Shown in pieces: positions 1-64,000 of a DNA stretch of 64,000 nucleotides. The first letter of the stretch is position 1. Each line of letters opens with the position of its first letter. A program made the position numbers and the translations under genes. The DNA lies in NCBI RefSeq assembly GCF_017875325.1, contig NZ_JAGGMN010000001.1:992001-1056000 (forward strand), given 5' to 3'. This DNA is from Methanofollis sp. W23 (lineage in GTDB: Archaea; Halobacteriota; Methanomicrobia; Methanomicrobiales; Methanofollaceae). A model generated the notes under the pieces. That model did no database searches, had not been told where the DNA came from, and saw only the letters and a list, made by a program, of their open reading frames with translations.

Positions 1-675
1 AATTTCGGGGGGCTCCTTCTCGCGGAATGACCCGGCCGCGACCGCGTCCACCTCAGGGCAGAGGGGATGGGCGTCCCGGTACCCCGGCACCGGACAGAAG
101 CGCTCGGCCAGGAGATCCTCCTTTGAAGCGCCCTGCACCGCCCCGGCCAGCAGCCCGCCGAAGTACCGGCAGGCGTCCACCGCGGTCTGTGCCCCGTGGG
201 TGGTCCGCGAACTCTCACCTGAGAGGGCGATCGCACGGACGGGGTCGGCGGCATAGAAGAGGGGGACCGGTGCGAGACGCATCAGCGAGCCGTTGCCCGC
301 GGCATGAGGGCTGGTGGGGCCAGGGAAGGGTTCGCCAGAGAGCATGAAGCGCTGGAGCGCCTTTCGCGTCGTCGTCCCGATATCAAAGCAGGTCCCGTTG
401 CTGGAGAGGTAGCCCTCCATGAACCACCGGCAGTAGCGCTCCAGCTGATCGACCGGGTCAAACCCCCTGCACTCGACCAGGCTCTCGGCAAGGCAGAGGG
501 CCATGGAGGTGTCGTCGGTCCACTCCCCGGCCTCAAGGGCGAACGGCCCGCCGCCGACCATATCGGTGATCGGTTCGAACGAGCCCGGTAGTTTGAACTC
601 CAGCGTGGTGCCGAGAGCGTCGCCGGCGGCCAGGCCGAGGAGAGCGCCGCGGACGCGGGAACGGTGGTCCATCAT
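1..675 (-). CDS. ADP-ribosylglycohydrolase (DraG/ARH family), 3' end cut by window edge
   Basis: The N-terminal 225 residues of an ADP-ribosyl-(dinitrogen reductase) glycohydrolase-type enzyme. The frame is open to base 1, so the C-terminus lies outside. The start [20 protein letters not shown] follows a GGAGGGTGC Shine-Dalgarno a few bases upstream. The GxxxGDALG opening and the [15 protein letters not shown] motif are the metal-binding Asp motifs of the DraG/ARH fold, which uses a di-metal centre to remove ADP-ribose from Arg or other acceptors. The target is unknown; ADP-ribosylated nitrogenase reductase is only one option and no nif structural gene is visible here. It is followed by about 160 bp without a gene before the helicase on the same strand. 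Confidence 0.9.
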
Positions 676-839
676 GCACCCTCCATGCTCTTGCACAAAA
701 TGTCCCTCTGCTCTCCCTGTTTACAGGGACACTGGATCCCTCCCGGTCCACACAATCCCTTATCACGATTCGTACTAATCGAGATTAGGCACAGGGAGTG
801 TGAAACTACCTGTCTCTTTCCTGCCAGTTTTATATGATG

Positions 840-3800
840 CTACTCCCGCTCGAAGATCCTGAGGAGACAAGGACACTCTCCCTCCCTATCACACCCCTCA
901 CACTCCACAAAGCAGAACCGCCCCGCCTCGATCGCCTCCACCGCCTGCACGGTCCGCGCACGCACCGCCTCCTCGTCGACCTCCACGGCCACGAAGCGGT
1001 CGAGGTGCGTGAAGTAGAGGAGGGGGCGCACCCTCTGCCCGAGGATTGCCTCGGCGGCGTCGCGGTACACCACCATCTGCATCGCATACTCGTCCACCTT
1101 TGCAGGCACCGCCTCCTCTCGCACCCGCCCGGTCTTGTAGTCGATGAGCACCCATTCGCCGCCCGCCGTCCTGACCAGGCGGTCGATCGCTCCCTTGAAG
1201 AGCACGCCGCCGAGCCTTACCCTGAAGGGGACCTCGCAGTGGTCGGCGAGCGCCCCGGCCATGAGCGGCGAGGCCATGAAACGGGTATAGATCTCCTCGC
1301 ATGCCGTGACGACCGCCTGGTCGTCGACGCCGTACCTGGCGCAGACCGCCGCCGGGTCCCGGCCGCGGAGGACCTCGTGGAGGATGAGCCCCTTTGTCGT
1401 CGCCCATCCCGGGGGTTGGGGTCCGCGGGCACGTCGGCCCGCCGCCTCCTTCCCCTCTTCATAGGCCCGAGGGCAGGCGAGGTAGCGCTCGATCTCGCTC
1501 ACCGAATAGGGGCGCTCCTCCTCGGCGACGACGATCGACGCCGGGCCTCCGGAGGGGAGGTCCCCGGAAGGCAGGACGATGGGCCCGGCGACCCCGGTCT
1601 CCTCGGCCTCGACCCCTGGGAGTGCAGCGGTGATCGTGAGGGTGACCCCGCCCACCTCGGTCCCGCCGGCTTCGACCTCCTCCTCAGAGAGCCCGACCGC
1701 CGAGCAGAGCCAGTCCATCCTGGTCGGAGATGAGGGGAGCGGCGTTCCGAGTTCTTCAGGCCTCACCCCTGAGAGGACGAGGTGGTCTCTTGCCCGCGTC
1801 ACTGCCACATAGAAGAGCCGGAGTCTCTCGGCCACGAGTTTCTGCTCATGCTCCATTTTGAGGAGGGTGTAGACCGGGGTCTCCTGGGGCGTGAAGTCGC
1901 GGGCAGGGTCGGGGATTTTTGCGCCCATCAGGAGCCTGTCCTCGATGAAGATCTTCTGAGAATTTGAAGGCGGTTCCTCGGCAAGCCCTGGCACGATGAC
2001 CACTGGGAACTCCAGGCCCTTGGCCGCATGGACGGTCATGATGCTGACGGCGTCGGTGGCGGTCGGGTCCAGGTGGGCCTCGCCCTCCTTCTCCTCTTCC
2101 TCGATGCAGCGCTTCAGTTCTGCGACCCATGCCGCCAGGGAGACCTCGCCGGCGGCCCGCGTCATCCCGACGAACTTCTCGACATTGGCCAGGCACTGCG
2201 CCCCGTCGGGCATGCCCCCGTACACCGCATAGATCCCTGAGTCGTCGAGAACCCGCCCGAGGAGGAAGGGCACCGGCACCCGGCGGGCGAGTCTGGCCCA
2301 GGTCTCCAGGAGTGCGGCCGCCGCGGCGAGGTCTGAGGTCGGGTGTTCGGCGGCGTAGTCGTACAAACGGTCCCTGAGCGGTGCTGCACCGGCCATCCTG
2401 AAGAGGTCGGCGTCTGAGATACCGAAGTACGGCGACCTGAGCACCCCATAGAGAGCGACGTCGTCGAGGCCGTTGTCGAGGACACAGAGGAGGTTGTAGA
2501 GGTCGTAGACCTCCTGGCGGGCATAGAACCCGAGGCCTGAATGGACGTGGTACGGGACCCCGGCCGCCCGCAGCGCCCGCTCATAATAGGCAAGATTGGT
2601 CCGCCGCTCAAGGAGGATGGCGACGTCGCCGTACGCCGCGGGCCGAGGCGCCTCCCTGTCAGGGTAGACCATGAAAGTCCCGACGAGGTCGGCGACCTTC
2701 TGCGCCACCATCTCAGCCTCGTTCTTCTTCGCCGTGACCGTGTCCTTGTCGGCCGGCGCGAGGAGCAGTTCCACCGAGCCTTCGTCCTGCCGACATGCCC
2801 TCAGGGGGTCGTAGCGAAACTCCCAGGGCTTGCTCGCTCCTGCCATCAGCGCCGAGAAGACGGCGTTCACGAACCCGACGACCTGCGGCGTGCTCCTGAA
2901 GTTGACGTCGAGGGACACCTCCCTCCCGCCGAGGTCGGTCTCGATCGCCTCCCTGGCCCGCTTGAAGAGCGTGACGTCGGCGTCCCTGAAGAGGTAGATG
3001 GACTGCTTGGGGTCGCCGACGATGAAGAGGTGCTCCTGCTCTTGCACCAGGTCGCCGAGGATCCTTCTGAGGATTGTCGTCTGCACCGGGTCGGTGTCCT
3101 GGAACTCGTCGACGAGGATGTAGCGGTAGCGGGTTCTGAAGTGCTCTGCGACCAGGTGGTCGTGCTCGCAGAAGAGCCGGTAGGTAGAGTGGATCAGGTC
3201 GGAGAAGTCGAGCCCGCCGAGCCGCCGCTTCCCGGCATTGTAGCGGTCGAGGAAGGTGGAGAAGACCGTGCCAAGGTCGGCGAAGAAGTCCAGGGCCGTC
3301 TGCGTGAAGGGGTCGTCCCTCTCGACCGAGAGGGTGCAGATCTCTGCGTAAGACTCGATGGCCGTCTTGAACTCATCGAAGGTGGCCCTGACCAGGACGA
3401 GGTCGTCTTCATCCCAGTTCTTCTTCTGGCCAAAACCCCTCTTGAACGTCGCGTTCACCCCGGCGACGGCGGCGATCCCGGGTGCGTCCCTGACCGGGAG
3501 GAGGGGCTCGACGGCACGAAGGTAGCGCATCGCCGGATCAGCGTCGCCAGGATAGCGTGCCGCAAGGTCGCAGAGGGTCTCGACGAGGGCCTGGCAGTGC
3601 GTGTCCTCCATGAACGCAGCGAACGCCTCCGCCTGCGCGGCCCTGATCCTCGTCTCCCATGCGTCGAGCACCATTCCATCGTCCTCCCCGAGGGCGGCGA
3701 AGAACTCCCCGGCGGTCTCGCGTTTGTTGTAGAGGCGCAGGAGACACTGTTCCAGCCCCGAGGCTCCGAGGGCGCGGAGGGTGCGGATGACCGCCGCCCG

Positions 3801-4229
3801 GCACTGCTCTGGCGGTTCGCCATAGACCAGCCCCTCGATGACCTCGTCTCTGATCTGCCTGGCCTGGCGCTCGTCGAGGACCACACACGCAGGGTCGACC
3901 CCGGCCTCGAGCGGGAATTCGTGGAGGCACCCGGTGCAGAAGGCATGGAAGGTGGAGATGCTGGCCCACGAGAAGTCGTCGCGGATCTGGCCCCACCGCT
4001 CGCCCTCTTCTCTGTCGATGGCGATGCGGACCCGCTCTTTCATCTCGGCCGCGGCATTGTCGGTGTAGGTGAGGGCGAGGATCTCCCTGACGCCGCACGC
4101 CTCCGTCTTCAGGAGGTCGATGTATTTGGTGACCAGGACATGAGTCTTGCCGGTCCCGGCCCCTGCGGTGACGCAGATGCTCTGGTCGTGGTGGAGAGCG
4201 GCCTCTTCCTGGCGTTCAGTCAGCGCCAT
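840..4229 (-). CDS. AddA-like UvrD/RecB helicase with C-terminal PD-(D/E)XK nuclease
   Basis: An SF1 DNA helicase of 1129 aa fused to a RecB-type nuclease, probably one subunit of a dsDNA end-resection complex. The order of motifs is: Walker A AGAGTGKT near residue 22, motif II LVDEFQDTDPVQ, motif III GDPKQSIYLFRD, motif V TVHAAKGLEFPVVI, motif VI LFYVAVTRARDHL. The nuclease domain follows with LHEVLRG, FKGAIDRL and VLIDYKTGR. A lone Cys in RYLACPRAY and a terminal CEGCDREGEC (CxxCx5C) resemble the Fe-S ligands of AddB/Cas4 nucleases, which is unusual for the AddA-like partner. The start at 4229 is chosen because it begins two bases after the stop of the AddB-like gene and reads MALTERQEEA, the usual beginning; a longer in-frame start at 4310 would overlap that gene. 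Confidence 0.92.
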   Translation of the reverse strand: MALTERQEEAALHHDQSICVTAGAGTGKTHVLVTKYIDLLKTEACGVREILALTYTDNAAAEMKERVRIAIDREEGERWGQIRDDFSWASISTFHAFCTGCLHEFPLEAGVDPACVVLDERQARQIRDEVIEGLVYGEPPEQCRAAVIRTLRALGASGLEQCLLRLYNKRETAGEFFAALGEDDGMVLDAWETRIRAAQAEAFAAFMEDTHCQALVETLCDLAARYPGDADPAMRYLRAVEPLLPVRDAPGIAAVAGVNATFKRGFGQKKNWDEDDLVLVRATFDEFKTAIESYAEICTLSVERDDPFTQTALDFFADLGTVFSTFLDRYNAGKRRLGGLDFSDLIHSTYRLFCEHDHLVAEHFRTRYRYILVDEFQDTDPVQTTILRRILGDLVQEQEHLFIVGDPKQSIYLFRDADVTLFKRAREAIETDLGGREVSLDVNFRSTPQVVGFVNAVFSALMAGASKPWEFRYDPLRACRQDEGSVELLLAPADKDTVTAKKNEAEMVAQKVADLVGTFMVYPDREAPRPAAYGDVAILLERRTNLAYYERALRAAGVPYHVHSGLGFYARQEVYDLYNLLCVLDNGLDDVALYGVLRSPYFGISDADLFRMAGAAPLRDRLYDYAAEHPTSDLAAAAALLETWARLARRVPVPFLLGRVLDDSGIYAVYGGMPDGAQCLANVEKFVGMTRAAGEVSLAAWVAELKRCIEEEEKEGEAHLDPTATDAVSIMTVHAAKGLEFPVVIVPGLAEEPPSNSQKIFIEDRLLMGAKIPDPARDFTPQETPVYTLLKMEHEQKLVAERLRLFYVAVTRARDHLVLSGVRPEELGTPLPSSPTRMDWLCSAVGLSEEEVEAGGTEVGGVTLTITAALPGVEAEETGVAGPIVLPSGDLPSGGPASIVVAEEERPYSVSEIERYLACPRAYEEGKEAAGRRARGPQPPGWATTKGLILHEVLRGRDPAAVCARYGVDDQAVVTACEEIYTRFMASPLMAGALADHCEVPFRVRLGGVLFKGAIDRLVRTAGGEWVLIDYKTGRVREEAVPAKVDEYAMQMVVYRDAAEAILGQRVRPLLYFTHLDRFVAVEVDEEAVRARTVQAVEAIEAGRFCFVECEGCDREGECPCLLRIFERE

Positions 4230-4231
4230 CT

Positions 4232-7200
4232 TCACTCCTCCCTCAGCGGCGCGGCAAGGCGCCACTTGTCGCACCTGCAGACCGTCCTGCACTCGCAGTA
4301 CGGCAGGCACGGCGTCACTCGCGGTGCCGGCGGGAAGTATCCGGCCCTGATGGAACGGAGATATTCGCGCACCTGGTCAAGCGTGGCCTGGACTGTGGTC
4401 TCGATATCGTCCACTTCGCTCTCTCTCGCCTTTGAAAACCCCTTGAGATGGGGTTTTATCCTGGTGTCCCAGAGCACGGCCTTGTTTCTGGTCTCTCCTT
4501 TGCGCACCATATAATAGGTGCCGCCGACCCCGGCAAGTCCGGTGAGTGCCTCGACGGCGCGGATATAGAGGGGGAGCTGGAGGGCAGTGCCCTCCGTGAT
4601 CTCACGCGGGAGTGGGTGGGTGCTGCCGGTCTTGTAGTCGGTGATGAGGAACGATCCTTCTGGTGAGAGGTCCACGCGGTCGATCCGGCCTCGCAGGAGG
4701 AGACGTTCCCCGTCTCCGAGGGGGATGGCGACTGGAGAGGGGACCGAGGCCGGGTCGGCGTCGGTGTCGCCGAGCGGCATCCCGAAGGAGAACTCGAAGT
4801 GGGCCGGGAGAAAGGGCGAGGCCGCACGTTTCTCTTCGGCGGCGAGGAACTCTTCCAGCACGCCTGGCCCCGTGGCCTCAGAGCCGAGGAGGTGCTCGCA
4901 CCCGACCACCCATGCCGGGCTTGAGAAGGGGTAGCCCTCGAGTTCTTCTGCGGCGATGACCTGGAGGGCGTCGAGTGCCTGGGCACGGTTCTCTGCGGTG
5001 ACCACACGTGCCCCGTCCCATCCAGAATAGAACCTGAAGGCGATCTGGTGGACCAGACGACCCCGTTCCTGGGGAGGGAGGTCTTTCTCGATCGCAGGGA
5101 AGGCTTCGAGCCCGAGGACCTTGCCGAGGTAGAACCAGAAGGGGCAGCGGGCATAGGTCTCCAGGGCGGTCGGGGAGTAGACGGCGTCAGGGCCGAACCG
5201 CTCAGCAAGGGCGGCTGAGATCTCCTCGTCGGCGGTGAAAACGGCGTCGAAGGGGGATTCGAACGCCCCGTTCCGTGCCCGGGTCTCGACATTGATCCTG
5301 GCGACGAGGTTCTCCACCCTGAGGTGAGGAGGGAGGAGGGCGGCCCCGTCGGCGAGGCGCCCGTCAGAGAACGCGGCGCCTGCCTTGGCCGCGGCCCAGA
5401 GCCTGGAATAATCCGCTCCTCTCTCGCCCCAGGTCCCGGCGTCTCCGACGAATTCGTCGAGGAACGAGGAGCAGAGGAGGGGGCGGTCGCCGTCTGAGAG
5501 AGGGGCGCTCAGGTAGACGTGCTCCCCTGCACGGAGGGCGGCGAGGAAGTAGGAGCGCTCCTCGCGGAGCACCTCGGCACCGGTCCTTGTCCCGAGGCGT
5601 CTCGTCTCCTGGTCGTTGGTGAAAGGGAGGCGGCCAGCGAGGTCAGGCATCTCGCCCTCGACGAGGCCGCCGATGAAGAGATACGGGACCGAGAGGTGCG
5701 GGAGTTCGCGGATGCCGACCACCTGCACGGCATGGCGGTTCTGCAGGGGGGCGGCCCTGCCCCCGGCCAGGAGGAGGCCGAGGCCCGAGTGGAACCTGGC
5801 CAGGTCCATGGGCCGCGTCGGCACCCAGGGCGCCGCACCTGCCAGGGAGTCGAGAACCTCGCGGAAGGCGGCGAGGTCGCGCCCCTCCTGGTCGGAGAGC
5901 ACGGGGTCGCCCTCTGTCTGGAGACAGGGTGACTCCCAGCAATCGAGGAGGGCGCGGAAGGCATCGAGGTGTTCGGAGAGCGACCTGGTACCCTCGAGGG
6001 TGGCCAGGTCGGCGAAGAGGGCGACAAGTCTCTCTCTGACCTCGGCGATCTTCGCCACTTTTTCGTCGTCGTCCTGCCTGTCGGCCAGGGCGGCAAGCCG
6101 CCGGTCCCAGGCCTCGGCCCCGGCGACGATGTTGGCCTCGCGAGCAAGGGCATCCACCAGGTCGCCGTCGACCTCTCCGGCCGGACCGCCGAGATAGGGC
6201 GTTTTGAGGAGGGCCACGACGTCCTCGCGCCGGTAGGCCCTGGCTGGGGTGGCGAGCACGGTCATCAGGGCCTGGACGAGAGGCGATCGGGGGAGGGGTA
6301 GGCCTTTTGAAGGGGCGTAAGGGAGCCCGAAGTCAGGGAAGACCTCGGCGACGAGGGCGCCGCTCCTGGAGAGGTCTGGGAAGGCGACGGTGATCTCGCC
6401 CGGACTCACCCCCTCCTCGATGAGGGCCCTGACCTCGCCGGCGATCCCCCTCACCTCCTCGACCCGGTCTTTCCATGCCGCGAGCCTGATCTGGCGGGGA
6501 CGGGCGGGATCCGCGGCCCTGCCAGGAAGACGCTCGACCTCGCCGAGCCACGCCCCCTCGTCGCCGCCAAGGACCGGGAGGGCATAGTGGAGCGCCGCCG
6601 CCCGGTCTCTGATGGCAAGGACCAGCGCTTTCTGCAGGGGCAACGGCTCGATGAGACCATAGACCCAGACGGTGCCGGTGCTCGTCTCGCGGTGGTCGAG
6701 AAGCCAGCGCTCTGCCCAGAGGAGGATCATGCCGCGGCTCACGAGCCGGTGTTCGTGAAGGTATGCAAGGTACGCCTCCCGCACCCAGGCGATCTCCGCG
6801 CTCTTCTCGCTCTGCAGGTCGCCGAGGGCTTCAGGGTAGGCCACCTGCCGGTAGGCGATCTGCGTGATCAGGCTCCTGAGATCCTGCACCGCCCCCTGCC
6901 CGCTCCGTCCGGTGCGCGTCAGGAGGGTGAGGCGGTCGGCATGCTCGGCAAGGAGGTGCGAGAGGATGAGGGTCGACTCGGTTTCGTCGATGAGGCGTTC
7001 GTCTGTGGCGTGGTCCTCGAAGAGGGTGCGGGCACATCCGGCCAGGGTGGTCACCCTGCTCTGGATGACGGCGACGCCCTCCTCGTCGAGACGGCGGAGG
7101 ACCTCGCGCACCAATCGGCCGGTGGGAAGGATGAGCCAGGTGCCGAAGGGGTCGACGGCTGCGGCGGCGCGAAAGCCGGCGACGAACTCGTCCAGGCGGT

Positions 7201-7234
7201 CGCCAGGGAGGATGGGGTAGAGCGTGACAGGCAT
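4232..7234 (-). CDS. AddB-like PD-(D/E)XK exonuclease subunit
   Basis: A 1000-aa AddB/RexB-like protein, the expected partner of the helicase directly downstream (stop and start separated by two bases). It shows no Walker A motif, so it is likely an inactivated helicase scaffold plus nuclease. The nuclease part near residues 690-980 has the entry TALETYARCPFWFYLGK, LVHQIAFRFY, LLLRGRIDRVDL and FLITDYKTGS, giving the Asp and DYK catalytic residues. The single Cys in YARCPF and the C-terminal cluster CLPYCECRTVCRC probably hold a 4Fe-4S cluster, as in bacterial AddB. The start MPVTLYPILPG at 7234 is preferred over an upstream in-frame ATG at 7312, whose extra 26 residues look like untranslated leader (Thr/Ser/Pro-rich). 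About 110 bp separate it from the Rad50-like gene upstream. Confidence 0.87.
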   Translation of the reverse strand: MPVTLYPILPGDRLDEFVAGFRAAAAVDPFGTWLILPTGRLVREVLRRLDEEGVAVIQSRVTTLAGCARTLFEDHATDERLIDETESTLILSHLLAEHADRLTLLTRTGRSGQGAVQDLRSLITQIAYRQVAYPEALGDLQSEKSAEIAWVREAYLAYLHEHRLVSRGMILLWAERWLLDHRETSTGTVWVYGLIEPLPLQKALVLAIRDRAAALHYALPVLGGDEGAWLGEVERLPGRAADPARPRQIRLAAWKDRVEEVRGIAGEVRALIEEGVSPGEITVAFPDLSRSGALVAEVFPDFGLPYAPSKGLPLPRSPLVQALMTVLATPARAYRREDVVALLKTPYLGGPAGEVDGDLVDALAREANIVAGAEAWDRRLAALADRQDDDEKVAKIAEVRERLVALFADLATLEGTRSLSEHLDAFRALLDCWESPCLQTEGDPVLSDQEGRDLAAFREVLDSLAGAAPWVPTRPMDLARFHSGLGLLLAGGRAAPLQNRHAVQVVGIRELPHLSVPYLFIGGLVEGEMPDLAGRLPFTNDQETRRLGTRTGAEVLREERSYFLAALRAGEHVYLSAPLSDGDRPLLCSSFLDEFVGDAGTWGERGADYSRLWAAAKAGAAFSDGRLADGAALLPPHLRVENLVARINVETRARNGAFESPFDAVFTADEEISAALAERFGPDAVYSPTALETYARCPFWFYLGKVLGLEAFPAIEKDLPPQERGRLVHQIAFRFYSGWDGARVVTAENRAQALDALQVIAAEELEGYPFSSPAWVVGCEHLLGSEATGPGVLEEFLAAEEKRAASPFLPAHFEFSFGMPLGDTDADPASVPSPVAIPLGDGERLLLRGRIDRVDLSPEGSFLITDYKTGSTHPLPREITEGTALQLPLYIRAVEALTGLAGVGGTYYMVRKGETRNKAVLWDTRIKPHLKGFSKARESEVDDIETTVQATLDQVREYLRSIRAGYFPPAPRVTPCLPYCECRTVCRCDKWRLAAPLREE

Positions 7235-7343
7235 GGTTCTGGTCGTGAGAGGATGGGAGGGGAGGGTGGATGAAGGTTGTTGTCTGGTTGTGGAGTGGGG
7301 ATAGATCAGCAAAAAGGTGATATCCTATCTCCACCTCTCCAGA

Positions 7344-10067
7344 TCAGTTAAAATTACAATCCTCTCTCTTCCCATCATCTGGAACCCGGATCACATTTCC
7401 TCGTATCCTCGCATATGGCGTATCATTACAGGTGGCTACGACAACCTGACAATGATCTGCGGCGACCTCATTGAGGATCTGGCAGAGACGCCGCATCCTG
7501 AACGGGTCGGCGTTCACCAGGCGATCGTCGATGACGACGAGGTTCCGCTCTTCTTCACTTAAGATGACGCCCATCGCAAGACGCAGGAGGACGACGATCT
7601 GTTCATGGGTGCCGTAACTCAGACTCTTGAGCGGGAGCGTCTCGTGATATCGGGGATTCTGGACTTCAACAGGGAGGAGTTCCCCGTTCACCCCGACCGA
7701 ATGATATGACCCGTCGGTGAGTGTCATGAGCCACTGATTCACCAGGGAAGATACCGGCCCACAGAGCGCTGTTGACTGTTCTTTTTTGAATGCCTGTACC
7801 ATCTCGTGGAGGAGTTTTATGGCACTGGCCTGCCGGCCGATTCTCTCAAACTGATGCTGCTTCCTTTCCAGTAAGGCCTCTTGATCTGCAGTCTTGGAGT
7901 AGATGTCCCGGCCAATGATCATATCAATGCGGGCTTTTTTATCGGTGATTTCTTTTGTGACAGACTGGATCTGTTCTTCAAGACCCTGAACAACATGCAG
8001 GGCATCTTCATACTGTTCCTTTGGTTCTTCGACGAGGATCCTGTATTCATGCAGTACGCTCTCATGATCTTCATTGGCTTCATCAAGTGCCGCAGTTGCG
8101 TTTGCGAGTGCCTCTCGCAGGTGAGCATATGTGCCGTACGATCGCAAGACCTCAGAGTTCTCATCTTCAAGGCTCGTCTTCTGTGCTTGAAGTTTTATAT
8201 GATCGTGTGATGATTTCTCCGCATTTTCGGATGCGTCATTGTACGCGCTCCGTGCCGCCTCTTCCTTCTGCTGCTTGCTTTCGATTTCCTTTGATAATTC
8301 TTTTTTCTGTTTTTTGAGAACTCTTGTCTTCTCCGTGAGCTCGTCGGCAGAAAGATTACGCCACTCGACAGGAGCGGAGTCAACCTCACTGTGCCAGCCT
8401 GTAATCTTTTGTTGGACCTTTACGAGTCTCTCATTGAGATCGTCACGCGATTCATTGGAGGTAAGATTCTTTCGATCTTTCTTAAGGACCTTGATCTCTC
8501 TTTCAAGATCAGAGCGGTGCTGCTGGAGATCATAGAGTCCCTGTTCGTCTGTCACTTCAAAACGATCAAGGATTGATTTTCTTTCATCAGAGAGAGTCAG
8601 AACCTTTGTATGTAATTCTTCGAGCGATGAGCCCCCGCCCCGGATGGTAACCGTGCCGAGATCCCCGATCGTGAACGTCGTCGGGCCGAGGATGAGGAAT
8701 TCTTCCTCGTCGGTGAGATCTTCCACCTCTGGATCTGCAGTGATCGGGATGGTTCTGTCCTGCAGGTCGAACCCGATCCTGATCGCGGCCTGTTCTACCT
8801 TGCCATTGACAACCTCCAGTTCTCTCTGTACCTCCTGGAATTTTTTGAATTGTTTCTTCGTCGGTAGAGGCGTCGTGGAGAGTTCATCCTGTTTTACCTT
8901 GAGTTCCTTCTCAGTATCCTGAATGCTTTTGATCTGTTTCTCTACGTCCTTCTTCTCACTTTCAAGTTGTTTTGTCTTTTCAATCGCCTGAAGTGAGAGA
9001 ATGTCTTTCTCCATCTGTTGGAGTTGCTGTTCCTGGATTTGTTTCCAGGCACTGCGGTGATGCTCCGCTTCTTTCTGTTCCAGACGTGCCTTCAACTGGA
9101 GGTCCTCGGAATCCTGCTTTTTCCGTGTCAGGTCCTCGTTGATCTCGTCGATCTTCTTTACGCGATGATCAACTGCCTTAAGGTCTCCTGAAATTCTATC
9201 AAGTTCTCTCTCAGCTTCTTGAACCACCTCATCTCTTTCTTGTTTCTTCTTTTCCAGTTCTTTGCTGTTTTCAAGTTTCTTTTTCAATCCAGTGATTTCA
9301 TCCCTGGCAGATTTCAATTCTTCATCCTTCAGCCGTTTTGCCTCGGAAAGTCCTTCCAGATCCTGGCGATATTCTTCTACCTGTCTGGTGCCGTCATTGA
9401 ATTCTTGCAGTCTGTCCTTGATTTCTGAGATCTCTTCCTGGAGTCGATCGAGTTCACTACCGGATTTTATATTACCATTTAATGGGGTGAAAAATTTCAG
9501 GTATTCATGTTCGATCTGTTGAATTATCCTATCTTCATCCGCGGACTTGGCGACCTGGCAGATAAATCCAGAAAGTCCTTCCTTCACCCCTTCCGCCCAT
9601 GCCTTCTCTGGGAGAGGGCTGTCCCCCTGGAGGTACCAGAGAGCTTGACAGAGTCCCCGGTGCTCAGGCCTGGATGCTCGATTAAACTCTTTTCCTCGAA
9701 GAATCTCCCGTATTGCGTTGTCTGCGGCGTCGCCCTCGTGGTCACGTTCCCATTGATCGCCGCGCTGGGTGAAAAGTTCTGCAACAGGGTTCTTGAGGAA
9801 TCTCTTTCGGATCTTGTACCTTCCTCCATTCGTCCGGAACACGATCGTCGCCTCTGGAGCGAGTGAACTCCCGAGAGGTTGTATCTGCCTGATCTCTTCG
9901 GCCTTTGAGGAATGCCGATCAAAGAGAACCCTGGTAAATGCCTCAAAGATGGTTGATTTCCCTGCTTCATTGCGGCCGACAAGGAGATTGAACCCGTCAT
10001 CGAACTGAAAGGTGTGAGGTTCCCGGTAGCTACGCCAGCTCTTGACGGTGATCTCTTCTATGATCAT
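7344..10067 (-). CDS. Rad50/SbcC-like coiled-coil ATPase (YhaN-type, no zinc hook)
   Basis: A 907-aa SMC-type ATPase, presumably pairing with the Mre11-like nuclease whose stop overlaps its start by 4 bp (ATGA). Walker A is GRNEAGKS at residues 31-38. The signature LKSLSYGTHEQIVVLLRLA and Walker B NLVVIDDRL lie near residues 805-845. Between them run long Glu/Lys-rich heptads. No CxxC zinc hook is present. Instead the centre of the coiled coil, about residues 425-510, holds a hydrophobic, beta-rich globular stretch (FLILGPTTFTIGDLGTVTI). This resembles the hook-less YhaN-like branch rather than canonical Rad50, so the symbol rad50 is not given. The likely role is tethering or unwinding DNA ends for the nuclease partner. 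Confidence 0.85.
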   Translation of the reverse strand: MIIEEITVKSWRSYREPHTFQFDDGFNLLVGRNEAGKSTIFEAFTRVLFDRHSSKAEEIRQIQPLGSSLAPEATIVFRTNGGRYKIRKRFLKNPVAELFTQRGDQWERDHEGDAADNAIREILRGKEFNRASRPEHRGLCQALWYLQGDSPLPEKAWAEGVKEGLSGFICQVAKSADEDRIIQQIEHEYLKFFTPLNGNIKSGSELDRLQEEISEIKDRLQEFNDGTRQVEEYRQDLEGLSEAKRLKDEELKSARDEITGLKKKLENSKELEKKKQERDEVVQEAERELDRISGDLKAVDHRVKKIDEINEDLTRKKQDSEDLQLKARLEQKEAEHHRSAWKQIQEQQLQQMEKDILSLQAIEKTKQLESEKKDVEKQIKSIQDTEKELKVKQDELSTTPLPTKKQFKKFQEVQRELEVVNGKVEQAAIRIGFDLQDRTIPITADPEVEDLTDEEEFLILGPTTFTIGDLGTVTIRGGGSSLEELHTKVLTLSDERKSILDRFEVTDEQGLYDLQQHRSDLEREIKVLKKDRKNLTSNESRDDLNERLVKVQQKITGWHSEVDSAPVEWRNLSADELTEKTRVLKKQKKELSKEIESKQQKEEAARSAYNDASENAEKSSHDHIKLQAQKTSLEDENSEVLRSYGTYAHLREALANATAALDEANEDHESVLHEYRILVEEPKEQYEDALHVVQGLEEQIQSVTKEITDKKARIDMIIGRDIYSKTADQEALLERKQHQFERIGRQASAIKLLHEMVQAFKKEQSTALCGPVSSLVNQWLMTLTDGSYHSVGVNGELLPVEVQNPRYHETLPLKSLSYGTHEQIVVLLRLAMGVILSEEERNLVVIDDRLVNADPFRMRRLCQILNEVAADHCQVVVATCNDTPYARIRGNVIRVPDDGKREDCNFN

Positions 10068-11209
10068 GCCGACCGCCCCCCTGCAAGGCGGTGCAGGAGA
10101 TTTCGTGCAGTTCGAACGATTTCAAGATCCTGATCCGCAAACTGCCGTCCTGGTCCGTCGGGTATCCGCTCGTCTTCAATGGCTGCAAGCGCCTCGTCCA
10201 CCTGAGAAAGTATCCCGTCTGGGAGTTGGGCAGAGGCTTCACCAATGTATGTTCGACAGACGGGCTCGGCCCACTCCAGATAGAAGGCACGTTCCTGCAT
10301 CTCTTTCTGTAATGTATCCAGGCGTTGCAGAGCATCGCTGTCGGTACATTCTTCAAGAATGGGAGATATTTTGAGCAGGACCGACGCCAGTGGGCCGAGG
10401 TCGCGGATCTGTGCATCAAGGGACTCGACATCTTCAACGGTGTGGATGTCTGGGGTGATCTCCACCCACTGCAGAGCATTGATCTTCTGCGTTTCAATCT
10501 GTGGCTGAGCGCGGGCTTCTTTGAGGCCGACCAGAACTACATTTCCAGGATCACGTTCACGAAAACTGGTCGGCTCCATTGTACCCGAATACACCGCTCT
10601 CCCTGACTGCTGGAAACTGTGCCAGTGTCCGAGAGCGAGATAGTCAAGGTCACACTGGTCGGCCCGATCTCTGGCTATAGGGAAGTTTTTTGCATCGTCT
10701 GCAAAAAGATCCAGGGATCCATGGGCGATACCGATGCGGATATGTGTGTCTCCTTCATCGCGGCGTGGGATCCAGGCGGTCGGATCAAGGCCGCTCTGTT
10801 TCTGGGTGAGGGGGCAGGGGTACAATACGACATCGTCGCTATGGCAATATTCCTCATTCTCTGTAAGGAGAGTGACATGCGGACCGATCCGTTCCCAACT
10901 GTCTCTCTCCCACACACCGCCAGGTATCCAGGGATCGTGATTGCCTGGTAGAACATACACCGGGATCGGGGCAAATTGGTTGAGGATGTCGACGGTCCTC
11001 TTTACTACGAGATCATCGACATTGTGGTCTTCAAAGGTGTCTCCTGCAAGGACCACAAAGTCCACGTCCTCCTGATGAGCAAGTTCGACGATGTGCTGTG
11101 CGGTTTCAAACCTCTTCTCTCTGACCTCTTTTGCTTTTGTGCCTGTATGGACTGCCTTCATCCCCATTTGCCAATCAGATGTATGTAGAAACTTTAACAC
11201 GTTTATCAC
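10064..11209 (-). CDS. Mre11/SbcD-like metallophosphoesterase DNA exonuclease
   Basis: A 381-aa calcineurin-like phosphoesterase of the Mre11/SbcD/YhaO type. The motifs in order are: FLHTSDWQMGMKA, VVLAGDTFEDHNVDD, VYVLPGNHDPW, IGIAHGS and LALGHWHS, which supply the two-metal ligands; the DWQ form of motif I is common in non-canonical SbcD-like proteins. The C-terminal 120 residues are helical and probably bind the ATPase. The frame begins with GTG at 11209, but a second in-frame GTG at 11200 would give the more typical start MLKFLHTSDW. AT-rich TATA-like sequence (ATTAATATG) lies about 35 bp upstream, suggesting a leaderless mRNA. It is first in a four-gene co-directional run with the Rad50-like, AddB-like and AddA-like genes. 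Confidence 0.88.
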   Translation of the reverse strand: MINVLKFLHTSDWQMGMKAVHTGTKAKEVREKRFETAQHIVELAHQEDVDFVVLAGDTFEDHNVDDLVVKRTVDILNQFAPIPVYVLPGNHDPWIPGGVWERDSWERIGPHVTLLTENEEYCHSDDVVLYPCPLTQKQSGLDPTAWIPRRDEGDTHIRIGIAHGSLDLFADDAKNFPIARDRADQCDLDYLALGHWHSFQQSGRAVYSGTMEPTSFRERDPGNVVLVGLKEARAQPQIETQKINALQWVEITPDIHTVEDVESLDAQIRDLGPLASVLLKISPILEECTDSDALQRLDTLQKEMQERAFYLEWAEPVCRTYIGEASAQLPDGILSQVDEALAAIEDERIPDGPGRQFADQDLEIVRTARNLLHRLAGGRSA

Positions 11210-11360
11210 TGTATGCGAACCAGTATAGCAAAAAATACATATTAATATGACGCTTTTTGTCGGATCTTGAGATTTTATGGAATAAATGGATCAATGTGTT
11301 CAAAACTGATGATAGATACGATCAAGTATAATTTAGACATTTCAAAGATGTTTTCTTGTA

Positions 11361-12602
11361 TTATCCAGTTCTATCTCCTTCCTCCGCCAACTCCGCCTCG
11401 ATCACTCCCGTGAGCTCCCTCAGTGTCTCCACCCTGGTCGTCCTCATCTCGATCCTTGCCGACTCAAAGACATATTCCGGCGACTTCCCGGCAAACGACT
11501 GTTTCGCATAGACGATGTCGGGCTTGTGGGCGAGGAGCATCTCGGCCGCACGGAGCCCTTTCTGTTTTTCCATCTCGCGGGCCGGGTTGGAGAGGATCTC
11601 TTTGCGCTGCACTCTCCCTTCCTTCACGCTGAAGTCGAGGAGGGCGAAGTAGGGCGCTTCCCCAAAGTGAGAACTGAGCGTCCCCTCGAGATCGCTGAGC
11701 GGCACGGCACAGCGCACCCGTGAACGTTCGCCTGGTTCGGGGTGGATGACCACCCGCTCCACATTTGGGACCTGGTCGCGGATGCGGGCCTGGATGCGTT
11801 CGCCCACCCGCGTCGCCTCTGCAAGGTCGGTCGGCTTCATCACGACGCTCGCCTCGACAAAGATGTAGCGCCCCGAGTTTCGGCCGGTCAGATCCTTCAC
11901 CCCGGTCACCATCGGCTCTGCAAGGACCGCCGCCCTGACGACGTCGCGCGTCTCGTGGTCGATCGAGGCGTCGAGGAGCGTGCGCATGCTGTCTTTCAGG
12001 ATGCCCCATCCCGAGTAGGCGATGAAGACGGCGACGACGAGGGCTGCAAGGTGGTCGAGGGGCAGCCCGAAGTAGCGGCCCAGCAGCGCGAAGAAGACCA
12101 CCGAAGTGGAGAGCACATCCACCCGGTGCTGTTTCCCGTCGGCGACAAGGCTTGGCGAGTGGTAGACGGTGCCCATCCGCACCTCATAGGTGCCAAGCAC
12201 GTAGGGCACCGAGACCAGGGCGGCGACGGCGACGAGCACCCATCCGCTGAAGGGGAGGGGCGTCGCCTCGCCGGCGAGGGCAGTGGCGGCGATCTCCCAT
12301 GCCGTGAAAAAGACGAGGAGGGCGATGGCCACGGCGACGAGGTTCTCCACCTTGTACAGTCCATAGGGAAATTCCCTGCTCGTGCGCGAGGAGAGCCAGA
12401 TGCCGGCAAGGAGGGCGAGCGAGGCGAGGACGTCCAGGGACGAGTGGACGGCGTCGGCCCCGAGCGCCAGGCTTCCTGAGACCCGGGCGAGGAGGAGTTT
12501 TACCAGCACGAGTCCGACGTTCACGGCAAGGGAGATGAGCGCAACCTGCCGGACCACGGCGTCGGCCGCCTGTCGATCTTTGTGGGGGGGTGCCTCTCCC
12601 AT
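11361..12602 (-). CDS. Cation diffusion facilitator (CDF) transporter with C-terminal NifX-like domain
   Basis: A 413-aa divalent-metal/proton antiporter. Residues 15-210 contain about six membrane segments with the CDF signature SGSLALGADAVHSSLDV (Asp metal ligands) and a second site at VAVFIAYSGWGILKDSM. A cytoplasmic CDF domain follows (VSGVKDLTGRNSGRYIFVEASV, IHPEPGE). After residue 300 there is an extra domain, CAVPLSDLEGTLSSHFGEAP to VIEAELAE, which matches the dinitrogenase Fe-Mo cofactor (NifX/NifB C-terminal) fold. The fusion suggests a metal-sensing or metal-chaperone role, for Fe, Zn or Mn; the ion cannot be told from sequence. The start is supported by GAGGTGA nine bases upstream. 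A 150-bp AT-rich gap separates its end from the Mre11-like gene start. Confidence 0.9.
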   Translation of the reverse strand: MGEAPPHKDRQAADAVVRQVALISLAVNVGLVLVKLLLARVSGSLALGADAVHSSLDVLASLALLAGIWLSSRTSREFPYGLYKVENLVAVAIALLVFFTAWEIAATALAGEATPLPFSGWVLVAVAALVSVPYVLGTYEVRMGTVYHSPSLVADGKQHRVDVLSTSVVFFALLGRYFGLPLDHLAALVVAVFIAYSGWGILKDSMRTLLDASIDHETRDVVRAAVLAEPMVTGVKDLTGRNSGRYIFVEASVVMKPTDLAEATRVGERIQARIRDQVPNVERVVIHPEPGERSRVRCAVPLSDLEGTLSSHFGEAPYFALLDFSVKEGRVQRKEILSNPAREMEKQKGLRAAEMLLAHKPDIVYAKQSFAGKSPEYVFESARIEMRTTRVETLRELTGVIEAELAEEGDRTG

Positions 12603-13068
12603 GCCGGTAGGTCACCTCGGGGCTTTTTCTTCGCGGCGTCTGATAATCATTACGGAGACCTGGCCGGGGAAAGAGCCCGGGAAGGCACATCTCCGGAGGA
12701 CTGTGAGAGGCGGTCCTCCTGAACAGGTCTGGAGAGTGGTGGGTCAGTGGAAGTCAGCATGAGGCGAGACCACGCCTCACACATATGTGATGAACATGAT
12801 CGTGGTTCTCCAGGGCGTGGGCCCGTGCTCCCCCTTTCGGATCAGGACACCACAGAGGACCACCACTTCGTTGCCGCCCCCGCCTCTCTTATCTCTGCGG
12901 GGAGTGCGACCCTCCCGGCGCAAGCCCGCGGCGGAAATTCTGCGATTGAGGGCGGCACATCCGATGGTCCTGACGACCGGGCCGCCGCACTCCTCTCCAT
13001 CGTGTGGGGGAGCATGCGACCTTATGCTGCGAGAGATGGTATTGGACTCCTGGATCCTCGCGGGCGGG
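12603..13068. other. Gene-free stretch
   Basis: No convincing gene in 466 bp. It contains a GC-rich inverted repeat around 12762-12779 (GAGGCGAGACCACGCCTC) that could end the QueG-like transcript, and, near 12990-13030, a weak resemblance (CATCGTGTGGGGGAGCATGCGACC) to the core of the dispersed repeat family described below. Both frames through it lack coding bias. Confidence 0.4.
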
Positions 13069-13731
13069 TCAGGACTCCCTCCCTGCCGGACAGACCAGTT
13101 CGCAGACCCGGCAGTGATCGATCGCCCGGCGCTCCCCTTTTGCGGTCGTTTTGTTCACGTCGATCCTCTCCAGGCATGGGGCGCGGTGGTATCGCCCGCC
13201 AGAGAAGGCATGCATGGGACACGCCCTCAGGCATGGGGCGGAGCACTCCTCGCAGAAGGAGGAGCAGGGCATGACCGGAAGTTCAGGGACGTCGACATCG
13301 ACCCAGAGCGCCCTGAACCGGATGCTCGGGCCGCACCCGGGGACGATCACCAGGTTGTTCCTCCCGACAAACCCGAGCCCCGCCATCACCGCGGCGTCCT
13401 TCAGGTAGATCCCGCCGTCATAGATCTGGTAGGGGAGGACGCGGGCATCGGTCCCGTGCACCTCTCCTAGCCAGCGGCAGAGATCTTCTGCGATCTGGTG
13501 CAGCATCTGGTCACCAGGAGTACCCTGTCCCTCCTCCCACCAGTCCAGTTCAGGACGGTCGGGGTCATGGAAGAGCCCGAGCACCATGAATGACCCGGTA
13601 TCGGCACAGAACCCGGGCGGGCCGTCACTCAGCGCAGAGGGGCAGTCGTTCAGCGCCCGTGCCAGGACACACCCTGCCACGGTGGCGCCGAGGTCCTGTG
13701 CTCGTATGACGGCTTCGGCTGCGAGGTCCAT
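13069..13731 (-). CDS. QueG-like double-cluster 4Fe-4S protein
   Basis: A 220-aa protein related to epoxyqueuosine reductase and reductive-dehalogenase-type ferredoxin proteins. YLKDAAVMAGLGFVGRNNLVI is the typical QueG-family substrate-domain block (given here in parts: YLKDAAVMAGLG, FVGRNNLV). It is followed by two ferredoxin clusters, CSSFCEECSAPCLRACP and HCRVCELVCP. It is shorter than QueG (about 330-380 aa), with only one half of the cobalamin-binding part, so queuosine reduction is unlikely and an electron-transfer or unknown redox role is more prudent. It is divergent from the next gene, with a 130-bp shared upstream region. Confidence 0.75.
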   Translation of the reverse strand: MDLAAEAVIRAQDLGATVAGCVLARALNDCPSALSDGPPGFCADTGSFMVLGLFHDPDRPELDWWEEGQGTPGDQMLHQIAEDLCRWLGEVHGTDARVLPYQIYDGGIYLKDAAVMAGLGFVGRNNLVIVPGCGPSIRFRALWVDVDVPELPVMPCSSFCEECSAPCLRACPMHAFSGGRYHRAPCLERIDVNKTTAKGERRAIDHCRVCELVCPAGRES

Positions 13732-13861
13732 GGGGGAGAGGTGGGCCTGGCACCAGAAAATAGTGGCGGTCCGCGGTCAGAGAGATCCATTCCAGGGGGT
13801 TTTTACCGGGCCAGACGATGGAAACAATAATATTCCCATACCTTTATCCTCTAATCAGAAA

Positions 13862-15013
13862 ATGGAATTTTTGGATTGGCTGGATGAGAATTATCCCAGA
13901 GATTTTTTTGACGAGGCCATTGCACTCAGGGCCCTTCGCCATCTCCAGTATCATGAGAGGTGGGGCCTCTTCTCTGAGGACTATGGCTTCCAGCGCACCT
14001 GTGAGGGGCGGTGGTATGAATTCCTGGTCTACGAGATCGTGCGTACTCTTGCCCTCCAGACCGACACCATTCAGTCCATCGTCAGGAAGGGCGTCGATGT
14101 TCGCTCCCCGTTCATCGAACCGCACCCTGGCCAGAACGGACTGTATTACTCTGACAAAGGGGACCTGACCGTCAGAGGGAACGGGCAGACCATCGCCGAG
14201 ATGGACCTGATGTATACCGACCCCCATGGGGACCTGGGCTTTTTCGAGGTGATCACCTCGACGATGGACCTCCAGCCCTTCCACGACGAGGTCTGCTATA
14301 AAAAAACGTTGCTCGCCTCGATGCTCGGGCAGGAGCGCGTCCCCTTTGTCCTGGTCTCGTCGGTGGACGTCTCGCGGTATAAGAGCATTCAAATGATCGC
14401 GTCTGATCCAGACAACCTGATCCTGATCACCAACCCGGTCGAGGAGATCAGGAACCTGATCTATGAAGGGTCGCTGCGGCGGAGGCCGGAGAGATCTGCT
14501 CCTCACCCGAAGGCCATCGACCTTGCCGAGATCGGTTCACGGGCGTCCTTCGACTACCTCGCGGTCCATGACCGCAACCGGGAGCGGGTCGTCAGGGCCA
14601 TGCTCGCCCCGGGAAACGGCGGGATAGAGACGATCTCCTCGGTCGTCAACCCGATCTCGAAAAAGATCATGCTCGGCACCCTGGACCATTCCGGTGCCGG
14701 GGCGCTCTTCGAGGAGCATGAGGTCAGGGTCAAGGATGCCGTCTTCTCTGCCGACGATGTGGTCAGGGAGTTTGGCAGGGTGGTGATCGCCTTCGATATC
14801 CCGGGCTACACCCCGGTCATCTATCTCAAGGTGAAGGGGAAGAAGGAGTACCTGAAGGTCGTGCTGGATACGGGCGGCGACCTGGTGTACCAGGGGAAGA
14901 GGACGCCGGCACCCTATATGTCGGGGTTTTACGAGTGGCTAGACGAGGAAAAACCCCTGGTGGCCCCTGAGGTTGCAGAGCGGTATGCCTCGATATTTTT
15001 AGATGCGAATTGA
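13862..15013 (+). CDS. Conserved hypothetical protein, possible PD-(D/E)XK fold
   Basis: A 383-aa soluble protein that I do not recognise. The start MEFLDWLDENYPRDFF at 13862 is chosen because it leaves a promoter region between this gene and the divergent QueG-like gene; a longer in-frame reading from 13586 would run antisense through that gene. Residues 100-150 contain GQTIAEMDLMYTDPHGDL then GFFEVITSTMD, an E-x-D ... E-x-T spacing reminiscent of PD-(D/E)XK nucleases, followed by a helix KKTLLASMLG and the strand VPFVLVSS. The C-terminal 120 residues are beta-rich (VIYLKVKGKKEYLKVVLD). The nuclease idea is inference only. Upstream, CCTTTATCC at about 13848 is a weak TATA-like element. Confidence 0.6.
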   Translation: MEFLDWLDENYPRDFFDEAIALRALRHLQYHERWGLFSEDYGFQRTCEGRWYEFLVYEIVRTLALQTDTIQSIVRKGVDVRSPFIEPHPGQNGLYYSDKGDLTVRGNGQTIAEMDLMYTDPHGDLGFFEVITSTMDLQPFHDEVCYKKTLLASMLGQERVPFVLVSSVDVSRYKSIQMIASDPDNLILITNPVEEIRNLIYEGSLRRRPERSAPHPKAIDLAEIGSRASFDYLAVHDRNRERVVRAMLAPGNGGIETISSVVNPISKKIMLGTLDHSGAGALFEEHEVRVKDAVFSADDVVREFGRVVIAFDIPGYTPVIYLKVKGKKEYLKVVLDTGGDLVYQGKRTPAPYMSGFYEWLDEEKPLVAPEVAERYASIFLDAN

Positions 15014-15099
15014 ATGAGCCTGGAGAGTTCCTCTTGATGGCCTGGTAAGCAGGAACGAACCCTGGGCCCACGCATACGCGACTTTGAAATTCTTGTGGG

Positions 15100-15335
15100 T
15101 CTCCAAAGGATGTGCATCTCCGCTCCCCTTCTGGTGAGACCATCACCGAACTGCCGCCCCTCTCTCTCTTCTCGTCTGTGGGGGTCTGGGGACTCTTGCC
15201 CCGTGACCCCCATGATGACGATGGAGCCGGGAAGGCGGAACAGATACACATAAAGAAGGTGCTTGCGGTCCTCGACCGATCTCGTGGGGGAGTGCGACCA
15301 AAGGGATCTTGAGAAGATCTCTGTTCTTCGATGGC
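15100..15335 (-). repeat. Degenerate copy of the dispersed intergenic element (no ends)
   Basis: It matches the interior of the complete copies at 19546-19846 and 26060-26324: a CGTGACCCC(C)AT block, then GTCCTCGACCGATCTCGTGG, then GTGCGACC and TTGAGAAGATCT. Terminal repeats are not visible, so it is decayed. It fills the gap between the hypothetical gene and the methyltransferase. Confidence 0.5.
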
Positions 15336-15389
15336 CGACCACCCCGCCACAGAGCACCATTAAAAAATCTTTACTGAACTGCCAGTCGT

Positions 15390-16118
15390 TCATTTCCTCC
15401 CGGTAAAAACCGCAAAAGGCCGGTTCTTATACACCACGTCCACGTCGACAAACCCGATCTCGGTCAGCCACTTCATCTGGACCGAGAGCCTCTCAATCTG
15501 GTCCAGCCGGTCCCGTCGTCCAATTATCTCGGGCTTCTTCTCGTCGGGCAGGGGGCTTTTGTTTACGAAGGCGTCCCAGTAGGCGAAGTTCCGTTCCTGC
15601 TGCCAGGCGCTCTCCCCTTTCACCTCCTCGGCGTTCACAAAGATCCCGCCCGGGGTGAGGGCTTCAAAGACCCGCCTGTACAGGGCATATTTCTCCTCGC
15701 GCTCAAGGTGGTGGATGGAGAGGGCCGAGGTGATCAGGTTGTAGTGTCCGGGGAGAGGTTCATACCGGTAGTCGGCGACCAGAAACTGCACCCTGCTCCT
15801 CCCGGCAAAACGCTTCTTTGCGATCTCCAGCATCTTCTCTGAGTTGTCGAGGAGGGTCATGGAGGCTCCTGGGTATCGCTGCAGGAGGAGCGCAGAGAGG
15901 AGCCCGGTCCCGGCACCGATGTCGAGGATGGCGGGCGCCTCCCCGGGCCATGCCGCCGCCCAGACTGCGGCGCCGTAGAACGCCTCGATCTCAGGGATGA
16001 TCCATCTTCGCTGGGCGTCGTAGTCTGACGCCCCGGCGTCGAATGCCGCGTGTACCTCGTCCATGGGTATCGGTGAGGGAGTGCGGGCATATAAATCCAG
16101 GGCGTGGGGTGCATTCAT
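15390..16118 (-). CDS. Class I SAM-dependent methyltransferase
   Basis: A 242-aa methyltransferase of the UbiE/TrmR-like Rossmann type. Motif I is ILDIGAGTGLLSALLL, motif II MTLLDNSEKML, then VQFLVADYRYEPLPG and the post-II segment NLITSALSIHHLE, followed by GGIFVNAEEV. A substrate cannot be assigned; the family includes small-molecule and tRNA wobble-base enzymes. The start at 16118 (MNAPHALDLYARTP) is plausible, with a second possibility at MDEVHAAFDAGASDYD about 18 codons downstream; a much longer open frame upstream has non-coding composition and overlaps a repeat. Confidence 0.82.
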   Translation of the reverse strand: MNAPHALDLYARTPSPIPMDEVHAAFDAGASDYDAQRRWIIPEIEAFYGAAVWAAAWPGEAPAILDIGAGTGLLSALLLQRYPGASMTLLDNSEKMLEIAKKRFAGRSRVQFLVADYRYEPLPGHYNLITSALSIHHLEREEKYALYRRVFEALTPGGIFVNAEEVKGESAWQQERNFAYWDAFVNKSPLPDEKKPEIIGRRDRLDQIERLSVQMKWLTEIGFVDVDVVYKNRPFAVFTGRK

Positions 16119-16204
16119 AGGACCATCCATGTGGAGATCCTTGTGTCGATTCTCTCTCCAGGACCATCGGGTCTGCCTTCCTGGCCGAATCTTTATCCCG
16201 GGCA

Positions 16205-16446
16205 TGTGGGGGAGACAAGCGCAAGCAAGTTCGAGAAGATCTTTGATCATCTCATGTTCGCTCCGCTTACACCTGTCACACGATAGGGTCGAGGACGGCA
16301 CACCCCTCTTCACGCTCTCTCCGCCTTTTGGGCCCAATCCTCGTTCCAGAAGTGCGGGGAGAAGCCGCGCCTCCGGCGAGAAGATATGGGAAGGCAAGTG
16401 AGTCGCACGCAAAACCGAGATATAGCAAGAATTTCACAGAACCACC
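16205..16446 (+). repeat. Degenerate copy of the dispersed intergenic element
   Basis: It contains the core blocks TTCGAGAAGATCTTTGATCAT, CACACGATAGGGTCGAGGAC and GCCGCGCCTCCGGCGAGA (same order as the copy at 19546-19846) and ends in GAATTTCACAGAACC, a mutated form of the terminal repeat TTCTACAGAGCC. A further end-like sequence, GGTCCTGTGAAACCCTC, follows at about 16468. No coding potential was seen in this stretch. Confidence 0.5.
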
Positions 16447-16560
16447 CCTGTGGAAATCTTCTGCTGGGTCCTGTGAAACCCTCACTTCCTCTTACTCTCT
16501 CTCAAAGAGATCTCAGCAAGATTAACACCCATAGTGGTGAGACACTACGATTGATCCAAA

Positions 16561-17583
16561 ATGGAGGGGCCACCAGAATCGAAGATGCCAGAAGAGACTC
16601 TCTTGAATTCTATTCCCGGATGGGACGAAGGGTTCGAGAGAGCATTTTCCGCATACACTGGCCGCTTACATTGCAGGAAGAGTTGCGGCCCAGCACAAGA
16701 CCGTCTATGAGAGCCGGGTTAGGAAATCTCCGGTGGTCGGCGATTTTGTCGTGCTGCTGGATCATGCCGGATTGAACTCATACACCATCGTGGATATCCT
16801 GCCAAGGAAGACCTGTCTTGCACGGGGCCTGGCAGGGGAGAACAAGGAATCGCCGCACACATCGTCACCGCAGTTGGAAAAAATCTCGACCTGAGAAGAA
16901 TAGAGAGATATCTCACTATTGTCTATTCATCTGGAGCAAGCCCGGTGATCATACTCAATAAAATCAACCTTGCCGGGGACCCGCATGCGGTCCTCAAAGA
17001 ACTGGAGTCCATTGCAGGTGACGTTCCGGTATGCGGCGTCAGTGCTCTTACAAAGGACGGGCTTGACGTGCTCGCATCTTCTCTCAGTCCCAATAAGACG
17101 GTGGCGCTCATCGGTTCGTCCGGGGTGGGCAAGTCCACGCGTGTCAACGCCTTTTTCCATGCAACGGCCCAGAAGACCACAGACGTCAGGGAAGATGACG
17201 AGAAAGGCAGACACACCACCACGGTGCGGCAATTGTTCGTCCTCCCAGATGGTGGAATATTTATAGACAATCCTGGAATTCGGGAAATTCAACTTGGAGA
17301 CTCCTCGAACGGTGTGGATAAGGCATTCTCAGATATCCTTGAGGTGGCCCGGAACTGTAAGTTCAAGGACTGCACACATCGCACCGAACCACATTGCGTC
17401 GTCAGGGAGGCAGTCCATCAGGGAGTCATCACCGAGGAGCGGGTGAATAGTTATCACAAACTGATGGACGAACTCGCCTTTCAGTCAGAGCGGGCCGAAC
17501 CTGGCCTGAAGAGGCTGGAGAAGAAAAATTATAAGGGGATGCTGCAGGGTGCAAGAAACTACCGGAAATATGTTGGGAAATAA
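16561..17583 (+). pseudogene. rsgA: RsgA/YjeQ-like circularly permuted GTPase, frameshifted
   Basis: Remains of a ribosome-small-subunit-dependent GTPase. The N-terminal OB region begins in one frame ([19 protein letters not shown]), shifts at about 16666 into another ([33 protein letters not shown]), and shifts back near 16846 ([20 protein letters not shown]), where several residues of the expected segment between GENKE and IVTAVG are missing. The rest is intact: G4 LNKIN, G1 [10 protein letters not shown]3 DNPGIREI and the zinc-binding [16 protein letters not shown]. Two shifts plus an internal deletion argue for true decay rather than a sequencing error. An intact 212-codon frame remains from 16945 but lacks the OB domain. 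Confidence 0.82.
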
Positions 17584-17589
17584 AGAATC

Positions 17590-17694
17590 CTCGGCTCTGT
17601 AGAAATCCTCAGGACAGCCATCTCTGCGGGGGGCGGCGGGCGACACACATCCTTCCCACACAATACAATAGGCGAAGGGTTCTACAGAGCCGAG
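17590..17694. mobile_element. 105-bp miniature inverted-repeat element
   Basis: A short element with perfect 15-bp terminal inverted repeats: CTCGGCTCTGTAGAA at 17590-17604 and TTCTACAGAGCCGAG at 17680-17694. The inside (GGCGGGCGACACACATCC, CAATACAATAGGCGAAGGG) matches the end regions of the longer copies, so this is an internally deleted member. It lies just after the stop of the decayed GTPase. Confidence 0.8.
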
Positions 17695-17889
17695 TCCTCA
17701 CTGAGATGAACTTCTCCCTCCCTGGCGGTAAGAGGGTGCTGTTCCCTGGTCCCCCCACCTCACGATGGGGACAAGAGGAGAAGAAGAATCCTCACGGTCC
17801 TTCCTCCCTTGCCATCCAAGGAGTAGAGGGACAGAAACCCCGGGCGCAATGAATGCTCGCCCGGTGTTCGCGTAGGGGGGCCGACCAGA

Positions 17890-18531
17890 TCAGTTCTCAG
17901 ATGACTCCTCGACGGTCGTATACGACCCCCTGCTCGCCTCCTCCAGCAATCCCGAGCAGATCCCGCAGAGGTGGACCCTGATCTGGTCTCTCCCTGAATT
18001 ATTCGTGCAGAGCTCTTTGCTCTGGAGTTTGAGATAATTTGCAATCAAGGTTTTCTCTTCTTCAAGGGTCTGGATCTCGTTATAGGTGTTTTTCACTTCT
18101 GGATGGTCTTTGCTGAGGTCATAGTCGGGGTTCTTGGCCATCTGGTCGATCGCGACCTTCAACCTGCTCACGACGGTCTGGACGGTCTCGGAATCGTCCT
18201 GACTTTTCTGAATGATCTCGTTTACGTTCGGGATTTTTTTGCTGAAATTCGGGATGTCGGTCTTTATGGTCTCGATTTTCAGGTCAAGATATTGGTTCCC
18301 GGCGAGTTGGTCGACCATTGACTGGTAATATTGGGTGAACTCAGTCTTTCTCACATTGATCTTGTTGTAGAGGAGCTGGATCTTCATATCGATCTCCCCG
18401 GTCATGGTCGCGGTCAGTGCCTGTATCTCCTCTTCTGAGCGCCTGCAGATATAGCACTCCTTCTCTGAGGGTTCGGTGGGTTCTGATTCTGGTGTCTGGT
18501 TCCGGTTCACCAGCATGTCCAAGAAGGCCAT
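17890..18531 (-). CDS. Hypothetical coiled-coil protein with two zinc-ribbon CxxC pairs
   Basis: A 213-aa soluble protein that I do not recognise. CYICRR near residue 26 and CGICSGLL near residue 190 bracket a long charged helical region, so the two Cys pairs may meet in one zinc site at the base of a coiled-coil hairpin. There is no signal peptide or membrane segment. A TATA-like CATTTATCAAA lies about 26-35 bp before the ATG, suggesting a leaderless transcript. Codon use is slightly more AT-rich than neighbouring core genes. Its function is unknown. Confidence 0.65.
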   Translation of the reverse strand: MAFLDMLVNRNQTPESEPTEPSEKECYICRRSEEEIQALTATMTGEIDMKIQLLYNKINVRKTEFTQYYQSMVDQLAGNQYLDLKIETIKTDIPNFSKKIPNVNEIIQKSQDDSETVQTVVSRLKVAIDQMAKNPDYDLSKDHPEVKNTYNEIQTLEEEKTLIANYLKLQSKELCTNNSGRDQIRVHLCGICSGLLEEASRGSYTTVEESSEN

Positions 18532-18798
18532 GATATATCAAATGAATTCTGATTTGATAAATGTTGTTTTTCTTTATCTTCATAATTTTGGGACAATAGG
18601 AGGAATTCCTCATCCGATGGGACCTTTAGATCCCCGTGTCTCTTCCCAGCACGGGGGCGACAGCTCCGCCGTCCCGTCCCTCTCGCTATCCCAGCGGTCA
18701 GGCCGGCACTCGTCCCCGCGGCGGCGGTGTGAGAAGGGATGGATGTGTGGGTGCACACCGAAAAGGGGAGGAACTCTCCACCTTCTGAAGTGGAGAGA

Positions 18799-19305
18799 TC
18801 AGGTGGCCGACTGCTCACCCTCCTCTGCCCGATACTTCTCCGTGATTCTCTCGTACATCCACGTGAATCCCTCAAGGGCACCGGCAATCTCCACCTCAGG
18901 GCACTCTGCCTGCTGGTACCACTCGACGATAGAGTCGACGGCCTCGGCATAGGTGAGAGGCCGCGCCCACTCTCCAGGAAGGGGACGGGGAGTCTCAGGT
19001 GACGGCGTCTCCAGATTTTTTCTGTGGAGACGGTCTCCGATGATGCGTGCCTTTTCGGGCAGCGTCTTTCCTGTCGGGATGACAAAGTATCCGGACGCCA
19101 GATAGGGGGAAGGGTCCTCCCCATCTACAGGGTGGACGCAGTGCGCCACCCGGTGGAAGAAGAGGCGGCCAGGGCCTTCGCCGTGGAGGTGAAAGAGACC
19201 GCAGTGCGGGCACCAGACCACCTGTCCGGTCTTTTTTGCGGGTCTCCTGTAGGCAGGGAGACAGACCGGGGGGTCTGGGAAGTCGTCATGGCTGAGGGGT
19301 GTCAT
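18799..19305 (-). CDS. Hypothetical protein with a WCPHC zinc-finger-like motif
   Basis: A 168-aa protein of unknown function. The N-terminal half carries VVWCPHCGLFHLHGEG and later HCVHP, giving a likely C2H2 or C2HC zinc site. The C-terminal 50 residues are acidic and helical (EVEIAGALEGFTWMYERI). The start MTPLSHDDF at 19305 is preferred because a TATA-like CTTAAATAATT is centred about 26 bp upstream, the spacing of a leaderless archaeal mRNA; an upstream in-frame start at 19350 would place that box inside the gene. Confidence 0.6.
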   Translation of the reverse strand: MTPLSHDDFPDPPVCLPAYRRPAKKTGQVVWCPHCGLFHLHGEGPGRLFFHRVAHCVHPVDGEDPSPYLASGYFVIPTGKTLPEKARIIGDRLHRKNLETPSPETPRPLPGEWARPLTYAEAVDSIVEWYQQAECPEVEIAGALEGFTWMYERITEKYRAEEGEQSAT

Positions 19306-19545
19306 GAATCGATCTATGGACGTGGAATTATTTAAGTCGACCTTTCTCACGGGTTGTGATGGTTTGGTGAGAGATGATTATTCGATCAGTCACTTCTCCT
19401 CTGCGTGTGCATCCATCGCCTCTCTTTGCGCGGGATCGCATCAAACCAGAGTACCTCTGATATCTAGAGTGCCATAATGGGGTATTCCAGAGATCAACTT
19501 AGAGCGATCTTCACACAGGGTGTTTGAGAGATGTTCTCCCCCCAT

Positions 19546-19846
19546 GGCTTTGTAGAAACCCTCATAGATCTGTCTGAGTAGCCTTCTGGTCATGTGTTTC
19601 CCCCCTTTGCGAGGGGGTTTCGCCCCCAGGCTCTCGAAGATCAAAAATCTTCTCAAGCTCCCTTCGGTCGCACCCCTCCACACGATAGAGTCGAGGACGG
19701 CAGTCCCCTCTTCTTTTTTGTCTATACTACCTTCTCTGCTCAATTACCCTCCTGGGAGCCCGTGGGAGCCGCGCTCCTAGCAAGAGACTATGGGAAGAGG
19801 GGTAACACACATGCTCCCCGCAATAGGTGAAGGGTTCTACAGAACC
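19546..19846 (-). mobile_element. Full-length copy of the dispersed miniature element (about 300 bp)
   Basis: Terminal inverted repeats GGCTTTGTAGAAACCCTC at 19546 and GAAGGGTTCTACAGAACC ending at 19846 enclose conserved inner blocks: TCTCGAAGATCAAAAATCTT, CACACGATAGAGTCGAGGAC and GAGACTATGGGAAG. No frame of useful length exists inside, so it is non-autonomous. Copies in both orientations occur across 15-34 kb. Confidence 0.78.
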
Positions 19847-19891
19847 TATCCTGTGGCTCTACTGGACCGCAGAAAAAAATCCTCCTATGAT

Positions 19892-21445
19892 TCAAGATCC
19901 GGCGATCATATGCAGGATGAGATCGGCCTTTGCCGCCAACTCCTCTGGGACCTCAGAGAGTCCCCCTTCCAGTCTGCATCCCAACTGCGTGTGGAGGTCG
20001 ATGACGTCCTGCCTGACCTCCTCAGGAGAATACCTGATGAGGTCTCCAGAATATTTGTATGCCTTCTTGAGGTCATGTAGTTCGAGACATGCAATGATGA
20101 GATTGGTACAATAATAGGCCGAGTCCCTGGACCTGAGCAGGTCAGTTCCCTTCGTCGTCGATGCTGTCTCATACCCTAGACATGAGTCCTGGACCCCGCC
20201 AGGCACCGCCACCTCAGAGGGAATACCCACCCCACGACCGGCAGAATCAGACAGGGCTTTCTCCTTTCTGATGCCACACCACCCATACTCCTCAGGAGAC
20301 AGTTCTGTCAGGCTCAGTGCTCTCGCCATCGCCTCCATATCCGCCTTGAGCAACGTGTAGCCGGCATTGACATATTTCAGGCGCTCGACCAGGTCGTCGG
20401 CGGTGATGACCGCAAACCATGCCCTGACCTTCTCGCCGGCAATCTGGTTCAGATCATACCGGCTCCCCTGCCTGAAATATCCCCACGACTGGATCCGGAT
20501 CAGGTTGGAATAGCATCCTCGCCCGGTATGTTCGATGATGGCGGGGAAATGCTCCCTGGCGATCTGTACATATTTCGTATAAAAGTCGAACCTGTGTTTA
20601 TTGCACTGCCTGAAGACATTGGACGTGACCCTCACTGTGGTGCCTGTCCTGGTATGTACAGTCCAGTCCCCATTCTCCGAACCCGTGATCTCGCCCAGAT
20701 AATTTTTCAGTTCAAGGATCACAGGTCCATGCTTCATCAGGACCAGGCAGTCGATCTCCCCGTTTGCGACCCTGACATTGAAGAACAGGTACAGGGGGGG
20801 CTCAAGCACCCCGTCATGCAGGGCCGAGGAGAGAAGGGAGACGATCTCTTTCATCTGCTCGTGCTCGCCCCAGTAGGTCCCCGCTTCCCCGAAAAAGATC
20901 TTGAAATCTTCTTCATTGCCCAGGGAGTCGTCTGAAAGGACAGCGGGCCGATGACGAGCATGTTCGAATCCTTTGATGACCACGGCATACAATTCCCCGA
21001 GAAAATCATTCTCTGGTTCTGGGAATTTTTTCGCTTTTCGAAAGCAGCGAGAAGCATCATATTCTCTCCCCCTCTCGAAGAGCAGTTCCCCTGACAACTC
21101 CCATGCGCGCCGGTGCTGCTTCTCCTGCCGTATCACCCTCTTATAGCAGTCAAGCGCATCGTCATATTTTTTCAGTCTGAAATAGGCGTAGCCAAGGTTG
21201 CAAAGATGGTCGGGGTGAGTGGAGAGCGGACCCGAGACCTTGTCCAGGCATGCAAAGGCCTCCTCAAACTCTTCGACTTCAGACCATGCAAGCCCCATGG
21301 CCTCCCACAGCCCAGGATTGTCCGGGGCCAGGGCAAGGGCGTTTTCATAGCATTCTCTCTGTACCTCAGGGACCGGCATATCATAGCCGCGCTCAAACCA
21401 CTCTTCTGCAGTCAGGCCGGAGATTCTCTTTTGCGTCATGGTCAT
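19892..21445 (-). CDS. TPR protein with NERD-type nuclease domain
   Basis: A 517-aa protein. Residues 15-150 form about four tetratricopeptide repeats (LWEAMGLAWSEVEEFEEAFA, LCNLGYAYFRLKKYDDALD). Residues about 180-340 form a nuclease-related NERD domain: FFNVRVANGEIDCLVL then GPVILELKNYLGEI supply the E-x-D and E-x-K residues of the PD-(D/E)XK superfamily. The C-terminal 60 residues again look TPR-like (LIIACLELHDLKKAYKYSGD). It begins 34 bp after the stop of the giant SF1 helicase on the same strand, so the two are very probably co-expressed. The NERD domain may cut or bind DNA or RNA unwound by the helicase. The start has no competing upstream candidate. Confidence 0.82.
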   Translation of the reverse strand: MTMTQKRISGLTAEEWFERGYDMPVPEVQRECYENALALAPDNPGLWEAMGLAWSEVEEFEEAFACLDKVSGPLSTHPDHLCNLGYAYFRLKKYDDALDCYKRVIRQEKQHRRAWELSGELLFERGREYDASRCFRKAKKFPEPENDFLGELYAVVIKGFEHARHRPAVLSDDSLGNEEDFKIFFGEAGTYWGEHEQMKEIVSLLSSALHDGVLEPPLYLFFNVRVANGEIDCLVLMKHGPVILELKNYLGEITGSENGDWTVHTRTGTTVRVTSNVFRQCNKHRFDFYTKYVQIAREHFPAIIEHTGRGCYSNLIRIQSWGYFRQGSRYDLNQIAGEKVRAWFAVITADDLVERLKYVNAGYTLLKADMEAMARALSLTELSPEEYGWCGIRKEKALSDSAGRGVGIPSEVAVPGGVQDSCLGYETASTTKGTDLLRSRDSAYYCTNLIIACLELHDLKKAYKYSGDLIRYSPEEVRQDVIDLHTQLGCRLEGGLSEVPEELAAKADLILHMIAGS

Positions 21446-21479
21446 CCGAAAAATTATGATGAAGGGATTATTACGACAT

Positions 21480-24400
21480 TCAGAGTTCGATCTTCGTTTT
21501 AATGTCAGAGATCACTTCTCTTGGCGTATCTGAGATCTTTCGTGCCCTGATCTCCATCACGTCATATCCGTGTTTTTTCAGTTTCTCGTGGCGGAGCGCC
21601 TTCTCTTCCATCGAAATCTCGGACTTGTACACGATGTTCACCGCCAGGGCAACCCCTCCTTCATTCAGGGCAAAGTCGACACCGACCCCGCCGATATGTA
21701 GGTCGACCTCAGGTTTCCAGCCCTCGACAAGCATCAGGCTGAAGAGGTACAACTTTTCATAGCCCTGGGCATTTGCGGATTTTCTGAGCATGTCCACCGT
21801 CTCGATATAGCGTACGAGATCGGCCATGATGCCCCCAGATTTTTTGCAGAACTCGTAGTCGGTCACCACATACAATGCGTCCTTTGCCCGGGAGAGCGCG
21901 ACGTTGATGAGGTTCACGGGGTTCTGGACGAAGTTGACCGCTCCAGGCGCCATGTTCCTGGAGATCACAGGACTGAAGACGATGACCCTGCGTTCGTCGC
22001 CCTGGAATGTATGGGCCGTCCCGACAGTCACGTCCTCGATCTTGAGTCTGGCAAGTTCGGTCTGGATTAACTCTTTCTGTGCACGGAAAGGAGTCACAAT
22101 CCCGATGGACCTCGGATCAGATTTCTGGGAATGTACCAGGGTATCGACAAGTTCGGCGACACGTTTTGCCTCCTTATCATTTTTCCAGCTCCCGGACTTG
22201 ACACAGTAGCCCCTGATATCTATCCCAAATATGCCGTTGTCCCCGAGATCCTCCTTTGAACACTCGATCGCTCTCATGATTGCGAGTTTTTTATTGTATA
22301 TCACGAGGTTGATGAACCCCACGATGAGCGGGTGGGACCGGTAATGTTCGAGCAGGTCGATCACCTGGCACCCGTCAGGCAGGGACTCTTCGGCGAGGCG
22401 GTAGAGGTCATTGCTTATGTGCCTGAACATGTCAGGCATATTCTCGACGCCGTGATGTGTCGCAATCCTCTGGTCCATCTCTGGCGAACTGATCCTGGGA
22501 ATTGCGGGGAGCTGTTTTGGATCTCCGATCACCGCAAGGTGTTTGGCACGGTAGATGAGGGGGAGAACAGACGAGATATCACACTGACTTGCCTCGTCGA
22601 CGACGACGATGTCAAAGATTCCAGGCTGCAGGGGGATCGACTGGGTTGAGAGAGATGTCGTGATCCAGATCGGGGCGACAGGGAGACAGTCCATAAAAAG
22701 GTCTGCCTGATAGGCAGGGAGCGAGAAACTTTCAAACTTGTGATTCTCATAGCTGCGCAGCAGTTGGTCCAGATCTTTTTTGCCGCTTGATATACTCCTG
22801 ATCTCTGCGATCCTCTTTTCACTGGCAATTTCAAAAGACAATACCTCTTGTTTCTGATCGATCCGCGTGATCCTGATATTGATCTCTGACGACCTGAAAG
22901 GTTCAAAGAGTGTACGCCATTCCTGTATGGGCCAGTTGGTGTCGTTTGCGGTGATGACAGGAAGGATCTCTGCGAGTAACTCTTTTTGCGCCTTCTCGTC
23001 AGGGACCTTCTGGCAGGCACTTTTGATTTCGTCCCTCGCCCATTCGAGTTCTTCGTTCAATCTGGCTTTTTGAGGGGGGAGGACGGTTTCAGAGTAGTGC
23101 TTCCATTCTTCAAGCCATCTGTGGCATTGGTCTAGATGGAGCAGATAGGAATCGTCCTCTGGGAAGACGGTGTGGTCGGGGTATTCGACCGGATTGTAGG
23201 GTTCTTTACCCCACCAACGGCCGAGGGTGTCTGCCTCTGCCGGGACGGCATCCCGCGTCTGCTGGAGTGCCTGGTAGGTGTCAAGACGTGAGAAGAGGGT
23301 GCGCCATGTGTCGACGAACGATTCAATATCATTTGTATAGAGCGCCTCTCGTGCCGCCGCGAGGGTTGCATTGTCCGGGTGAGAGGTCAGCGCCCTGACC
23401 GAGTCGGTGAATGCTTTTCCAGTCCCCGAGACCCATGCCTTCTTAATGGGGTTGCCGGGGGCGATGGTCTCAAAATCCGACGCAACTGCTTTCAAGGTAC
23501 CGATCTCTTTCTCTGCCTTTCCATAGGCCTCCCATGCCGCCGCGGCTCTCTCTGTAAGGTCGATCTTTCCGGCGATCTCGTCGGCGATCTTTCTCCATGC
23601 GGGAATATCTGTGCTGCTCTCAGGGGAATCGAAGAATTTCAGTCCTTTCAGGTCGAGGCAGAGACGTGAAAAGAGTGACCTGACCCGTGCAGATTCCGCC
23701 GCCGAGTCTTCATACTGTTTCCTGGCGGCAAGCCACTTCAGGGTATCTTCTATGATCTCAGACAGTGTGGCGCGTGACTGGTCGTCCGGCGTCCCTATCT
23801 CGCGCTGGACTGATACCGGGTACTGCTGGAAGATCTGCGTTTCGAGATCTCTCAGTCTCCTGTTGAGTCTGCTCCTCCTGGAGAAGGGATTCGGGAAGAA
23901 ACCCCTGGGGAGCATGGCATATTCCTTGTATCCTGCCATCCATTTTTCAAGAGGGTCTGGATCGATCTGGGCATCCTCTGAGATACCAAGATTATTCACG
24001 CTCTCTTTTGCACGCCGGTATTTGTCCTGTATCTCCTGGAGCGTCTCGATGGTCTCGGTCTCTCTGTGGCAGGAGAGATTGATCTCGTCCATCAGGGATG
24101 TTGCGCTTCCCGCCCACTTTTCTGCCTCCTCTTTCCCAGACCATACCCTGTACTCCTCTTTCATCTGATGAGAGGCAATGGTCTTTTCAAGAGGCCTGGA
24201 GAGATAGGATTTATAATTTCCGTACCATTTCAGCAGGTCCTCGGGTTCGTCACGGTGTGTATTGAGGGTCGGCCAGTTCTTCATGTCTGGCTCCAGCCCG
24301 AGTTTTTTGAGGACCTCTTTGAGATCGAGGTCTATCTCTTCGATCTCCCTCTGGTAGTGCTCACGTTTCTTTGTGTTATTCTTGATCTCTTGCTGGTAAC

Positions 24401-25766
24401 TCGGAATTTCGCCCAGCCACCTCTCCAGACCGGCAACGGCCTCCTCGAACTCTTCTGGCGGGATCTGGTATCCGATCTCATTCAGCGACGACCGGTATGA
24501 GGCAGAGGCGCCGTCGAGTTCATGTCTCATCTCGGCTACTTTGGCATAGGCGTCAAATGCAGAGAAGAGTGATTCTTCAATCTGTTGCGGGACGCCGGTT
24601 CTGATATAGTCCTTATATCGGTCTTTCTCTCTTTCCAGCGACTTTTGCTTCTCTATGAGACTCCGTAAATTTTCCTGGTTATATGGATTATAAACTTTGA
24701 TTGCGTCTTTAATCCTCCTGAGACCGTTGCATATCGTGTTGGTGCTTTTATTCCCGGCTTTGAGAGTGACAGGAAGAAGAGGTCTGCTGGATTCGATGCG
24801 GTTGATCCGGTCATGGATGACTTCCACCGCTTTGTTGTTATTGCTTGCAAAGAGTACAGACGTACCTCGCGCCCAACTGTTGACCAGCAGTGAAACAACC
24901 ACCTGACTTTTCCCGCATCCTGGAGGGCCGCTGATGACGCTCACGGGATTTCCAGACAAAATCGTGGACACTGCCATCTGCTGCTCATTGTTCAATGGGA
25001 CGACAGGGAGCACTGTCTCTTTCTCTTCAGGAATGCCAGATGCAGACCCACCAAGGAGTCTCAGTCCTCCTATGTCGTTTGGGTCGTCACGCAACCTCCT
25101 CTCGATCTCGTTATAATCGTCGAGGAGGTGTTTTGAGTAACTGTACGAGTCGGGCGGGGCAAAGAGGATCCATTGCGTCTTGCTTGTATCCAGGATTTCT
25201 TTTAGGACAGGAATTTCAGTGATTATCTCGGCATACAGGGAGGTGCAGAGACTTTTGCCGTTCCGGGCGTACGTCTCCTCTGCCTTTTCAATAAAATCAG
25301 GGAGGTACTCGTGCAACCCTTTTTCAGGACGATATGACAATTTATTTCTCAATACCGGCTCAAGCCGCGGGGAAAATTCCCATTTCTGGGCGTCGGGGGT
25401 GATATAGAGGGAGCCTTCCGGCCCCTCCTCGACGCTGACGTCGAGACAGATTAGTGGATTTAAATAGAGTACCCAGGAATTATTGACTTTTTTGTTGTTG
25501 ACCCAGCAGAGACAGCCGAGCATGAGGTGGCGGGTGTGTTCTTCTGGCTGCTGTTCATTCAGAAAGGATCTCAGGGTATCGTCAAAAGGGACCTCCCAGG
25601 GGCCTGAGAAAGTTTCGGGCTGAAAATTCATCAAGAGAGCGTATCTTTCGCTGTTGTGCGTATTGATCGAGAAAAAATCGTCTGCACTCTTCTCAATGAT
25701 CTCCCTGTGGTATTGCACAATATGTAACCAGTTTAGATTTTTGACTGATCCCGATGTATTTTCCAT
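21480..25766 (-). CDS. Giant SF1 (Upf1-like) helicase with C-terminal PD-(D/E)XK nuclease domain
   Basis: A 1428-aa AAA_11/AAA_12-type helicase. An N-terminal module of about 260 residues precedes Walker A SGPPGCGKS (about 279-287). A long alpha-helical insertion of some 700 residues follows, then motif II IVVVDEASQCD (about 1050), motif III VIGDPKQLPAI, IGIVTPFRAQKEL, TAHTFQGDERRVIVF and NVALSRAKDALYVV. The last 90 residues (DLHIGGVGVDFAL, ALAVNIVYKSE, HGYDVMEIRARKI) resemble the Vsr/MTES_1575-type restriction-endonuclease fold found at the end of several anti-phage helicases. The composition is typical of the host. It is first in a two-gene unit with the TPR-NERD protein. A defence role is inferred from architecture and neighbourhood, not shown. 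A TATA-rich segment lies upstream at 25800-25850. Confidence 0.88.
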   Translation of the reverse strand: MENTSGSVKNLNWLHIVQYHREIIEKSADDFFSINTHNSERYALLMNFQPETFSGPWEVPFDDTLRSFLNEQQPEEHTRHLMLGCLCWVNNKKVNNSWVLYLNPLICLDVSVEEGPEGSLYITPDAQKWEFSPRLEPVLRNKLSYRPEKGLHEYLPDFIEKAEETYARNGKSLCTSLYAEIITEIPVLKEILDTSKTQWILFAPPDSYSYSKHLLDDYNEIERRLRDDPNDIGGLRLLGGSASGIPEEKETVLPVVPLNNEQQMAVSTILSGNPVSVISGPPGCGKSQVVVSLLVNSWARGTSVLFASNNNKAVEVIHDRINRIESSRPLLPVTLKAGNKSTNTICNGLRRIKDAIKVYNPYNQENLRSLIEKQKSLEREKDRYKDYIRTGVPQQIEESLFSAFDAYAKVAEMRHELDGASASYRSSLNEIGYQIPPEEFEEAVAGLERWLGEIPSYQQEIKNNTKKREHYQREIEEIDLDLKEVLKKLGLEPDMKNWPTLNTHRDEPEDLLKWYGNYKSYLSRPLEKTIASHQMKEEYRVWSGKEEAEKWAGSATSLMDEINLSCHRETETIETLQEIQDKYRRAKESVNNLGISEDAQIDPDPLEKWMAGYKEYAMLPRGFFPNPFSRRSRLNRRLRDLETQIFQQYPVSVQREIGTPDDQSRATLSEIIEDTLKWLAARKQYEDSAAESARVRSLFSRLCLDLKGLKFFDSPESSTDIPAWRKIADEIAGKIDLTERAAAAWEAYGKAEKEIGTLKAVASDFETIAPGNPIKKAWVSGTGKAFTDSVRALTSHPDNATLAAAREALYTNDIESFVDTWRTLFSRLDTYQALQQTRDAVPAEADTLGRWWGKEPYNPVEYPDHTVFPEDDSYLLHLDQCHRWLEEWKHYSETVLPPQKARLNEELEWARDEIKSACQKVPDEKAQKELLAEILPVITANDTNWPIQEWRTLFEPFRSSEINIRITRIDQKQEVLSFEIASEKRIAEIRSISSGKKDLDQLLRSYENHKFESFSLPAYQADLFMDCLPVAPIWITTSLSTQSIPLQPGIFDIVVVDEASQCDISSVLPLIYRAKHLAVIGDPKQLPAIPRISSPEMDQRIATHHGVENMPDMFRHISNDLYRLAEESLPDGCQVIDLLEHYRSHPLIVGFINLVIYNKKLAIMRAIECSKEDLGDNGIFGIDIRGYCVKSGSWKNDKEAKRVAELVDTLVHSQKSDPRSIGIVTPFRAQKELIQTELARLKIEDVTVGTAHTFQGDERRVIVFSPVISRNMAPGAVNFVQNPVNLINVALSRAKDALYVVTDYEFCKKSGGIMADLVRYIETVDMLRKSANAQGYEKLYLFSLMLVEGWKPEVDLHIGGVGVDFALNEGGVALAVNIVYKSEISMEEKALRHEKLKKHGYDVMEIRARKISDTPREVISDIKTKIEL

Positions 25767-26059
25767 ATTGATCCTCTATAAAACTCCTGATTCCCTTTGT
25801 GGGCTAAATAATAAATTTATTTCTAAAATATACTAATATAAATCCGATATTTTTTGATCGGGGATAGATTCACAGAAATACCAGTCAGACCCATTGGACT
25901 CTGGCCCTGGCCCTGCAGGATAAGAGATGAACTCCAGACTCACGCATACGCGGTTGGAACGTTCATGAAGGGATCAGGAATCTCACCCCCCGTGAGATTA
26001 TAGAAATAATTCTCCGATGAGAGGCGAGAGGCGTCGCACCTCTGATCATCTCGCCTTTC

Positions 26060-26324
26060 GGCTCTGTAGAAACCCTTCCCGATGTATTGTGGGGGTAAAT
26101 GTGTGTCACCCGCCGTCCCATAGTCTCTTGCCGGGGGTGAGTGCCGCCCGCACCCCCGGGCCACGATGAGGCCAGGAAGGCAGAATAGACGACCATGAAG
26201 AGGCAACTGCTTTCCTTCCTCTTAATCGTGTGGCGGGGTGTGAGCGGAGCGAACTTGAGAAGATCTCTGATTTTCGAGATGCCCCCCTGCCAGAGATTTC
26301 CACTCAGAAGATATCTACAGAGCC
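26060..26324 (+). mobile_element. Full-length copy of the dispersed miniature element
   Basis: It begins GGCTCTGTAGAAACCC and ends ATCTACAGAGCC. Inside are the same blocks as the 19546-19846 copy in opposite orientation: CCCATAGTCTCTTGCC, TAATCGTGTGGCGGGGTGTG and ACTTGAGAAGATCT. Its right end forms a 12-bp inverted repeat (26317-26328 with 26347-26358) with the left end of the next copy. Confidence 0.78.
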
Positions 26325-26350
26325 CGTCTTCCTGCATCAACCGTGCGACG

Positions 26351-26640
26351 GGCTCTGTCTTCAGATTTCCAGGACAAAGATAGAACCGGAAAGACACGAT
26401 GGACAGACATGAAGAAGGGGCAACCGTCCTTTATTCTATCATGTGACGGGAGTGTGAGCGAGAGAGAATTTGAGAAGATTTGTGATTTTCGAGAGGCACG
26501 TCCCCCTCACCTCCCGCCGATGAAGATTGGCGGAGGATGGCATCCCATCTTCACGATCATTGCTCGCCTTCCCCCCATCGCCATGCCGGGGGCCTAGGCG
26601 GCACTCGCCCCAGGTGCGGTGATGTGGGAAGGCATGAAGG
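26351..26640 (+). repeat. Second, partial copy of the element in tandem
   Basis: It starts GGCTCTGTCTTCAGATTTCC immediately after the preceding copy and keeps the blocks TATCATGTGACGGGAGTGTG and ATTTGAGAAGATTTGTGATT; a further internal block (ATGCCGGGGGCCTAGGCGGC) lies near 26582. No clear right end was found. It fills the space before the DUF1848 gene. Confidence 0.5.
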
Positions 26641-26822
26641 CATGGTTGGGCAACGAAGAGAGGGAAGATTTCTCCACCACATCCAGTGCTCTCTTCTAAG
26701 AGGGAGGAGAGTAGGAGAGTGTTGGGATGACCTCCTGGTATGCTTGAGATGTGCTTCTTGGTTCATGTAGAATTTTTTTGTATCCCAATGATGTAACAGA
26801 TTATCGACACACACCCCTTTCG

Positions 26823-27800
26823 ATGACAATGAAGACCATCACTCCAGTGATCATTTCAGCAAGTCGGGCGACCGATCTCCCGGCATTCTACAGCGAATGG
26901 CTCATGAACCGGATCCGGGCAGGGTATGCGATCTGGACCAATCCGTTCAACAGAAATTTCTCCCAGAAAGTTTCTTTTGCACAGACGCGTGCGTTTGTCT
27001 TCTGGACCAAGAACCCCGCCCCGCTCATGCCCCACCTCGACGAGATCGATGAGATGGGGTATCACTACTACTTCCAGTACACCCTCAACGACTATGAAGA
27101 GGAGGGGCTCGAACCAGGCCTGCCCCCCCTGGACGAACGCATCCAGACGTTCAGGACACTTGCCGAGCGGGTGGGGAAGGCGCGGGTGATCTGGCGCTTC
27201 GACCCTCTCCTTCTCTCCGACGATCTTACCGTCGAGCACCTTCTGGAGCGGGTGCGCAGGGTAGGAGACCAGGTGCATTCCTCGACCGAACGCCTGGTCT
27301 TCAGCTTCGCCGACATCGAGACATACCGTTCGGTCAGGCGGCGACTCGGTGAAGGGTATCGTGAGTTCAGCCCTGACGAGATGAACTACTTTGCCGAATC
27401 CATCGCTGAGATAAACCAGGACTGGGGCCTCGCCCTCGCCACCTGTGCAGAGAGAAAAAATCTCTCCGCCTATGGGGTCGAGAAGAACCGGTGCATCGAC
27501 GACCGCCTCCTCCGCCGTCTCTTCCCTGAGGACAGAGAACTGATGGCATTTCTCGGCCCAGCCCCTCAGCGCGATCTTTTTGGGAACAGTGTCGAAGATC
27601 CCGGGAGACGAAAACGCCTGAAGGACAAGGGGCAGCGGAAAGAGTGCGGGTGTATCAAGAGCAAAGACATCGGGGCCTATTCCACCTGTCCTCACCTCTG
27701 CCGCTACTGCTATGCCAACGCGGTGGAGAAAACGGTGAAGAGGAACTACGAGACGCACCGGCCTGATATGGAGGGGTTGATCGCGTATTATACTGAATGA
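26823..27800 (+). CDS. DUF1848 family iron-sulfur protein
   Basis: A 325-aa DUF1848 protein. The N-terminus TPVIISASRATDLPAFYSEW is the family hallmark, followed by TRAFVFWTKNPAPLMPHLDE and YFQYTLNDY, then ARVIWRFDPLLLSD. Near the C-terminus ECGCIKSKDIGAYSTCPHLC and RYCYAN give a CxC...CxxxCxxC cluster likely to bind Fe-S, as in SplB/radical-SAM-like TIM-barrel proteins. The function of the family is not established. The start MTMKTITPV at 26823 is chosen for agreement with the family; a longer in-frame start at 26751 lacks homology. A truncated second copy of the gene's 5' end is at 35636-35740. Confidence 0.85.
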   Translation: MTMKTITPVIISASRATDLPAFYSEWLMNRIRAGYAIWTNPFNRNFSQKVSFAQTRAFVFWTKNPAPLMPHLDEIDEMGYHYYFQYTLNDYEEEGLEPGLPPLDERIQTFRTLAERVGKARVIWRFDPLLLSDDLTVEHLLERVRRVGDQVHSSTERLVFSFADIETYRSVRRRLGEGYREFSPDEMNYFAESIAEINQDWGLALATCAERKNLSAYGVEKNRCIDDRLLRRLFPEDRELMAFLGPAPQRDLFGNSVEDPGRRKRLKDKGQRKECGCIKSKDIGAYSTCPHLCRYCYANAVEKTVKRNYETHRPDMEGLIAYYTE

Positions 27801-27844
27801 GGGATGCCCCTCTTCCATGGGGAGGATGCCATATCCCTAAACTC

Positions 27845-28060
27845 CCTAAGGCCTGATCATAGCCCTCCGAACCCCTCTCAACACGATAGGTCGTGGACGT
27901 CACCTCTCTCTCCTGGTCCATCGATTGTGCCTTCTCCCCTCATCATGGCCCGTCGGGTTCCAGGGGCAGCACCCCCGGTGAGAGACTATGGGAAGGCGAT
28001 TGATGCATGGGTGTGCGACAAAGAGGGGAGGATATCCCACCCACAAGATGACCTCCTATA
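27845..28060 (+). repeat. Partial copy of the dispersed element
   Basis: It contains CAACACGATAGGTCGTGGAC, GCCCGTCGGGTTCCAGGGGC and GAGAGACTATGGGAAGGCG in the order seen in complete copies. Terminal repeats are absent or beyond recognition. The following 28060-28428 holds no gene that I can support. Confidence 0.5.
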
Positions 28061-28428
28061 AAAATCGCAGCGATCTCCGCCAATTTCATCAGGCCATAGA
28101 CGGACGTTCCCTGGACCCGAGGGTGGAAACACCCTCTTCAATCATATGGGGTCTGAAAGAACCCCGAAGAGTCCATGAATATTCCCCCATTTCACGAGGG
28201 GGCGCCGTTTTGTTGAGACCACAAAATACACCCGATCTGCCCCTGGATCTGGGAGTTCGATCCCTGATCAAAGGGCGATATGGCCGTATTTGTGATCTGG
28301 AAAGAGAGGATGGGATGGCGACCCGCAGTCCCCCTCCCTGAGAGAACAGACAGTCCCTCTGATCACACGATGCAAGATCGAATGCTATTTCATCCCTGAA
28401 TGTGCAGGTGAGTTCAGGAGGGAATAGA

Positions 28429-29391
28429 TTGAAGAAAGGGATGAAGGGGAGAATGATCCGGGATTTTTTTGCCGAACTCGAAGAAGACGAGAGTAAAATC
28501 CTCGAATATGATGGGGTGATCCTCTCTGGCCCCGGGTCCCCACAAAGAGACGAGTTTCGAGATCCAGACAGACCGATCTCTCTCCCCTCGAGTGTGAAAG
28601 AGAAAGTTTTGTTTGTCATAAAAATTCTGCCCCACATCAGACGGGTCCAGAAGGCCCAGAAACAGAGCGTCATCTCACTGGAACAGAATCCTGAAAACCC
28701 AAAGACGATCGCCAGTGACGATTTTCTTCACGACCTCGAACTCACAGCGACCGAGATGGGGGCCTCTGCGATCGGGTATGCCACGGTCTCTGAAGATGAG
28801 ATCTTTACCCAGAAAGGGATCCTCTACAAAAACGCCATCGTGCTGACCGCGCCGATGGACAGAGAAAAGATCAATACTGCACCTGGTTTTGATAGTTCTG
28901 AGACGTCCTTTGCTTCTTATGCAATGCTTGGAGAGATCGTGAACCAGGTTGCCGGTCATCTACGGGCACACGGGTTCGGGGCCCAGGCAGATCCGGCGCT
29001 GGGCGGGAAGGTGTCGTTCCCAGATCTCGCGGAGAACGCAACCATCGGTCTTCGCGGGAGGCACGGGCTTCTGATCTCCCCTGAGAACGGCCCGTGCCAG
29101 AGGATTGCGGCGGTCTATACGAGCATCACGAACCTGCCGACCTCTTCCGAGAACCCGCATCTATGGATCCGTGATTTCTGCAGGACATGCGGGGAATGCG
29201 CCAAACATTGCCCTGGGGGAGCGATCAACCTGGGATACGAACCAGGTCCAGAGGGGCGCCGCCCCTTTATTGACGCGAAGAAATGCCATCCCTATTTCGA
29301 GGAGTACCATGGGTGCGGGGTGTGCATACGGGTCTGTCCGTTCCACATGCAGGGGTATGAAATGGTCCGTGCAAAGGTAAAAAAGAGTTGA
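28429..29391 (+). CDS. QueG/reductive-dehalogenase-like 4Fe-4S protein
   Basis: A 320-aa redox protein. The C-terminus carries two ferredoxin clusters, CRTCGECAKHCP and CGVCIRVCP, with an extra Cys in KKCHPY. The middle has KGILYKNAIVLTAPMD and VNQVAGHLRAHGFGAQADP and GRHGLLISPENGP, the pattern of reductive-dehalogenase and QueG-like domains. No TAT signal or cobalamin motif was recognised, so respiration of organohalides is not claimed. A TTG start at 28429 is favoured because GGAGGG stands six bases before it; ATG codons at 28441 and 28453 are alternatives with poorer spacing. It stands alone between repeat-rich gaps. Confidence 0.78.
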   Translation: MKKGMKGRMIRDFFAELEEDESKILEYDGVILSGPGSPQRDEFRDPDRPISLPSSVKEKVLFVIKILPHIRRVQKAQKQSVISLEQNPENPKTIASDDFLHDLELTATEMGASAIGYATVSEDEIFTQKGILYKNAIVLTAPMDREKINTAPGFDSSETSFASYAMLGEIVNQVAGHLRAHGFGAQADPALGGKVSFPDLAENATIGLRGRHGLLISPENGPCQRIAAVYTSITNLPTSSENPHLWIRDFCRTCGECAKHCPGGAINLGYEPGPEGRRPFIDAKKCHPYFEEYHGCGVCIRVCPFHMQGYEMVRAKVKKS

Positions 29392-29440
29392 GAATGTGCT
29401 TTCGCCGGACGGTGCAAAAAAAAGATCCTGGTCCTGCCCC

Positions 29441-29644
29441 TCGGTCTAAACCCTGTCCTCCACCTGGGGGCGTGCCGTCCCCCAAACACCCCGCTCCATG
29501 ATAGGTCGGGGACGGCAGCACTCTCTTTATGGTCATCCTATCGTGGTCCCTGGGGTGCGGGCGGCACTCGCCCCCGGACAAAGGGGTAGGAAGGCGGGTG
29601 ACACACGTCTCCCCTACACAAGAGGTGAGGGGTTCTACAGAGCC
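29441..29644 (+). mobile_element. Copy of the dispersed element, right end intact
   Basis: The right end GGGTTCTACAGAGCC at 29630-29644 is well kept. Inside are CCATGATAGGTCGGGGACGG, GGGTGCGGGCGGCACTCGCC and GGGTGACACACGTCTCCCC. The left end (GGTCTAAACCCTGTCC) is mutated. It shares its order with the copy at 33588-33813. Confidence 0.65.
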
Positions 29645-30268
29645 GATCTTTCAGCCATAATTTCTTCTGCGAGGAAGGTCGGAGAGGTTTGGGATGACCC
29701 CTTAATCAGGCCCCGTCCTATCGAGATCCCGATCCGGCCCACATACCCTGGATCAAATGAGGGTATGGGGGTATTTTTGGGAGGGGGAGACCAGGTCAGC
29801 ACGACACTCACCCCCATAGGAGGGAGAGAATGGCTGCCGAAAAAATAGGAAAATTGTATGGGTCATACTCCTCGCGTCTTTTCTCATGCTTTTGATCTTT
29901 GCCCCTGGCTCGATCATCTTCCCTCCTCTTGCTTCGTCGCGGGGGACTGAGGGGGGCGGCCAGATCCCCACAGAGATAGCAAACCTGAGGATTTCTACAA
30001 AGCCCAATTTTCAAATCTCTAATGATCCTCCTGATAGGTCTCAGTCGCCCCCACTTCCCCTGCACAATCCTCTCCAGAAAAATCGGAAGGGGTCTGAAGG
30101 CAGGTGGCGTGTCCTCCCCCTGCAAGAGGTACGGGGTTCACCTAAAATTTTTCAGAGAGGCAAACCCTGAGATCTCATCCTCCCCCTCGCTCGTGCCAGA
30201 ACACAACCCTTATCACGCCGACCTCCCATCTCACATTCTAACGGCCATACCCGTAAAGGAGATCAAAT
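29645..30268. other. Gene-free stretch with another repeat end
   Basis: No gene can be supported in about 620 bp. GAGGATTTCTACAAAGCCC near 29985-30003 is a second right-end-like terminal repeat, implying that a diverged element abuts the one before. GGAGATC seven bases before the ATG at 30269 is the ribosome site of the HEAT-repeat gene. Confidence 0.45.
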
Positions 30269-31807
30269 ATGTCTGAAAAACCCGAACTCGATCGTGTCCC
30301 TCCCCTGATCGACGCCCTCTCAACGCCATTGCTCAGGGTGCGCTCCATCGCGGTGGCGGGACTTGCCAGACAGAGGGATGCGAGGGCACTTGGACCCATC
30401 ATCGAATCGGTCAGGGGCCTGGACGGCGCAGATGTGGAAGACGTCTGTCAGTATATCAGCGACGTCATCGAAGCCCTTGCTTCCTTTGGTGACAGGACCG
30501 CTCTCAAACCGTTAGTCTCTCTCCTTGATGCCGAGTTCGACGACCTTCACCCCATTGTCTGGAACCTCACCGAAGACGACAGGTCTGCTATTGAATCGAT
30601 GGCAGAACTCTATGTGTATGACGTCGAACCCCTCAAAGAGATCATGTACGGGCCATATTCCGTCGGCGTCAAAAAAATGATGATTAGCCTCCTCATGGAG
30701 GTCGATACCCTGGACGCCGACCGGGTTCTTCTTGATCTGGTCCAGGACAGAGAGGTAGACGAATATCTTGTCTCTGAGGCGATCTATGTGCTGGGGGTCC
30801 ATGGGTGCAGGGACGCATTCGAACCCATTTGCAGGGTCATGGCCGACAGGGAGCGCTATACCGACGACACTCGGAGTTCTGCGGCGGTCGCACTCGGGCG
30901 GATCGGGGACCAGAGGGCGCTCGCTCCCCTGGTGGTGGTGCTCGCCGACCAGGATGATGCCCCGTATTCTATGACTGCAGAGTGCGCCGCCGATGCGCTT
31001 GAGATGCTTGTGCTCGACGAAGACGAGGAGGAATGGGGGGAAGAACCCGTTGAGGGTGACGATGAGGTGTTCGGGGTGCTCATCGAGGCACTTGCCTCCC
31101 CTGACCCCGACATGCAGGTCCTTGGAGTGCGGGGGCTTGGGGCGCTCGGGGATTCCAGGGCCGTGCCCCAGATCCTTGAGGCCCTTCGAAACTGGGAAGA
31201 GAGTGAAGAGTACCTCACCTTCTGCCGGGAGGCAATCACGGCGGTGGGAACGATCGGCGATGCATCGGCGGTGACACCGCTCTTCGAGACCCTCGACGAG
31301 ATCGAGCAGGAGTCCGAGGTGTTTACGGACCACTTCCTCAACTCCCAAGAACTCTATGAGGAGGCATTTCAGGCGGTGGCCGGGATGGGGGAGGAGATCG
31401 TCGGGACACTCCACGAGATCGTCGCCGGGGAATATGGCCTGGTCATCAGGGCGATGGCGGTCCAGACGCTGGAGTATTTCCATGACCAGTATTCAGAGGC
31501 GGTCCTGATCGAGGCGCTGGAGAACAGAGACGAGCAGGAGGTTGCGGCATGGGCGGCCGACGCCCTGGGGCGTCGGGGGTCGACCGGCGCGGTGGCCCCA
31601 CTCTGCAGGGTCGCCTGCGACACCAGGCACTACGAGGATATATGTCGCCTCTCCGCAATCGGCGCCCTCGGCGAGATCGGGGACCCACGGGCCCTCAGGA
31701 CGTTGCTGGAGATGATCTCCAAGGAAGAACACTACGGCGAGCGCGCGTCTGATGCCTATGAAGCGTTTGAGTCGATCATCGAGATGATGGAAGATCGGAG
31801 AGAATAA
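30269..31807 (+). CDS. HEAT-repeat (PBS-lyase-type) protein
   Basis: A 512-aa acidic protein built almost entirely from HEAT/PBS-lyase repeats, for example PLLRVRSIAVAGLARQRDAR, ALGRIGDQRALAPLVVVLAD, GLGALGDSRAVPQILEALRN, ADALGRRGSTGAVAPLCRVA and IGALGEIGDPRALRTLLEMI. It has no enzymatic motif, signal peptide or membrane segment, so it is likely a protein-interaction scaffold. An acidic linker (DEDEEEWGEEPVEGDDEVFG) sits near residue 255. No operon partner is visible; the neighbours on both sides are repeats. Such proteins assist bilin or Fe-S enzymes in other organisms, but no target can be named here. Confidence 0.88.
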   Translation: MSEKPELDRVPPLIDALSTPLLRVRSIAVAGLARQRDARALGPIIESVRGLDGADVEDVCQYISDVIEALASFGDRTALKPLVSLLDAEFDDLHPIVWNLTEDDRSAIESMAELYVYDVEPLKEIMYGPYSVGVKKMMISLLMEVDTLDADRVLLDLVQDREVDEYLVSEAIYVLGVHGCRDAFEPICRVMADRERYTDDTRSSAAVALGRIGDQRALAPLVVVLADQDDAPYSMTAECAADALEMLVLDEDEEEWGEEPVEGDDEVFGVLIEALASPDPDMQVLGVRGLGALGDSRAVPQILEALRNWEESEEYLTFCREAITAVGTIGDASAVTPLFETLDEIEQESEVFTDHFLNSQELYEEAFQAVAGMGEEIVGTLHEIVAGEYGLVIRAMAVQTLEYFHDQYSEAVLIEALENRDEQEVAAWAADALGRRGSTGAVAPLCRVACDTRHYEDICRLSAIGALGEIGDPRALRTLLEMISKEEHYGERASDAYEAFESIIEMMEDRRE

Positions 31808-31852
31808 AGACGAGGAAGATCAGGCCTGGAAAGTCCATCTAATACTCTTTAC

Positions 31853-31872
31853 GAGGGAGGTGTCTTCCTCCC
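31853..31872. terminator. Possible hairpin terminator
   Basis: GGGAGG and CCTCCC pair around a six-base loop shortly after the HEAT-repeat gene. There is no strong T-run afterwards, so the call is weak. Confidence 0.3.
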
Positions 31873-31899
31873 CTATCTTTTGCAGGGAGAATGCGCGCA

Positions 31900-31995
31900 T
31901 CGAACGCCTTCCCTTATCTGTACCGGCTGGGACGACCAGAAGAGGCGGAGGAGTCATGTTCGTACTAACAATTGAGGAGGAGTTCTACAGACCCC
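31900..31995 (+). repeat. Right-end fragment of the dispersed element
   Basis: GAGGAGTTCTACAGACCCC at about 31976-31995 matches the right terminal repeat. Only a weak match to the interior is present to its left. It abuts the stop codon of the first membrane protein gene. Confidence 0.45.
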
Positions 31996-31998
31996 TTT

Positions 31999-32613
31999 CT
32001 ACGGGATCTTTGTGATGATGCCACCCAGCACAAAGAGGAGGAGGCCGTTGACCACGACGATCCCTGCGATGACCATCCCTGAAACAAGACCCGGTATCAG
32101 CATGGTGATCCCGAAGGCGATGGCCACGAAGTTCAAGACTGTCTGGGTGACCAGGAGATTTTTGATGGTCGGGGGGAGCGGGCCGGGGACAGGGGTTCCG
32201 GCGCCGTCCTTCAGCGACAAAAACCGCTTTGTAAGGAGGACCCCTCCGCCAAGGATATTCAGGAGCCCGAGGAGGACCTGGATCACCCCGGTCAGCACCC
32301 CCGGCACAATACATGAGACCACTCCCATCGCGGCAAATACGACCCCTACGATCATCAGGAACCACGAACGCGTATACTGGCCCATCGGCGTCTCCCCGAG
32401 GGCCATCATCTGGATGGCCATGATGACCATCAGCAGACCGAGCTGGCCGTCAGGGGAGAAGGGGATCACCCCGAGGTTTACCGGGAAGAGCAGGAGCCCG
32501 AGGAGGACCAGGAGCGTCCCGACCAGGATGAGTATAGCGATGGTGAGCGGGAGGGAGACGTCCCTGAACAGTCTTGAGCGGTGCACCGGGTTCTCTTGCG
32601 TCATGGGAGTCAT
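31999..32613 (-). CDS. Membrane protein, paralogue of the gene upstream
   Basis: A 204-aa protein with about six predicted membrane helices: LTIAILILVGTLLVLLGLLL, LLMVIMAIQMMALGETPMG, WFLMIVGVVFAAMGVVSCIV, TGVIQVLLGLLNILGGGVLL, FVAIAFGITMLIPGLVSGMV and VVNGLLLFVLGGIIT. The GETPMGQYTRSW and SCIVPGVLT segments recur as GKTPFGDLRRSW and ACFIPGTLS in the upstream gene, showing tandem duplication. Its start overlaps that gene's stop by 4 bp. It has some likeness to DUF308-type acid-resistance membrane proteins; the function is unknown. Confidence 0.8.
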   Translation of the reverse strand: MTPMTQENPVHRSRLFRDVSLPLTIAILILVGTLLVLLGLLLFPVNLGVIPFSPDGQLGLLMVIMAIQMMALGETPMGQYTRSWFLMIVGVVFAAMGVVSCIVPGVLTGVIQVLLGLLNILGGGVLLTKRFLSLKDGAGTPVPGPLPPTIKNLLVTQTVLNFVAIAFGITMLIPGLVSGMVIAGIVVVNGLLLFVLGGIITKIP

Positions 32614-33215
32614 CCTGGATTCTCTGTCCCTTCAGGGGAGTACTCACGATGAACGGTCTGAAGGCTCCACGAGAGATAGAAAAAACTGGACCCATAGAGG
32701 ATGAGGAGCACCGCGGTCTCTGGATCGGTGGTGAGGCCAGGGAAGAGGGTGACAAGCCCAAGGATGACCGAGATGAGATAGACGAGGGTGCAGGCGACGG
32801 TGAGGTGGCGCAATATTCCAGAGATCTTCATCCACCTTCTCCCCCTCTCTTCTGGGACGAACAACTGGAGAAGAAGCGTGATTCCCCCCACCGAGAGCAT
32901 TATTCCGACAAGGACGCGGACGAGCGTGCTCAGGGTGCCTGGAATAAAACAGGCGACCATCCCGACGACCGCCGTGCAGATCCCGAGGATGATGACCGCC
33001 CATGACCGGCGGAGGTCACCGAAGGGGGTCTTGCCCATGGTGACGACCTGAAAGGAGATGATGACGAGGAAGAGCCCGTAGGTGCTGTCGGGCGCATAGG
33101 GGAGTGCTCCAGTATGGATCCAGAAGAGGAGCAGCCCGAAGAGGAGCATGAATATGCCAAAGATCAGGATGATCACCACTTCGAGGGAGAGGTCGGACGC
33201 CACTTTTCCTGTCAA
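32610..33215 (-). CDS. Membrane protein, first of a paralogous pair
   Basis: A 201-aa protein with about six membrane helices starting VVIILIFGIFMLLFGLLLFW, and the family segments ISFQVVTMGKTPFGDLRRSW and VGMVACFIPGTLSTLVRVLV. The C-terminus is short and charged (HREYSPEGTENPG). It is translated just before its paralogue (ATGA overlap), so the two may form a hetero-oligomer. No transport or enzymatic motif is recognised. Confidence 0.8.
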   Translation of the reverse strand: MTGKVASDLSLEVVIILIFGIFMLLFGLLLFWIHTGALPYAPDSTYGLFLVIISFQVVTMGKTPFGDLRRSWAVIILGICTAVVGMVACFIPGTLSTLVRVLVGIMLSVGGITLLLQLFVPEERGRRWMKISGILRHLTVACTLVYLISVILGLVTLFPGLTTDPETAVLLILYGSSFFYLSWSLQTVHREYSPEGTENPG

Positions 33216-33587
33216 AGAGGGGTTTTCATGCTGCTGACCTTCAGGTGCCAGAAGTCCATTCCTCCATGGATGTATTCGATAAAGGATGATGAGATGAGGC
33301 TGATCAGATAACGCACAGGAATATTCGTCGACGCATATTTAAGGATTTCTATTTTTTGTCGGGGGAAAAGGGATCACATCTCATCTCCTGCAACAGGGCA
33401 GGAGAATCAGGGATAAAACCGGGGTTCAGGCGTACGCTAGGGTCATTGCGAATTTTTCAGGCCTCACTCTTGCAGAAGAGAGAGATGGGGGATGGTTGAC
33501 CATGCATCGACTTCCCCCTATATTCTTCTGCATGGGGTCTATTGAGAGATTCCAGATCTGGCGGTCAGGAAAATGTTCTGCATTTCT

Positions 33588-33813
33588 GGCTTTGTAAAAA
33601 TCCTCTGGCTCTCTCTCTGGCGGGGGGTGTGCCGCCCCCCGAACCCCTGCGCCACGATTGGTCGTGGACGGCAATCCCTCTTCAGGGAGTTTGAATAGGT
33701 CTTTCCGGCCCAATCTTCTTCCCTGAGGTCAAGGCCGGACGGCAGAAAAGGGAGGGAGGAAGCCGCTGTATCGCTCCTGTACCTGGAAACATTGCGAGGG
33801 TTTCTACAGGACC
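33588..33813 (+). mobile_element. Copy of the dispersed miniature element with both ends
   Basis: The left end GGCTTTGTAAAAATCCTC at 33588 and the right end GGTTTCTACAGGACC at 33799-33813 bracket about 226 bp, including GCCACGATTGGTCGTGGACG. It is shorter than the 265-300 bp copies and lacks the ACTTGAGAAGAT block. The segment 33311-33587 before it holds no gene I can support. Confidence 0.7.
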
Positions 33814-33925
33814 GAAATTACCATCACCTCTACCAGTCGGCGAGATCACAGGGCATCTGATCTCTGGTTTGCGTTTACCGTATTCCCTGCTCTCTAAAAC
33901 CTGGAAGCCAGAGTGAAATCCAACA

Positions 33926-33937
33926 CTATATATATAG
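33926..33937 (+). promoter_or_regulatory. Archaeal TATA box of the decarboxylase gene
   Basis: CTATATATATAG is a very strong TATA box. Transcription would start about 25 bp downstream, just before or within the GAGAGG ribosome site that precedes the ATG at 33968 by seven bases. Confidence 0.65.
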
Positions 33938-33967
33938 ACGGATAATATGTGCCAGAGAGGAATATCT

Positions 33968-34762
33968 ATGTTCCAACCGCGTCGCGACTACACGTATTTG
34001 ATGCCGGTCCATTTCGGAGGATCCCTCTTTGATCCCGAGACGGTCGTCACGCAGCGATCGACCTCTCTGGCGCTCAGTTATGAGACCGAGAGAGAGAGTC
34101 TTGAACACTACATCCCTGAAGGATTTGAATTGTTGGCGCCTGAAGTGCAGGTCAACTTCAGCAAATTCACCGAGATCAACTGGATGCAGGGCGGGCAGTA
34201 CAACCTCATCAATGTGGCGGCGCCGGTCAGGTTCCATGGGGAGAAGGACCAGGTGGATGGTGCGTACACCCTGGTGGTCTGGGAGAACAAGACCGCTCCG
34301 ATCCTCGGGGGACGGGAGCAGACTGGTATTCCAAAGATTTATGCAGAGATCGAGGACCTGCACATCGTCAGGCCGCATTATGCCACGACAGTCAGTTACG
34401 AGGGGAACACCTTCCTCACCATGGACTTCGAGGCCACGGGAGCGGTCACCGGGGGAGACCTGGAGGCGGTAAAGACCCAGTTTGCGTCGATGAACACCCT
34501 GGGGTGGCGGTATATCCCGAAGGTGGGAGCGCCCGGTGCGGAATTGAGCCAGTTTGTCCTCTACCCACAGGGCATGGAGGTGGAATCAGCACAGGCAGGG
34601 CTGGGCACCCTCCAGTGGACCGAACTGACCCCGATGCAGAACCCTGCCCAGTATTACATCATCAACAGTCTTGCCGCGCTCCCGGTCAAAAGGGTGACGC
34701 AGGCGGTGCTGGCAGAAGGGACGGCCGTCCTTCGTGCGATGGGTGCGAGGGTCATCGAATGA
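33968..34762 (+). CDS. Acetoacetate decarboxylase (ADC) superfamily protein
   Basis: A 264-aa protein of the ADC fold. [15 protein letters not shown] contains the family's E-x-x-G-x-P-K motif, whose Lys forms the Schiff base in true decarboxylases; the residue is kept here. Other family blocks are [17 protein letters not shown] and [18 protein letters not shown]. The start at 33968 ([14 protein letters not shown]) has GAGAGG seven bases upstream. Relatives include decarboxylases and aldolase-dehydratases, so the reaction is uncertain, but a keto-acid substrate fits the adjacent short-chain dehydrogenase, which begins 12 bp later and is surely co-transcribed. Confidence 0.85.
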
Positions 34763-34774
34763 GAGGTGGAACAT

Positions 34775-35605
34775 ATGGATGAGTATTATAATGGGAAGAT
34801 CAGTCTTGTCACCGGCGCGAATTCGGGGATCGGGTATGCGGTGGCCGAGGAACTCCTGAAGAGGGGATCGGTCGTCTATCTGGCCGGCCGGAATCCAGAA
34901 AAAATCGCCAGGGCCGCGGCGCAACTCTCGACGTATGGGGACCGCGTCCACACGCTCGTCATGGACGTGACGGAGCAGGAGCAGGTGCAGCAGGGCATCG
35001 AGAAGACGGCGGCAGAGGCCGGCAGATTGGACTTCCTCTTCAACAACGCGGGGGTGGGGGGCACCATCCCATTCGAGCAGGCGAGCCTGGAGGACTGGAA
35101 GACGATCATCGATACCAATATCTGGAGCGTCATCTATGGAGTCCATTTTGCGATGCCGATCATGCTCGGGCAGGGCTCGGGCCATATCGTGAACACCAGT
35201 TCGATTGCAGGCATCATCCCGCCCCCGTTCCAGGCGCTCTATTCTCTCACGAAATACGGGGTGACCGGCATGACCGAGTGCCTGAAATACGAGTTTGCAG
35301 AGAAGGGGATTCACTTCTCGACCATCTGTCCTGCCAATATCGCGACCGCGATCTTCAACAAGAGCATCGACGGCAAAGCCCACGGCGACCTGCGGATCCC
35401 TGACGACGCCTATCCTGTCGAGAAGGCGGCGGCGCTGATCCTGGACCGGGTGGCGGAGCAGAGGGGGATCATCGTCGTGCCCGAGGATCCGAATACCGAT
35501 GCCTGGAGGGGATATGTTCTTGGCGACCAGGAGGTGGAGGCGCAGTTGTACCAGATGGCGCGTGAGCGCAGGGAGGCGTTTGAGAAGGGGGGGACGTATT
35601 TTTGA
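34775..35605 (+). CDS. Short-chain dehydrogenase/reductase (SDR)
   Basis: A 276-aa NAD(P)-dependent oxidoreductase. The TGANSGIG nucleotide-binding loop, AGRNPEK, MDVTEQEQV, NNAGVGG and the catalytic triad S (NTSSIAG) and YSLTK (Y-x-x-x-K) are all present. The ATG at 34775 is preferred over an in-frame GTG at 34766 because GAGAGGTGG precedes it at normal spacing. It likely acts on the product of the adjacent ADC-like enzyme, interconverting a ketone or keto acid and an alcohol; the actual substrate is unknown. Confidence 0.9.
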   Translation: MDEYYNGKISLVTGANSGIGYAVAEELLKRGSVVYLAGRNPEKIARAAAQLSTYGDRVHTLVMDVTEQEQVQQGIEKTAAEAGRLDFLFNNAGVGGTIPFEQASLEDWKTIIDTNIWSVIYGVHFAMPIMLGQGSGHIVNTSSIAGIIPPPFQALYSLTKYGVTGMTECLKYEFAEKGIHFSTICPANIATAIFNKSIDGKAHGDLRIPDDAYPVEKAAALILDRVAEQRGIIVVPEDPNTDAWRGYVLGDQEVEAQLYQMARERREAFEKGGTYF

Positions 35606-35635
35606 GATCAGGCTCACATCTTTTTTCGCGACGGC

Positions 35636-35740
35636 ATGAACACACGAACGCCCGCGATCATCTCGGCGAGTCGGGCGACAGGCATCCCGGCTTTCTATAC
35701 TGAATGGCTCATGAACAGGCTGCGGGCCGGGCATGCGGTC
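35636..35740 (+). pseudogene. 5' fragment of a DUF1848 gene
   Basis: About 34 codons (RTPAIISASRATGIPAFYTE, then WLMNRLRAGHAV) are nearly identical in kind to the start of the complete DUF1848 gene at 26823. Similarity ends abruptly near 35740, where an antisense regulator remnant begins. This is a deletion junction rather than a short gene. Confidence 0.8.
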
Positions 35741-35905
35741 TGCCCTTTTCCGGTGAGTTCGAGAGTGACCTCTGTCTCATTTCGCAGGCCGCGAACTTTT
35801 TTTATCAGTCCGCGCTTTGTCAGCCGGGTTATCGTCCGGGATGCGGCCGGGGGCGTTAACCCCAATCGGGAGAGGCGAACGGTTGGAAACAGAAACGCGT
35901 GACCC
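35728..35905 (-). pseudogene. Winged-helix (MarR-like) regulator fragment
   Basis: On the minus strand a frame without a start codon reads VRLSRLGLTPPAASRTITRL and then TKRGLIKKVRGLRNETEVTL, a typical MarR-type recognition helix and wing. The N-terminal part is missing and the frame is continuous with the stop of the histidine kinase, so this is a remnant fused by deletion to the DUF1848 fragment. Confidence 0.6.
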
Positions 35906-35916
35906 GGTTTCAGGAC

Positions 35917-37722
35917 TCATATGAACCTGTACCCGCCTTCAGGCACCAGGATCTCGAACCTCGCCCCTTTGCCGGGCCGACCCGCCTCGGTGATACCGAT
36001 CCCGGTGATCTCGAGGATCTCTCGTGCAAGGAAGAGGCCAAAACCGCTGTTCGTCCCACAGCCGCGCTCGAAGATCCGCTCTTTCTGGTCCTCCGGGACA
36101 CCCGGACCATCGTCTTCCCAGAGGATCAGGAGGCCAGATTCGGTCTTCGAACACCAGACATGCACGGCGGTTGCTCCTTCGGCATGGCGGACGGTGTTGT
36201 CCATCAGGTTCGAAAAGACCCGCTCGACCATCGGATCGGCATAGATCGAGACGCCGGGACGGTCGCACCTGATGGGGATCGGCGCATCGACGATCTTTCC
36301 GATCAGGCCGCCCAGGGAGAGCCAGGCAGGTTCTTTCACGCCCAGTCGTTCATACTCGCGGGTGAACTCGATCTGGCGCCTGATGGCCGCCGCCGCACAC
36401 TTCACTTTCCCGAGGTACCCCGCCTGAACAGCATCGACACTCATCTTCTCTACAAACTGCAGGAATCCCTGGACCACCATGATCTGGTTCAGGATATCGT
36501 GGCGGGTGATCTCTGAGAGGAGCTGGAGTTTCTTGTTTGCGTTATTGAGGGCGATCTCGGATCTTTTCTGCTCTGATATATTGTCCAGGATGATCCGGGC
36601 ACCGGTGACGGTTTCCTGATTGGCAATCGGCGAGATATGTATCCTGTAGTGGGCTTTTTTTCCCCAACTGCTGCAATATTCTCCATCGAGGGGAGGGATG
36701 GAGATCCCCGACTCCATGGCTTTTCGAAGCAGCCCTGAGAATCCGTTCTGGACCAGAGGGGGAAATGTCAGGAGGTTGGCGGGGGGAGCCTCCTCCTCTC
36801 CGGGCGCCCCGAGGAGATCCAGACCACGCTGGTTGATGTAGGTGATGCATCCTTCGATGTCGCAGGTGAGGATACCGATCGGCGCATTCTCTGCAAGGTC
36901 ACGGTACTGCTCCTCGCTCTCCCGCAACGCTTCTTCCATCGTTTTAAGGCTGGTGATATCCGTAAGAATGCCCTGAATGCCGATTAAACGACCTTCCCTG
37001 AGTATCGGACGGGCAGCCGTCTTCACCCAGACCGCACCACCGTCCGCTTTGAGAAAGCGATATTCGGTCGCTTCGTTACTTCCGGCGAGGCTTGAACCGA
37101 ACTGCAGAAGCCGTCCTGTCCTGTCGGCGGGGTGGACGAGGTCGACATAAGACCTCCCGATCACCGCGGAAGCGGGATAACCGCCGATAGACTTGATATT
37201 CGGGGAGACATAGGTAACGGTGGCGTTTTTATCCAGGACGTAGAAGACCTCGTTGAGGTTCTCAACGATCTCGGGTGGTGCATTCACGGATAGCCACTGA
37301 TATAACTCTTCGTTCTTTTTGAACGCCTCTTCTGCTCGTCTTCCGGCGACAGCACGCTTGATAGTATTACCGATCTCGGCAAACTGTTGCTCTGGGCTCC
37401 CTTCTTTCCTGATGTAGAAGTCGGCGCCGCTGTTCAATGCATCGATGGCAACATCTTCGCACCCTTTCCCGGTGAACATGATGAAAGGTGTCATGGTGCC
37501 ATGCTGCCTGAGGTGCTGGAGGAACCGGATTCCGTCCATCCCGGACATCAGGTAGTCGGAGATGATGGCGTCAACGTGTTTCCCGGAGATGATCTTGCTC
37601 GCCTCCAGCGGGCATTCGCAGGTGGTGACGGTAAACTCCCCGCTCCGCTCAAGGAAGATCTTGCCTATCTCGAGGAGATCCGGATCGTCGTCGATGTAGA
37701 GGACGGAGAGGGATGCCGTGAT
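35917..37722 (-). CDS. Receiver-PAS-PAS sensor histidine kinase
   Basis: A 601-aa hybrid kinase of the type abundant in Methanomicrobiales. Residues 1-120 form a receiver domain: SVLYIDDDPDLLEIGK gives the acidic pocket, IISDYLM the phospho-Asp and FIMFTGKG the switch. Two PAS domains follow (EVFYVLDKNATVTYVSPN; APIGILTCDIEGCITYINQR). The kinase core has H-box EITRHDILNQIM, N-box FSNLMDNTVRHAEG and G-box EDDGPGVPEDQ, GFGLFLA. The first ATG in frame lies inside the receiver, at 37548. The frame extends to the true N-terminus with no ATG, GTG or TTG. An ATC at 37720-37722 stands where a start is expected, after GGTGA; see the finding. No transmembrane segment exists, so it is cytoplasmic. Confidence 0.85.
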   Translation of the reverse strand: MTASLSVLYIDDDPDLLEIGKIFLERSGEFTVTTCECPLEASKIISGKHVDAIISDYLMSGMDGIRFLQHLRQHGTMTPFIMFTGKGCEDVAIDALNSGADFYIRKEGSPEQQFAEIGNTIKRAVAGRRAEEAFKKNEELYQWLSVNAPPEIVENLNEVFYVLDKNATVTYVSPNIKSIGGYPASAVIGRSYVDLVHPADRTGRLLQFGSSLAGSNEATEYRFLKADGGAVWVKTAARPILREGRLIGIQGILTDITSLKTMEEALRESEEQYRDLAENAPIGILTCDIEGCITYINQRGLDLLGAPGEEEAPPANLLTFPPLVQNGFSGLLRKAMESGISIPPLDGEYCSSWGKKAHYRIHISPIANQETVTGARIILDNISEQKRSEIALNNANKKLQLLSEITRHDILNQIMVVQGFLQFVEKMSVDAVQAGYLGKVKCAAAAIRRQIEFTREYERLGVKEPAWLSLGGLIGKIVDAPIPIRCDRPGVSIYADPMVERVFSNLMDNTVRHAEGATAVHVWCSKTESGLLILWEDDGPGVPEDQKERIFERGCGTNSGFGLFLAREILEITGIGITEAGRPGKGARFEILVPEGGYRFI

Positions 37723-38408
37723 GGTTTCACCTTCTACCGAAGAAGACAGAGATCGATCGATTTGAATCTCGCTTCCTCTATTATTGAATTAGTGATCATT
37801 TTTGATGATAAAAATATTACTATTATAATGTGAGCATGATGCTGATTACGACGAGTTTAAAAAGACGTATCATTTGAAGACGGCCGTATAGTGTCCTGAA
37901 ATCATTTGACATCGAACATATCTGTCGATGCGAGCACACTCTCCGATCCGGCATCCGGGATGATTGCTCTGAACGGCCACGACAGATGGCTCATCACATT
38001 CATGGCCAATACTTCGTGTTTCATTCCGTGCTATGGGTATCAGGTCGACCAACGACTCAGTACACCATCCTGATTCTCGAACGGGGATTTCAGGAATCTG
38101 GAATCTCGCGTGAAATCCTCACAGACGATGAATCCCGGTTTGTTTCGATCAGGGGTACCGCATTGAGGAAAGCGCCTCTCGTATTCATACGGGGTGTCGG
38201 GTTCGATCACGGCGCTGGTTGTTTCGGGAGGATCCTGACATCATCGAGAGTATCGACAGCGAAAATATTAATGCCGCCCGGACCACTGAAGGCGTTCGAG
38301 GTGAAAAGTACGAAGGAGTGAATATCCGCCAGATTAACAGAGCGAGGACAGATCGTTGGTATGGAAATGTGTGCGGCGATATCCGTTTCATGATACGATC
38401 CAGAGAGT
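37723..38408. other. Gene-free stretch between divergent genes
   Basis: About 690 bp without a gene I can support. The first 120 bp are AT-rich, with TATA-like ATATTTTTATC on the minus strand that may serve the kinase. The rest has short frames in both directions with no recognisable similarity or codon bias. Confidence 0.4.
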
Positions 38409-39419
38409 ATGAAGCCATATTTTCATTTTGATGACAAAAAAACTGTGACGCCTCCTGCTACAGGAGATGGCTTCGACTTTCGCACATTCCGGCACATCCT
38501 GCGGATCGAGGGGCTCATTCCTTTTACCGGGTGTGCAATTCTCATCGGGTTTGCAGTGGCACTCTGGGAAGTCGGTTTTTCGGGCGCTGACTGGCGCTTA
38601 TTTGTTCTCGCGGTTCTCGCAGTTCTCCTCGTCCACATCGATGCCCACATCTGGAATGATATCATGGATCTCGAGGTCGACCGGCGTGAAAAGAGCAGGG
38701 AAACGAAACGTGACCGGCCCCTCGTCTATGGGTGGGCTACTGTCGGCGATTACAGGAAGATGTCCGCGATTATCACGGTCCTGGTGGTGGTCCTCGCCGC
38801 ATACCTGACGATGCAGCGGATTTTGATCCCACTCCTGTTTATCATGGGATTTTTTTTCGATTATGGCTATAATCATCCCCGCATCGCGCTGGCGTACCGG
38901 CCCTATACCGAATGGTACATTTTTCCCTGGCTGGTGGTCGGCGTGACGGTGACGATCGTCTATGCCGCGATCGGCATATTCTCTCTCCTGGCCTTCATCC
39001 TGTCGCTCCTGCACGGCCTGACGGTGACCTGTTTCGCGGTATCGATGATGCGTCGCGACGTCCGCTCCGACCGGCTGGGGGGGAAAAAGACATCTTCCGT
39101 CGTGTATCCGGAGATCCCACACGCCACGGTGTACGGCATCGTTACCCTGCTCGTGTCTGTCCTGATGTTCTATCCTCTTGTTTCCATTCTCGGCAGTACG
39201 AAGTTCGCATATCTTCTTATCCTCACAACGGCCGTTATCGCTGCGATGAACACGGTTTGCGGGGCACGAATCGATCAACTGTGCACCCGCGCGTTGTACT
39301 CCGTCTATCCTGATTTCGAGTCGAAAGCCAACACGGTAATGCTGCAGCAGGTGGGAGCATCGATGGTCCATGCCGTGGCGATCACCGTGATCGTACTGAC
39401 ATCCGGGAAGATTGTATGA
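38409..39419 (+). CDS. UbiA-family prenyltransferase
   Basis: A 336-aa integral membrane enzyme with about nine helices. HIWNDIMDLEVDRREKSRET contains the first Asp-rich Mg-prenyl-diphosphate motif (NDxxDxxxD), followed by KRDRPLVYG. The second Asp region is weak (RRDVRSDRLGGKKTSSVVYP). UbiA enzymes attach isoprenoid chains to aromatic or polar acceptors, including archaeal ether lipids, haem and quinones. Its stop overlaps the start of an FAD-dependent reductase by 4 bp, so the prenyl product is probably then reduced. The natural acceptor is unknown. Confidence 0.85.
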   Translation: MKPYFHFDDKKTVTPPATGDGFDFRTFRHILRIEGLIPFTGCAILIGFAVALWEVGFSGADWRLFVLAVLAVLLVHIDAHIWNDIMDLEVDRREKSRETKRDRPLVYGWATVGDYRKMSAIITVLVVVLAAYLTMQRILIPLLFIMGFFFDYGYNHPRIALAYRPYTEWYIFPWLVVGVTVTIVYAAIGIFSLLAFILSLLHGLTVTCFAVSMMRRDVRSDRLGGKKTSSVVYPEIPHATVYGIVTLLVSVLMFYPLVSILGSTKFAYLLILTTAVIAAMNTVCGARIDQLCTRALYSVYPDFESKANTVMLQQVGASMVHAVAITVIVLTSGKIV

Positions 39420-40474
39420 ACATTGCGATTGCAGGTGCCGGCATCGCCGGCGGGTATCTGGCCGGGCTTCTCGAACAGAGAGGGATCTCGCCTGATGTCT
39501 ATGATGGCCGGGAACATGCCACCCGCTGTACATGCCGTTCGTGCGGGTGGGGTGCGCCGACGGGTATCGGACTGTACCTCGCCGATGTCGGCCTCGACCT
39601 GGACGACTACCTCATCGAACCCATGTCCTCCATGGATTTTGACGGCCTTGTGGCCACGACGCCCCTTTGCACCGTACATAAACCCCGGCTTCTCCAGGAT
39701 CTCACGAAATATGCCAGATTGAAGCGGCAGGACCTGGTGCCGGAGAAGGCAGAGGACTATGATATTGTGGTGGATGCGACCGGGATCGGCCGGGTTCTCC
39801 TTCCTCACTGCAGGTCCGACCTGACGCTCCCGACGCTGCAGCACCGGGTAATCGTGGAATCCAGAGGGAGCGAGCGCCTTGGAGCGGGGGTGTACGGGAA
39901 CCGGATACCAGGACTCGGGTACCTGTGGATCTTTCCGCTCGGCCACGATCACTATCATGTCGGCATTGGCGGTATCGGCCTCCTCCAGCACGATACCCTT
40001 CTGGAACGGTTTTATCGGGATGCGTCCGGGCAGTTTTCATTCACCCGGCAATGCGGTTGTCATGGTCTCGTCCGGGTCGCTTCTCCGTACTACTCGACGC
40101 CCTTCTCTGTCAGAAAGACGCGGAGCGACGGTTCGCCCCAGGTGATCATTGGTGTCGGCGAATCGATAGGGACCGTATCGCCGTTCACGGGAGAAGGAAT
40201 TGTTTATTCTCTGGAATGTGCAAGACTTCTGGCAGATTCCTGGCCGAACCCAGAGGACTATACCAGATCGGTGCTGGGCCGGTTTGCCTGGATGAAAAAA
40301 GAGCGGGAAACGCTCGATTATCTTCTCTCACCTGAAGGAAAGAGCGGGCCGAGGCTGCGGGATCGATGGAGGTTTTTCTGCAATGCTCGTCGTTCCGGGA
40401 TCGGACTTCCCATGCTGGAGGCTTTCAAGCGGATGGGTAGCCTTTCGCGATGGATGGAGGGCCCGGATGTATAA
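39416..40474 (+). CDS. FAD-dependent oxidoreductase, geranylgeranyl-reductase-like
   Basis: A 352-aa flavoprotein. The N-terminal IAGAGIAGGYLAGLLEQRG is the FAD-binding Rossmann loop, DIVVDATGIGRVLL is the DG-like motif and VGESIGTVSPFTGEGIVYSL is the second FAD block typical of geranylgeranyl reductases. CTCRSCGWGAP near residue 40 is the Cys-rich substrate-site segment of archaeal GGRs. It is translationally coupled to the UbiA gene, which suggests saturation of the prenyl chain added by that enzyme. Confidence 0.85.
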   Translation: MNIAIAGAGIAGGYLAGLLEQRGISPDVYDGREHATRCTCRSCGWGAPTGIGLYLADVGLDLDDYLIEPMSSMDFDGLVATTPLCTVHKPRLLQDLTKYARLKRQDLVPEKAEDYDIVVDATGIGRVLLPHCRSDLTLPTLQHRVIVESRGSERLGAGVYGNRIPGLGYLWIFPLGHDHYHVGIGGIGLLQHDTLLERFYRDASGQFSFTRQCGCHGLVRVASPYYSTPFSVRKTRSDGSPQVIIGVGESIGTVSPFTGEGIVYSLECARLLADSWPNPEDYTRSVLGRFAWMKKERETLDYLLSPEGKSGPRLRDRWRFFCNARRSGIGLPMLEAFKRMGSLSRWMEGPDV

Positions 40475-40603
40475 TCAATAACGATTCGGGTACGATCTCG
40501 ATCAAACGAGCATCTTCCTTGGCCGCCAGGTGAACGACGGGAGGGTCGGGTCGTCGGGCGCCCTCCTTTCCCCCCGGTGCGTGCCGGGGCCCTATCGGGA
40601 ATA

Positions 40604-40626
40604 GGGATGATATGGCATATCATCCC
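40604..40626. promoter_or_regulatory. Perfect 11-bp palindrome with 1-bp centre
   Basis: GGGATGATATG, a single G, then CATATCATCCC. It lies 130 bp after the reductase gene and about 75 bp before the TATA box of the lipoprotein gene. It could be an operator for a dimeric regulator or a transcript-end hairpin; there is no T-run to decide. Confidence 0.45.
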
Positions 40627-40700
40627 CATCGGATGGCCTATCATGATCCGTTTCCTGATATCGTCATTACGTGTCTCGGAAACCAGCATCGAATGATCGG

Positions 40701-40710
40701 TATTTATTAA
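40701..40710 (+). promoter_or_regulatory. TATA box of the lipoprotein gene
   Basis: TATTTATTAA ends 22 bp before the ATG at 40733. This spacing predicts a leaderless or nearly leaderless transcript. Confidence 0.6.
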
Positions 40711-40732
40711 CAGAAAAAATCCATCTCTCAAA

Positions 40733-41206
40733 ATGAAAAGATCGTCGTTTTCCCTCCTTGTTGCGGCCGTTATCGGCCTGTTCCTCTTGACCGCCGGTTG
40801 CCTGCAGGCGCAGTCCGGAACCATCACGCCCGTCACCGATGTGGCAACCCCCTCCCCGGAAGTCACATCGCCTTCCACCCCCGACATTGTCGGGGTCTGG
40901 ACCGGAACAACGACCGGGTACACCACAGCCGCGGGTTTCCGCGAAAGCAATACATCCTACACCATCACGGCACAAAAAGGGCCGGCCTTTACCGGCTCGA
41001 AGGTGTATACACGTTGGGATGGACTCGAATATTCCGAGAACCTGTCTGGTGTCATCTCCAGTGCCGGGGAGATCTCCATTGTTGAACACGATGACGGCTA
41101 CACATTCGGTACATTCATCGGACCCGATGAGATCGAACTCCGGCACCTCCAGGACGGGGACAATGCAATGGCCTTCATCGTCTGTCTCAACCGGGACAAG
41201 AACTGA
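40733..41206 (+). CDS. Small secreted lipoprotein
   Basis: A 157-aa protein with a signal peptide (KRSSFSLLVAAVIGLFLL) ending in the lipobox LTAGC, so it is likely anchored outside the cell membrane. A Thr/Ser/Pro-rich linker (residues 30-50) precedes a domain beginning DIVGVWTGTTTGYT and ending EIELRHLQDGDNAMAFIVCL, a repeated-beta pattern common in methanogen surface lipoproteins. Function unknown. Confidence 0.85.
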   Translation: MKRSSFSLLVAAVIGLFLLTAGCLQAQSGTITPVTDVATPSPEVTSPSTPDIVGVWTGTTTGYTTAAGFRESNTSYTITAQKGPAFTGSKVYTRWDGLEYSENLSGVISSAGEISIVEHDDGYTFGTFIGPDEIELRHLQDGDNAMAFIVCLNRDKN

Positions 41207-41639
41207 TTTTCCCCACCTCTCTTTTGTTTGACCTGGATCGGGCGGCGACATCTTCGGAGAAGAAGGGGAGATCCCGTTTCTCCTGTCATGATGCTGCCGA
41301 CAACCGTCAGGAGATCACCCATGATGTTTCTTTCGATCATGCACACACACAGGATCTTGACAATCTCCTGATAGTCCACCCTGGTCCCATCCTGATCCTG
41401 TCTCAACAGCACCGAGACAAATTGCCCGCCCTCCTGCTGCTGGAACACCGGGGAAGGGAGCCCCCTTGCCCGCTTGCGGAGATCGATCATACGGGAGTGC
41501 CGGTACCGACCTTCTCGATGTAGTGGGCCAGAAACAGTGGTTCTGCAAGGAGAAAATTGAGCGAAATCGAGGCATGCGGGACACGAAATCCTCAGGTGTG
41601 AGAGGGATGGCAACTGTCTCGGATTCCACACCTCCGGCC
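41207..41639. other. Decayed stretch beyond the HsdR remnant
   Basis: About 430 bp with broken frames on the minus strand that I could not relate to any family with confidence. It probably includes eroded 3' sequence of the restriction subunit gene next door. Confidence 0.35.
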
Positions 41640-42483
41640 GGTCGGCGAAGAGCATGACCTGGACTGATCTCCTCTGCGGCCTTATGGTTGGCGGCAAGGG
41701 CGTATGCCGTTGAGAGTTGTGCGACGGTATCCAGGAAATCTTGCTTGCCGTCTGGTTGTTTGAGGATATGGTTCATGCCGCCGTTGATCAGAGCGAGTCG
41801 GCCCATCGGGTCGCGCTCTTCCATCCCGACCAGTCGAAGCCGTGCATCAGGTCACAGCAGACCTGATACTTCTCCATCATCATGGCGACGGCTTCTTCGA
41901 GTTGGTGGACATCGAGGCCTTTGTGGTCTTTGCTGGTAAATTCGGCAAGGGCCTTCTTCATCCTGGGTGCGATACCGATATAATCGACCACAAGGCCGCC
42001 AGGTTTGTCTTTGAAGACGCGGTCGACCCGGGCGATGGCCTGCATCAGGCCGTGGCTCTGCATGGGCTTGTCGACGTACATGGTGGTGAGGCAGGGGGCG
42101 TTGAAGCCAGTGTTCCACATGTCACGGACGATGACGACCTTAAAGGGATCTTCGGGGTCTTTGAACCGTTTTCTCAGAACTTTGATCTGCTGTTTTGTCC
42201 TGATGTGTTTCTGCCATTCCAGTTTTTCCGACTTGGTGCCGGACATGACAACCTTGATCGCACCGGTTGTGTCGTCGTCGCTGTCCCATTCAGGGTGGAG
42301 GTGGATGAGGGCGTTGTACATCTCGACGCAGATCCGGCGGCTCATGCAGACGATCATCGCCTTGCCCTCGAGTGTCTCCTGTTGTTGTGCAAAGTGGCGG
42401 TCGATGTCGGCGGCGACGATCTCGATCCGGTGCGGGGTGCCGACGACGGCTTCGAGGGCGGCCCATTTGGATTTCTATTCGTG
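41640..42483 (-). pseudogene. hsdR: Type I restriction enzyme R subunit (HsdR), internal fragment
   Basis: The frame reads [20 protein letters not shown], then [31 protein letters not shown] and [20 protein letters not shown], which is the second helicase lobe of HsdR. It then shifts near 41820 into [20 protein letters not shown] and FLDTVAQLSTAYALA before homology fades. An in-frame TAG at 42475-42477 and the fusion to an insertion-sequence end at about 42484 cut off the 5' part (nuclease and first helicase lobe). No hsdM or hsdS is visible. Confidence 0.85.
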
Positions 42484-42633
42484 GAGGACAGGAAAGACCA
42501 GAAAGAGGTTCCTGAAGGCACGCAGATACTGGTATCAGGTCAAGGAGATCAAGATCAAACTGATCCTCTACAACCTCAAGATGGTAATGAAAAAATCTTT
42601 TCTTGCTGTTTGTTGAGGAATTCTACAGAGCCG
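42484..42633 (+). mobile_element. Insertion-sequence right end with transposase C-terminus
   Basis: The last ~43 codons of a transposase (TGKTRKRFLKARRYWYQVKE, then IKIKLILYNLKMVMKKSF) end at TGA 42614-42616, immediately followed by GGAATTCTACAGAGCC, the terminal repeat found on the miniature elements. This links those elements to a parental transposon, probably IS5-like judging from the C-terminal pattern and the GG-starting ends; the family is not certain. Confidence 0.7.
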
Positions 42634-42890
42634 AAATTGCCAAAATCAATAAAGTTTTAGCATATGCAGTTACCTCATAGCAATGTTTATATGCAGACAA
42701 ATTAGATCTTTATTGCATGAAGAGTTTATAATGCCATTATGTGGAAACATATAATAGTATTACATAAATAATTCATGCCCCTCCAGACGGAGGAAGTATT
42801 ATTGATATAGTTATACCTATATTTTTATTATAGGCATACGTATCAATACACTTATTTTTGCTATTATTATTATATGGGAGATTTGTTGCA
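42621..42890 (+). repeat. AT-rich leader, copy 1 (duplicate of 48758-49025)
   Basis: About 265 bp nearly identical to the region directly upstream of hflX, starting exactly at the terminal repeat TTCTACAGAGCCGAAATTGC. Shared landmarks: ATCAATAAAGTTTTAGCATA, AGATCTTTATTGCATGAAGA, TTCATGCCCCTCCAGACGG and CTATTATTATTATATGGGAG. The two copies differ by scattered substitutions only. It is far richer in A+T than the flanks. Confidence 0.9.
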
Positions 42891-42920
42891 GAATTCGTTC
42901 CAAATGATCAAATTCGGCAC
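42891..42920 (+). pseudogene. hflX: Scrap of the hflX 5' end
   Basis: GAATTCGTTCCAAATGATCA and the next bases AATTC match hflX codons 4-13 at 49080 onward (GAATTCGTATCAAATGATCA). The intervening start codon and ribosome site have been deleted. It shows that the DNA ahead of nop5 was once the beginning of a second hflX copy. Confidence 0.8.
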
Positions 42921-42988
42921 GTAATGAGACCATTCAAAAAGTAAAACCACTTGAGATCTCTGATAGATGATCTTACGAGGTGGCTGAT

Positions 42989-43705
42989 ATGCATAAGTTA
43001 GTACAGACTAACATAGATCAAACTAAGCAAGATATCAAAGTAGCACTAGCTAGAGATGAAATTATGAAAATCGCTATGCGTCTGCTCAGAGATTTGGATC
43101 ATAATGTTCCAAATTACTACAATCGACTTATAGAATTCTTTAAGTTATATTTTCCTGAAGCAGAGCATAAAATACAAAGCCCTAAACAGTTGCTCATGTT
43201 AGCACAGAAAGGCGCTCAGCGTGAAGTTCTGGCTAAGCGATTGAAAATCTCTAGCCAAAGTTTTGGGTTAGATTTGCGCATGAAGGACATTAAGTTTATT
43301 GAGCAATTTGCATCGATGCTATTAATCTCTGGAAAGATGAAGAAAAACGAGTTATTTGTAGTTGAAACAAAAAAATATATACAAGAATTGGTTGCTGAAC
43401 TGACTCCAAACATGGCTAAAATAGCTAGTTATCGAATTTGCGCAGAACTTGTTGAGCGAGCAGGAGGATTGCGTAATTTAGCTTTTTTGCCAGCGAGTAG
43501 AATACAATTGTTAGGCGCTGAGACAGCTTTATTCAGACATATAAGAACTGGTGCTAAACCCCCCAAATACGGTGTCCTTTTTCAGCATGCAACGGTTAAG
43601 TCTGTTGAGCCTCAAGAAAAAGGAAAAAATGCTAGGCGAATAGCTTGTAAGCTGGCTATTGCTGCTAGGAAAGACTACGCAAGGATTTACTACGCAAGGA
43701 TTTAA
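42989..43705 (+). CDS. Compact Nop5/Nop56-like protein lacking the N-terminal domain
   Basis: A 238-aa Nop-domain protein of the box C/D sRNP. It starts at the coiled-coil (DEIMKIAMRLLRDLDHNVPN, YNRLIEFFKLYFPEAEHKI) and continues through the Nop domain with RICAELVERAGGLRNLAFLP, LLGAETALFRHIRTGAKPPK and YGVLFQHATVKS, the L7Ae/k-turn RNA contact. The roughly 100-residue N-terminal domain that binds fibrillarin in ordinary archaeal Nop5 is missing, as is most of the basic tail. The ATG at 42989 follows GAGGTG at six bases; a GTG at 42980 is an alternative. The DNA is AT-rich compared with its surroundings. It is followed by fibrillarin, the normal partner gene. Confidence 0.85.
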   Translation: MHKLVQTNIDQTKQDIKVALARDEIMKIAMRLLRDLDHNVPNYYNRLIEFFKLYFPEAEHKIQSPKQLLMLAQKGAQREVLAKRLKISSQSFGLDLRMKDIKFIEQFASMLLISGKMKKNELFVVETKKYIQELVAELTPNMAKIASYRICAELVERAGGLRNLAFLPASRIQLLGAETALFRHIRTGAKPPKYGVLFQHATVKSVEPQEKGKNARRIACKLAIAARKDYARIYYARI

Positions 43706-43920
43706 AAAAACAAAGTAAAGAAGGTGCCCAATGATGAAATTAACGACATCGCCTGAGGGCACCCCAATATTCTTTACATTAAAAATAAGCTAGCTATTGC
43801 TGCTAGAAAAGACTACGCAAGACTTTAAAGTAAAAACAAAGAAAAGGGAGTATCTAATGATGAAATTAGACCAACATCGCCTGAGGACCCCCAATATTCT
43901 TTACATTAAAAACAAACTAG
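43651..43920 (+). repeat. Tandem duplication at the nop5-flpA junction
   Basis: Two units of about 135 bp, 43651-43789 and 43790-43920, each hold the 3' end of nop5 (GCTATTGCTGCTAG, GACTACGCAAG) and the 5' end of flpA (ATGATGAAATTA, CATCGCCTGAGG, CAATATTCTTTACATTAAAA). In the first unit the fibrillarin start at 43731 is frameshifted and soon stops; the second unit leads into the intact gene. A nested 15-bp repeat (ACTACGCAAGGATTT) extends the Nop5 C-terminus. Confidence 0.85.
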
Positions 43921-44525
43921 CTACACCTAATCTTATTCCAGGCAAGCAAGTTTATGGTGAAAAACTTGTCAAGAAGAACAACAAAGAGTATCGACTTTGG
44001 AATCCTTCACGTAGCAAGCTAGCTGCGGCCATCCTGAAAGGATTGAAGAATTTACCTCTAAAATCAGATAGCACCATGTTATATCTTGGTGGAGCATCTG
44101 GTACAACTATTAGCCACTTAAGTGATATATTAACAAAGGGCGTAATATTCACTGTAGAAATATCACCAGAACCGATAAGGGAACTCGTATTCCTATCAGA
44201 AGAGCGAAAGAATATTGCTCCAATATTGGCTGATGCTAATAGGCCCGATGTATATCAGAATAGAATACAAAAATGTGATTTCTTATATCAAGACGTAGCT
44301 CAAAGAAATCAAGTAGATATTCTAATCAAGAATGCTGAGTTTCTGAATGAAAATGGCTTAATGTACATCGCTGTAAAAGCGAGAAGCATCGATTCTACTA
44401 TGCCGGTAAATCAAATATTCATGGATGTTAAAAAACAACTAAGCGCTAAGTTTAAGATATTAGAAGAATTGAAATTAGAACCTTATGAAAAAGACCACTT
44501 ATTCCTAGTGCTTAAAACTAAGTGA
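43857..44525 (+). CDS. flpA: Fibrillarin-like rRNA/tRNA 2'-O-methyltransferase
   Basis: A 222-aa full-length archaeal fibrillarin. YRLWNPSRSKLAAAILKGL, MLYLGGASGTTISHLSDIL (SAM loop), VEISPEPIRELVFLSEERKN, PILADANRP, LYQDVAQRNQ and YIAVKARSID give the complete SAM pocket and the K-D-D-K catalytic set. It needs box C/D guide RNAs, L7Ae and Nop5 to act. The start at 43857 has GGGAG six bases upstream; upstream in-frame codons belong to the duplicated nop5 tail. Its AT-rich codon use matches the adjacent nop5 and hflX, not the host genes. A second, native copy is expected elsewhere in the genome. Confidence 0.92.
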   Translation: MMKLDQHRLRTPNILYIKNKLATPNLIPGKQVYGEKLVKKNNKEYRLWNPSRSKLAAAILKGLKNLPLKSDSTMLYLGGASGTTISHLSDILTKGVIFTVEISPEPIRELVFLSEERKNIAPILADANRPDVYQNRIQKCDFLYQDVAQRNQVDILIKNAEFLNENGLMYIAVKARSIDSTMPVNQIFMDVKKQLSAKFKILEELKLEPYEKDHLFLVLKTK

Positions 44526-45039
44526 GTACGACAGGATTCAAGCGACATGCGATAGAAGATACTTTCTCCAAATATACTTGGAGTTCCTGTACGACCGATA
44601 TTTCAGTTGCTATTTTTTTAGAGGAATTCTACAGAACCCTACAATCATACTCCAATCAGGGCGTTCAAATATCAATTTAGATCCGTCTGTTGTGCAATCC
44701 CGGGTAGAATATGTGGAACCATTTCTACAATCTTCTACAATCCGATCCCCAATCGTTCCCCGATCCCGTATGGAAGATATCAACTCATAGCCGCTTATTA
44801 TTCGATTCAAGGGGGAAAAATTTGAGATAATTGCCCCAATCTTCCCCAATTACTCATCCCGCATGAGAGATTGAGCCAGTTCCTCCTTAAGGTTCTCTCG
44901 CGTCTGAAGGTTTGTTCTGAGGAAAAAGCACTGTTCAGAGGACATGGCATGAAGTCACCGGTATTGGTGCGTCTGTCTTCTCTCGTGCCTCGTCCATCTC
45001 CCGACACTTTTTTCCGAACAGGAGGCGCATTGCGAATAT
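44526..45039. other. Gene-free stretch with hairpin and a transposon-type end
   Basis: CTCCAA (44566-44571) and TTGGAG (44578-44583) pair around ATATAC and may end the nop5-flpA transcript. GAGGAATTCTACAGAACC at 44621-44638 is another copy of the terminal repeat. No gene is supported between there and the EVE remnant. Confidence 0.45.
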
Positions 45040-45500
45040 ATGACCCACTGGCTCGCCATCTCCAACCGTGAGAACTCAGACATCACGATAAAAAAGCAGA
45101 TCTAGGGCGTCCCGAAGAGATACATCAACACGATCAGCAAGACCCAACCTCGGCGACACCCTCCTCGTCTATGTCGGGCAGGAGGTGATCGACAAGGACA
45201 CCACACTCCCGCCGGCGCTTCCCCGGGTGCTTTGCGATCACCTCTGCCGTCTACGAGGACGCAAGGCCGATCTTCACCGCTCCAAAAAAACTCGGGGCCG
45301 AGGTCTTCCCCCTCAGGATCAGACTGAAGACCGTCGAGGTCTTCGACCCACCGATGGAGTTCAAGCCTCTCATCCCTGATCTGAAGTTCATCAAGAACAA
45401 GAAGCAGTGGTCCGGACACATCAGGGGGCAGGCGATGCGAGCGATCCCGGAGGAGGACTACGCGTTCATCATGAAGGCGACGGAGACGCCGCGGGGCTAA
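45040..45500 (+). pseudogene. EVE-domain (PUA-like) protein, frameshifted
   Basis: The pieces are MTHWLAISNRENSDITIKKQ, an in-frame TAG, GVPKRYINTISKT, then after a shift at about 45147 NLGDTLLVYVGQEVIDKDTT, and after another near 45228 AITSAVYEDARPIFTAPKK to a TAA at 45498. This is the EVE/UPF0310 fold, which reads modified bases and is often found next to restriction systems. One stop and two shifts make it inactive. The nearby HsdR remnant fits a decayed defence patch. Confidence 0.85.
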
Positions 45501-45512
45501 ATGTCATCGGAA

Positions 45513-46148
45513 TCAATGGTTTGTGTCCCCAAGGAACCGCACATCAACCAATTCTGTCAGGTCCAGCACCCGCTCCCGGTTCCGCACAATATGGGCCCCG
45601 TCCCCGGTCCAGAGCACCAGACCCGGCATCGAGCATGCCAGGTCGTGGGCGTCGAGCACCACCTCGATATCGTCGGGGTCGTCGATGGAGGTCAGGTCCT
45701 GGTAGAGGTCGGCATAGGGGGTCCGTCGCCGGTGTAGAGAGAGCACCGACCGGTCCTCCAGGCGGGCGAGGCGCCGGGTGCATTCCAGTTCGTAGCAGGC
45801 CTTCACGCCCTCAAACGCCCTCATCGTCGCCCTGGGGTCTCTCCCACTTGCGGCGATCGCCTGCGCCACAATATCCCGGATCCTCCATGCCCCAGCCTCA
45901 CCCTCAAGCGCCTCGACCGATGGGTTCCGTTTCAGTGCGGCGATCGCCCGGCGGAACTCGCGCACAATATTTTTCTGGACCGTGGCGCACCGTCCACCCT
46001 TCTCGATCCCAAAACATTCCCCCCAGACCGAGGTGCTCGTAAAATTTAGTTCGGGGTCGTCGAAGACTGAGGTCGCCGCCCGGCCCCACCCGTCGGCGGC
46101 ATGAAAATAGTAGCCGATCAGGACGTTGCTGTCGTGAAAATAGGGCAG
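45513..46148 (-). CDS. PIN-domain ribonuclease-like protein, candidate toxin
   Basis: A 211-aa PIN-like protein. The first conserved strand is LPYFHDSNVLIGYYF with the catalytic Asp; a central acidic stretch follows, and near the end VVLDAHDLACSMPGLVLWTG and DGAHIVRN supply the remaining acidic residues before LTELVDVRFLG. No ATG, GTG or TTG exists in frame before Met at 45965, which lies well inside the domain. A CTG at 46146-46148, eight bases after GGAGG, is the likeliest start, directly after the stop of the Panacea gene. Expression together with that gene as a toxin-antitoxin pair is inferred from order and domain types. Confidence 0.68.
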   Translation of the reverse strand: MPYFHDSNVLIGYYFHAADGWGRAATSVFDDPELNFTSTSVWGECFGIEKGGRCATVQKNIVREFRRAIAALKRNPSVEALEGEAGAWRIRDIVAQAIAASGRDPRATMRAFEGVKACYELECTRRLARLEDRSVLSLHRRRTPYADLYQDLTSIDDPDDIEVVLDAHDLACSMPGLVLWTGDGAHIVRNRERVLDLTELVDVRFLGDTNH

Positions 46149-46150
46149 AC

Positions 46151-47137
46151 CTATCTCCTCCCCGGCGACAGGTTCTCCAGCGCCAGGGACCGGGAGAGGT
46201 GCATCGTCCGGTCGAGAAGGTCGCCCCCGTCCATCTCGACCGCACAGAGATCTTCAGGATGCTCCTGGCAGAGATCCTCCCTGACGGCATCAAATTTCTC
46301 CTCCACTTCCTCGCAGTACGCCGCCAGTTCGTCTTCCTCCACCATACCGGCATGCACCGCACATGAGACGAAACACAGGGCGTCGCAACACTCAGCAGTC
46401 AGGGACGAGACCGCCGCCGGGTTCACCCTGAGGGCGGACCTGAAAGTGTCGTCCCATGCGAGGAATGTGTCATAAAAGACGGCGAGGGTCGGCAGGGGAT
46501 ATTGCACGACGAGATCGTCGAGGACTTCTTCCACCTTCACGACCCGCTCGTGGGCAAGAGGATAGATGGCCTCCGCAAGGTCCCGGGACAGGGGGGTCAT
46601 GCGGGTACAGAACTCCCGCTGGAAACCGTCGACAAAGAAACCGAAATTTTCAAGGAGCCGGATCTCGTCAGCATCCAGGCCGAAGTAGTCCGGCGGGATC
46701 TCGTCACCGTCTCTGAACTCTCTCCAGAGCCTGAGGTGGTGCGTAAGGGAACTGACCGTTGCTGCCTTTTTTGTTCTGAGTGCGGTCAGAACCATATGAA
46801 AGAGGGCGAGTTCGTAGCGGCTGAAGATCTCAGTCTTCACCGGCACCCTGACCTGAAAGAGGTAGTGGTCATAGGGGCCGGTGACCGGATTGTTTCTGCT
46901 CCCTCTGCTCTTTTTGACCGTGAAGAAATCGTTTGTCTCGCCGGTAAGCGCGTATGCCACTGAATCGACAGGACCGTTGGGCATTCTGAGGTAGATGCTG
47001 TCAAAGAGGGTAACGCCCCGCTGGTTATAGTGGATGAGGTCGACGAAAAAGATGAACTTCATCAGTTTTGTCCGGCCGATGGCGGGGTCCTGCTCCATCG
47101 CATAGAGCATTGCATGGATTTTCTTGATTTTTTTCAT
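46151..47137 (-). CDS. Panacea (SocA/DUF4065-like) domain protein, candidate antitoxin
   Basis: A 328-aa protein. The N-terminus IHAMLYAMEQDPAIGRTKLM, KFIFFVDLIHYNQRGVTLFD and YLRMPNGPVDSVAY is the Panacea pattern (helix, Thr-x-Leu-x-Lys, later GP), known as a universal neutralising domain of type II antitoxins. The C-terminal 150 residues are helical and acidic, without a known domain. It stands directly before a PIN-domain gene, which would be a new partner if confirmed. GC content is host-like. Confidence 0.75.
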   Translation of the reverse strand: MKKIKKIHAMLYAMEQDPAIGRTKLMKFIFFVDLIHYNQRGVTLFDSIYLRMPNGPVDSVAYALTGETNDFFTVKKSRGSRNNPVTGPYDHYLFQVRVPVKTEIFSRYELALFHMVLTALRTKKAATVSSLTHHLRLWREFRDGDEIPPDYFGLDADEIRLLENFGFFVDGFQREFCTRMTPLSRDLAEAIYPLAHERVVKVEEVLDDLVVQYPLPTLAVFYDTFLAWDDTFRSALRVNPAAVSSLTAECCDALCFVSCAVHAGMVEEDELAAYCEEVEEKFDAVREDLCQEHPEDLCAVEMDGGDLLDRTMHLSRSLALENLSPGRR

Positions 47138-47199
47138 TCCATCACCCCCACATCGCCGGAAACGAAGCGCCGTTTTCCGGGCGGTATGCGTCTATACTC

Positions 47200-48550
47200 C
47201 TCGTATGACGGATACAAAAAGATAACTCTTTCGGAAGGGTGTGCTCTGAACGGTCGCCGACGCCCGTGGATCATCCCCGTCGGGATTCACCCGCTCACCC
47301 CCCTTCCCCATGTTCCACTCCCGCACCAGCCGGGCATAACACGCCTCGCAGAGCACCACCCGTCCATCACCAGACCAGTGCACCGCCTTCCTCTCGGCAC
47401 ACACATCGCAGCGGCCCAGGTCGGTGCGCACCCGCGTGAACTCTCCGCAGTCCAGGACACCAGGGAGCGGGAGTACCTTGTTTGCACATGTGCACTGGAT
47501 TGCACTGGGTTGCACTCTGAAAGTGCCACCAAACGGGGGAACCTTATGGCCTTGTTTCTCGATCCGGGCGATATCGATTGGATCATGATCGTCATGTGCA
47601 CCAGAACGCTGATCGCACCCACCCTCACCCGGAGACCCCGACCGATCAGGGGTGGTGGGTGCATCCTCATTCTGGTGCAATCTAGTACTATGAGAGAGAG
47701 AGATCTCTCTCCTCTCTTTAGAATAGGTACTCCGGGGCCGTTCCTTCGTCCCCTTGCTTTGCACATCCTCAGTGCAAATACGGTGCAAACCAGGTGCAAA
47801 CGTGCCATCATCGTCGGGAGGTCGGGATCGGGGTCACGGTCACGGTCGAGCCAGACATGCGCACGTCCGCTCCACCGACGATATACTGACCGGTCGAAGG
47901 AATAATGGTGCTCCCGCCGGCGGACTATGGAGCCGTCGACCTCCTCGGAGATCGTGGTGTCCACGAACCCGACCGCTGGGCACTTCTCCAGCAGCCCGGT
48001 GTAGGAAGAGCCGCCGTTGTTATACCCGTTGAGGATCCTGCGGGTCTGGCGGTACGAAAGCCCGAGCGCCTCCTGCAACATGCGGACGGTGAAGACGTCC
48101 CAGCCCATCGCGGCGACGGTCTCCAGGGCGGCGGCCTCATTTTTTGTCAGCTTCGTCTCCTGCCCGCCTGAGTCGCCGTTGATCGCGGCGTAGATCCGGG
48201 CCGCCGTCGTAGTGCTCGCGCTGGAACCGGTGCAGCAGCGCCGAGGCCTTGATGAGGTCGAAGAGCATGCCGGGGTTGCGGCGGTTGGCCGGCACCGAGA
48301 ACTGCACCTGTTCGGCGTACGGGATGGAGATATGGAGACGCTCTTCTTTGAGCACCTCCCACATCGCCCGGCAGACCGACAACGCCGGATCTTCGGCGTC
48401 GGCCTCCGCCTCCTTCATATGCGCAAGCACCCGTTCGTCCTGTTCGAGCGAGTCGTCGATCCAGACCGTGAGCATCCGGTTCATCACCTGGTCGTCGCCC
48501 GGGTCTTCGACCCTCGCCAGCCACCAGACACAGCGCTCCCGGCGCAAGGG
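47200..48550 (-). pseudogene. Decayed C-terminal copy of the primase-helicase gene
   Basis: The frames correspond in order to the intact gene at 51205-54018: ERCVWWLARVEDPGDDQVMN, NRRNPGMLFDLIKASALLHR, a shift, FTVRMLQEALGLSYRQTRRI, CPAVGFVDTTI, and after another shift GRCDVCAERKAVHW and VVLCEACYARLVREWNMGKG. Only the part after about residue 540 remains. It is a duplicated, broken relic of the same kind of mobile element. Confidence 0.88.
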
Positions 48551-48757
48551 TGCGGGAAGGTACGTCGATCAGAACGGCCGCCCGGATCGTAGAATCTTTC
48601 CCGTCATCTCGCGCCGGGGGAAACCCCCCACGGACCGAAGATAGCCGGGGGGCGGCGAAGTGAACATGATCCCCGCCGATTCTCCTCTCTTGATAAAGAG
48701 CGATCAAGCAACGAGAAATTTTCATCCCGTATGCTTGAACCCTACGTTCATGCCCGA

Positions 48758-49025
48758 TTCTACAGAGCCGAAATTGCCAAAATCAATAAAGTTTTAGCAT
48801 ATGCAGTTACCTCATAGCAATATTTATATACAGATAAATTAGATCTTTATTGCATGAAGAGTTTATAATGCCATTATATGGAAACATATAATAGTATTAC
48901 ATAAATAATTCATGCCCCTCCAGACGGGGGGAGTATTATTGATATAGTTATATCTGTATTTTTATTATGGGTATGCGTATCAATACACTTATTTTTGCTA
49001 TTATTATTATATGGGAGATTTTTTG
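48758..49025 (+). repeat. AT-rich leader, copy 2, upstream of intact hflX
   Basis: Partner of 42621-42890; starts at TTCTACAGAGCC and runs to TATATGGGAGATTTT. Several TATA-like boxes (TTTATAATGCC, TTATATACAG) lie in it, so it probably supplies the hflX promoter and a long leader. No transposase is attached to this copy. Confidence 0.9.
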
Positions 49026-49070
49026 CATCGTCAAATGGAAAATGTTTAACATTACAAATTGAGGAATTAA

Positions 49071-50366
49071 ATGACATTCGAAACGGAATTCGTATCAAAT
49101 GATCAAATTCAGGGCTGTACAACGAGAAGAATTATTGTTGTCCAGCGAAATGATCCGAATTCTGATGCTGCTACAAATTCGCGGAAGCTCTTAGAACTCA
49201 AGGAGTTAGCACGTGCTGTAAATTATGTGGTTGTTGGCACATTTGTGCAATCAAGACATCCTGACAGGAAGTACCAGATAGGTTGCGGTAAGGTGGATGA
49301 GCTTGCGGAGTTTGTGGAATCTCTGGATGCTGAAAAAGTTATTTTTAACAACCCGCTTTCAATGACGCAGATCTATAACGTCTCTGAAGCGTGCAAATGT
49401 GGAGTAATAGACCGGTTCCAGCTGATCCTTGAGATATTTGCTGCAAGAGCCACGACAAGACGTGCAAAACTGCAGGTAGAACTTGCGGAATTACAATATG
49501 AACTTCCGAAAGCAAAGTCTATCGTTTCCCTGCAGAAGAAGAAGGAACGGCAGGGGTTTATGGGCCTTGGAAGTTATGAAGATTCGTACGAGCAGGATAT
49601 TAAGAAAAGGATCGCACGGATCAGGGCCGAACTTCAGCAAGGAGTCGGGAGCGAAGAACAACGCACTTTCCGGCATGAAAAAGGATTTTCCCTTGTAACT
49701 CTGGCAGGGTATACAAATGCGGGAAAAAGTACTCTTTTCCAGTCACTCATAGAGGAAGAGACAGTCGTCAGGGACATGCTCTTTACGACACTCTCTCCTA
49801 CAACACGTTCTCTCACGGTAAATCGTAGAAAAATGCTTCTGACAGATACTGTGGGATTTATCTCAGACCTCCCACACTGGATGGTGGATGCTTTCCGGTC
49901 AACGCTTGATGAGATATTCATGGCTGATATCATTCTTCTTGTGGTGGATATGAGTGATCCGGTGGATATTATTCAAGAAAAACTGGCTGTCAGCCATGAT
50001 ATCTTCTTGGGGAGAACAGAGGGTGCTGTAATTGTTACTGCTCTTAACAAGGCTGATCTTATTCCTGAAGAAGAGCTGCAGGAAAAACTGGAAGTGATCC
50101 GTGATCTTTCTCCTGCTCCTGTCATGATATCTGCCAAATCAGGAGAAGGTCTTACTGAACTGAAACAACTTCTCTTTGAGAAACTTCCTACATGGGAACA
50201 TTGCAGGATATCCATCCCGACATCCGAAGAGGGTATGTCCATGGTATCGTGGCTTCATGATGAAGGCATTGTGCACACAGTCGAGTATGGGGATTCCATT
50301 CTTATGGAAATAGAAGCAAGGGATGAGATAATTCAAAAAGTACAGCCTTTTATCATGTCTTCTTAA
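49071..50366 (+). CDS. hflX: GTPase HflX (ribosome-associated)
   Basis: A 431-aa GTPase. The N-terminal ND domain (VVVGTFVQSRHPDRKYQIGC, GKVDELAEFV, NPLSMTQIYNVSEAC) and coiled-coil (TTRRAKLQVELAELQYELPK) precede the G domain: G1 GYTNAGKST, G2 TTLSPTTRS, G3 DTVGFISDLPH, G4 NKADL, G5 SAKSGEG. HflX binds the 50S subunit and splits stalled ribosomes under stress. The start has GAGG six bases upstream. The gene is AT-rich and sits between mobile-element relics, so it was probably acquired from a lower-GC methanogen. Confidence 0.93.
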   Translation: MTFETEFVSNDQIQGCTTRRIIVVQRNDPNSDAATNSRKLLELKELARAVNYVVVGTFVQSRHPDRKYQIGCGKVDELAEFVESLDAEKVIFNNPLSMTQIYNVSEACKCGVIDRFQLILEIFAARATTRRAKLQVELAELQYELPKAKSIVSLQKKKERQGFMGLGSYEDSYEQDIKKRIARIRAELQQGVGSEEQRTFRHEKGFSLVTLAGYTNAGKSTLFQSLIEEETVVRDMLFTTLSPTTRSLTVNRRKMLLTDTVGFISDLPHWMVDAFRSTLDEIFMADIILLVVDMSDPVDIIQEKLAVSHDIFLGRTEGAVIVTALNKADLIPEEELQEKLEVIRDLSPAPVMISAKSGEGLTELKQLLFEKLPTWEHCRISIPTSEEGMSMVSWLHDEGIVHTVEYGDSILMEIEARDEIIQKVQPFIMSS

Positions 50367-50610
50367 GACTATTAACATTCGGTTATTTCTTTCGGATACG
50401 TGCGAAACGTCGATTGAAAAAATTCAAAAACATTTTTTGTTCAAAGACGTATTATGTAATTATCGGCTTGAATCAAAAACGTGAAAGTAGAAATACAGAT
50501 ATGCATTTTTAATTTTGGATATTATTTTTTAAAACGGGACTCTTTGTGTAAATTTTAGATTATAAGTATTGTTAATTCTGATGACTCTACTTGATCTTAC
50601 ACTCCCTATT

Positions 50611-51075
50611 TCAAATCGAATCCAACAATTTCATAAACTTCCTATACTCCAGACTTCTCTTCGCCTTCTCCGCCTGATTGTCTTCATTATCGATGGGCCC
50701 TGCGTTCTCAAACAGCTTCCGCTCCACATCGACCCCCGAGAGATACACATATACCTCGGGTATGTTGGAATTCTTCTCCCCCCCGGCAACTAGCCGCAGC
50801 TCCATCTCGGAAAGGCCTTGCTTCCCGCCATTGCTCTGGAAGAGGCCGGTAAGCCTGGCGTGGCGGATAGCATGAGGGTGGACGCGCTTCCCGATGCACT
50901 TGAGCATGTTCTGGACAGTGTGCAGGTTGAGGCGTTTCGTTCCCGCACCGTATCGCGGTGGTAGGTGACAAACAGCGAGGGCGTTCGGATCCTTTCTCAG
51001 GGGATGCTGGTTGATCCAGGTCTGTAGATCTGGCACCGAAGAAATGAGCCTGCACCGGCGCCGCCGGCGGTGCTC
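50611..51075 (-). pseudogene. C-terminal fragment of an archaeal tyrosine integrase
   Basis: The frame reads LISSVPDLQTWINQHPLRKD, GAGTKRLNLHTVQNMLKCIG, HPHAIRHARLTGL (the HxxR box) and PEVYVYLSGVDVERKLFENA with the active Tyr. The N-terminal arm- and core-binding half is absent. It belongs to a different integrase subfamily from the intact one at 54989-56218, so it came from another element. Confidence 0.8.
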
Positions 51076-51204
51076 GAAAAACAAGGATTGAAACTCCCTG
51101 AGGGTGCCGCGAACCTTGCAGTTGCAGAACAAGATCCACAAAACAAGGATCAAACCCGCATTCAAAGAACACCATCTCAACCCCCACCAGCCCGAGGAGG
51201 GGGA

Positions 51205-54018
51205 TCATGAGATCCCCTTCCCCATATTCCACGCCCGCACCAGCCCGGCATAACACCGCTCGCAGAGCACCACCTGCCCGTCGGCCGAGCGATGCACCGC
51301 CCGCCCCTCGTCGCACACATCGCACCGGCCGAGATCGGTGCTCACCCGCGTGAACTCCCCGAGGTCCAGGACGCCCGGCAATGTCTCTTGCAACATCCCG
51401 TCTCTATTTCCATCGGTTTTCAGCAGGTTGCGGATGATGACGTCACTCAACGGGCGGCGTGGGGTGCGCTGATCACGATTCGCACCCCGGCACGGTGATA
51501 CCACCAGATCGTTTCCACCATTCCGGGTTTCACACACACACCCACCCACAGACCCATGAGAACCCGGGCCACCGGGTGCGTGTGCGTACTGCTGTACTTT
51601 AGTACTAAGAGAGAGACGCGTCTCTCTATCTGTACTAGTACTGTCAGATCCAGAACCGTTCCTGGCCGCTTGGTCTTCGCAGACGTCGCTGCAATCCTGC
51701 GGGAAACCTGCTGGAATACCGCAAGCGTCGGCGGGGCCGGGACCATCGTCCCGATCCTGGTCCTCGCCGTCGTCTCTGCGGTCGTCGATCCATACCCCAG
51801 CCCCGCGGGACCACTGCCGGTAGACCCTCAGGTCGAAGGAGAAGAGGTGTTCTCGCCGGCGGACGGCATACCCCTCCGCGTCCTCCGTGACCGTCGTGTC
51901 GAAGTAACTGACCGCCGGACATTTCTCCAGCAGTCCGGAGTAGGTCGTCCCCCGGCTCACATAGCCGTGGAGGATGCGGTAGGTCTGGTGGTAGGAAAGC
52001 CCGAGCGCCTCCTGGAGCATCTTGATCGTGAACTGGTCCCAGTTCATCGCCGCCACCGTTTCCAGCGCCGCCGCCTCGTTCTTCGTCACCTTCGTCTCCT
52101 GGCCGCCTGAGTCGCCGTTGATGGCGGCATAGATCCGGGCCGCCGTCTCGAAGTCCTCACGGTTTGCCCGGATCCCGCCCTCATAGCGCTCGCGCTGGAA
52201 CCGGTGCAGGAGTGCGGAGGCCTTGATGAGGTCGAAGAGCATCCCTGGGTTCCTGCGGTTGGCCGTCACCGAGAACTGCACGGCCTCGGCGTACGGGATG
52301 GAGACATGAAGACGCTCCTCCTTCACCACCTCCCAGATCGCCCGGCAGACCGGGAGCCCCGGATCCTCGGCGTCGCCCTCCGCCGCCTCGCGGACCTCGG
52401 CATGTTTCATGTGTTCGAGCACCCGCTCGTCCTGTTCGAGCGAGTCGTCGATCCAGACGGTGAGCATGCGGTTCATCACCTGGTCGTCGCCCGGGTCCTC
52501 GACCCGTGCAAGCCACCAGACGCAGCGCTCAGGGATGCGGCAGACCTGGATCTTGCGGTCTGGGGAGACGGTGTGGTGCTCGATCCGCTCCCTGAAGTTT
52601 GCGGTGGCGGCTTTGAGGACTTCCTGGAGGTCGTCGGAGAGCGAGACGTCGTCGAAGAGGAAGACGGTCCCCGGATGAAGGTTGTCGTGGTAGTAGAGTG
52701 CCTTGTTGCTCACCGTCCCGGCGAGGCGGTAGGCCTCAGGCACCTGCTTGAGCATGGTGGTGCAGGCATGGCTCTTGCCTTTGCCTGAGTTCCCTGAGAC
52801 CGAGACGTGCAGCCCGCTCGTGTTCTCGACCGACTGCGAGGCGAGCGACATCACCAGGCACTCGGCGACGATGCGGTCGCCGACGTGCTCGCGGCCGAAG
52901 GTGTCGAGGAGGAAGCCGAGCGGGTCGCCCTCGGTGAGGACCGCCATCGCCTCTTCCCTGAGCGCCGGGTCGGGGTCTGGTGCCGGTGGGACGGGCGGGG
53001 GTGGGGGCACCTCCTCCCGTTTTTTCAGGGTGTGTTTCTCCCTGGGTTCGTAGCGGTCCCGCAACTCAGACCACCGCTGCACTCCGCCGCCGCACGAGGC
53101 GTGGTGGCACCCGGCATGGACTGCGCCGCTCGGGAACTGGACCGCAAAGGCCCCGTCATGGTGGGCGCTACTGAACGGGCAGTCTTCGAGGACGTAGAGC
53201 GTCCCGCCCTGCCAGGGCCTCGTGCTCCGCACGCCAAGCCCGTGCTCACGGAGCCATGCCCCAAGGTCGAGGGGCTTCCCCCGCTTCGGTGCGGGCGGCG
53301 GGGCGGTCGGGAGGCGGCCGGCGATCTTTTCGAGGAGGTCGGTGGGAACCACTTCAGGGTGCTCGGGCACGGCGAGGACCTTCGCCCGCCGGTGCGGACG
53401 GTTGTCGGTGTGGTCGCCTTTGCGCGAGGTGGTGCCGTAGAGTTTCCAGATCCTGGCGGCATTGTAGTTTGCCGTGTCGACGGTGACGACATCATCCGAA
53501 AACAGGGCGTCGAGGGTGACGAGCACGGCCTTCACGAGCGCCGTCGCCGCCTCGTCGTTGGCGAGGTCGATGGGGTACAAAAGGTGTGCCCCGTTGCCTG
53601 AGTCGGCCTTGATCGGATCGGGAAACCCCTGCCCCGCGAGCCAGCGAGCGATCGCCTCGGCACGCTCCAGCGCCGCCTCGTGCTCATCCTCGGTCGACGA
53701 GACCCCGCTCGGGCGCACCGGGTCGAGGTCGACTGGAAGCCAGCGGCGGCGGAGGATGTCGGCGTCGGCGGTGGTGGGGTCGCTTCTGGTGAGTCGCATC
53801 TTCACGCGGTTTGCCCGCCTCGCGAGGAGGGCCGGGTCGACGAGGTTGAGGGTGACGTACGTCCCCCTCGTCTCGGGATCGGCGTCGAGCGCCGCGGCGG
53901 CGTTCGCCAACTTCGCAAAGTCGTCGAAGTAGCCTGAGTGCGTGAACCGGTCGGCAAGGGTGCGGAGTTCCACGACGCCGCCCTCAGGGAAGAGGGCGGC
54001 GAGGGCGGTGTCGATCAT
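51205..54018 (-). CDS. Archaeo-eukaryotic primase (PrimPol-type) with helicase/ATPase domain
   Basis: A 937-aa replication protein of a plasmid- or virus-like element. Residues 1-270 form the primase: LPVDLDPVRPSG (catalytic Asp pair), ADSGNGAHLLYPID and WKLYGTTSRKGDHTDNRPHR. A Cys/His segment (CPFSSAHHDGAF, HAGCHHASCGGG) follows near residues 275-315. The ATPase domain has P-loop SGNSGKGKS (about 408-416) and Walker B TVFLFDDVSL. A winged-helix segment (FTIKMLQEALGLSYHQTYRI) and a C-terminal zinc ribbon (RCDVCDEGRAVH, VLCERCY) complete it. The start at 54018 overlaps the previous stop by 4 bp and has GGAGGGG upstream. It is host-like in GC. Confidence 0.88.
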   Translation of the reverse strand: MIDTALAALFPEGGVVELRTLADRFTHSGYFDDFAKLANAAAALDADPETRGTYVTLNLVDPALLARRANRVKMRLTRSDPTTADADILRRRWLPVDLDPVRPSGVSSTEDEHEAALERAEAIARWLAGQGFPDPIKADSGNGAHLLYPIDLANDEAATALVKAVLVTLDALFSDDVVTVDTANYNAARIWKLYGTTSRKGDHTDNRPHRRAKVLAVPEHPEVVPTDLLEKIAGRLPTAPPPAPKRGKPLDLGAWLREHGLGVRSTRPWQGGTLYVLEDCPFSSAHHDGAFAVQFPSGAVHAGCHHASCGGGVQRWSELRDRYEPREKHTLKKREEVPPPPPVPPAPDPDPALREEAMAVLTEGDPLGFLLDTFGREHVGDRIVAECLVMSLASQSVENTSGLHVSVSGNSGKGKSHACTTMLKQVPEAYRLAGTVSNKALYYHDNLHPGTVFLFDDVSLSDDLQEVLKAATANFRERIEHHTVSPDRKIQVCRIPERCVWWLARVEDPGDDQVMNRMLTVWIDDSLEQDERVLEHMKHAEVREAAEGDAEDPGLPVCRAIWEVVKEERLHVSIPYAEAVQFSVTANRRNPGMLFDLIKASALLHRFQRERYEGGIRANREDFETAARIYAAINGDSGGQETKVTKNEAAALETVAAMNWDQFTIKMLQEALGLSYHQTYRILHGYVSRGTTYSGLLEKCPAVSYFDTTVTEDAEGYAVRRREHLFSFDLRVYRQWSRGAGVWIDDRRDDGEDQDRDDGPGPADACGIPAGFPQDCSDVCEDQAARNGSGSDSTSTDRETRLSLSTKVQQYAHAPGGPGSHGSVGGCVCETRNGGNDLVVSPCRGANRDQRTPRRPLSDVIIRNLLKTDGNRDGMLQETLPGVLDLGEFTRVSTDLGRCDVCDEGRAVHRSADGQVVLCERCYAGLVRAWNMGKGIS

Positions 54019-54362
54019 GGACACCCCTCCGGGATCAGTGGGAAGAGCGGCGCCGAAGCCGCTTCCCCACGGACCACCCGCTGCACGCTCACCAGCGGCA
54101 CGATGAAGTGCCCGGCGACCGTGAAGATCGTCACCGCACGTTCGAAGACGTTCATCGCCGCGTGCCCCACGATCGCCGTCTCGGTGACCACCGCCCCGTC
54201 CTCGGTCTCCTCGGCGACAACCCCGGTCACCGGGACCACATGGCCATGGAAGAGGAGGGGCCTGAGGTCGTCGTGTGCGATCTGATAATGCTCGTCGCCG
54301 ATGATGAGGTGCAGCCCGCCGCGCGACCCTGGGCGCAGCGTGCCGTTGATCATCTCGCTCAT
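54015..54362 (-). CDS. Small beta-rich protein of the integrated element
   Basis: A 115-aa protein, unrecognised. The sequence alternates short hydrophobic strands (LHLIIGDEHYQIA, LLFHGHVVPVTGVVA, AVTIFTVAGHFIVPLVSVQR), as in SH3- or OB-like folds, suggesting nucleic-acid binding, though this is inference. Both ends overlap neighbours by 4 bp (ATGA), so it is translated together with the primase. Confidence 0.65.
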   Translation of the reverse strand: MSEMINGTLRPGSRGGLHLIIGDEHYQIAHDDLRPLLFHGHVVPVTGVVAEETEDGAVVTETAIVGHAAMNVFERAVTIFTVAGHFIVPLVSVQRVVRGEAASAPLFPLIPEGCP

Positions 54363-54613
54363 GGCTCCTCACCCCGCATGACCAGCGTGATCAGATAGAA
54401 ATGCCCCTGGGTCGGGTAGATGTACACCTCTGAGATCGCACTCCCGTACCGCTTCATCTCGCGTGCAAGCACCTGCGGGATCAGATAGAACGGCACCGGA
54501 TCGACAGTCTTAATTTCTTCCCGCGAAGAAGGGGATCTGGCAGACCTCCGTGAACTCGTGTTGGAGCATGGTTCTACATGGGGGCTGCCATCTATCGGGC
54601 CGTCGCCTGACAT
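54359..54613 (-). CDS. Small hypothetical protein of the integrated element
   Basis: An 84-aa protein. The C-terminal half EMKRYGSAISEVYIYPTQGH forms a helix and strand; the N-terminal half is Ser/Arg-rich and probably disordered. The start MSGDGPIDG follows GAGG at seven bases. It overlaps both neighbours, as is usual in compact element operons. No family recognised. Confidence 0.5.
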   Translation of the reverse strand: MSGDGPIDGSPHVEPCSNTSSRRSARSPSSREEIKTVDPVPFYLIPQVLAREMKRYGSAISEVYIYPTQGHFYLITLVMRGEEP

Positions 54614-54735
54614 TTTTGTGCCTCGTTGTGGGGGGTCTTCAATCTGGCTTTGCCGTCCTCGATCCACTTCTCCCAGATCATCTTTGCGATGGGATCGGGC
54701 ATGTGGTCGAGGGTTTCCTGAGAGATCTCTCTCAT
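54592..54735 (-). CDS. 47-aa small protein heading the element operon
   Basis: MREISQETLDHMPDPIAKMI and WEKWIEDGKARLKTPHNEAQ: an amphipathic helical mini-protein, preceded by GGAGG ten bases upstream. It overlaps the next gene by 22 bp. A TATA-like CCTTTTTATTC lies about 100 bp upstream, in the gap before the integrase. Its role is unknown; copy-number or DNA-binding regulation would be usual for its position. Confidence 0.5.
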   Translation of the reverse strand: MREISQETLDHMPDPIAKMIWEKWIEDGKARLKTPHNEAQKCQATAR

Positions 54736-54988
54736 AGTCTGCTTTCCTCCTGTGCGGGCCACCTTGTGAGAAAATAGGTCGGGGGGACCGGCGGCACCGC
54801 ACTGAAGAGGGGTGGAAGAATGAGAATAAAAAGGGGCGGTGATTTGTTTGGAAGTGAAATGTCGATGCTTTGTGAAGAACGCGAGATCAGGCGAGGTTTT
54901 TGTAGTAATGCATCTGGTTCAGTTCTCCCATGGGCGCTCGCACGCCGTTTTTGCATTTCGTCTTAAGGATCATAACGTCCTCCCCGCT

Positions 54989-56218
54989 TCATAGGTCTGA
55001 TTCGCCCTGCCGGTTCAGGTCGCTGCGCAGTTGCTTGAGGAGAAGGTCGTACTCTGGGGAACCTTTCGCGATCATGACGCACTCGTCCATGCTCTCGGTC
55101 GCTTCTTCGGTGAGTGTCCGGCCGCAGAGGCTGCAGAAGTTGGACGACGGGCCGTTGACGGCTTGACAGTGCGGGCACTGCCGGGGTTCGAGCCGCGGCC
55201 GCCGGTGTCCGTTGCCGTCTCCCTGGGCGATGCCGTAGGTCCTGAGGATCTCCTGGTCGATGTCGCAGCCGGTGAGGTGGGCGTAGGTCTTGAACATCGG
55301 GGTGGTGATGTTGCCCCACATCATGAGTTTGATCACGCTTTCTGAGACGCCTTCGGTGATCATGTGGGTGATCCGGGAGTGGCGGAAGATGTGCGGCGTG
55401 ATGTGTTTGGTGATCCCGGCCCGTTTGGCGATGCGGTCGAGTTGTTTCTGGACGGCGGCGTGGGTGAGCGGGCCTCTCCGTTCGGTCAGGAAGACGAGGG
55501 CCTCGCCGACGGGGTTGAACGGGTAGTCGGCACGCCATGCGGCGATGTGCTCGCGGGCCATGACGAGCCTGACATACCGGGGTTTGTTGGTCTTGAATTT
55601 GACGTTGACGACGGCGCCGTACTCGTCCATGAGAACGTCCTTCCAGGCGAGGGTACCTAACTCGCCGATCCGGAACCCGCCTTCATAGAGCATCATGATG
55701 AGGGCGCGGTCCCGGCTCCAGAGGCAGGCGTCCATGATGGCCGTCACCTCGGCCGGGGTGAGGAGGTCGGTGGCCTCCTTGGTCATGGTGTCTTTGGGCG
55801 GGTTTTTGATGCGCTGAATTTTCCTGAGGGGAAGGTCGGTGTAGCCGTTCTCGATCATCCAGACGTAGAGTTGTTTGAGGATGATGACGTGGTCGGCGAT
55901 GGTGTTTTGCTTGAATTGTTTGCCGCGGGCGCTTTTGGCGGTCTTGAGAATAGAGATGCCTTCGTAGATGTCGGCCATGTGGTTCTCGAGGTACGGGCCG
56001 ATGAAGCGTCGCCACCCGACGAGGGTGTAGACGAGTTTGTTGGTTCTGGCGGCACTGATGTTGTTGCAGGACTGGCATTCTGCAACGAACTCGCGGATCA
56101 GGTCGGCGTCGCACGAGGTGAGGGTGCCGTTTGCAAGCCCTTTGGCGATGGAACGGTCCGCATACTCGCTCTTGATGCAATGAAAAGAGCTATCAGATCG
56201 TGTTGGAGCAGGTCTCAT
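54989..56218 (-). CDS. Tyrosine site-specific integrase with C-terminal zinc ribbon
   Basis: A 409-aa XerC/D-type recombinase. The SAM-like core-binding half spans residues 20-135 (ISAARTNKLVYTLVGWRRFI). The catalytic half has YEGGFRIGELGTLAWKDV (first Arg), PHIFRHSRITHMI (H-x-x-R) and PMFKTYAHL (Tyr). A zinc ribbon (CPHCQAVN, FCSLCG) follows, probably for DNA binding. Its start lies 57 bp from the 3' end of the tRNA-Met gene, with the gene pointing away, the usual arrangement at an attL or attR site. The ATG at 56218 has GAAGG at seven bases; a TTG at 56236 is an alternative. Confidence 0.92.
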   Translation of the reverse strand: MRPAPTRSDSSFHCIKSEYADRSIAKGLANGTLTSCDADLIREFVAECQSCNNISAARTNKLVYTLVGWRRFIGPYLENHMADIYEGISILKTAKSARGKQFKQNTIADHVIILKQLYVWMIENGYTDLPLRKIQRIKNPPKDTMTKEATDLLTPAEVTAIMDACLWSRDRALIMMLYEGGFRIGELGTLAWKDVLMDEYGAVVNVKFKTNKPRYVRLVMAREHIAAWRADYPFNPVGEALVFLTERRGPLTHAAVQKQLDRIAKRAGITKHITPHIFRHSRITHMITEGVSESVIKLMMWGNITTPMFKTYAHLTGCDIDQEILRTYGIAQGDGNGHRRPRLEPRQCPHCQAVNGPSSNFCSLCGRTLTEEATESMDECVMIAKGSPEYDLLLKQLRSDLNRQGESDL

Positions 56219-56275
56219 ACATATGCCTTCGGTCAAGACGGGAAAAGTGTAAGGGATTTTGACCGAAAGTCGGAA

Positions 56276-56384
56276 TGCTGCGAGGGGGATCCGAACCCCC
56301 GACCTCCAGATATCTCAGATCTGGGCGCGTCCGTTGCTCAAAACCCTATGAGTCTGGCGCCCTAACCAACTAGGCCACCGCAGC
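56276..56384 (-). tRNA. tRNA-Met (CAT), intron-containing
   Basis: The exons fold into a normal cloverleaf: acceptor GCTGCGG/TCGCAGC, D-arm GCCTAGTTGGTTAGGGC, anticodon stem CCAGA/TCTGG with loop CTCATAA, variable AGGTC, T-arm GGGGGTTCGGATCCCCC, discriminator A. About 34 bases lie between positions 37 and 38 (GGGTTTTGAGC to CTGAGAT), the standard archaeal intron site for elongator tRNA-Met. CAT could also be a lysidine/agmatidine-modified tRNA-Ile2; the intron favours elongator Met. CCA is not encoded. The 3' end faces the integrase and probably is the attachment site. Confidence 0.9.
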
Positions 56385-56405
56385 ATGAGTGTTTGCACCT
56401 AAGTG

Positions 56406-56414
56406 CATTATAAC
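56406..56414 (-). promoter_or_regulatory. TATA box of the tRNA gene
   Basis: GTTATAATG on the minus strand ends 22 bp before the first tRNA base, the spacing expected for an archaeal promoter. Confidence 0.55.
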
Positions 56415-56454
56415 AAGGACGGATGGGTTAATAAAGGTTATTGTGGGGCAGAGA

Positions 56455-57933
56455 TTATCCCCGCCGCTGTTGGTTGATGTAGACATTGACCGCGGCTGAA
56501 ATCGCCGCCATCTCCTTCCCCTGGCGGAACGACGCCGCCAGCGTCTGCATGCGTGCCTCTTCCTCGCGCAGGGAGCGCCCCAGGGTCTGGGCGATATGCT
56601 CCTCCTGGAGGAAGTGGGTGTGGGTGTTGCCCTGCACGTACTCGCGGTTATGCATGATCGCATGGTGGAGAGGGAGGGTGGTCTTCACGCCCAGGATGAC
56701 GTACTCATAGATCGCCCTGCGCATCCGCTCGATCGACTCCATTCTCGTCTGCCCCCAGGCACAGAGTTTGGAGATCATCGAGTCGTAGGTCGGCGGGATC
56801 GCATACCCCATGTGGATCCCTGAGTCCACCCTGATCCCTGGCCCGCCAGGCGAGCGGTACCTGATGATCTTGCCCGGGTCGGCCTGGAAGTTGTTGAGCG
56901 GGTCCTCGGCATTGATCCGGCACTCGATCGCATGCCCGCGGATCCCGATATCCTCCTGACCGAACGGGAGATCAAGCCCGGCCGCGACCGCCAGCTGCTG
57001 CTTGACGATATCGATCCCGGTGATCATCTCGGTGATCGTGTGCTCGACCTGGAGACGGGTGTTCATCTCCATGAAATAGTAGTTGCCGTCGGCGTACAGG
57101 AACTCCACCGTCCCCGCGTTCTGGTAGCCTGAAGTTTTTGCGACCGTCACCGCCGAGTCGGCCATCCGCTCGCGGAGGGCGTCGGTCATGATCGGGCAGG
57201 GCGCCTCCTCGACCAGTTTCTGGTGACGGCGCTGGATCGAACACTCACGATCGTACAGGTGAAGGGTGTTGCCATAACTGTCGGCCAGCACCTGGAACTC
57301 GATATGCCGCGGCTTGACCAGGTACTTCTCTATGAAGACGGTCGAGTCGCCGAAGGCCGACTCCGCGATCTTCATGCTCCCCTTGATCGCCTCCTCGAGG
57401 TCGGCCGGGGTGTTGACGATATGCATCCCGATCCCTCCGCCGCCGGCGCTCGCCTTGACGATGACCGGGTAGCCGATCTCGTCTGCCACCCGCGCCGCCT
57501 CGTCGAGGCTGCGCACCCCGCCCTCGGTGCCTGGCAGGACCGGGACGCCGGCATCCTTCATCGCCTGCTTGCTCTCGATCTTTGAGCCCATCATCTCGAT
57601 GGTCTTCCATGACGGCCCGATGAAAGTGAGCCCCTCCTCATCGACCCGTCGTGCAAACGTGGCATTCTCGGCCAGGAACCCATAGCCAGGGTGGACCGCC
57701 TCGGCCCCCGACATCTCTGCGATCTCGAGGATCCGGTCCATATTCAGGTAACTCTTCTGGGGGGGCGCCTCGCCGACGAAGAACGCCTCGTCGGCGTACT
57801 TCACATGGAGGGCGTTTTTGTCCGGGGTCGAGTAGACCGCCACCGTCTCGATCCCGAGCTCGCGGCAGGCGCGCATCACCCTGATCGCGATCTCGCCCCT
57901 GTTCGCGATGAGTACCTTCTCAAAATACCTCAT
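56455..57933 (-). CDS. pycA: Pyruvate carboxylase subunit A (biotin carboxylase)
   Basis: A 492-aa biotin carboxylase. It has [34 protein letters not shown], the ATP-grasp loop [51 protein letters not shown] and [10 protein letters not shown]. It uses ATP and bicarbonate to carboxylate biotin on PycB. The gene follows pycB by 26 bp and is last in the leftward run. In methanogens the a4b4-type enzyme makes oxaloacetate for the incomplete reductive TCA pathway. Length and motifs are normal. Confidence 0.96.
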
Positions 57934-57959
57934 ACAACCTCACAAAATGAGAGGGCGGT

Positions 57960-59702
57960 CTACTCGACCACCATGAGCACGTCGCCGTTCTGGACGACAT
58001 CGCCGACATCGACAAAGATCTCGGTGACCTTCCCGTCGGCCGTCGCATAGATGGGGTTCTCCATCTTCATCGCCTCAAGGACCAGAAGGACGTCGCCTTT
58101 CTTCACCTTTGCGCCGACGTTCGCTCGCACCTCGAGAACCATGCCCTGCATGTTGGACTTGACCCCGCCGGCAATCTCGCCTCTCGGGATCTCCTTGCCG
58201 GCGGCGGGGGCAGCCGTCTCGACCGCACTCCCTTCCACCGAGAGGATCCGGACCGAGAAGACCTCACCGTCGACCTCGACCTCCATGAAACCCGGCACCT
58301 CGGCCGCGGCCGGGGCCGCCTGGGCCAGTTCAGGGATGGGCTCGGCGGTCCGCTCGCCCTTGAGGAAAGACGGCGCAATCGCCGGGTACATGATATAGGT
58401 GAGGACGTCCTCTTCTTTCCTGACCAGCCCGTCTTTCTCGGCCTGCTCGCGCATCTTCTCGTAGGCAGGCTCCAGCAGGTCGGCCGGCCTCACGGTGATC
58501 ACCTCTTCGTCCCCGATGATCAGGGACCTGATCTCCTCTGAGATCTCTGCCGGCGGGCGGCCGTACAGCCCCCTGACATAGTCCTTGACCTCCTTGGTCA
58601 CATTGGAATAACGGTCACTCCCCATCAGGACGTTCAGGACCGCCTGCGTCCCCACGATCTGGCTCGTCGGGGTGACCAGCGGTGGGTAGCCGAGATCTCT
58701 GCGCACCCGCGGGATCTCGGCATGCACCTCTTCGAGACGGTTGAGGGCGTCCTGCTCCTTGAGTTGGGAGACGAGGTTTGAGATCATCCCTCCAGGCAAC
58801 TGGTAGACCAGCACATTGCTGTCCACCCGCTCGGAGATGGGGTTGAGAAGCCCGCCATATTTGTCCCTGAGTTTGACACAACGGTCCCTGACCTCAAGGA
58901 GAGTATGGAGGTCGATCCCGGTGTCGCGCGTCGTGCCCTTGAGCGAGGCCACCACGCTCTCGGTCGGGGGCTGCGAGGTCCCGAGGGCGAAGGGCGACAT
59001 CGCCGTGTCCAGGATGTCGACCCCGGCCTCGATGGCCGCCTGGTAACTCATCGAGGCGATCCCGCTCGTCGAGTGCGAGTGGAGACAGACCGGGAGATCG
59101 ACCTGCTCCTTGATCCCTGCGATGAGGTCGCGGGTCGCCTCAGGCATGATCAGCCCGGCCATGTCCTTGATGCAGATCGAGTCGCAGTCATGTGCCGCCA
59201 GGTCTTCGGCCATCTCGATGAACTTCGCCGTGGTGTGCACCGGACTTGTGGTGTACGAGATCGTGCCCTGGAGATGGGCACCCTGTTCCTTCACCGAGGC
59301 GAAGGACTTTTCCATGTTTCTGATGTCGTTAAGGGCGTCAAAGACTCTGAAAATGTCGACGCCGTTTTTGTACGCCGCATCGATGAACCTCTCGACGACA
59401 TCGTCGGGATAATGGCGGTAGCCCACCAGGTTCTGCCCCCGCAGCAGCATCTGGATGGGGGTCTTTGCGAGTTCGGCCTTCAGGTCCCTGAGTCGGTCCC
59501 AGGGATCATCGTTAAGAAATCGGATACAGCTGTCAAAGGTTGCTCCACCCCATGCTTCAAGGGAGAAGAATCCCACATCATCCATCTTGCGGGCCAGAGG
59601 AAGCATGTCCTCGGTCCTCATTCTGGTGGCGATGAGCGATTGGTGGGCATCCCTGAGTGTTGTATCAGTTATATGTACTCGTTTTGGGTTGGCAGCACTC
59701 AT
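57960..59702 (-). CDS. pycB: Pyruvate carboxylase subunit B (carboxyltransferase plus biotin carrier)
   Basis: A 580-aa protein. The carboxyltransferase barrel starts ITDTTLRDAHQSLIATRMRT and contains WGGATFDSCIRFL, FRVFDALNDIRNM, ICIKDMAGL with the metal-binding HSHSTSGIA. The C-terminal lipoyl-like domain has VLLVLEAMKMENPIYATADG, with Lys the biotin site. It transfers CO2 from biotin to pyruvate. Upstream is a 54-bp gap with a TATA-like CTTATAGATATTTT and then GAGGT six bases before the ATG, so pycBA may have its own promoter in addition to read-through from the biotin genes. Confidence 0.96.
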   Translation of the reverse strand: MSAANPKRVHITDTTLRDAHQSLIATRMRTEDMLPLARKMDDVGFFSLEAWGGATFDSCIRFLNDDPWDRLRDLKAELAKTPIQMLLRGQNLVGYRHYPDDVVERFIDAAYKNGVDIFRVFDALNDIRNMEKSFASVKEQGAHLQGTISYTTSPVHTTAKFIEMAEDLAAHDCDSICIKDMAGLIMPEATRDLIAGIKEQVDLPVCLHSHSTSGIASMSYQAAIEAGVDILDTAMSPFALGTSQPPTESVVASLKGTTRDTGIDLHTLLEVRDRCVKLRDKYGGLLNPISERVDSNVLVYQLPGGMISNLVSQLKEQDALNRLEEVHAEIPRVRRDLGYPPLVTPTSQIVGTQAVLNVLMGSDRYSNVTKEVKDYVRGLYGRPPAEISEEIRSLIIGDEEVITVRPADLLEPAYEKMREQAEKDGLVRKEEDVLTYIMYPAIAPSFLKGERTAEPIPELAQAAPAAAEVPGFMEVEVDGEVFSVRILSVEGSAVETAAPAAGKEIPRGEIAGGVKSNMQGMVLEVRANVGAKVKKGDVLLVLEAMKMENPIYATADGKVTEIFVDVGDVVQNGDVLMVVE

Positions 59703-59756
59703 CTGAATACCTCGGGGCTCTAAAATATCTATAAGCCTCTCAATTTTTTATCATGA

Positions 59757-60404
59757 TCATATAAATACATCACCAAGTGGAACCAATGAAAAAATAAAGA
59801 CCATACCGGCGAGAATTGTGGCGCCATATCCGGCTGCATCTGGCCTGAACTCCGGACAAACCGAACCCCCGCCCCGGTACCCCCTGACTGCGAGGAGGGC
59901 GGCACGCTCGGCGGAGCGTCGCATCTGGCCGTGGAGAACGGTGAGTGCAAAGGGGACCAGTGCGTTTCGTCCCCATCTTTTTCCTTTCAATTGGAGCGCC
60001 ATCCTGGTCCTGGCAACGTCAGTCTCCAGGGAGGCGAGGGCCTCCATCCCCATCTCGCCTGCCAGCCCAAGGTCGAACCCGAGGCCGCGGCCAAAGAGGG
60101 CGGTCCCGACCGCGAGGAGTTCGCCTGGTTCTCGTTCTCTATAGGCCCAGAAGGCGATGAGAAAGACCGCAGAGAGCCTGAAGAAATACGAAACTCCGTC
60201 TCCCCCGGTGAACGCCGTCAGCAGGGCGGTGAGCGCGAGGGTGAGGAGGACGATCCCAGCGGCCCTGGGAGAGGTCGGGAGTGAGCCCCGCCGCCTGCTG
60301 AATACCACCCACCAGAGATAGACGAAGGCCGCGCCGGCGACCGAGTGGAAGGCGGCGAGGGAGAGGAGGACGGTGCAGACCAGTCTCAGTCGCGCGTCCT
60401 GCAT
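59757..60404 (-). CDS. ecfT: ECF transporter transmembrane protein EcfT
   Basis: A 215-aa membrane protein with about five helices (VCTVLLSLAAFHSVAGAAFV, AGIVLLTLALTALLTAFTGG, ILAGMVFIFSLVPLG). The coupling helices include MALQLKGKRWG and RAALLAVRGYRGGG, a variant of the Ala-Arg-Gly EcfT motif. It couples the two ATPases to the S component. It starts inside the end of the second ATPase gene. BioY four genes upstream makes biotin the likely substrate. Confidence 0.85.
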   Translation of the reverse strand: MQDARLRLVCTVLLSLAAFHSVAGAAFVYLWWVVFSRRRGSLPTSPRAAGIVLLTLALTALLTAFTGGDGVSYFFRLSAVFLIAFWAYREREPGELLAVGTALFGRGLGFDLGLAGEMGMEALASLETDVARTRMALQLKGKRWGRNALVPFALTVLHGQMRRSAERAALLAVRGYRGGGSVCPEFRPDAAGYGATILAGMVFIFSLVPLGDVFI

Positions 60405-61090
60405 GCACCCTCCGCCTCGATGGTGTCTTTGAAGGTGATGTTTTCTGGGGCGAGCCCGCGGGCCAGGGCTTCCCTGAGGTACGGAGGAGCGTGGCGCCAG
60501 TGCGGGATCGCCTCTGGCACCGCCCCGAGGTCGCGCACCGACCCTTCCTCGACCTCCCAGAGACGGTCGACCGCAGGGAGGACCTGGCGTTCATGGGTGA
60601 AGATGACGGTGATCTCTCCCTCTCGTTCTTCGAGGGCGCGGCAGAACCGGTGTTTCTGTATGCAGTCCAGGGAACTGAAGGGTTCGTCGAGGACCAGGAG
60701 GTCATCCTCCCTGGAAAGGAGGGCGGCGAGGTGGAGACGTTTGAGTTCACCCCGCGAAAGGGCGAAGGGGTCGTCGTCCAGTCGGGCGGAGAGCTCGACC
60801 TCTGCGGCGACCGCATCGGCGTCGGCACCGTACGATGCGGCCTCGGCCCGCACCGTCGACCCGGTCACGTGGTATTCAGGGTTCTGGAAGGAGAGGCTGA
60901 ACCCTCTCACCCCCTCGCGGTGCACCATGCCCGAGGCCGGGTCGAGGAGCCCGGCGAGGAGGAGGGCAAGCGTCGTCTTCCCGCTCCCGACCCTGCCGGT
61001 GACCAGGTGGATCCCGGGGCTGAAGGTGCCGGTGCAGGAGAGGGTGAACGCCCCCCGCGTAAAGACGACGCCCTCACAGGCGACCTGCAT
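60386..61090 (-). CDS. ecfA2: ECF transporter ATPase (second subunit)
   Basis: A 234-aa ABC ATPase. Walker A is GRVGSGKTTLALLLAG, the signature LSRGELKRLHLAALL, Walker B DLLVLDEPFSSLD and the H-loop VIFTHERQVL. It is the canonical partner of the other ATPase, whose 3' end it overlaps by 17 bp. Together they energise import. Confidence 0.9.
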   Translation of the reverse strand: MQVACEGVVFTRGAFTLSCTGTFSPGIHLVTGRVGSGKTTLALLLAGLLDPASGMVHREGVRGFSLSFQNPEYHVTGSTVRAEAASYGADADAVAAEVELSARLDDDPFALSRGELKRLHLAALLSREDDLLVLDEPFSSLDCIQKHRFCRALEEREGEITVIFTHERQVLPAVDRLWEVEEGSVRDLGAVPEAIPHWRHAPPYLREALARGLAPENITFKDTIEAEGACRTRD

Positions 61091-61760
61091 GGTCGCGCAT
61101 CCTCCATGAATAGGGGTAGAAGCAGGTCTCTTTCAGCGCTGAAAAAACCTGGTCCGGGGTTCCGGCATGGCTCACCGATCCGTGTGCAAGGGAGAGGACA
61201 GTGTCGGCCGCGGCCGCCGTCTCCATCTCCTGGGTGCACCTCACGCAGTAGCGACAAGGGGAGGCTTCGAGGGCCTCGCCGACCATGCCGGCGGTCTCTG
61301 CGTCGAGGTGGGAGTCGAACTCGTCGAGGACCAGGAGTTCTGGCCTGGAAGAGAGGGCGGTCGCAAGGGCGACCAGGGCCCGCTCGCCGCCAGAGAGGTC
61401 GCGGAAGGTGCGGGGGAGGAGCGCCTCGATCCCGACGAGGGCCGCGGCCTCCTCGACCCGCCGCTCCACCTCGGCGCAGGAGAGATGGGCAAACCGTGAA
61501 GGGCTGGCGATCTCGTCGTAAACCCTGGTAAAGAGAAGAGATTGGTCAGGGAACTCGCTGACCCACCCAACCTCGACCTGGCGGGGCGGGCGGGCGTCGA
61601 CGGTGATCTCTCCCCGGGCCGGGAGAGAGAGCCCGGCGAGCAGGGAGAGGAACGTGGATTTCCCGCTGCCGTTCGGGCCGATGACCGCCGTGTAGCCCTC
61701 GTCAATGGCGAGCGAAGGGACGGAGAGAACCTGGTGCCTGAGCCCGGTGATCTCGATCAT
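61074..61760 (-). CDS. ecfA1: ECF transporter ATPase (first subunit)
   Basis: A 228-aa ABC ATPase. Walker A is GPNGSGKST, the Q-loop region EFPDQSLLF, signature LSGGERALVALATAL and Walker B LLVLDEFDSHLD. The usual H-switch (VTHD) is replaced by VRCTQEMETAAAAD, and the catalytic Glu is followed by Phe-Asp rather than Pro. The site formed by this subunit may therefore be degenerate. The start MIEITGLRHQVL at 61760 overlaps the bioY stop by 4 bp. Confidence 0.88.
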   Translation of the reverse strand: MIEITGLRHQVLSVPSLAIDEGYTAVIGPNGSGKSTFLSLLAGLSLPARGEITVDARPPRQVEVGWVSEFPDQSLLFTRVYDEIASPSRFAHLSCAEVERRVEEAAALVGIEALLPRTFRDLSGGERALVALATALSSRPELLVLDEFDSHLDAETAGMVGEALEASPCRYCVRCTQEMETAAAADTVLSLAHGSVSHAGTPDQVFSALKETCFYPYSWRMRDHAGRL

Positions 61761-62266
61761 GCCAACCGTCTGGCCACCAGGTAGGCCGCCGCCGCCTTGA
61801 AAGCATCGCCAGGCAGGAAGGGAAGCATCCCCCCGACGGCCGCCGCCCAGAGGCCCATGCCGGTCGAGAGGGCGAGCCACGAGACCCCGAAGAGGTAGAT
61901 GACGGCGGTGGCCAGGACCAGCCCGGCGACCCGCACCTTCTCAGAGGTGTGTTCATAGGCAAGCCCGGCGACCAGCGCCGCCCCGATAAACCCGACGATA
62001 TACCCCCCTGTTGGCCCGAGGAGGACGCCAAGACCCGCGGTCCCGTTGTGGAAGATCGGAAGCCCGAGCGCACCGAGGAGGAGGTACAGCGTCGCCGGCA
62101 CCACCGCCCAGCGCTTCATCACCGCCCCTGAAAGGAGGACGAAGAAGGTCTGGAGGGTGAGGGGGACCGGGATAAAAGGGATGGAGATCCATGACCCGGC
62201 CGCGATGAGGGCGATAAAGCCGGCGGACTCTGCGATAATCCTGGAACGTCGTTCGTCTCCGTACAT
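61757..62266 (-). CDS. bioY: Biotin transporter S component BioY
   Basis: A 169-aa integral membrane protein with six helices. It has IPFIPVPLTLQTFFVLLSGA, the family signature; GLPIFHNGTAGLGVLLGPTG and GYIVGFIGAALVAGLAY, the substrate pocket; and LPFLPGDAFKAAAAYLVARR. It binds biotin and docks with EcfT and the ATPases. Its context between birA and ecfA fits a complete biotin uptake system. Confidence 0.94.
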   Translation of the reverse strand: MYGDERRSRIIAESAGFIALIAAGSWISIPFIPVPLTLQTFFVLLSGAVMKRWAVVPATLYLLLGALGLPIFHNGTAGLGVLLGPTGGYIVGFIGAALVAGLAYEHTSEKVRVAGLVLATAVIYLFGVSWLALSTGMGLWAAAVGGMLPFLPGDAFKAAAAYLVARRLA

Positions 62267-62275
62267 CCACGTCCC

Positions 62276-63262
62276 CTACAGGTGCACGATGTCGCCTGCC
62301 ACGACCTTCTCGACCCGCCCGTTGTCGCGCCTGATGATAAGGGCGCCGTGCTGGTCGATATCGATGGCGACCCCCTCGAAGGTCTTTCGCATCGTCCGGA
62401 TCGAGACCCGGGTGTCAAGGGTCAGCGAGAGACTCTTCCATTCCCTGATGACCGGTTCGAACTCGCCGCTCTCAAGGATCCGGTACCTGCTCTCGAACTC
62501 GCGCAGGATCATCGCAAGCAGGGAGGCGCGGTCGACCTCCTGGCCGAGTTCGGCCGAGATGGAGGTGACCATCCGGCGCAGTTCGGGCGAGAGTTCATCG
62601 AGGTCGACATTGGCGTCGATGCCAAGGCCCAGGAGACAGTAGTGCACCTCCTCGCCCTCGCTGGAGAGTTCGAGGATGAGGCCGGCGACTTTTTTGTCCC
62701 CGATATAGACGTCGTTTGGCCACTTGATCAGGGCGCCGAGGTCATATTTCCTTCTGATCGCCCGCGCCACCGCGACCGAGGCGGCCATCATGATCATGGG
62801 GAGCGCATCGATGGGGAGGGTGGGCTTGAGGATCACGCTTGCCCAGATCCCGCCCTTCGGCGAGGCCCAGGCGCGCCCCAGACGACCAAACCCTCCAGTC
62901 TGTTCTTCGGCGACGACGAGCGTCCCGTGGAGGTCGGCCACACCTTTCTCGGCGCAGAGTTTCTTGGCCGCCCAGTTGGTGGAGGTGGTGCTCTCATAAT
63001 AGGCGATCTCTTTGCCGATGGTGGTGGTCTTGAGAACCTTCTGGATCGTCTCAGGGGTGAGGGCGCCGCCGACCCTGACCAGCAAATATCCTGAATCGAT
63101 GGATGACTCGATATCGTAGCCTGCTTCTCTGAGTATTTTGATATGACGGGCAACCGAGGAGACCGGGAGCCCGAGTGTAGCGCTCAGCGCCTCAGGGGTG
63201 ACCGACCCCTCCGTAGTTTCAAGTGTGGTAAGAACTTTTCGTGTGAGTTCATTCATAGCCAT
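62276..63262 (-). CDS. birA: Biotin-protein ligase BirA with N-terminal HTH
   Basis: A 328-aa bifunctional ligase and repressor. The N-terminal winged helix (TPEALSATLGLPVSSVARHI) binds DNA. The ligase part has ESTTSTNWAAKKL, QTGGFGRLGRAWASPKGGIW (biotinyl-AMP loop, a GRxGR variant), IKWPNDVYIGDKKVAGLILE and LLGLGIDANV. The C-terminal cap ends VVAGDIVHL. It biotinylates PycB and may repress the uptake genes when biotin is plentiful. Its ATG overlaps the upstream TAA (TAATG). Confidence 0.95.
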   Translation of the reverse strand: MAMNELTRKVLTTLETTEGSVTPEALSATLGLPVSSVARHIKILREAGYDIESSIDSGYLLVRVGGALTPETIQKVLKTTTIGKEIAYYESTTSTNWAAKKLCAEKGVADLHGTLVVAEEQTGGFGRLGRAWASPKGGIWASVILKPTLPIDALPMIMMAASVAVARAIRRKYDLGALIKWPNDVYIGDKKVAGLILELSSEGEEVHYCLLGLGIDANVDLDELSPELRRMVTSISAELGQEVDRASLLAMILREFESRYRILESGEFEPVIREWKSLSLTLDTRVSIRTMRKTFEGVAIDIDQHGALIIRRDNGRVEKVVAGDIVHL

Positions 63263-63684
63263 TACCTTTTCGCAGCGACAGATTCTGACGGGAGTGGACA
63301 GGGATCTTTTCCACAGACCTGTTGCAGGATCGCAGTATGGTGCTCCATAAGCGTGGCGAGGTCGAAGACCCCGGTGATATCGACGACCCCGATGGCACCG
63401 ATCGCCGTGCCAGCGCGGTCCCGCAGCGGGGTGACGACGACCGGCACCCCCTGGTACGGGCCTGAGCCGGGAACGATTTTTTTATGTTCGTTCCCCTTGA
63501 TTGCAGCTTCGAGCACCGGGCCGGTATACCGGTCGTCGACTACTGCGTCATTCTCGACCCGCAACCCTGGAGCCTCTCTGGAACGTGCCGTGACCGGAAG
63601 CCCGCCGAGGAGACGGTGGAGCGCCATCACCACCGGCAGGAAGTCATCAGACGTGGACGAGGCAGAGATAATATACTGGTCCAT
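63262..63684 (-). CDS. DUF2111 family protein
   Basis: A 140-aa methanogen protein of the DUF2111 family. LHRLLGGLPVTARSREAPGL, GPYQGVPVVVTPLRDRAGTA and IGAIGVVDITGVFDLATLME are the recognisable blocks. The fold is unknown to me, and a PAS- or GAF-like sensory domain is possible. The start MDQYIISASS at 63684 has GGTGG four bases upstream. It is coupled to birA, suggesting a role in the biotin locus. Confidence 0.75.
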   Translation of the reverse strand: MDQYIISASSTSDDFLPVVMALHRLLGGLPVTARSREAPGLRVENDAVVDDRYTGPVLEAAIKGNEHKKIVPGSGPYQGVPVVVTPLRDRAGTAIGAIGVVDITGVFDLATLMEHHTAILQQVCGKDPCPLPSESVAAKR

Positions 63685-63714
63685 GGTCCCACCACTACAC
63701 TCCATTACGTTCTT

Positions 63715-63996
63715 CTAAAATAAGGTTTCTCTTTCAGCGGTGCAGAATGTGCCCATGAATTTCGCAGACGGGTATTCATGCGTGGAGGTGACCACGATCT
63801 CACCCTTGCCCACCGTTTTTCTGATGATCACCGCCTGGCCCTCAGGGGTCGCGGCGATGACCTCGCCCTCGTGGGCGGGGAAGAACCCGTCGGTCTCGAC
63901 GGCGTCGAGGTCGTAGCCGTCAAGGAGTTGGATGTAGCGCTCTGCGCCGTCGGCGACGGCAAGGCGCCTCTGCCCAAACTCGAAATGATACTCCAC
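63715..63996 (-). CDS. Hypothetical protein, possibly cut by the right edge
   Basis: 93 residues from a GTG four bases from the window edge; the true start may lie beyond. RLAVADGAERYIQLLDGYDL, HEGEVIAATPEGQAVIIRKT and GKGEIVVTSTHEYPSAKFMG are seen. The last block recalls the end of glutamine-amidotransferase-like domains such as BPL_N, but this is weak. It stands 30 bp before the DUF2111 gene on the same strand. Confidence 0.5.
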   Translation of the reverse strand: MEYHFEFGQRRLAVADGAERYIQLLDGYDLDAVETDGFFPAHEGEVIAATPEGQAVIIRKTVGKGEIVVTSTHEYPSAKFMGTFCTAERETLF

Positions 63997-64000
63997 CCCG

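Follow-up and report, generated by a model that had tools for sequence, protein, structure and literature searches.

Methanofollis sp. W23 carries, besides its native genes, a second nop5–fibrillarin pair in which Nop5 has no N-terminal, fibrillarin-binding domain (NTD). Sequence comparisons make it probable that the pair came to this methanogen from a different archaeon, most likely a DPANN-type one, in which the NTD of Nop5 had already been lost, and that the acquired proteins possibly work with the host L7Ae. The pair lies in the 64,000-nt window (the whole stretch of DNA that was analysed), which is part of a 2.87-Mb contig. Over positions 42500–44750 the GC content is 0.34–0.38, against 0.55–0.64 on either flank, and the window holds only two such AT-rich islands. 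Both genes have 36–38% GC with a GC3 of 0.32 in a window of 57% GC. The initial annotation, which had described a short Nop5 without NTD beside a complete fibrillarin in AT-rich DNA, was thus confirmed by Pfam matches, by the start of the PRK14552 alignment, and by GC content. The features of the locus are collected in Table 1.

Table 1. Features of the second nop5–fibrillarin locus and its surroundings, in window coordinates
Feature	Position	Strand	Evidence
Left copy of dispersed repeat, core TTCTACAGAGCC; border of AT-rich DNA	42609..42632	+	Motif counts in genome and window
AT-rich leader, 96% identical to 48757-49027; TATA-like box TTTATATG read by eye	42620..42890	+	271-bp direct repeat
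hflX remnant, about 25 nt of the start joined to about 45 nt of the end, middle deleted	42891..42961	+	Short alignments, 71-92% identity
Shine-Dalgarno-like GAGGTG for short nop5	42977..42982	+	Sequence
Short nop5 (238 aa): coiled coil and Nop C-terminal domain, without the N-terminal domain that binds fibrillarin	42989..43705	+	Profile matches, alignment, model
First copy of tandem duplication of about 138 bp (nop5 end and fibrillarin start); fibrillarin start broken	43648..43785	+	Sequence comparison, 15% divergence
15-bp tandem duplication at nop5 3′ end, adding a few residues to the protein	43674..43704	+	Sequence comparison
Putative box C/D kink-turn motif GGTGCCC-A-ATGATGA-N15-CTGA-GGGCACC	43723..43763	+	Outer stem 43715-43722 with 43770-43777
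Second copy of tandem duplication, working fibrillarin start	43786..43923	+	Sequence comparison
Complete fibrillarin (222 aa), S-adenosylmethionine (SAM) motif and K-D-K-H catalytic residues	43857..44525	+	Profile and alignment
Right copy of dispersed repeat; border of AT-rich cassette	44615..44638	+	Motif matches; other genus members have related DNA from 44639 onwards
Second AT-rich leader copy, before intact hflX	48757..49027	+	271-bp direct repeat
Intact hflX GTPase; other genomes of the order encode 81-85% identical proteins	49071..50366	+	Protein comparison

The short Nop5 matched the Pfam family Nop (PF01798) at 128 bits (cut-off 25.4), and its alignment to PRK14552/aNOP56 began only at profile position 117 of 417, scoring 162 bits against a cut-off of 452. 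The NTD of full-length archaeal Nop5/aNOP56 is missing: the protein begins at the coiled coil, and the DNA upstream is the hflX remnant. The start looks genuine rather than truncated, because GAGGTG stands 6 nt 5′ of the ATG; an alternative GTG start three codons upstream is possible. The coiled-coil dimerisation domain is present, with helices at 2–54 and 98–138 in the predicted model, and the Nop C-terminal domain carries the conserved motifs GAExALFRH and GAKPPKYG. In the alignment, all 16 positions that are invariant across 35 Nop5 proteins are kept. Folded as a single chain, the protein was predicted to form long coiled-coil helices and an RNA/L7Ae-binding domain (mean pLDDT 89.8, pTM 0.77). 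The structural matches to this model were box C/D Nop5 proteins, including 3nvi, an N-terminally truncated Nop56/58 in complex with L7Ae and C/D RNA, and such a truncated shape is therefore able to bind the RNA platform. Judged from the model, the short Nop5 should be capable of all known Nop5 roles except fibrillarin recruitment.

The adjacent open reading frame spans 43797–44525, and its most likely real start is the ATGATG at 43857. The encoded fibrillarin scored 260 bits against PF01269 (cut-off 27) and 278.6 bits against NF003276 (cut-off 113). It has the methyltransferase fold and the SAM motif, and alignment showed that it keeps the invariant residues K54, D146, K174, and H214, which form the catalytic tetrad. 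Shine-Dalgarno-like sites precede both nop5 and fibrillarin.

A search of the rest of the genome recovered a native pair at C1:2229987-2231008, 1.2 Mb from the extra one, consisting of a 201-aa fibrillarin and a 281-aa Nop5 that has an N-terminal region. In a set of 61 genomes from the genus and the order, every genome with a match had one Nop5 copy except W23, which had two. The extra pair had no DNA or close protein match in the 12 genomes of the genus, and none was found in 393 sampled genomes of the phylum, so that the locus is neither the sole copy in its genome nor one with close orthologues in the same place. Together with the AT-rich composition and with trees in which neither protein falls within the order's native sequences, these results bear out the proposal that the machinery was acquired.

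When we scanned public genomes with the short Nop5, the search led to loci of Woesearchaeota and other DPANN archaea, where several Nop5 proteins, roughly 244 aa long, likewise have the coiled coil at their N-terminus. A Nop5 match was present in 221 of 371 Nanobdellota genomes. Among about 150 matches listed, at least 33 genomes, mostly of Woesearchaeota-type DPANN archaea, had an equally short Nop5, defined as a stop-to-stop frame of at most 271 aa that still covers the coiled coil and is therefore too short for an NTD. Fibrillarin was found in all nine DPANN genomes checked, and in one NTD-less genome nop5, a membrane protein gene, and fibrillarin are clustered. A DPANN NTD profile, which recovered six of six NTD-bearing controls, found no convincing stand-alone NTD in 21 NTD-less genomes (best E 0.018); this profile misses the native methanogen N-terminal region, and very divergent NTDs could thus escape it. 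The count of 0/21 genomes with a detectable separate NTD argues against a split gene with the NTD encoded elsewhere and against frameshift errors. On a tree built from the shared part only, parsimony required six changes of NTD state when 37 rows were scored, 11 of them NTD-less. Neither decay nor transfer is likely to explain the missing NTD, since at least 33 Nanobdellota genomes have an equally short form, the 21 tested have no detectable stand-alone NTD, and fibrillarin is kept wherever it was looked for. As the likely cause, truncation by insertion at the present site was likewise discarded: the short start has a Shine-Dalgarno-like site immediately ahead of it, and many DPANN genomes encode a Nop5 of comparable shortness. 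The W23 protein and genome follow the Nanobdellota pattern of a coiled coil and Nop domain, no NTD, and a fibrillarin in the genome. The suggestion of a minimal or altered methylation machine consequently held, if in an unexpected way, since the NTD-less form proved frequent in Nanobdellota. Our literature search found no description of an NTD-less Nop5; most subscription journals lay outside that search, which makes this weak evidence of novelty.

The surroundings of the pair speak for a rival reading, in which it arrived by chance with AT-rich debris, is unused, and will be lost. The site is an insertion-prone patch that resembles a junkyard, with the hflX deletion remnant, a type I restriction subunit fragment (41788-42480, to the left of the leader), tandem duplications, and dispersed repeats; in addition, the pair occurs in a single genome and the Nop5 branch is very long. 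Against decay stand the 16 of 16 invariant Nop5 positions, the intact catalytic positions of fibrillarin, and the Shine-Dalgarno-like sites before both genes. The tandem duplication points the same way. Its two copies differ at 15% of aligned positions and both frames are open; had each copy changed neutrally by 7.7%, the chance of a given frame remaining open would be only 0.05–0.07, a figure that assumes duplication after arrival, and if the duplication took place in the donor the argument falls. With frames and all invariant residues intact, we do not favour the decaying copy that had been considered at the outset, and regard it as somewhat unlikely.

The "transposon ends" that had been reported around the pair were not borne out: neither a transposase nor terminal inverted repeats were found around the cassette, and copies of a dispersed repeat flank it instead. 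This 12–25 nt motif, TTCTACAGARCC, occurs at 42618 and 44624, with at least 41 matches across the genome (out of 200 candidates at first look) and 15 in the window against 1.9 expected. Its core TTCTACAGAGCC(GAAATT), joined to several different upstream halves, is present at 42618, 44624, and 48755 and at many places in the genome (our loci L019-L036), and it marks the borders of the AT-rich islands. Searches with single proteins and profiles gave no match to the pair in viral contigs, and no phage match was found for Nop5. A phage fibrillarin match (psiM100) proved to be a host gene flanking an attachment site: in Methanothermobacter the attachment site of prophage psiM100 adjoins the host fibrillarin gene (NC_002628.3, 30295-31001; locus L143). 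The plasmid match was a nop5–fibrillarin pair on a 987-kb haloarchaeal replicon (megaplasmid). Apart from these two cases, no further copy appeared in the viral, phage, and plasmid collections. The pair was accordingly rejected as a transposon or virus cassette, and the idea of a transferable cassette found no support.

Several other features of this region were recorded. Two genomic copies of hflX exist (49071-50366 in the window and C1:2531743-2533038) in addition to the deletion remnant at 42891-42961. That hflX is present in some relatives but not in others suggests frequent gain and loss of the gene in the order. The leader before hflX is not common to its relatives there. We rejected hflX as part of a DPANN cluster, its relatives being methanogens of the same order. 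A 165-nt repeat (83% identical) at 47300-47464 and 51214-51378 forms the ends of two related large open reading frames on the minus strand, one of which is shorter and apparently degraded; neither had a Pfam match. Other members of the genus carry 70–89% identical copies of repeat-like stretches at 44639-44905 (CCAATCTTCCCCAATC...), and a protein with a SocA/Panacea antitoxin-like domain is encoded at 46151-47137 (minus strand) in the same insertion-rich region.

Within the first spacer copy of the tandem duplication lies a box C/D kink-turn motif that is perfect in sequence, with its stem in register; it is the sole such site in the window, and 2000 shuffled versions of the cassette yielded no instance of it. 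The stretch is predicted to fold at −21.9 kcal/mol (z −3.2), and Rfam gave two sub-threshold matches at the spacer, both to C/D snoRNAs. L7Ae is known to bind a kink-turn in the nop5–fibrillarin mRNA of Sulfolobus acidocaldarius (PMC5539422), and L7Ae-type sites have been reported in the nop5–fibrillarin transcript of Thermococcus kodakarensis (PMC4247193). The W23 element may be controlled by L7Ae and tune the translation of fibrillarin. Most differences between the two spacer copies fall within one hairpin arm, which is also the pattern left by template-switch mutation, and the motif is possibly a by-product of such an event. In related loci it is not conserved, with weak long-loop matches only. 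A standard box C/D guide sRNA, for which C, D′, C′, and D boxes and two guides are expected, was rejected, as the spacer has one C/D pair with a 15-nt loop and the Rfam C/D families score below gathering.

In known archaeal sRNPs, L7Ae binds the kink-turn, and Nop5 attaches to this platform by its C-terminal domain, dimerises through its coiled coil, and brings in fibrillarin with its NTD (PMC3608112); by NMR, fibrillarin contacts the Nop5 NTD exclusively (PMC7089733). If the acquired pair functions, its proteins would use the host L7Ae and host C/D sRNAs, with the C-terminal domain of the short Nop5 bound to the L7Ae–kink-turn platform and its coiled coil forming dimers, possibly also with native Nop5. 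Fibrillarin would then be recruited by a contact outside the NTD or via a partner subunit; we infer such a contact because fibrillarin is retained in lineages where a short Nop5 is the only one detected. A bolder version, in which C/D methylation in many DPANN archaea, and by transfer in W23, runs without the Nop5 NTD through a second mode of fibrillarin docking, with W23 possessing a functional second machine and its own L7Ae switch, is doubtful.

The short Nop5 could instead compete with the native machine or regulate it. Native Nop5 and fibrillarin are encoded in the same cell, and a protein that has an intact coiled coil and RNA/L7Ae-binding domain and no NTD might form mixed dimers or occupy L7Ae–sRNA sites without fibrillarin at the known position, altering rRNA methylation. 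Against this, the short Nop5 comes with a complete fibrillarin of its own whose catalytic residues are intact, an arrangement like that of DPANN genomes in which no Nop5 other than an NTD-less one was found, and mixed dimers are unsure because the coiled coil of the short Nop5 differs from the native one. We consider such a role unlikely.

Regarding the origin of the pair, the best fibrillarin relative found came from a DPANN genome in the phylum to which UBA543 belongs (254 bits, compared with 225 for Pyrococcus horikoshii). Phylogenetic trees placed the extra fibrillarin among DPANN sequences (support 89/92) and grouped the short Nop5 with Nanobdellota sequences (88/94) on a very long branch of 1.9–2.0, next to sequences whose N-terminus is reduced or of another kind and outside the main NTD-less clade. 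The sampling was without Micrarchaeota, Iainarchaeota, Altiarchaeota, Thermoplasmatota, and Asgard archaea. No relative above 41% (Nop5) or 54% (fibrillarin) identity was found, including in a second DPANN survey. Approximately unbiased (AU) tests did not reject a deep sister position to the native Methanomicrobiales clade for either fibrillarin (p 0.157) or Nop5 (p 0.238). The phylogenies thus lean towards DPANN archaea, with long branches and a deep methanogen position still allowed. A DPANN source is favoured but not proven, since the AU tests do not reject the alternative and the second survey yielded nothing closer. The same tests are what can be said for an old divergent paralogue of the host lineage, retained without any transfer. 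This we regard as very improbable, given the foreign base composition and the absence of the pair from the order's other sampled genomes. Moreover, the short Nop5 has a full-length Nop coiled coil whereas the alignment of native Nop5 to the Nop profile begins only at position 88 of 228, and the extra fibrillarin is 39% identical to the native protein as opposed to 54% to its DPANN relative. Mobile DNA is known to encode Nop-domain proteins that stand alone (TasA; PMC12045711), but membership in a TIGR-Tas-like or IS110-like RNA-guided DNA system is hardly credible here, as we looked for a tandem interspaced guide array adjacent to the short nop5 and found none, the profile and fold matches are to aNOP56 and box C/D proteins, and the neighbour is fibrillarin.

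Under the preferred reading of an acquired DPANN-type pair, the textbook view of fibrillarin recruitment may fail in DPANN archaea with a short Nop5. The repeated natural loss of the NTD with fibrillarin kept offers a ready-made test of the NTD-docking model, and the presence of both Nop5 forms in one methanogen cell makes a direct comparison possible. The pair may also record contact between methanogens and DPANN symbionts, if its donor was one of the latter.

The W23 locus can be compared with four known systems. Like TasA of TIGR-Tas (PMC12045711), its Nop5 has a Nop domain and no N-terminal effector domain; unlike TasA, it is paired with fibrillarin, has no guide array, and is of box C/D type in sequence. 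As in the L7Ae-controlled transcripts of S. acidocaldarius and T. kodakarensis, a kink-turn lies within the nop5–fibrillarin transcript; it is at the 5′ end in those species, whereas the putative W23 element is in the intergenic spacer within a tandem duplication. With full-length archaeal Nop5/aNOP56, the short protein shares the coiled coil, a Nop domain with all invariant residues, and an adjacent complete fibrillarin with its catalytic residues, and it differs in having no fibrillarin-binding NTD, in being a second copy beside a native pair, and in its foreign composition. The short Nop5 also resembles the NTD-less Nop5 proteins of Woesearchaeota and other Nanobdellota (for example at our loci L043, L046, and L047), which likewise start at the coiled coil, measure about 240–260 aa, and have fibrillarin nearby or elsewhere in the genome; the W23 protein is only 33–41% identical to these, and it is a second Nop5 in its genome, whereas theirs is the sole Nop5 found.
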